Virus record (IMG/VR): IMGVR_UViG_3300020733_000077 | Span: 1-24,384 of that record | Direction: 5' to 3' (one strand) | Length of the DNA stretch: 24,384 nucleotides | Source: a virus | Shown: positions 1 through 24,384 of the stretch, piece by piece | How the letters are laid out: each line of letters starts with the position of its first letter | Numbering within the stretch: the first letter of the stretch is position 1 | Notes under the pieces: model-generated | What the model saw: the letters and a program-made list of their open reading frames with translations, nothing else | Databases searched by the model: none | Told to the model about the DNA's origin: nothing | Translations under genes and position numbers: made by a program

Positions 1-438
1 ATGGATAACTCTACGAGTTTCTCCAGTTCCGTCATCAGCCTTCTCCATCTTTGCATCATTGATGTTTCCACCAATAGAAAAACCTGAATAAGTTCCATCA
101 AGAACTTTTTCCCAAGCATCCTGTGCACCCTTAGAGATGTAAGCTGTTACGTAAATACCATTGTATTTCTTCTGTGTTTCTGGATCAAAAAATGTATCTT
201 CTTTAAAATCAACCATCTTGCCAACTGCTGTTGGGCCATGCATTTCACGGATATTTCCTCTGAAATTATCAAATGCTTTTTTGCTTGCTTCAGCTTTAAC
301 AATATCTCCATGACGATCAACATTGTCTAGGGATGCAAAGCCAGATACGGTTCTCTTTTCCTTATTAACTTTAGTAATAGGAAAATGAAGAGCCATGGAT
401 GACTCGCTATTTTGCCAATAAGTTTTTTGAATTTCCAT
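1..438 (-). CDS. XkdF/S78-like prohead protease, N-terminal part (C-terminus beyond left edge)
   Basis: The frame is open from an ATG at 438 to the window edge, giving the first 146 residues. It resembles capsid maturation proteases of the XkdF / HK97 prohead protease (S78-like) group, which cleave scaffold and capsid N-termini during head assembly. Visible support: an N-terminal beta strand with VSGFASLDNVDRHGDIV (residues 31-47), a candidate catalytic His at 67 (REMHG), and a candidate catalytic Ser at 121 in SGFSIGG. The His-Ser spacing of 54 residues is close to that of HK97 protease (about 49). The position downstream of the portal is the usual head-gene order, and the major capsid gene would be expected beyond position 1. 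There is no clear Shine-Dalgarno before the 438 ATG; an internal ATG at 396 is an alternative start. Family assignment is from motifs; the active-site roles are inferred. Confidence 0.75.
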   Translation of the reverse strand, partial: MEIQKTYWQNSESSMALHFPITKVNKEKRTVSGFASLDNVDRHGDIVKAEASKKAFDNFRGNIREMHGPTAVGKMVDFKEDTFFDPETQKKYNGIYVTAYISKGAQDAWEKVLDGTYSGFSIGGNINDAKMEKADDGTGETRRVIH

Positions 439-458
439 ATGTAAATAAATAATAGCAA

Positions 459-466
459 TATTTATA
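459..466 (-). promoter_or_regulatory. possible promoter element TATAAATA before the protease gene
   Basis: The 52-nt gap between the holin-like gene and the protease gene is almost pure A/T and contains a perfect 12-nt palindrome (TATTTATAAATA, 459-470). Read on the minus strand it includes TATAAATA, identical to the T4-type late promoter core, about 20 nt before the protease ATG. This could be a promoter, or chance in AT-rich DNA. Nothing else in the window shows this phage uses T4-type late transcription. I see no convincing -35 box. Confidence 0.22.
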
Positions 467-490
467 AATAAAGCATAATTTTGATAAATA

Positions 491-829
491 TTATTTTATA
501 ATACCGCTATTGATTTGGATGACTTTTTTGACATCCGCCCCTTCTGGCTTATAAGTTTTTTCAGGGATGCTCTCTGGAACTCCAGGGTCATTGTCTTCAA
601 TATTTGCCAAATAAGGAGTGTTGATATGTGAATCTGGAGTAATATTTGGATTAGCCATAGAGTTATGAGATACCAATCCACCTGTTACAAACCCAACCAC
701 TACATACCCCAAATGGGGCAAATCGTGCTGAAAGCCTGTTGCTGCCCATGCTGAAAATGATCCTGTAAGGGCAATACCTAATGTTTTTGCATCAAATATT
801 TGAAACTTAAAATGGTGCTTTAAACTCAT
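491..829 (-). CDS. putative two-TM holin or small membrane protein
   Basis: 112-aa protein with two predicted membrane segments near the N-terminus (about residues 16-34, LGIALTGSFSAWAATGF, and 39-57, HLGYVVVGFVTGGLV) separated by a very short turn, followed by a polar tail of about 55 residues. Its ATG overlaps the endolysin stop by four bases (ATGA), so the two are translationally coupled. Small size, two hydrophobic helices and immediate coupling to a CHAP endolysin make a class II-like holin the best guess; holins form the inner-membrane lesion that releases the lysin. There is no sequence signature that proves it, and a generic membrane protein is possible. The long acidic tail is atypical for a minimal holin. 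Confidence 0.55.
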   Translation of the reverse strand: MSLKHHFKFQIFDAKTLGIALTGSFSAWAATGFQHDLPHLGYVVVGFVTGGLVSHNSMANPNITPDSHINTPYLANIEDNDPGVPESIPEKTYKPEGADVKKVIQINSGIIK

Positions 830-1680
830 AGCGTACCCTTCAATTCATCATAAATAATTTGAGGAAGAGGACCTGTAACCTTAATTCCCTGTTTAGTTTC
901 ATATTTTACTAATGCTGCTTGTGTTTGAGTATTCATTGTTCCAGTAACATAGTTTACTGGCAAAAGTCCCGCCTTTTGTAAAGCCTTTTCAACTGCCATA
1001 ACAGCATCACTTTGTTGTCCAAGATTGAATGCTGTAGAGCTTGTTGGAAATGGTGGTGCTACAAAAACTGTAGTAGATTTAGTTGTTGCGGTTGGTGTAG
1101 TTGTCAACATACCGCTGTGAATAGCACCTGTAGCTGACGCTACTGCTGCACCTGTTCCTCCAACTACTGCTGTCGCTTTCTTGCTTGTAACGCCCTTTGA
1201 AACGGGTTTTAAAGGTGTTGGGTATTTTGGTCTAACGATAGCAGATATAAAAAGATATGGTCTATGAACTCTCCAGCATCCGCTTTCATGAATTGAATCA
1301 TTTGGATTTCCAGTATTAAAACCAATTGTTGTAATGCCATCTGCTGAAGCAGCTTCTAATATTTCTACGTGATCAACAACACCATCACTATTCCAGTCAT
1401 AGAAAACTAAATCCCCTGGTTGGCCTTGATATTTATTTACAACTAAACCTTGTCGTTGAAACCAAGGTAGTGCTGCTGGATTATAAGAAAAACCTTTAGG
1501 AGTTTGTGCAGCAATTAAATATGAAAGTCCAACTTGTGCAAAACACCAACTAACTCCCATTGCACAATATGGAGCATCTTTTATACCGTACCAATCACCG
1601 TATGGATTTTCATCTTGAGCACCTGCGTGAAAACCAATTTGGCTACGTGCAACATTTAAAACATCTAACGCCGTAGACAT
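826..1680 (-). CDS. endolysin: CHAP-type domain plus C-terminal peptidoglycan-binding domain
   Basis: 284-aa peptidoglycan hydrolase. The N-terminal region (about 1-150) looks like a CHAP / NlpC-P60-like cysteine peptidase or amidase: candidate Cys39 in PYCAMGVSWCF, the PGDLVFYDW strand at 87-96, His104 in VDHVEI, and Asn122 as possible third residue. A Thr/Pro/Ala linker (about 155-215) leads to a PG_binding_1-like domain at about 218-284 (LGQQSDAVMAVEKAL ... TQAALVKYETKQG). It would cut the host cell wall at lysis. The ATG at 1680 lies 3 nt after the portal stop, with an AAGGAA ribosome site about 9 nt upstream; the TGA overlaps the next gene by four bases. The NPYGDWYG and YCAMGVSWCF motifs remind me of actinobacterial CHAP proteins. 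An alternative role as a virion-associated wall hydrolase cannot be excluded given its place among head genes. Confidence 0.85.
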   Translation of the reverse strand: MSTALDVLNVARSQIGFHAGAQDENPYGDWYGIKDAPYCAMGVSWCFAQVGLSYLIAAQTPKGFSYNPAALPWFQRQGLVVNKYQGQPGDLVFYDWNSDGVVDHVEILEAASADGITTIGFNTGNPNDSIHESGCWRVHRPYLFISAIVRPKYPTPLKPVSKGVTSKKATAVVGGTGAAVASATGAIHSGMLTTTPTATTKSTTVFVAPPFPTSSTAFNLGQQSDAVMAVEKALQKAGLLPVNYVTGTMNTQTQAALVKYETKQGIKVTGPLPQIIYDELKGTL

Positions 1681-1683
1681 TTG

Positions 1684-3267
1684 TTAGTTTCCTTCTTGAG
1701 GTCCCTCACCCTTAGCATTACGGGCGGTTCCCATTTTATCTGGAGCATTCAAAGTTCTATTTTGATCACGTGTTTTATTTCCACTTGCATCTGATGCTGC
1801 ATCCGATGCTTGCTTTGGATTAAGAACAAGAACTGCATCACCAGTAGAAATTGGAGGCAATCCCTTACGTGCACGAACTTCATTAGGAAGAATAACTTGA
1901 TCTTTAAGATAACGATCATCAATACGAGATTGTGTCTCTTCATCTGTAAGTGCAAGTTCGTTAAATCTGAGAACAAATGCGTCTGTAAATTCTTTGATTA
2001 TTAGATTAATCTTAAATTCAAGTTCTTCTTGACGTGGACGACATACCTGCTCTTTAAATGTCTTATCTGCATCTTTAGCATTTGCTAGAGATACATTTGC
2101 AGGCATTCCAAGCTTTGATACTGGAACACGGTGAGATAGAAGAATACGATCTCTGTTTTCTACCGCATAGTTTCTGAATGAAGAATCCTGAATTCCCGCT
2201 TCAATTGGCTCCATGTTAAATTCAACACGACCCTGTTCACCATCTGATGGTAGTGGGATGTAAAGAGTTCTATGGTTTCTACCCTTAAGTCCTGTTTGGA
2301 AAAATTCAAGCAATTTACGCTCTGAATCAGCAGTAAGCTTAGCACCTTTAACTGTGATGATATAGCGTGGAACAGCTTTATTTTCAAAGTAATCTAGATT
2401 GAAACGCTGAGCAAACTCATCACCAGCAACGGCGTTCTTAGCTGATAGCACATCTGGAATTCCATAGTATGTATTTGATGGAGTAAAGACTTTAAAGTGA
2501 ATGACTTCATTTGGCTGTGGATCCGTTCCAATCTGGTCTGGAGTTTCTGTATCTCCAAAATTTCTAAAGAATGTGTATCTGTTGTAAACAACTTGTACAA
2601 ATCCGTCACGGTGACGGCGGATACGCATTGTTGTTGTAGGAATATGACCAACATATCCAATCTTACCTGTAGAAGTACGACCAATTTCCATGTAAGCATT
2701 TCCTGTTGATTCTAAGTCAACGAAAATCTTTTTCATTGTTTCTGTAAATGAATCATCTGAGTTCATTGACTCTAGGTGATCTCGCAATTCTTCTTTAAGT
2801 TGTTCAAGCTTGCTACGAAGTTTATCAAGAGCCTTTGGACTCTTATCCATTGCATCTTCAACTTTTTGCTTGGTTGCCCAAGTCTCTTCAAACTTATAGC
2901 CAAGACCAATAACGTTTGCAGCCTTAGCATTTACAGCAGAGTGGTGATATGGAGAAATATCATAAAGCTGTGCTAGGTAAAGAATGTTGTATGGTGGTTG
3001 TACGATTTGAAAAAGAGAGTATCCTGTAAGATCAAGTGGATCAAGTTTCTTTGACTTTGCATCATCAATACCTGTAAATGACTTTTGCATTCTATTAACT
3101 TGACGACGGAAATTAGGGCTTAGTCCCTCCGCCTTTTTAATATCTTCCCATGTTGCATTAAACGGATCACCAAAATCATGTTCTACTGTATGAACTGGTG
3201 CATCCATTTTAACTGTGATGCCCTTATCGTCATCATCCATACTGTCATCAATTTTTAAACTAGCCAA
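1684..3267 (-). CDS. phage portal protein (PBSX/HK97-like)
   Basis: 527-aa portal, the dodecameric ring at the capsid vertex through which DNA is packaged and ejected. Family-typical segments: a membrane-facing N-terminal helix region, LTGYSLFQIVQPPYNILYL (about 80-98), FVDLESTGNAYMEIGR (about 184-199, the conserved TGNAY motif), YYGIPDVLSA (about 268-277), and a stem region ending SLANAKDADKTFKEQV. The C-terminus (about 480-527) is polar and probably disordered. Length is usual for the family. The start is TTG at 3267: a strong AGGGAG site lies about 7 nt upstream, and the gene overlaps the preceding stop by 8 nt. The next ATG (3240, MDDDDKG) has no ribosome site. Identification as a portal is firm; assignment to the PBSX branch is from general resemblance and the XkdF-like protease nearby. 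Confidence 0.9.
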   Translation of the reverse strand: MASLKIDDSMDDDDKGITVKMDAPVHTVEHDFGDPFNATWEDIKKAEGLSPNFRRQVNRMQKSFTGIDDAKSKKLDPLDLTGYSLFQIVQPPYNILYLAQLYDISPYHHSAVNAKAANVIGLGYKFEETWATKQKVEDAMDKSPKALDKLRSKLEQLKEELRDHLESMNSDDSFTETMKKIFVDLESTGNAYMEIGRTSTGKIGYVGHIPTTTMRIRRHRDGFVQVVYNRYTFFRNFGDTETPDQIGTDPQPNEVIHFKVFTPSNTYYGIPDVLSAKNAVAGDEFAQRFNLDYFENKAVPRYIITVKGAKLTADSERKLLEFFQTGLKGRNHRTLYIPLPSDGEQGRVEFNMEPIEAGIQDSSFRNYAVENRDRILLSHRVPVSKLGMPANVSLANAKDADKTFKEQVCRPRQEELEFKINLIIKEFTDAFVLRFNELALTDEETQSRIDDRYLKDQVILPNEVRARKGLPPISTGDAVLVLNPKQASDAASDASGNKTRDQNRTLNAPDKMGTARNAKGEGPQEGN

Positions 3268-3598
3268 GCTTCATCTCCCTCATTTCTTTTACATAATCCA
3301 TCATTGCTGGAAGATCATGTTCATCTGGAACAAGTCCCATTTCCATTCTTTGTCTTTGAATTTCAAGCTCTTCATCTGTAACTGGTCTATGACCCGCCAT
3401 AAATAATGGTTCACCGTCTTCTAGGCCGTAGTGTCTGGCAGCATCTTTAAGCTTTTTAATCTGGCGAATATCGCCTTTCATGGACGGGATACTCAAATAA
3501 GCACCATCTTCATCCATAACAACCTTGCCATCTGGCATCTGCCATATATACAATCCCCAGTTAACTTCATCAACGGGGGTAATCTTCATTTTACCCAT
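3260..3598 (-). CDS. conserved small phage protein preceding the portal
   Basis: 112-aa soluble, charged protein of unknown function. The N-terminal half looks like a small beta domain (ITPVDEVNWGLYIWQMPDG, residues 5-23, then KGDIRQIKKLKDAARHYG). The C-terminal half is helical and acidic/Met-rich (DEELEIQRQRMEMGLVPDE). I recall similar small proteins next to portals in uncultured aquatic phages, but no function is known to me. Its TAG stop overlaps the portal start by 8 nt, so the two are probably coupled and may cooperate in head or connector assembly (inference). Start chosen at ATG 3598 with a short AGG upstream; ATG 3589 is an alternative, and an in-frame TTG at 3625 lies inside a hairpin arm and is unlikely. 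Confidence 0.7.
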   Translation of the reverse strand: MGKMKITPVDEVNWGLYIWQMPDGKVVMDEDGAYLSIPSMKGDIRQIKKLKDAARHYGLEDGEPLFMAGHRPVTDEELEIQRQRMEMGLVPDEHDLPAMMDYVKEMREMKLG

Positions 3599-3623
3599 AT
3601 GCCTATAATACCATGTAACTATC

Positions 3624-3651
3624 AAAAATGGTACATATGACTGCCATTTTT
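3624..3651 (-). terminator. weak hairpin with U-tract between fibre and head genes
   Basis: Inverted repeat with perfect 8-bp arms (AAAAATGG / CCATTTTT) and a 12-nt loop, starting at the stop codon of the upstream LamG gene. The 3' arm ends in a run of five T on the minus strand. Only two G-C pairs, so it would be a weak terminator at best; it may act as an attenuator or mRNA-stabilising structure. It occupies one of the two largest gaps in the window (3599-3649), exactly at the boundary between tail-adhesin and head genes. It reads as a hairpin with an A/T tail in both directions. Confidence 0.4.
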
Positions 3652-5617
3652 AGAAGATATGGTTATGTGCAATGACAGGTACACCGCCATTTATGCTTGT
3701 TGCAGAGGTTCCAAAGTACTCAGAAATGGCACCAAGCGTTGTAACACTATCGTAAACAATAGAATTGCTTGTTGAAATGTAAGACAAGTATCTATTTTGA
3801 ATATCTGTAGATGCAAGTATGCCTGGGAATAAAGTAAAATAACCATACATTGCTTGAGGTGAATTTGCAGTTCCATCAGCACTAGCATTTACATAAATTG
3901 GATTAGATGTAGATGTATTATAAGTTATTGCAACATAATATGTTTCTCCTGGAACAATTGTGTATTGTCCAGAACTTTGTAAGAAGCCGTTTACATATAG
4001 GCTTCCATTAGACCCTAGATTGCTTATAAGAGTACTTGTAGAAGGGTTTACATATAAATCTACTCCCGCCACCGTTGTTGTGTCTAAAATGGCTGCTAGG
4101 GTCGTGCTTGTGCTAGATTCATATCTAAACCAGAATTCAATAGTCTGATAACTTGTATTATTAACAGATTTAATAATAGCTGATCCTGTAGTACCAGATC
4201 CTGGGGTTTGATTAACAAAGTGTACTCCAAGATTTCTTTCCTTGGATAGAATATTGTTATTATCTTCTCTAATCATATATGTCTGACTTGAGGCTGGGGA
4301 CAAAATAAATCCTCCAGAATCTGCAGCAACACTCAAACTCTTATAAATAGTTGCAGATAGATTATCTAATCTTGGCTGCAAAGCCTGTGATGTATCCAAA
4401 GAACTAATTTGAACTCTGATCAAAAGTTGTGCACTTGAAGCAGTTGAAGCATGAGATAAGAAATTAGGAACAATTTGATTGCTATAAACTTGATTCCAAG
4501 TTAATCCGCCATCGTAAGATGACGATACTGAAACAAATTGTGAAGATATTGTTGAATCTGGATTTGATCCAGAATCCCAAGATATGCTTGTTCCCGCAAA
4601 ATTTGTATATTGAACAATTGGGAAGTTGTAATACCAAGTTCCAGTAAGTTGTCCTGCATTTGCAGTGCTTTGAATTGTCAGTCCACCATCTGTTATTAGA
4701 TTGTTAAATACACCTTGACTGTAATCTTTAACAGTTTTAAATTTCTTTTGAAGATGAATCATATTAGAGTTTTCAGTAAGATCAATATGATAAGCACTTG
4801 TATTTTGTACAAAATACTCTGGAGATGAATCAACATTTGCCCAAATTAGATGATTTCTTATTTCATTTAAAGATAGCTTTCTTGTATAAAAAGCTAAATC
4901 GTTAATAATAAACTCTTCTCCTGTTTGGGCGGGACCTATCTGATATTTAACATAAGTAGTATTAGTTGTACTAAACTGGAAGTTATTTGGCAGATCAATA
5001 GTTTCATCAGATATACCATTTACCATAATCTGTATTGAACGTTCTGCATAAGTTATAAACAAATGAATCTTTTGATCCCAAGAATGTATTTGTTTCTTTG
5101 TTGTATAAGTTCCCGTGCTTCCGCTTATAGTAAAATAAATATGATCATTGTTAGCATATACTTGAGCTATTGTATTACCCGCATTTATTACATTAAATAA
5201 ATTAACATTTGTGGTAGGATTTTGCGGGAATTGAAGCCACATCTCTGCTCCAAATACCCCTTCTTCATAATTTTGACTAAAAAAATCATATATATCAAAA
5301 ATACTAATTACAGATGATGGTGTTATTTTACAACCACTATAATTTGTATCACCAAATAATCTAGCATTAAGGGTTACAATATCTTGAAATACTGGTAATT
5401 CTGTGCCAAATGCCACAGCTGCTTGATTTTGATTTACTGAAACATCTTGAAGATAAAAAGATCCTGGATCAAATCCATATGTTCCTTCTGTATTAAGCCA
5501 TTGTTGGTATGTATTATATTCTTCCAAAATGGTGGCATATGTTCTTAGATTAACTGTACCTGTTAAAGGCCAATAAGCTATAGGATCATCTCTGAGTACC
5601 GCTTGCTTATATGACAT
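3650..5617 (-). CDS. LamG/concanavalin-like tail protein with Asp-box
   Basis: 655-aa tail adhesin. The opening YKQAVLRDDPIAYWPL (3-18) is typical of the first strand of LamG (laminin-G/concanavalin-like) domains, and residues about 10-262 read as one such domain (AEMWLQF, YAERSIQIMVNG, LAFYTRKLSLNEI, the last being a common LamG C-terminal motif). A middle beta region (about 325-425) holds one Asp-box, SYDGGLTWN (367-375). A second LamG-like domain covers about 480-640 (TIEFWFRYE ... SLYVNGFLQ ... YYVAITYN). These folds usually bind glycans or proteins, so host surface binding is inferred. The ATG shares one base with the TAA of the preceding gene (TAATG), so it is coupled to it. Enzymatic activity is not indicated; sialidase-type folds carry several Asp-boxes, and only one is visible here. 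Confidence 0.75.
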   Translation of the reverse strand: MSYKQAVLRDDPIAYWPLTGTVNLRTYATILEEYNTYQQWLNTEGTYGFDPGSFYLQDVSVNQNQAAVAFGTELPVFQDIVTLNARLFGDTNYSGCKITPSSVISIFDIYDFFSQNYEEGVFGAEMWLQFPQNPTTNVNLFNVINAGNTIAQVYANNDHIYFTISGSTGTYTTKKQIHSWDQKIHLFITYAERSIQIMVNGISDETIDLPNNFQFSTTNTTYVKYQIGPAQTGEEFIINDLAFYTRKLSLNEIRNHLIWANVDSSPEYFVQNTSAYHIDLTENSNMIHLQKKFKTVKDYSQGVFNNLITDGGLTIQSTANAGQLTGTWYYNFPIVQYTNFAGTSISWDSGSNPDSTISSQFVSVSSSYDGGLTWNQVYSNQIVPNFLSHASTASSAQLLIRVQISSLDTSQALQPRLDNLSATIYKSLSVAADSGGFILSPASSQTYMIREDNNNILSKERNLGVHFVNQTPGSGTTGSAIIKSVNNTSYQTIEFWFRYESSTSTTLAAILDTTTVAGVDLYVNPSTSTLISNLGSNGSLYVNGFLQSSGQYTIVPGETYYVAITYNTSTSNPIYVNASADGTANSPQAMYGYFTLFPGILASTDIQNRYLSYISTSNSIVYDSVTTLGAISEYFGTSATSINGGVPVIAHNHIF

Positions 5618-8001
5618 TATGCAGTCCTTGTCCAGGTACTTGTACCAATAGATGTAAATGTATGAACGGTGTATCCGTTAAAAGTTGAAATTGATCCGCC
5701 TGTTGCTGTTAATGAACCTGTTGGATATGAGATAATTACTATTCCAGAACCGCCAGATCCTGCAGTAGCATTGTCTCCCGAACCGCTTCCACCATTACCA
5801 GTATTTGCCGTAGCATTTGGCTTTGCACTTTGTCCAGTGCCAGCTTGTCCACCAGGTCCGCCAGCAGCATATGTACCATAATTTGAACCATTAATTTGAT
5901 ATGTTAATCCTGAACCTCCAGCTCCACCATATACACCTGAAGTTCCTGCACTACCTGCACCTCCACCACCACCGCCATAGTTTGCATCTGTGTATGAAGA
6001 TCCACCACCACCATTATTTCCAGTTCCGTATCCATAAGTTGAATTTTGCGTAGTTGATCCACCTAATTGAGATGTGCTCTGACAACCTCCGCCACCGCCT
6101 GATCCACCATTTCCACCATTTCCACCACCATAAGCAGTTCCTTGACCGCCACCTAGTGCAGTGTAACCTAACGCCGAAGATGCATTTCCAGCATTTCCAT
6201 TTCCATTTGTAGGCGTAGCATTACCTCCAGCACCTACAACTACTGAATAAGAAGTTATTAAAGCATTATATGTAGATGCTACATATCCACCTGCTCCGCC
6301 ACCACCGCCAGCTGATGAACCACCTGCTCCGCCACCACCAACGACAAGTACATTGACTGCTTTTCCTGCTGTCAATGGTGTTACAGCTGAAGATGAAAAA
6401 GAAAGAGAAGAAGGACCTGCTCCATTTATTGCTCCAACTTGAAATGTATAAGATGTTGAGCTGCTTAATCCAGTTACTGATATTGGAGAAGTATCTCCCA
6501 AGCCTACGAAGTTTCCTGGATTTGATATTACAAAATAATCTGATGGAGGCTGATTTGATGCTGGAGTAAAACTAACTGTTGCACCATTTGTTATAGCTGT
6601 TGCAGTTCCAATTGTTGGAGCTGTTGTGGGTTGAACTGGTAATGCAAATTTATTTTTTATAGCATTATAATTTCCAATAATTTCTGTTGATGAAAGTTGA
6701 CGGTTATACATTCTTACATTTGAAACAGCAATATTACCATAATAACCACCATTTATCCAGTTTGCTAGTGCAAATAGATTATTTGCATATCCTGGAGGAG
6801 TTGTAGTAGTACCATATACTTGACTCATAGTTTGAAGAACACCATCAATCCAAATTTGATTTGATGATGGTATTGATCCAGATTTTGTCATAACAAAAGC
6901 ATAATGATGATAATTTCCAGCTAAATTTAAAGAATTTACTTGAGAAGAAGTTAATCCATATAAATCTCCTGCTCCTGTATTATATCCTAAACTTCCGCCC
7001 GCTGTCCAAATATCATACGTTGTAAAACCACAGAACATTCCATTATTTGCATTGTTGACATTAATCCATTTTGCCCAAAGATCTATTGTAACTACTGATG
7101 CAGATGCAAGTTGTGTTGCTGTAACAGTTCCATAATTTGATGAACCATCAAATACTATAGAGCCTCCATTATCTGTAGAGAAACTTGGAGTTCCATTCCA
7201 TGTCATATTATTTGCATTACCACTTGTATCTGTTACTGATGTTGGTCCAGTTCCTCCATAGTAATTTGTATTTGAAAAATCATATTCAAATATTAATCCA
7301 CTTGTTGCTGTTCCTATAGGCAATCTTTCATATAGAGCATTATAATTTTGAAGAACTTCTGCAGCAGTTAATGCAGTATTGTATAAAGCAAAGAAATTAA
7401 TTTCACCTTTATAAAACCCCGCATAACCTTCACCTAAATAGGCTGTTGATACTGATGTTAAAGCAGTTGGATATGAATTAGCTACACTTCCTCCAGCCAC
7501 TCCATTTTTATACCATGTTATAGTTGATGGACTTCTTACAAGAGTAATTACAGCCATTTCATTTTCTTTTACAGTAAAAGAAGAGTTAACTCCTTGATAT
7601 GTTGCACCATTTCCACCACTTGTTCCAAAATAATAATTAAAATCACCTGTTGTTTCATGAGTAATAGTTCCATACCCAGCATATTCGTGATTGTATGGAT
7701 TTCTTCTTTGTCCATCTGTTTCCATAGGTTTTAAAACCATTACTATAGTCTGATTAGATGCAAAGTTAAATGGAGATGTGCTGAATGATGCGTAGGATGA
7801 TGAACCATCAAAAGAAGCATATTTATTACTTATTGATACACCAGAAAGTGTAGCATTAGAATTACCCTTAAGATCATATAGGGTTGTTCCAGAGCCTGGA
7901 TAAGATGATTGTGAATACGTATCATAACATAAAACTAAACCACGTGTAACAAGTCTTCTATCACTTGAAGCAGTAGAAGATACAAGAAATGATCCCGCCA
8001 C
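5617..8001 (-). CDS. multidomain tail adhesin: LamG-LamG-FN3-glycine-rich
   Basis: 794-aa protein with clear modules: LamG-like 1 at about 20-223 (GLVLCYDTYS opening, KGEINFFALYNTALTAAEV closing), LamG-like 2 at about 235-448 (GLIFEYDFSN opening, IAVSNVRMYNRQLSSTEI closing), a fibronectin III domain at about 455-545 (SSSTSYTFQVGAING), a glycine-rich domain at about 548-760 beginning VLVVGGGGAGG, and a short C-terminal strand region (NGYTVHTFTSIGTSTW). It is probably a distal tail adhesin that binds host surface sugars. The start is GTG at 8001, backed by AGGAGG five bases upstream that overlaps the preceding stop. It shares the glycine-rich module with the 354-aa gene at 8964-10028 and the LamG fold with its downstream neighbour. 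Confidence 0.82.
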   Translation of the reverse strand: MAGSFLVSSTASSDRRLVTRGLVLCYDTYSQSSYPGSGTTLYDLKGNSNATLSGVSISNKYASFDGSSSYASFSTSPFNFASNQTIVMVLKPMETDGQRRNPYNHEYAGYGTITHETTGDFNYYFGTSGGNGATYQGVNSSFTVKENEMAVITLVRSPSTITWYKNGVAGGSVANSYPTALTSVSTAYLGEGYAGFYKGEINFFALYNTALTAAEVLQNYNALYERLPIGTATSGLIFEYDFSNTNYYGGTGPTSVTDTSGNANNMTWNGTPSFSTDNGGSIVFDGSSNYGTVTATQLASASVVTIDLWAKWINVNNANNGMFCGFTTYDIWTAGGSLGYNTGAGDLYGLTSSQVNSLNLAGNYHHYAFVMTKSGSIPSSNQIWIDGVLQTMSQVYGTTTTPPGYANNLFALANWINGGYYGNIAVSNVRMYNRQLSSTEIIGNYNAIKNKFALPVQPTTAPTIGTATAITNGATVSFTPASNQPPSDYFVISNPGNFVGLGDTSPISVTGLSSSTSYTFQVGAINGAGPSSLSFSSSAVTPLTAGKAVNVLVVGGGGAGGSSAGGGGGAGGYVASTYNALITSYSVVVGAGGNATPTNGNGNAGNASSALGYTALGGGQGTAYGGGNGGNGGSGGGGGCQSTSQLGGSTTQNSTYGYGTGNNGGGGSSYTDANYGGGGGGAGSAGTSGVYGGAGGSGLTYQINGSNYGTYAAGGPGGQAGTGQSAKPNATANTGNGGSGSGDNATAGSGGSGIVIISYPTGSLTATGGSISTFNGYTVHTFTSIGTSTWTRTA
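5722..6342 (-). repeat. glycine-rich coding tract
   Basis: Low-complexity stretch that encodes runs such as GGGGAGG and GGGGGG in the C-terminal half of the 794-aa adhesin; the plus strand shows repeated CCACC and ACCGCC units. Runs of Gly are broken at intervals by Ser, Asn, Ala and Tyr. Its paralogue is the tract at 8994-9767. Together they give a substrate for slippage and recombination. Confidence 0.8.
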
Positions 8002-8010
8002 TTTTGCCTC

Positions 8011-8964
8011 CTAAGCAATATCTCCGACTACGTACCAAGTATCTGTTGCAACTTTTATAATTGTAGCAGAAGAATATTGTGCTCTAAGTCTTGGTGCTGT
8101 TGAAGTAGTTGCATTTGAGGCAATTGTTGTTGTTCCTGATGTTACTGCTTGTATTGTTGTGGTTCCCGTTCCAGTTTGAATAACTGTTAAAGATGCACCT
8201 ACTGCATATGCAACAGAAGCATTTGTCGGGATATTAAAAGTATTTGCAGATGAGTTATTCATTAAAACAATTCCTGTTGCATCTGAAAGAACAGAAGTAT
8301 AAGAAGTTCCTGTTTGTGAATTAACAGAATAGATAAGATATGGATTTGTAAATGTTCCTGTAAATCCAGATACTGTCATTGTTCCAGTTACCGTTAGATT
8401 TCCATTTACAGTTGTTGCACCAATTGATAATGTTCCTGTAGAAGTTATGGCTCCAGTGTTATCAATACGTAATCTTTCTAAGATGCTACCGCCATCAGCT
8501 TTTGTGCTAAAAATCATAGTTCCGCCACGGTTATTGGCAGTTGTTCCTGATGTAAAAACATCTATTTGAGAAATTGATTTGTTTGAAGCAAGTGTATTTC
8601 CATCTGCACCAAACACTATAGTTGAATAATTTGCAGCAGAGTCACTAGAAGTATTAACTAATTCAACAACTCCACCTGCTGGACCAGAACCACCTAATGT
8701 TAAATATTGACCTGAAGGAGCACTTCTTACATTTGCTGAAGATCTATTAATTGCCACATTTCCAGTTGAATCAACTGTGACAAGTGGTGTTACAGAATAA
8801 TTTTGTATTTGAAATATATTAGCAGTTTGAGATGCTGCTGCACGAATAATATATCCAGTTGATGATGGGTTTGTTAACTGAATAAATTGACTGGTAACTG
8901 TAGGAAGAAGTGGGGCTACTGATTGCCATGTAGATCCATCCCATACTTGAATGCTTTTAGCCAT
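8011..8964 (-). CDS. tail fibre protein with shared GTSYT-VGDI C-terminal domain
   Basis: 317-aa beta-rich fibre protein. After the start (SIQVWDGSTWQSV) residues about 35-75 match the module found in both S74 fibres (QTANIFQIQNY ... VDSTGNVAI). The middle (about 75-200) looks like a fibre shaft (STKADGGSILERLRIDNTGAI, NGNLTVTGTMTVSG). Residues about 208-317 form a C-terminal domain (TGTSYTSVLSDATGIVLMNN ... WYVVGDIA) that is clearly homologous to the C-terminus of the 162-aa protein at 19554-20042. There is no S74 chaperone at the end. Probably a structural part of the tail tip or a side fibre. The ATG overlaps the preceding stop by one base (TAATG). Confidence 0.72.
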   Translation of the reverse strand: MAKSIQVWDGSTWQSVAPLLPTVTSQFIQLTNPSSTGYIIRAAASQTANIFQIQNYSVTPLVTVDSTGNVAINRSSANVRSAPSGQYLTLGGSGPAGGVVELVNTSSDSAANYSTIVFGADGNTLASNKSISQIDVFTSGTTANNRGGTMIFSTKADGGSILERLRIDNTGAITSTGTLSIGATTVNGNLTVTGTMTVSGFTGTFTNPYLIYSVNSQTGTSYTSVLSDATGIVLMNNSSANTFNIPTNASVAYAVGASLTVIQTGTGTTTIQAVTSGTTTIASNATTSTAPRLRAQYSSATIIKVATDTWYVVGDIA

Positions 8965-10028
8965 TATCCACCTACCTGTGCACGAGTATATCTAACAATA
9001 ATTAATCCTGATCCGCCATTACCGCCTGCACCTTCAATGCTACTGGTGTTATTATATCCACCACCGCCACCGCCAGAACCTGTGTTTGGTATTCCTGGAG
9101 TTCCACCCAAAACAATATAGTTATTTCCTGATCCTGGACCTGCAGTTATATTGCTTACACCAAACCCACCTTGTCCACCACCGCCAAGACCGCCAGTTCC
9201 TGTGATTTGAGTTGCAATACTTCTTAATCCTCCGCCACCGCCACCTGCTATATATGTACCATTTGCAGTAGCTGCTGACCATCCTGGGATAAATGACATG
9301 ACTGGATTTATTGCAGTAAGCCAAGAAGAATAGTTAGTGGTTCCATTTCCACCATTACCTGCTATGCTTGAAGTTCCATTTGTTCCAACCACTCCTGAAC
9401 CACCACCGCCTGAACCATAATTACCATTTCCAGCAGATGATCCTCCAGCAAAGCCATTACTTGCTGTTCCAGCAGTGCTTGATGCAGCTCCAGATCCACC
9501 ACCAGATGCACCATTTCCGCCATTTGCTGAGTAACCGCCACCGCTACCGCCACCTACTACAGAAGCTAAAGAACCAAATTGAGAGCTTTGTCCATTTTGT
9601 CCACTTGGATAATTTCCATTTAGTCCATCATAACCTCCAACACCGCCTAATCCAACTGTTGCTAGGTAGGATGTTGGTGTTAATGATTGTGATGAAAATA
9701 GAGTTACTCCACCAGCTCCACCACCACCTCCGATAGTTTCTCCACCACCGCCACCACCACCAATTACTAAAATATCAGCAGTTAAATTAGTTCCAACATG
9801 AAGATAACCTGTTGAAGTAAATACACGATAATAATATGTTGCATCTGATGCAAGTAAACCACCAGCAACTGCTGATGTAGGATATACATCTACTGGAAAC
9901 CAACCATAGCTTGTATATTTAAATAATTGTTGAAGAGTTGTATCAAAATAAGTATCACCAAGATATGCTGAAGATGGGCGGGATGTAAAATCTACCCCTG
10001 ATGAACCATGATCTCTAGATCTACTCAT
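8964..10028 (-). CDS. glycine-rich tail adhesin
   Basis: 354-aa protein. Its N-terminus (about 1-48) has a short fibre-linking motif (LGDTYFDTTLQQLFKYTSYGWF) often seen at the start of tail fibre proteins. After YYYRVFTSTGYLHV, residues about 85-345 are glycine-rich with runs GGGGGGG (twice), GGGGGAGG and others, ending SGLIIVRYTRA. Very Gly-rich tips occur in distal adhesins such as gp38 of T-even-like phages, where Gly runs form packed polyglycine II helices; the same architecture is inferred here from composition only. The gene directly follows an S74 fibre (ATGA overlap), an arrangement that suits a tip adhesin riding on a fibre. Confidence 0.75.
   Translation of the reverse strand: MSRSRDHGSSGVDFTSRPSSAYLGDTYFDTTLQQLFKYTSYGWFPVDVYPTSAVAGGLLASDATYYYRVFTSTGYLHVGTNLTADILVIGGGGGGGETIGGGGGAGGVTLFSSQSLTPTSYLATVGLGGVGGYDGLNGNYPSGQNGQSSQFGSLASVVGGGSGGGYSANGGNGASGGGSGAASSTAGTASNGFAGGSSAGNGNYGSGGGGSGVVGTNGTSSIAGNGGNGTTNYSSWLTAINPVMSFIPGWSAATANGTYIAGGGGGGLRSIATQITGTGGLGGGGQGGFGVSNITAGPGSGNNYIVLGGTPGIPNTGSGGGGGGYNNTSSIEGAGGNGGSGLIIVRYTRAQVGG
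8994..9767 (-). repeat. glycine-rich coding tract (paralogue of 5722-6342)
   Basis: Second low-complexity stretch encoding Gly runs separated by Ser, Asn, Ala and Tyr. The opening (LVIGGGGGGG) and closing (GGSGLIIVRY) segments match the other tract (LVVGGGGAGG, GGSGIVIISY), so the two domains share ancestry while the centres have diverged. Confidence 0.8.
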
Positions 10029-11734
10029 TTATTACCCTCCAACTTTTCTAATCTTGCAGTTAGTTCTTGAATAGCTGAAACAAGAATTGGAATTAAATGT
10101 GTTTCTGCAAGTCCAAGAAAACTTTCTTCTTCAACAATTATATCTCCATTTTCATCTTTGATGGCTTCTCTTGAATTAGATTTAACAATATTATCTGCCC
10201 ATTTTTTACCTTTTATTGCTTTTTGAACTTCTTGAGCAACAAATCCAATTGTTTTTCCTTCAACAAAATTATGACCTTCTCTGAGAATTTTGCCATTTTT
10301 ATCTTTAATATCTTTTTGTTTTTTCCAATCAAACTCTACTGGTCGCAAAGACTTAACAATTCCTAATCCGCCTTCTAATGTTTTAATATTTTCCTTATAT
10401 TTTTTGTCAGAAGTTGCAATTGATGAAGATGTTGCAAATATCTGTGAATTAACTTGAAGTTTATAGGCAGCATTATTATTTGTGCTATAACCAATCATTA
10501 CACAGTTATTGCCATCTATCCACATTCTTAATGTTGCACCTGAAGTTCCATTAACAACCGTACCACCATAAAATAAATGAGATCCTGAACCAGGAGCTAA
10601 ACTATAAAATTTTGTCCATTCATTATCTGCAACAATAATTTGTTGTTTATTAGTATCACTATATGCAGACATTGTAAAACTTACTGTAGGATTATAACCT
10701 TTAAGATATGTATCTCCAGCAACACCTATTTGAATTGCTGGACTTGCACTTTCTGATCCAACAATTTGTTCTGAAGTAAACATTCTTATACCGCCACCGC
10801 CACGTGACCATAAATCTAAAAATCCTTTAACATCACCAGATGTTGTATTAAATTTTGTTCCTTTAATGCCAGCAAAGGCAGTAATTGAAGGGTATGTATT
10901 TTGATAATTTCCCTCAAATATAATTCCTCCGCCAACCGATGCTGATAAAGGTCTTGAATCTCTTATTGCAAGATTAGCTGCTTCCCAAGGATACATTCCT
11001 GTTGCAGTTGTATTTTGAACGGTTAAATAATTTTGATTTTGTGCAGCATAAGTATTTCCAACAATAATTCTTCCATAAGCATCTATTTTAAATAAATTAT
11101 TAGTAGAATAATTATTTATGTCAAGCAAATCTGCAGTTTGATTAAAAGCAGCATTAACTGTAATTGGCGTAAGTGCAGCATTTGATGGAGAGAATGTTTG
11201 TGCTCCAGTAAATGTATTTGTTGTAGTTGTTGCTGTAGTTCCAGAAACTGAATTTAAATTAGTAACAGAAATAATTTCAACAATGTCATTTACTACCGCT
11301 GCAGTATTTAAGTTTACTTGAATAGAGTTAGTTGTTGTATAGTCTGTATTTTTAACAAGTAGGGATCCGTTAAGAAATACCTGCTCATATCCATCTACAA
11401 ACGCTAAAGATGCTGTAAAGGCTTGTTGACCTCCCGTCGCCGTTATTGTTGTACGGCGAATAATATTTGGGTCAAAAGAAGTTTCACTTGATGCAGAGTT
11501 AATCCAAATTGTTCCTATTGATGGATTAAGCGGAGCTGTAGGAGAATAGCTTGCACCTGACAATAAGCTAGATACAAGAATAGGAATATATTGAGTTCCC
11601 GTTGCACTATATAGTATTTTACCTGTTTGGCCATCAGTTGATGTTGTATCACCAACTATAACTCCTGTATCAGCACTTAATGTTGGAGCTGAAAGGGGGA
11701 TAGAATAGTTAAAATTCTGTTTGTCTAGAGGCAT
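10025..11734 (-). CDS. tail fibre with C-terminal S74 intramolecular chaperone (1)
   Basis: 569-aa fibre. Residues about 105-158 hold the LNGSLLVKNTDYT module; about 188-226 the QTADLLDINNYS module; about 230-430 a beta-rich receptor-binding body; and about 440-569 a Peptidase_S74 chaperone of endosialidase. In S74 domains a Ser-Lys dyad drives self-cleavage after trimerisation. Here ATSDKKYKENI places the candidates at Ser442 and Lys447, with release just before Ser442. Other family motifs: SLRPVEFDWKKQ, GFVAQEVQKA, GLAETHLIPIL, then a short coiled coil (552-566). The start is ATG 11734, with AGGTGG upstream and a 19-nt gap after the 1187-aa gene. The stop overlaps the next start (ATGA). The chaperone is closely similar to that at 20320-22209. 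Confidence 0.9.
   Translation of the reverse strand: MPLDKQNFNYSIPLSAPTLSADTGVIVGDTTSTDGQTGKILYSATGTQYIPILVSSLLSGASYSPTAPLNPSIGTIWINSASSETSFDPNIIRRTTITATGGQQAFTASLAFVDGYEQVFLNGSLLVKNTDYTTTNSIQVNLNTAAVVNDIVEIISVTNLNSVSGTTATTTTNTFTGAQTFSPSNAALTPITVNAAFNQTADLLDINNYSTNNLFKIDAYGRIIVGNTYAAQNQNYLTVQNTTATGMYPWEAANLAIRDSRPLSASVGGGIIFEGNYQNTYPSITAFAGIKGTKFNTTSGDVKGFLDLWSRGGGGIRMFTSEQIVGSESASPAIQIGVAGDTYLKGYNPTVSFTMSAYSDTNKQQIIVADNEWTKFYSLAPGSGSHLFYGGTVVNGTSGATLRMWIDGNNCVMIGYSTNNNAAYKLQVNSQIFATSSSIATSDKKYKENIKTLEGGLGIVKSLRPVEFDWKKQKDIKDKNGKILREGHNFVEGKTIGFVAQEVQKAIKGKKWADNIVKSNSREAIKDENGDIIVEEESFLGLAETHLIPILVSAIQELTARLEKLEGNK
10028..10456 (-). repeat. S74 chaperone coding segment, copy 1
   Basis: Encodes residues 427-569 of the first S74 fibre. 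It aligns end to end with 20323-20754 (ATSD.KYKEN, SLRPV.F.WKKQ, GF.AQ.VQ.A, IVxxxxRExIKD, VEEExFLGLAETHLIPILV), with one small indel after WKKQ. A duplicated or recombining module. Confidence 0.8.
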
Positions 11735-11753
11735 AAGCCACTACCACCTTTCT

Positions 11754-14700
11754 TTAAGCTTGAGCCTCAGTCCAAGCGATACGTCCAATTACCTGTGCTG
11801 GAGCTGAAGAAAGATTTGTTACAACAATTGTAAGCACATCTGGGCCATCAGGATATCCATTTTGTCCTGCATAAGCAGGAGTTCCAAGACCTCCGCCACC
11901 AAGAACTGCGTTACCAAGATCACGAAGTGATGAAAGGTCAAGTTCTGTTGTCTGGTTAGCAAAGAATCCACCAGTTACTTCACCACCAGTTACAGAATAT
12001 GCACCTGCATTTCCACCATTTGTAGCATTTGGAGAATAATCTGCAATCTGTGCAAGAGATGATGTAAGTGAACCATAAACGTTACCAACAGCATTTGTCC
12101 ATTGCTTATAAGCAAATACTGAAGGTGATCCAGTTGTGCTATATGATGTTGAATATGTGCTTGCTACTGTAAATGTTGTAGATGATGGTACAGATGTAAT
12201 AGTATATGTTCCATTATAACCAGTTGAAGATGTAACACCAGATATTACTACCTGATCTGTTGTATTAAGTCCATGAGGTGTTGTAGTTGTATAAGTTACA
12301 ACTGAACCTGTTCCTGATGCTGTTGATAGATAAATTGAAGCACCTTGTGTATTTCCAAATACTGTTTGTGATCCTCCAAATGGTTGAGCATTAATATATC
12401 CTCTTACAAGAATGTTACCAGTTTGGGTATTCAGTAGTGATACATCAAGTGTAGACAAAATCAGCTGGGCACGATTTAGAAGGTCTCTTTGACCAAATCC
12501 CGCACCAATACCATTATCTACAGATGGAGCCAAGCGAATTGATAGCAAAGCTCTTGTATTATTTCCAGTCAATGTTAGAGTGCCACTTGAAATAGTTCCC
12601 GTAGGATTTGGACTAATTGTAAAGTTAGTAGTATTAACAACAGAAGTTACATATGTTCCTGCAGCAATATTTGTTCCAGAAACTATCATTCCTGGCAAAA
12701 CGTTTGCCGTAGTGTTTGCACCTGTTCCTGACAATGTTATTGTGTTTGAACCAGAAGAACCAGATGCAGATCCCGCAAATGTTAGAAGTGAAGCTGGGAT
12801 TGAAACTGGAGTCTGTTGTCCATATGTAAACAAGAGAGACTTATCAGGTGTAAATCCACCATCCATGATTGCTGCAGTACCCCAGTGTGAGATAGTTGGA
12901 GCATATGTTGGATAAGCAAATTCAACTGCATTTGGTGCAGATGCTGTATAAGTATAAGCTTGACCCGAAGTTGCACCCATAGGTGCTGCAATTACTGTAG
13001 GGTTAGTTGTAAGTGCACCTTGAGATAATGTTAGTGTAGTTCCACTAATACCAGCAATAAATGTTCCATCTGGGAATGATAGAGGAGCAATAATTCTTTG
13101 TCCTACTTGCAATCCCGATGATGAAGAAACTGATGCCATATTTGAACCAATTGCAACTGTTAGAGCAAGCGATGAGTTACCAGCTTGTCCACGTGTCAAT
13201 CCTGTAAAGGTTGTTGAGGTTGTACCTGTATAGTTAATATATTCGTAGGAAGTATTTGAACTTCCCGCATTTCCTCTAATAACAAGTGTTCCTGATGATG
13301 GGAATCCTGATGTAGATGCTACGTTGATAGAAGTATCTGCAGAACCAACTGCTGATGTCAAATATGTAGCTGGAGGAAGAGTAGAACTCTCATAACGACC
13401 AGGAATGTTACCTGAACGCATGTATGCTTCAGAGTTTACGTTATTGTTAGGCATCTTGTGTGCATAGACAATATTACCGTCAGTTGCACGAACACCATAA
13501 CGAACAAATCCTGCACCATACCAAGAGAAATCAATATACCACATCTGCATCTTTGAAAGATCAATATTATATCCTGAAGGACCTGTTCCATCAAGCTTAT
13601 CAATGTTAAATGATGATTGTGGGATAACTGTTTCAATTGTCTTAGAACAAATAATATAGTTATCAGTTGTTCCACGATATGCAGGGGAAATATTAATTGT
13701 TGTATCAGAAAGAATATCTGTTACACGATATGATTGTCCACGAATAACAATGTAATCACCTGGAATCAATTGCTTTGAGAATGTTGTAGGGAATGAAGAG
13801 TTTGTTTGGGTTACAGAATGTGAACCATTTGTTGCAGATACTTTACCAGCAAGCTGGAATACTGAGTTTCTACGAACAACACTTAGTGTTTGTCCATCAA
13901 ATTGCCAATATACACCATTTTGTGTATCAAATAGTCCCATGCGGTTCTTAGCACCATACCAACCAGTTACTTGAACAAAGTATGTTCCAGATGCTGGTGA
14001 TGCTGCAGGTACTGACAAAGCTGTATATGTAAATGTGTTATATCCAGTAACACCCGTCACTGTAAATGTACCATTGTATGAAGTTTCATTTGCACCATAA
14101 ATTGTTACTGTTGTGCCAACCTGAAGATTATGTTGTTCTTTTGTTTGAACAGTAACTGCTGTACCAGAAGATGTGATTGAATCTACTGTTAGGTTAGGCT
14201 TAATAATTGTACCCGTTGACATTTGAATACCCTTACCTGATTGGTAACGGAAATAACGACGAGTTTGGCGAATAGCTGATTCAAAGTTAGAAGATCCATT
14301 AGATGAGAAGATAACTCCACCATCAAATGGGCGGTGTAGGAATTGACCTTGTGGGCGTACATAAATAGCAGCTGAAGTTGTTGTCAATGTTCCTGTAATA
14401 GTTGAAGGAGTATATACGTTAAATGATGTTGGGCTATTAATTGTTGCCACAACAAATGCACCATTTGGCACATATCCTGTTGATGAAGTAATTCCAGTAA
14501 TTGCAATTTCATTACCAATTGCCAAGCCATGGTTTACAGTTGTTGTAATTGTCATACCATTACCTGAAGAAATAGTAGAAATTGTTGGAGCTGTACCAAT
14601 TTGTGAACCTGAATAAAACGCTCCAGCATAGATTGCAGTCTTATTAGCATCTAGGACAGATGTAATTGTTGTTGAGTTAGCTGCACGTGCTGTATATGTA

Positions 14701-15317
14701 AAGTGTGTTGAATCTGCAACAGTATCAACAATATAGTTACCGTTAGCAATTGAAAGATATGTATCTTGAACTACGATTGGAGTTCCCGCTGACATAAAGT
14801 GTGGGGTTGAAGTTGTTACGGTTACCGTACGTGAACCTGTTGAAATAGTCATGCTTGACAAGTTACCAATATTAGGTACTGTCTGATATCCAAGAGGACG
14901 GTTATTAATCAAAGCTAAATTTTCCCACTTAGAAACCTGTGTACCATACTCAAAGTCAGTATCAATAAGAGATTGTGGTGTAGATACACGGAACTTGCCA
15001 ACTGGGTCAAGTTGCTCTTCAGCTGGACGCATATCTTCAGAATACTCATCAAGTGTAACTTGAATCTTATCGGTAGCAGACATTGTTGAAGTGTTATAGT
15101 TCAAAACAATTGTTGTAGTTCCTGTTGCACCAGACATATTTGTAGTATAACTTGTAGCTTTCAGACTAGGATCTGAGAAGTTGAAAATTACCTTGTTTTG
15201 TGTAACGTTGGTAATAAGAAGCAAACGCTCTTGTGGGATATATCGGTTATTAAGAACCAATGTTTTAGTAGACGGTGTAAATGTATACTGTGTATCTAGT
15301 AATATCTTTCTTGCCAT
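11754..15317 (-). CDS. large modular tail/baseplate structural protein with inserted repeats
   Basis: 1187-aa protein, the largest in the window. A core segment at the N-terminus (1-150, ILLDTQYTFTPSTKTLVL, MRPAEEQLDPVGKFRVS, NNRPLGYQTVPNIG) continues through QGQFLHRPFDGGVIF (323-337), RQTRRYFRYQSGKGIQMSTG (a mid-core stretch), LSKMQMWYIDFSWYGAGFVRYG and ELDLSSLRDLGNAVLG near the C-terminus. The core is interrupted by at least four copies of a beta module of the form HGL-GD.V.ITG-YNGT-V-FTYT (about 153-210, 248-303, 378-433, 1003-1052) plus other short modules (652-725, 726-775, 852-916). I believe the HGL module resembles what is annotated as an E1_FCCH-like domain in phage tail proteins; this is from memory. 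Large proteins of this style occur in aquatic myovirus genomes, sometimes labelled VrlC-like; function unknown. AGGAG lies upstream of ATG 15317. Confidence 0.7.
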   Translation of the reverse strand: MARKILLDTQYTFTPSTKTLVLNNRYIPQERLLLITNVTQNKVIFNFSDPSLKATSYTTNMSGATGTTTIVLNYNTSTMSATDKIQVTLDEYSEDMRPAEEQLDPVGKFRVSTPQSLIDTDFEYGTQVSKWENLALINNRPLGYQTVPNIGNLSSMTISTGSRTVTVTTSTPHFMSAGTPIVVQDTYLSIANGNYIVDTVADSTHFTYTARAANSTTITSVLDANKTAIYAGAFYSGSQIGTAPTISTISSGNGMTITTTVNHGLAIGNEIAITGITSSTGYVPNGAFVVATINSPTSFNVYTPSTITGTLTTTSAAIYVRPQGQFLHRPFDGGVIFSSNGSSNFESAIRQTRRYFRYQSGKGIQMSTGTIIKPNLTVDSITSSGTAVTVQTKEQHNLQVGTTVTIYGANETSYNGTFTVTGVTGYNTFTYTALSVPAASPASGTYFVQVTGWYGAKNRMGLFDTQNGVYWQFDGQTLSVVRRNSVFQLAGKVSATNGSHSVTQTNSSFPTTFSKQLIPGDYIVIRGQSYRVTDILSDTTINISPAYRGTTDNYIICSKTIETVIPQSSFNIDKLDGTGPSGYNIDLSKMQMWYIDFSWYGAGFVRYGVRATDGNIVYAHKMPNNNVNSEAYMRSGNIPGRYESSTLPPATYLTSAVGSADTSINVASTSGFPSSGTLVIRGNAGSSNTSYEYINYTGTTSTTFTGLTRGQAGNSSLALTVAIGSNMASVSSSSGLQVGQRIIAPLSFPDGTFIAGISGTTLTLSQGALTTNPTVIAAPMGATSGQAYTYTASAPNAVEFAYPTYAPTISHWGTAAIMDGGFTPDKSLLFTYGQQTPVSIPASLLTFAGSASGSSGSNTITLSGTGANTTANVLPGMIVSGTNIAAGTYVTSVVNTTNFTISPNPTGTISSGTLTLTGNNTRALLSIRLAPSVDNGIGAGFGQRDLLNRAQLILSTLDVSLLNTQTGNILVRGYINAQPFGGSQTVFGNTQGASIYLSTASGTGSVVTYTTTTPHGLNTTDQVVISGVTSSTGYNGTYTITSVPSSTTFTVASTYSTSYSTTGSPSVFAYKQWTNAVGNVYGSLTSSLAQIADYSPNATNGGNAGAYSVTGGEVTGGFFANQTTELDLSSLRDLGNAVLGGGGLGTPAYAGQNGYPDGPDVLTIVVTNLSSAPAQVIGRIAWTEAQA

Positions 15318-15321
15318 GTCT

Positions 15322-15696
15322 TTATGCTCCTAGTAATATGTCCGCTGGTTTAAACGGATAAGATTTGTATGCTGTATTTATTGCTGGTCCTGGCATAAGT
15401 CTTGCGTCAAATGTAGAACCTGCAGGCGGGACTTCTGAGAAAAGTATGTACCCATCTGAATCTATTTGAAAACCATATCTTGGAAGAGGTGATTGCCAAA
15501 CATATTCTGCAAAATCCACTGTTTGAATTATACCATTAACACTTAGTAAAAGCCTAAGTGGATTGGTTATAGATAATTGATTAGACTGATAGGTAGGCAG
15601 GAATCTAATTTCAATCCCGTCAAATTGACCCGCAATGGAATCAAGTGGGATTATGTCAGTAGTTCCGTTATTTGCTACATCTCTAGCCTTTGTCAT
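15322..15696 (-). CDS. small tail-associated protein
   Basis: 124-aa protein beginning MTKARDVANN, a start shared in spirit with the small protein at 20043-20327 (MSNARNIANL) and seen at the start of many phage fibre or fibre-attachment proteins. The body is beta-rich (GIEIRFLPTYQSNQL, LRLLLSVNGIIQTVDF, FQIDSDGYILFSEVPPAGS), reminiscent of a single small beta-sandwich. Its ATG lies 4 nt after the stop of the 55-aa gene and there is no clear ribosome site, so translational coupling is likely. The stop is 4 nt before the 1187-aa gene. Probable adaptor or minor tail protein; function inferred from position only. Confidence 0.6.
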   Translation of the reverse strand: MTKARDVANNGTTDIIPLDSIAGQFDGIEIRFLPTYQSNQLSITNPLRLLLSVNGIIQTVDFAEYVWQSPLPRYGFQIDSDGYILFSEVPPAGSTFDARLMPGPAINTAYKSYPFKPADILLGA

Positions 15697-15700
15697 TTAT

Positions 15701-15868
15701 CTATTGGACGGGAAATTCTAAAAGTTCCCATTCTCCTGTCTTATCATTCCAATTGTAAGGTTGAGTTACATCTGGAATTGGGGTGGGTGCAACCCAATAG
15801 CCTAGGTCTTCATCAAAAGTCCATGACTTAAAAGGTTGTGGTAAATCAGTATTAGGTTTAGTTGCCAT
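15701..15868 (-). CDS. 55-aa Trp/Pro-rich small phage protein
   Basis: Short gene between the 79-aa and 124-aa genes. It starts at ATG 15868 with a strong AGGAGG site eight bases upstream and ends at TAG 15701. The protein has two half-repeats: FKSWTFDEDLGYWVAPTPIP (13-32) and YNWNDKTGEWELLEFP (38-53), i.e. W-x-D/N-E/D...W followed by prolines, twice. This W..DE..W pattern is familiar to me from small proteins of aquatic phages, sitting among tail fibre genes; its role is not known. Candidate roles are a fibre-assembly factor or a small virion decoration. The excellent ribosome site and conserved pattern argue it is real despite its size. Confidence 0.75.
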   Translation of the reverse strand: MATKPNTDLPQPFKSWTFDEDLGYWVAPTPIPDVTQPYNWNDKTGEWELLEFPVQ

Positions 15869-15887
15869 TGTTGTTGCCTCCTATTCT

Positions 15888-15893
15888 ATTATA
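15888..15893 (-). promoter_or_regulatory. possible -10 element before the 55-aa gene
   Basis: The 30-nt gap after the 79-aa gene contains TATAAT on the minus strand, 20 to 25 nt upstream of the 15868 start and just before the AGGAGG site. The only -35 candidate (TTGCTG, 19-nt spacer) is poor. Could be an internal promoter or simple AT-richness. Confidence 0.2.
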
Positions 15894-15898
15894 TTGTA

Positions 15899-16138
15899 TT
15901 ATCCTACTAATGCAGCAATTTCATCTGCAGTTAGGCCGAGTTTAGCAAGCTTAGCATTTGCTGATTCAAGAGCTGCTGCTTTTGCAGCATCTGCTTCTGC
16001 CTGTGCAGCTTGTTGAGCAGCAAAATCTTCTTGCATCTTTTGTTGAGCTGCAATTTCATCTGCTGTCATTGGGCGGGTAGTTGAAATACCTGTTGAACAA
16101 TCTACTTCTACTACTTGCGTTGTTGTTGTATCTGTCAT
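15899..16138 (-). CDS. Ala-rich small tail-module protein
   Basis: 79-aa protein: a short N-terminal beta segment (QVVEVDCSTGISTTRPMTADEI, residues 8-29) followed by a long Ala/Glu/Gln-rich helix (about 24-64), probably a coiled coil, ending KLGLTADEIAALVG. I recall small proteins of this pattern (VDCxTG...RPMTxxE + Ala helix) near tail fibre genes of diverse phages, without a firm function; a fibre-assembly or trimer-linker role is a guess. The start is ATG 16138 with AAGGAGA upstream. A 17-nt gap separates it from the six-copy domain array. Confidence 0.65.
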   Translation of the reverse strand: MTDTTTTQVVEVDCSTGISTTRPMTADEIAAQQKMQEDFAAQQAAQAEADAAKAAALESANAKLAKLGLTADEIAALVG

Positions 16139-16155
16139 TTTTTATCTCCTTTTAG

Positions 16156-16653
16156 TTAGATTCCGTAAAGTGTAATTTCTGAGTATTGAAGAAATGTTGT
16201 GCTTGAAAACTGTATTGAAGAAATTGAAGAAGTATTTGACCAAAGACCTGATGTCATTAACCCCAAAAAAGTAGATGTAGTATTTTCATCAATTTGATCA
16301 ATAAAATATGATTTATAATTTGATCCTGAATAATTTGGGATATACATTTCAATGTTACTAAATATATTTGAAGTTGAAAGAGAGCCTGAAATGCGTATAT
16401 CTAAATATGAATCTGTAGCACCTGCCACTCCTCCTCCGCCTGGACCATAAGCAAAAACTTGAGAATATCCAGTTCCAATACTGTTAAAAGTTCCATTTAT
16501 ATCGTTCCAAGGTGAGCCACCATTAATATTGTTTCTTACAGACATTTTTACTACTAGATCTGTGTATGTTGATGGAATAGAAGAAAAAGAAATGCTTGTA
16601 GCACCACCTGATGAAACTGTATATGAAGCAATTTTAGTCATTGTGTTAGCCAT
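16156..16653 (-). CDS. LYGI-domain protein A (six-copy array)
   Basis: 165-aa single-domain protein, beta-rich. It carries the signature of the array: ISFSSIPSTYTDLVV (20-34), NIEMYIPNYSGSNYKSY (central strand with N-Y-K), GLWSNTSSISSIQF, and the terminal SEITLYGI. Likely a small tail adhesin or fibre-tip domain; the fold is unknown to me but reads like an all-beta sandwich. Its start is 1 nt after the stop of the preceding gene (gap of one base) with no good ribosome site, so it is probably coupled. It contains a GPGGGG turn in the middle. Confidence 0.68.
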   Translation of the reverse strand: MANTMTKIASYTVSSGGATSISFSSIPSTYTDLVVKMSVRNNINGGSPWNDINGTFNSIGTGYSQVFAYGPGGGGVAGATDSYLDIRISGSLSTSNIFSNIEMYIPNYSGSNYKSYFIDQIDENTTSTFLGLMTSGLWSNTSSISSIQFSSTTFLQYSEITLYGI

Positions 16654-16654
16654 T

Positions 16655-17182
16655 TTATGCTGCCGTTATTCCGTATAAATTAAAAGTTGAACCTGAAGAA
16701 AGATTTGCTCCATTAGCAGTTTGAATTGTAATTTGAGTAATTGCCCCCGTAGATGGAATTAAACTTGCTTGAATTTGTGTATTAAAACCTTGACTACCTG
16801 TATTAACAGAATTTGTTCTACATAAAACAGTTTTGTAAGTTGTAGAATTAGAATAATTAAGAAAATGATAATTATCAGCAGAAAATGTACTACTTGAAGA
16901 TGGTGGTAAATACCCTCCTCTTAAAGAAATTTCAGAAGTAGCTCTACCTGTTGTTGGCGTTGAAGCAGGACCCTGAAAGTATGTACGACTATACCCTGAA
17001 GTTATATTTGTTCCGCCTAAAACTGCTCTAATTGCTGATATATCCCATGAACTACTGACACTTGCTGCAACAACAAATAAAAGATCTGTATATGCTTGTG
17101 GTATTGAAGAAAAAGTAACAATACCTGTTGCACTAGTTAAGTTTTGAGTTGCAATAAGTGTATAAGTTGGTTGAGCTGTCAT
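16655..17182 (-). CDS. LYGI-domain protein B (six-copy array)
   Basis: 175-aa single-domain protein: VTFSSIPQAYTDLLF near the N-terminus, the HFLNYSNSTTYKTV central motif, and FNLYGI at the C-terminus, as in its neighbours. Among the most diverged copies (it lacks the G-W motif). The start is ATG 17182, chosen because GTAGGAGG lies just upstream, overlapping the stop of the previous gene; a longer reading from 17284 would overlap that gene by 94 nt and adds unrelated residues. Role as a tail adhesin is inferred from its neighbours. Confidence 0.68.
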   Translation of the reverse strand: MTAQPTYTLIATQNLTSATGIVTFSSIPQAYTDLLFVVAASVSSSWDISAIRAVLGGTNITSGYSRTYFQGPASTPTTGRATSEISLRGGYLPPSSSSTFSADNYHFLNYSNSTTYKTVLCRTNSVNTGSQGFNTQIQASLIPSTGAITQITIQTANGANLSSGSTFNLYGITAA

Positions 17183-17190
17183 TATTCCTC

Positions 17191-18483
17191 CTACGCTATT
17201 CCATAAAGGGCAATATGTGAATATTGTGCCCAGGATGTATAAACATTTGTATAAATAGAAGTAATTGGTGCAAAATTTTGCCAAAGCCCTCCATCAAAAT
17301 GAATTTGACCAGAACCGCTTGCATCAAATCCACCAATAGAGCGAATTGCCTTATATTTATTTGGATTTGCATAATCTAAAATATCAATAATTATACAACC
17401 ATACACATTTGCTGTTGATGTTCCAGCGGGTAGTCGTTCTGCTTCGGAATTACTTTGAGAAGTAAATGAAGAAGAGCTAGCAGATGAACCGTTGCCAGAC
17501 ACCCAATGAAAAGTATAATTTGCTCCATTATCACCATTAAATCCATAAGCAGCAGGTGAATCTGCTCCTCCTGAATATGTAGAACGTGCAAATATACGTA
17601 GTTGCAAATGACTATAATTTTGAGGTATATTTGTGAATACTGGTGTTGATGTAGATGGACCATTAGGAAAAGAAATTGTTGCAATACTAGCAAAACTATT
17701 AACACTGCTTAATTGTTGAGATGCAGCAGAACCTGTTGATGCAATCTGATTATTACTAGAAACTTGAAATACATATGGTGTTCCAGGATTTAAGCCCTTA
17801 GCAATAATTGGACTTACTGCACTATATGTTGTTGATGTGGCTGGATATGTAGTTAAAGAATAATTTAATGCTTGATCATTAGTTGAAGGAGTAAATGCAA
17901 CTGATGCAGATCCCGCCAAGTCTGAGACAGAGTTAATTACTGGAGATAAAGGCGTTGATGTTGGATATGATTGACCCAAACCGTAAATAGTAAATGTACT
18001 ATAAGATGCAAAATTGCCACTTCCAGCGTAAAGAGTTAAAGATGTAATTGGATTATTTGAGTTATATGATTGTGACCAAAGGTAATTTGAGTATACTGTT
18101 GTACTACTATTTTCCATAAAAGCATCACTATAGCTATTTTTAAATGCCCCGCCAGAATAATTTGGAACAACAAATCTAATGTTTCCATAAGTTCCAGCTG
18201 CTGATGTTGAAGCTGGATAAGCACCTACATTTATTGCTGTAGTTGTATAATCTTTTGCAAATCCAGCAGTTGTTCCAGTTGCAGATAATCCAATGTCGCT
18301 ATATATATTTGATCTATCCCCATTATACCAAGCAGTCAAGTAATCTGTTGATGAAGCATATGTTGATCTTGCACTTATTTCAATTATTAAGTGTGAATAG
18401 TTTTGAGGAATATTATTAAATGTAATAGAATTTGTTGAGCCTGTAGCTGTTTGAGTATATATTGGTTGTAATGTTACTGACAT
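17191..18483 (-). CDS. two-copy LYGI-domain protein with internal FN3-like domain (C)
   Basis: 430-aa fusion: array domain copy 1 (about 1-170: ITFNNIPQNYSHLIIEISARSTY, VPNYSGGAFKNSY, FTIYGLG), an FN3-like domain (about 178-258: SASVAFTPS, GLNPGTPYVFQVSSNN), and array domain copy 2 (about 262-430: FTNIPQNYSHLQLRIFARSTY, ILDYANPNKYKAI, GGLWQNFAPITSI, IALYGIA). The two copies share IPQNYSHL and ARSTY exactly, so they look like a recent internal duplication around an inserted linker. Probably a longer tail adhesin. The ATG follows the preceding stop after one base. Confidence 0.72.
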   Translation of the reverse strand: MSVTLQPIYTQTATGSTNSITFNNIPQNYSHLIIEISARSTYASSTDYLTAWYNGDRSNIYSDIGLSATGTTAGFAKDYTTTAINVGAYPASTSAAGTYGNIRFVVPNYSGGAFKNSYSDAFMENSSTTVYSNYLWSQSYNSNNPITSLTLYAGSGNFASYSTFTIYGLGQSYPTSTPLSPVINSVSDLAGSASVAFTPSTNDQALNYSLTTYPATSTTYSAVSPIIAKGLNPGTPYVFQVSSNNQIASTGSAASQQLSSVNSFASIATISFPNGPSTSTPVFTNIPQNYSHLQLRIFARSTYSGGADSPAAYGFNGDNGANYTFHWVSGNGSSASSSSFTSQSNSEAERLPAGTSTANVYGCIIIDILDYANPNKYKAIRSIGGFDASGSGQIHFDGGLWQNFAPITSIYTNVYTSWAQYSHIALYGIA

Positions 18484-18484
18484 T

Positions 18485-18997
18485 TTATTGCCCCGTTACC
18501 GTTGATGAAGCAATTCCGTATAACTGAAAAGTTCCATATGAAAAATTTCCACCATTTCCAAATACAGTTATTTGTTGTATAGCTGAAGTATTTGCCCAGC
18601 TAGCTCCAAAATATGTAAGTTCGCCTGTACCATTATAATCTCCACCACTTAAAGATTTAGATGTTTTATTTTTATTTGTATTGCTATAATCAAAAATATC
18701 TGCAATAAAAACTGAAGGATGAATTGCTGAATAACCATTTGAATAGCCCATAAGTTGTGCTCCAGAAATTGTATAACCATTTATATTTATAGCGGAACCA
18801 GTAGCATTTATAGCATGAACATAATAACTTGTTGAACCATTATCTGAATTAAAATACATATATGTGCTATTTCCAAATTGACTTCCTTGCATAAACCCTC
18901 TTATTTGAAGATGGGTAAAATTTTGAGGAATATTTGAAAATGTTAGCCCAGAAGCTGTTGTATTAATAGTTTGAGAAGCAATAAGGTACATACTCAT
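18485..18997 (-). CDS. LYGI-domain protein D (six-copy array)
   Basis: 170-aa single-domain protein. Array signature: LTFSNIPQNFTHLQIRGF (18-35), YFNSDNGS, IADIFDYSNTNKNKTSKS, ASWANTSAIQQITVF, FQLYGIA. Start ATG overlaps the previous stop by four bases (ATGA). Same inferred role as its neighbours; the middle third (loops between the N-terminal and central motifs) is where it differs most from the other copies. Confidence 0.7.
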   Translation of the reverse strand: MSMYLIASQTINTTASGLTFSNIPQNFTHLQIRGFMQGSQFGNSTYMYFNSDNGSTSYYVHAINATGSAININGYTISGAQLMGYSNGYSAIHPSVFIADIFDYSNTNKNKTSKSLSGGDYNGTGELTYFGASWANTSAIQQITVFGNGGNFSYGTFQLYGIASSTVTGQ

Positions 18998-19557
18998 TGT
19001 CCTTGCCCCCTAATTCCATATAGTTCAAGTGTTGTTCCTGGTTGCCAAGAACCTGAGCCAGATATAATTGATACTGAAGTAATAGGAGATCTTGATCTCC
19101 AAGTTCCAATTGATGCTTCTGTTGAACCATTATTAACATTTAAAGATGATTTATCTCCTGCAAATCTAGAAATTAAATTTTTATAATAAGAAGGGGTAGT
19201 ATAGTTAAGTATATTTATTTCTGCACTTGCTGTATAAAAAGAATCCCAACCATTAGTCAAACCTCCGCCAAAAATATAGTTGCTGTTTGTGTATGCATAT
19301 GAAGAGTAACCACCTGAAAATGCACTTAAAACAGTTGTAGAATATAAGCTTGTATTACCTGTATCTCCATTAAAATTAATATTTATTCTATTAACATTGC
19401 TTTGAGTTCCAACAACCATTATCCATAAATCTTGATAGTTTTGAGGTATATTTGAAAAAACCACAGAACTTGAAGAAGAAGTAAGTTTTTGATAAGAAAT
19501 TGGAACTACAGCACCATGATTAGAATTAGTACCAGAAAATATAGGAAGCGGACTCAT
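18994..19557 (-). CDS. LYGI-domain protein E (six-copy array)
   Basis: 187-aa single-domain protein with a 20-residue extra N-terminus (PLPIFSGTNSNHGAVVP) before the domain. Array signature: VVFSNIPQNYQDLWIMVV, INFNGDTGN, EINILNYTTPSYYKNLIS, GTWRSRSPITSVSI, LELYGI. It overlaps the preceding Mtd_N-type gene by four bases (ATGA) and the following copy likewise, so the array is read as one coupled unit. First copy in reading order. Confidence 0.7.
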   Translation of the reverse strand: MSPLPIFSGTNSNHGAVVPISYQKLTSSSSSVVFSNIPQNYQDLWIMVVGTQSNVNRININFNGDTGNTSLYSTTVLSAFSGGYSSYAYTNSNYIFGGGLTNGWDSFYTASAEINILNYTTPSYYKNLISRFAGDKSSLNVNNGSTEASIGTWRSRSPITSVSIISGSGSWQPGTTLELYGIRGQGQ

Positions 19558-20042
19558 GCAGTAATGTCACCTACAAGAACCCATGTATCCGTACCTCTTT
19601 TAATTAAGGTAGCGGATGACCATTGACCACGAAGTTTAAGTCCTGGATTATAGTTTATTGTAACTCCCGCTGTAGCAGCAACAGTTACCTGTCCTGTACC
19701 TGTTTGGAGAAGCTGAATTTGTGTTCCAATTGCATAAGCAACTGAAGAACTCAAAGGAACTGTAAGTGTTATTGCAGATGAATTATTTAATTCAATAATC
19801 TTATAAGCATCAGCTAGAACTGTTGTATAAGAAGTTCCAGCCTGTGCATTTGTGACAAGTGCTGGAAATTGTGCATATTGATTAATATAAGAAAGAGAAT
19901 TCCAAAGTGATGATCCATTACCAGCCTTTAAATAGCCTGTATCTGATTCAAGCCCAAGTTCGCCAGCAGCTAGAACTGGATTAGTGACTGTCCACTGAGA
20001 GGCTGTTCCTCTACGAATCTGTATCTGTGTTTGTACTGGCAT
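19554..20042 (-). CDS. tail protein with Mtd-type N-terminal domain
   Basis: 162-aa protein. Residues about 5-50 match the N-terminal domain of major tropism determinant-like tail proteins (QIQIRRGTASQW, NPVLAAGELGLESDTGYLKAG, then SSLWNSLSYI), a beta-prism module that anchors fibre proteins to the tail. Residues about 66-162 are the same domain as the C-terminus of the 317-aa fibre protein (GTSYTTVLAD ... TGTGQVTV ... WSSATLIKRGTDTWVLVGDI). There is no C-type lectin variable domain, so this is not itself an Mtd. ATG 20042 directly follows the preceding stop, with GGAGGA upstream inside that gene. Confidence 0.78.
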   Translation of the reverse strand: MPVQTQIQIRRGTASQWTVTNPVLAAGELGLESDTGYLKAGNGSSLWNSLSYINQYAQFPALVTNAQAGTSYTTVLADAYKIIELNNSSAITLTVPLSSSVAYAIGTQIQLLQTGTGQVTVAATAGVTINYNPGLKLRGQWSSATLIKRGTDTWVLVGDITA

Positions 20043-20327
20043 TTAGGGTGTTCCTCCAATAATATTATAAGCATAAGATGATGATGTAGGAGTTCCTCCA
20101 TCATAATTGGCTGTACTATCAACAGCACCGCCATCAAGGATATCTTGTACTACACCACCTATTGTAACAGTTGTGCGATTATTGGCAGAATCATCTGTAA
20201 CAGTGGCATTTACAATGTTCAAAATAGGGCGGGAAGTTAAAAGATTACCATTAGTTTCAACTTCAGTATATGCCCCACGTCCTGATAGGGTTGAAAACAA
20301 ATTAGCTATATTTCTAGCATTAGACAT
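20043..20327 (-). CDS. small tail-associated protein
   Basis: 94-aa protein starting MSNARNIANLFSTLSGRGAY, with a mid beta stretch (ILNIVNATVTDDSANNRTTVTIGGVVQDILDGG) and a Ser/Tyr/Gly-rich end. Similar in opening style to the 124-aa protein at 15322-15696, as though both hook onto the same fibre or tail component (inference). The start is ATG 20327, which overlaps the stop of the S74 fibre by 8 nt and has GGAGG about six bases upstream; a longer frame from 20378 would lie inside the fibre coding sequence and is rejected. Confidence 0.62.
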   Translation of the reverse strand: MSNARNIANLFSTLSGRGAYTEVETNGNLLTSRPILNIVNATVTDDSANNRTTVTIGGVVQDILDGGAVDSTANYDGGTPTSSSYAYNIIGGTP

Positions 20328-22209
20328 TATTAGCCTCCAACTTTTTAACTTTAGCAGAAAGTTCTTTAACTGCTGCAACTAAAATAGGAATTAAATGGGT
20401 TTCAGCAAGTCCAAGGAATGGCTCTTCTTCAACATGAATATTTCCGTCTACATCTTTAATTTCTTCTCTAGTATTTTCAACAACAATGCTTGAAAGCCAA
20501 TCTTGACCTTTAAATGCTTCTTGTACATCTTGAGCAATAAATCCAACTTGTCTTCCTTCTGGAAAATTATGCTTTTCTCTTATCATCTTTTCATCAACAA
20601 CATCTTCTTCAAACTGTTTTTTCCAGTTAAATGTTACAGGACGTAAAGAATCAATCAAACTTAATCCTTGATTAATTTCTTCAACATTTTCTTTGTACTT
20701 AATATCTGATGTTGCAATTGAAGCAGATGTTGCAAATATTTGACCATTTACTTGAAGAGGATATGAACCATTTGAAGTTTTATATCCAATTAAAAGATAT
20801 CCATTTGATGACATTCTCATTGATTCGTATGTATCATTAACAGCAGATGTGCTTCCACCACTTACATAAAAAGTAATGCCAAAATCGTTTGTACTATACC
20901 CCTGTTGACCACCATTAAATCCAATTGCTGCCATCCATGTTGCATCAATTTTTTGTTGCAATCTCCAGCCTGCACCTGGCCATGCAGCATTTGAATTATT
21001 TGTTCTTGTATCTGCTATTTGCAAATATGAAATATTAGAAGGTGATGATTGAAGTTGCAATCCTAATGCTTGACTACCTAATGTTTGTGCTACTGTTCCA
21101 ATTCCAGCTGCATCTATCATATATACTGGACTTGACTGATTAATTCCAATTTTTCCGTTATAACCAATTCTAAGTCGTTCTGTTAGGGTAGAATTATAAA
21201 AATCACCATTAAAATTAGCAAAAACTATATCAGTTAAATATCCATAAGTTGAAGAACCATTAGCTGAAAATAATATTGATGCTTTTTGACCTACAGTTCC
21301 AGCATCTCCAACACCTATTTGATATGTTGTTTTTCTTCCTGCAGTTGTTAAACCGCTATTCATATTTATATTTCCAAGAACATCTAGCTTTTGAACAATA
21401 TTTCCACTTCCAACACCAATACCCATATTTTGACTGCTATCAATAGTTACAGATGTTGATCCATTTGTACTAAATGATAGTGGGCCATATCCACCGCTTA
21501 CAAAAGAATTATTTATATTTGTTCCATTTGAACCAGAAGTTGAATCTGGAGTAATTAATAATGCTGCACCTGTTGAATTTGCACCTCTAAATTGTGCTGA
21601 ACCTGCCATATCAAATGTTGCAGAAGGAGATGTTGTTCCAAGTCCGAGCTTTCCACTACTTGTCAATTTAAGAACTGATGTACCACCAGATGCTAGTGTG
21701 TTGATATCTAAATAATCACCAGTTTGTGATGCAATTCCATTAATTGTTAATGGGGCTGCACCTGTTGCTGTTGTTGAAATAATTGCATTATTTAATGTAG
21801 GTGATGTTAATGTAATTCCTGAGAAAGTACTTTGAGACCCGCCCAAATTTATTGTTTGTCCACCAATTGTAACTGATGAATTAGCAAGTTGAAGATTTGT
21901 AATAGATCCTTGTAAAGCAGTGACGGGGACTTGAGTAATAGTAAAATTACTATAACAATTTACCTGTACAGTATCTCCTGCAACCAATGATGCCAAACCC
22001 GTAATAGATGTTCCAGATGTTGCTGTATAGTCAACTCCACGAACAAGTAAAACACCATTTAAAAATACTTGTTCTTGGTTAGGATAATAATAAAGAGTTA
22101 CACCAGAATTATCTACACCTGTAAGAGTAGTTTCTCCACCTACCGCCGTATATCTCCAAAAATTGGAGGTAACTTGAGATTTAGCTGCTGGGTATACTTG
22201 AATTGTCAT
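20320..22209 (-). CDS. tail fibre with C-terminal S74 intramolecular chaperone (2)
   Basis: 629-aa fibre. The N-terminal region holds the LNGVLLVRGVDYT module (about 45-88), a short tail repeat (VTIGGQTINLGGS, 113-125), then QTGDYLDIN (162-170), a beta-rich body with FDMAGSAQFRG and several NMGIGVGSG-type GIG motifs typical of fibre shafts, and the Peptidase_S74 chaperone at about 499-629. Candidate self-cleavage dyad: Ser501 and Lys506 in ATSDIKYKENV. After trimerisation the chaperone would be released. The closing helix (611-625) is a short coiled coil. GGAGAT precedes the start. It shares its last ~140 residues and N-terminal module with the fibre at 10025-11734, but the receptor-binding bodies differ. 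Confidence 0.9.
   Translation of the reverse strand: MTIQVYPAAKSQVTSNFWRYTAVGGETTLTGVDNSGVTLYYYPNQEQVFLNGVLLVRGVDYTATSGTSITGLASLVAGDTVQVNCYSNFTITQVPVTALQGSITNLQLANSSVTIGGQTINLGGSQSTFSGITLTSPTLNNAIISTTATGAAPLTINGIASQTGDYLDINTLASGGTSVLKLTSSGKLGLGTTSPSATFDMAGSAQFRGANSTGAALLITPDSTSGSNGTNINNSFVSGGYGPLSFSTNGSTSVTIDSSQNMGIGVGSGNIVQKLDVLGNINMNSGLTTAGRKTTYQIGVGDAGTVGQKASILFSANGSSTYGYLTDIVFANFNGDFYNSTLTERLRIGYNGKIGINQSSPVYMIDAAGIGTVAQTLGSQALGLQLQSSPSNISYLQIADTRTNNSNAAWPGAGWRLQQKIDATWMAAIGFNGGQQGYSTNDFGITFYVSGGSTSAVNDTYESMRMSSNGYLLIGYKTSNGSYPLQVNGQIFATSASIATSDIKYKENVEEINQGLSLIDSLRPVTFNWKKQFEEDVVDEKMIREKHNFPEGRQVGFIAQDVQEAFKGQDWLSSIVVENTREEIKDVDGNIHVEEEPFLGLAETHLIPILVAAVKELSAKVKKLEANNV
20323..20754 (-). 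repeat. S74 chaperone coding segment, copy 2
   Basis: Encodes residues 486-629 of the second S74 fibre, homologous to 10028-10456. Both copies are in the same orientation about 10.3 kb apart, so recombination between them could delete or swap the genes in between. Confidence 0.8.
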
Positions 22210-22218
22210 TTATATCTC

Positions 22219-24384
22219 CTATAGCTCCGCAGACCACTCTAAATATCCTGCTGCATTTGTTATTCCCATAACACCAGCTTGTCCAGCAGTTCCACCAGAT
22301 ATTGACATTCCAAAATGATAAGTGTCTGGTGTTGATGCTGCATCTAAAGCTGGCACGGAAGTTCCACTGTATGGTGTTCCTGCAATATATGCAGTAAAAT
22401 GGCTTGCAACTCCAGATGTTCCAATTATTGGTGCTACTCTCATTGTAGTAGGAAATCTAATAAGTCCATAAATTGAATTTGTACCATAAACCATAATTGC
22501 TACTAATCTGGCTGCTGTTGTTCTCCAATAATATCTTTCACATAAAGAAACTTCACCTTGATATGTTCCTCCAGAACGTGAAAATTGTGTTGCTGTAGTT
22601 CCAATCTCTAATTGAACTTGAGTAATATCAAATATAGCATTAGAAACAGTACTATTTACTGAGGAAAACATTATTCCAAATGATGTAGAATTTGCTGGTA
22701 CAAATAGCGTTTTTGTATATTTTTGCCAGGTTCCATTAGCATTACTCAAAGTATCTGAAGTTATATTTGTTGCGGATACTCCAGTGCCTATGTGTAAATT
22801 ACCGTCAATATTTGTAGTATTATACATTGTATTAATTGACCATGGGTTTGTCATGTTAACTGCAGACCTATAATAAAATGAAAGAGTTACCCATTGACCA
22901 GCAAATCTTATTACTTCATCAGTTGCAATAGATTGACTAACAAAATAATTTTGATTGCTTGATGATGTTGCACCTATACGCATATAATATCTTGAACCTG
23001 GAATATATGCAGAAACAAGATATTGGTTTATTGAAAGATTATTGCTTGTTCCATAACCACTTACATACCATCCATCTAAAGAATAACCATTAGGTCCATT
23101 TAATGAGGCACCTCTTTGTGCTATTTCCATATTTCCATTGCGAATAAAATTTTTACCAGCTACATTGTAGCCTGCCCAACCAATATTTGATGGAGTTCCA
23201 TAGCCAGAAGAATTGTATACTGTTGAAGATGCTAAAATTCCATCAAAACCACTTGGTCCTGATGCTGATACATCTGCATTTGGAGTTGAAAAAGCTTTTG
23301 TAAATGGTGTGGCAGAAGATCCAATTTCAAGTTGGACATTTGCAATTCTTACTGTTTGTCCAGCAATTGATTGTGCTGTATCTGGAACAATGCCAAAATA
23401 AATACTTACTGCATCTGAAGGAACAGTAAGTGTATAAGATAATCTTGTCCATGTTGTTGGTGCAGCAAATCCTCCAGATGATATTACTACTGATGTTGCC
23501 CCATTAATATAGCCAGCATCAACTTGAGAATTGCTATATTTAACTTCTGGTCCGATATTTCCTGCATATCCGCCTGAAACTTTTGCATAAAATGAAAATG
23601 TAACAGTTTTTCCTCTTAATCCAATTGTTGTTGCACTATTTAAAGGATAATGTATTTGAGAAAAACCAGAACTTGATGCAGTAGTATTCCATTTTAAACC
23701 ATATCTTGTATTTGTTGTTGGCAAATCAGATGTTTCTTGTGTTATTGATTGTGCACCAACTATACGAGCAAACCATTTATCAGCTGTCCAAGATAAGTCT
23801 GCTGTAAATGTTGTGCCTAGGGACCATGAATCAAATCCGCCATTTGTTATTAAGTTTTTACCAGCAATATTGTGTGGTCCTGACCAATTTATTCCCGTTG
23901 TTTGTGTTGAATCAGCAAATGGAATTGTTCCGTCTGCCCCAATTGTTAATTGTGCAACAGAACCTCCACCTGTACCTACTATCAACCCGCCTTTATTTGC
24001 AAGTATATTATTTGGAGTTGTAATATTTACAGTTCCGCCCAATGATATTGGATTACCATTAATAATTATTGATGAATTAGAAAGGGCGGAATTAGGAATG
24101 TTAGTTAAAGTATTTGTAGATCCAGATATAGATAATCCTGTAGGAGTTGTTAAAGTCCCGCCCAATGAAATTGTCTGATTACCAAAAGTTATAGATGAAT
24201 TAGAAAGTTGAGCATTTTGAATAGTTCCAGTAATAGATGATGATGCTACAGATGCAATAGAATAGTTAGAATAGCAATAAATTTGAACAAAATCATTATA
24301 TGAAAGTTGTGTGGGGAATGTAATAGATAAACCATTTGCTGCTGGAGTATAATCTAAATTTCTTACTAGGAGGACTCCGTTTAG
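22219..24384 (-). CDS. large tail fibre with two carbohydrate-binding-like modules (N-terminus beyond right edge)
   Basis: The frame stays open through the window edge: 721 residues are visible and the true start lies beyond 24384. An apparent TTG start at 24165 is only an internal codon, because the sequence before it encodes the LNGVLLVRNLDYT module also present in both S74 fibres. Next come short tail repeats (ITFGNQTISLGGT and IIINGNPISLGGT), then two related jelly-roll modules: about residues 176-362 (KNLITNGGFDSW ... KTVTFSFYAKV ... VQLEIGSSATPF) and about 411-615 (KNFIRNGNMEIAQRG ... QWVTLSFYYRS ... VQLEIGTTATQF). A common fibre C-terminal segment follows (LCERYYWR onward, about 615-721). 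The duplicated module resembles CBM4/9-like sugar-binding folds of phage fibres. Likely receptor binding. Confidence 0.82.
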   Translation of the reverse strand, partial: LNGVLLVRNLDYTPAANGLSITFPTQLSYNDFVQIYCYSNYSIASVASSSITGTIQNAQLSNSSITFGNQTISLGGTLTTPTGLSISGSTNTLTNIPNSALSNSSIIINGNPISLGGTVNITTPNNILANKGGLIVGTGGGSVAQLTIGADGTIPFADSTQTTGINWSGPHNIAGKNLITNGGFDSWSLGTTFTADLSWTADKWFARIVGAQSITQETSDLPTTNTRYGLKWNTTASSSGFSQIHYPLNSATTIGLRGKTVTFSFYAKVSGGYAGNIGPEVKYSNSQVDAGYINGATSVVISSGGFAAPTTWTRLSYTLTVPSDAVSIYFGIVPDTAQSIAGQTVRIANVQLEIGSSATPFTKAFSTPNADVSASGPSGFDGILASSTVYNSSGYGTPSNIGWAGYNVAGKNFIRNGNMEIAQRGASLNGPNGYSLDGWYVSGYGTSNNLSINQYLVSAYIPGSRYYMRIGATSSSNQNYFVSQSIATDEVIRFAGQWVTLSFYYRSAVNMTNPWSINTMYNTTNIDGNLHIGTGVSATNITSDTLSNANGTWQKYTKTLFVPANSTSFGIMFSSVNSTVSNAIFDITQVQLEIGTTATQFSRSGGTYQGEVSLCERYYWRTTAARLVAIMVYGTNSIYGLIRFPTTMRVAPIIGTSGVASHFTAYIAGTPYSGTSVPALDAASTPDTYHFGMSISGGTAGQAGVMGITNAAGYLEWSAEL
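24031..24207 (-). repeat. imperfect 54-nt direct repeat pair encoding tail repeats
   Basis: Two units, 24031-24084 and 24154-24207, share CCGCCCAATGA at one end and GATGAATTAGAAAG at the other. They encode LxNSSI-x-xGNxxISLGGT. A third, more diverged unit lies at about 21837-21895 in the S74 fibre (NSSVTIGGQTINLGGS). They look like the short repeated elements of phage tail shafts. Confidence 0.65.

Follow-up and report, generated by a model that had tools for sequence, protein, structure and literature searches.

What could a virus build from six related copies of one unnamed protein domain, encoded side by side in five genes of its tail-fibre gene array? The question is raised by the 24.4-kb viral contig analysed here in full (24,384 nucleotides, hereafter the window). 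The five genes lie on one strand at the positions given by the initial annotation (Table 1), which had recognized in them six copies of an all-beta domain. The copies are indeed homologous: in pairwise comparison all 15 pairs outscore the full set of 200 shuffled sequences of equal composition (z 4.8 to 22), at pairwise identities of about 22–34 per cent, and the landmarks IP[QS]xY/F (N-terminal) and [LI]YG[IL] (C-terminal) occur once each in every copy. Matches of a six-copy profile to the window are confined to these five genes. The initial annotation knew of no named family for the domain, and searches against Pfam, PHROG and NCBIfam profiles agree, yielding no family match; none of the PDB sequences is related to it.

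Two features had not been noticed before. The six copies constitute two sets of three classes, which we call A, B and C, and the two copies of gene g3 are connected via a fibronectin type III (fn3) domain. In transcription order the window reads B, A, C, A, B, C, with class margins of 29 to 92 bits from class profiles trained without the window, and is therefore two complete A/B/C sets. We consider it probable that each set would form a 1:1:1 heterotrimeric receptor-binding head on a tail fibre, the window thus encoding two such heads.

Table 1. Features of the head-domain locus in transcription order (positions in the window; class scores from the class profiles, margins in bits).
Feature	Position	Strand	Evidence
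Fibre protein directly upstream: Mtd_N plus C-terminal domain common in phage tail proteins	19554..20042	-	Mtd_N E 7e-15
g5, first gene of set 1: class B head domain 19009-19509	18994..19557	-	B 83, next best 33 bits lower
g5 N-terminal peptide MSPLPIFSGTNSNHGA, resembling A-type anchor peptides	within 18994..19557	-	
g4, set 1: class A head domain 18509-18997	18485..18997	-	A 122, margin 58
g3: set 1 class C domain 17977-18477, fn3 linker, set 2 class A domain 17194-17700	17191..18483	-	C 87, margin 29; A 165, margin 92
fn3 linker between the g3 head domains	17698..17967	-	Pfam fn3 E 2.8e-4 (below curated cut-off); model compared with NCAM FN3
g2, set 2: class B head domain 16664-17170	16655..17182	-	B 122, margin 59
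g1, set 2: class C head domain 16159-16647	16156..16653	-	C 165, margin 92; AlphaFold2 pLDDT 92
79-aa protein directly 3' of the last C gene; candidate fibre-assembly chaperone or cap	15899..16138	-	Family conserved after ABC

The classes emerge from a survey of relatives. A single-sequence search with the domain of one window copy found one locus only and a six-copy alignment search of genome contigs two MAG contigs; among cultured phages, the sole matches are unannotated records of Caudovirales sp. ct2KA10. In IMG/VR, alignment-based searches for the domain turned up loci in several hundred contigs, from which 283 non-redundant viral contigs form the survey sample; these loci were retrieved through conserved motifs, which favours close relatives. 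Exactly three copies were present in 64 of the first 81 loci (window included) and six in five. With profiles trained on positions 1, 2 and 3 of the three-copy loci, all 181 held-out copies were assigned correctly, and in an IQ-TREE phylogeny of 72 copies, among them both sets of the window, each of the classes A, B and C occupies one side of a branch (SH-aLRT 99/99/97). Clusters lying away from contig ends in the 283 contigs read ABC (175), ABCABC (9), ABCABCABC (1) and, in the window, BACABC, so that the class set A+B+C is retained in nearly 200 uncultured viruses with the whole cluster on the contig. An additional copy, either partial, broken or diverged, is present in a few loci (L028, L033, L044, L106, L271, L416, L087); nearly all other deviations in layout are clusters cut by the contig end. 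Three consecutive ABC sets occur in L107 (cut by the contig end), L108 and L219, where every A has its own type of N-terminal peptide, conserved among these phages; the three types possibly correspond to three mounting sites.

Within a set the genes practically touch. Neighbouring starts and stops are −8 to +20 nt apart at 97 per cent of A–B and 95 per cent of B–C junctions, and 64 per cent of B–C junctions have a 1-nt overlap, which suggests coupled translation; in the window, g4 and g5 overlap by 4 nt. The sequences attached to the domain are distributed unevenly among the classes. N-terminal extensions of at least 60 aa (stop-to-stop frames) were counted in 29 A, no B and a single C, the latter on a MAG contig, and C-terminal extensions of at least 40 aa, mostly glycine-rich by inspection, in no A, eight B and 18 C. 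In most loci the N-terminal additions of class A are short peptides, hydrophobic or basic, and elsewhere fn3 repeats or longer anchors, with a different peptide on each A in genomes that have two or three sets, while B and C begin at the domain itself, with no anchor of their own in nearly all loci. The window is an exception: its set 1 is reordered (B-A-C) and the anchor-like peptide is carried by B, so the mounting chain need not be A in every case.

The fusion of a first-set C through fn3 to a second-set A (C1-fn3-A2) was found in the window and in L078. Both its sequence and its model assign the g3 linker to fn3, the Pfam match lying below the curated cut-off; the model aligns with NCAM FN3 over 88 residues (Z 12.9, rmsd 1.7). 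In three other loci (L018, L368 and L324), B or C chains bear C-terminal extensions of approximately 210–290 aa, apparently rich in glycine and in this resembling the window's separate Gly_rich_2 genes.

The surroundings of the sets are also conserved. In 231 of 247 loci, a family of small proteins (67–95 aa) comes directly after the ABC set; its members share a VxDCSTG motif, an acidic, alanine-rich composition and the motif LGLTxEEIAAL. The 79-aa protein of the window matches no Pfam family and none of the PHROGs convincingly. The protein of 75–80 aa after C probably helps assembly and is a candidate chaperone. Upstream of the set, in 215 of the 247 loci, lies the family that includes the Mtd_N gene of the window, whose product may be the attachment partner. 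Many relatives have tape-measure and tail genes upstream of the set and peptidase and holin-like genes downstream, identities assigned by sequence inspection. Most of the contig (3650-15696 and 19554-24384), upstream of the head genes, consists of tail-fibre-like genes with Laminin_G_3, Gly_rich_2, fn3 and Mtd_N domains; these stretches also hold two Peptidase_S74 chaperone domains and a weak CBM_4_9 match.

The all-beta character of the domain is borne out by models of one C and one A copy. The AlphaFold2 model of g1 (105 rows) has twelve strands and no helix, and the fn3 and class A part of g3 was modelled with a pLDDT of 88; classes A and C share the fold, since both models match the same uncultured phage proteins. 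Three of these in BFVD (A0A6J7WWM7, A0A6J5NIY9 and A0A6J5NFQ6, from uncultured Caudovirales) have the same domain (TM 0.78–0.92, target-normalized; 24–38 per cent identity) and are unannotated single entries for which we found no class structure described. The BFVD relatives include collagen-repeat proteins, and in L028 (1372-4335) a diverged copy stands alone at the end of a 988-aa protein that contains a collagen-like Gxx run of 237 aa; this protein is likely a homotrimeric relative and could represent the ancestral form. Concanavalin A-like lectins (galectins, ERGIC-53, the C-terminal domain of GH32) make up nearly all of the top structural matches to the model. Against chains of the GH32 C-terminal domain, galectin, ERGIC-53 and legume lectin, however, Z does not exceed 7.6, at rmsd 3.1–4.6 and 3–13 per cent identity, and a Foldseek search with the model gave no match at E 0.001 or better. 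The predicted fold is nearest to the concanavalin A-like sandwiches, in which its membership is at most tentative, and glycan binding by the heads is offered as a suggestion because this similarity reaches Z 7.6 at most.

Direct-coupling analysis of 267 paired A/B/C sets bears on contact between the chains. Within chains, couplings match antiparallel strand pairs (5-162, 53-145 and 51-104). Between chains, one pair stands out: A2-C4 has a z of 15.4–15.7, against control maxima of 7.8 with random re-pairing and, with nearest-relative re-pairing, of 11.3 (B-C) and at most 7.4 for C-A, and it still reaches 11.4 after removal of 15 principal components. In independent comparisons on a tree built without these columns, A2-C4 shows 16 co-changes vs 0.2 opposite changes (p 1.5e-5), a value that uses one data-driven grouping rule for all pairs and becomes p 0.06 with a crude two-state coding. 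None of 1500 random inter-chain pairs treated alike fell below 1e-4; for B5-C7 the co-change has p 1.2e-4. Strong covariation is limited to the A2-C4 pair. The covariation of A29-C5 was rejected as a contact, being phylogenetic, and the cyclic agreement of AB, BC and CA maps was not seen, transposed controls being equally high.

The covarying columns are located in the conserved end of the domain. A single patch, composed of the N terminus, the IPxxY loop, the loop around 106-108, the WxNTxAI region and the C-terminal strand, contains 72 per cent of the top pooled inter-chain pairs, a descriptive figure given that the patch was outlined after the first covariation list had been seen. Random controls place 0–7 per cent of pairs there and swapped relatives 23–33 per cent, so the enrichment is partly phylogenetic. 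Strand alternation gives the same polarity, the patch end of the sandwich being conserved and the loops of the opposite end, together with strands 4, 6 and 7, variable. Taken together, covariation suggests residue contact between the chains.

These observations can be combined in the following model. One A, one B and one C would associate to form a heterotrimeric tail-fibre head of beta-sandwich domains. The mounting chain, normally A, would connect the head with the virion or with the unit before it through its N-terminal anchor peptide or fn3 stalk, and the anchorless B and C would dock onto it. The conserved, co-varying end (the N terminus, LYGI and the loops IPxxY, NYxxxxxK and WxNTxAI) would form the side facing the other subunits and the stalk, leaving the variable strands and loops as the surface binding the receptor, probably a glycan. 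The small protein encoded after C would assist this assembly. B or C may bear a C-terminal extra, either a glycine-rich domain or, as in the window, fn3 and the next A; there, set 1 (B-A-C) and set 2 (A-B-C), joined by C1-fn3-A2, would make a two-headed fibre. As N and C termini of the domain adjoin (the 5-162 contact), this fusion suggests heads set side by side or on branches instead of stacked in a straight line. With a heterotrimer, a three-lobed head could be held by a one-chain fn3 stalk, an arrangement not simply open to a homotrimer. For the whole group, we lean towards the view that this widespread, unnamed head of tailed phages is an obligate A:B:C heterotrimer, which would enable a single-chain (fn3) stalk to bear a trimeric head and two or three such heads to be incorporated in one virion.

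An obligate A:B:C complex is supported by the equal numbers, the fixed classes, the touching genes, the single anchor chain per set and the inter-chain covariation. The initial annotation took the copies for small, exchangeable receptor-binding heads produced by simple tandem duplication with diverging loops. Receptor binding is still the most likely role, because the genes sit within a tail-fibre gene array, and the conserved N- and C-terminal motifs with a variable middle, noted from the six copies, hold across the 267 sets. Exchangeable heads would account for the number of copies and for their variable middle, but the copies fall into three old paralogue classes, present in equal numbers in complete clusters and in an order kept in all but one locus; such old classes at a constant 1:1:1 disfavour simple duplication with diverging loops, and we regard heads of this kind as very improbable. 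The pattern of classes and proportions points instead to a hetero-oligomer rather than to a row of alternative heads.

Three separate heads, homotrimeric or monomeric, with a mounting place and a receptor or glycan for each of A, B and C, are a less remote alternative, though an unlikely one; the constant set would then mirror three fixed places on the tail. Each class is a complete domain with variable regions, and the related copy standing alone on a collagen-like fibre indicates that homotrimers of the domain probably exist. Yet B and C have no anchor sequence in nearly all loci, sets are duplicated as whole ABC units, and residues of A and C and of B and C co-vary. Contact between unlike chains would also be satisfied by a hetero-oligomer other than a trimer, such as A-B-C repeats that ring the tail tip or an A2B2C2 complex, since any equimolar assembly fits the equal numbers and covariation indicates contact, not copy number. 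We nevertheless give such assemblies a somewhat lower probability than separate heads and prefer the heterotrimer, because phage fibre heads are normally trimers, the L028 copy sits on a Gxx run, a collagen-like and trimer-forming stalk, and collagen-repeat proteins are among the structural relatives.

Heads and fibres of unlike chains are known outside tailed phages. In complement C1q, the A, B and C paralogues form one heterotrimeric globular head; it differs in having the C1q fold and a collagen stalk and in being an animal immune protein, and we found no sequence or fold relation to it. The tail proteins of the DSLV2 virophage (QIG59353-QIG59355), products of three consecutive homologous genes whose same-position proteins group in a tree, form a 1:1:1 heterotrimer according to co-purification and electron microscopy (PMC12724248). 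The loci described here likewise keep three consecutive homologous genes together with one clade per position; they differ in that sets can be repeated, one chain bears an anchor and a small partner protein is conserved downstream. DSLV2 has T4 gp37-like tail collar proteins (PF07484) on a virophage capsid, whereas an unnamed beta-sandwich domain of tailed phages is concerned here; a search of the five window proteins for PF07484 gave no match at E up to 1. The heads of the window would therefore work like the DSLV2 tail without being members of that family. The capsid fibre P20:P21 of PBCV-1 is also a viral fibre trimer of unlike subunits, but with 2:1 stoichiometry, a parallel beta-helix and a location on a giant-virus capsid (PMC9617893). 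For tailed phages, we found no report of heterotrimeric fibres of this kind in the open-access literature searched, with few subscription papers covered.

Tail-fibre heads are usually regarded as homotrimers. If the heterotrimer is correct, hundreds of environmental tailed phages would carry an obligate three-gene head, specificity would be set by three genes instead of one, and the prediction of host range from genomes would change accordingly. It would also make sense of a large group of phage proteins that lack annotation and provide a natural system for studying how paralogues become mutually dependent. The heterotrimeric tail principle, reported in 2025 for the virophage (PMC12724248), would thereby extend to tailed phages with an unrelated domain.

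The remaining genes of the window give some indication of its origin. The portal protein (1684-3267) is 57 per cent identical to that of Streptomyces phage Wakanda (Stanwilliamsviridae), and the portal, a 112-aa gene and the prohead protease follow in the same order as in Wakanda. This identity and the similar flanking order make an actinobacterial host likely. In the window, a CHAP/peptidoglycan-binding lysin gene (826-1680) lies between the portal and the 112-aa gene.
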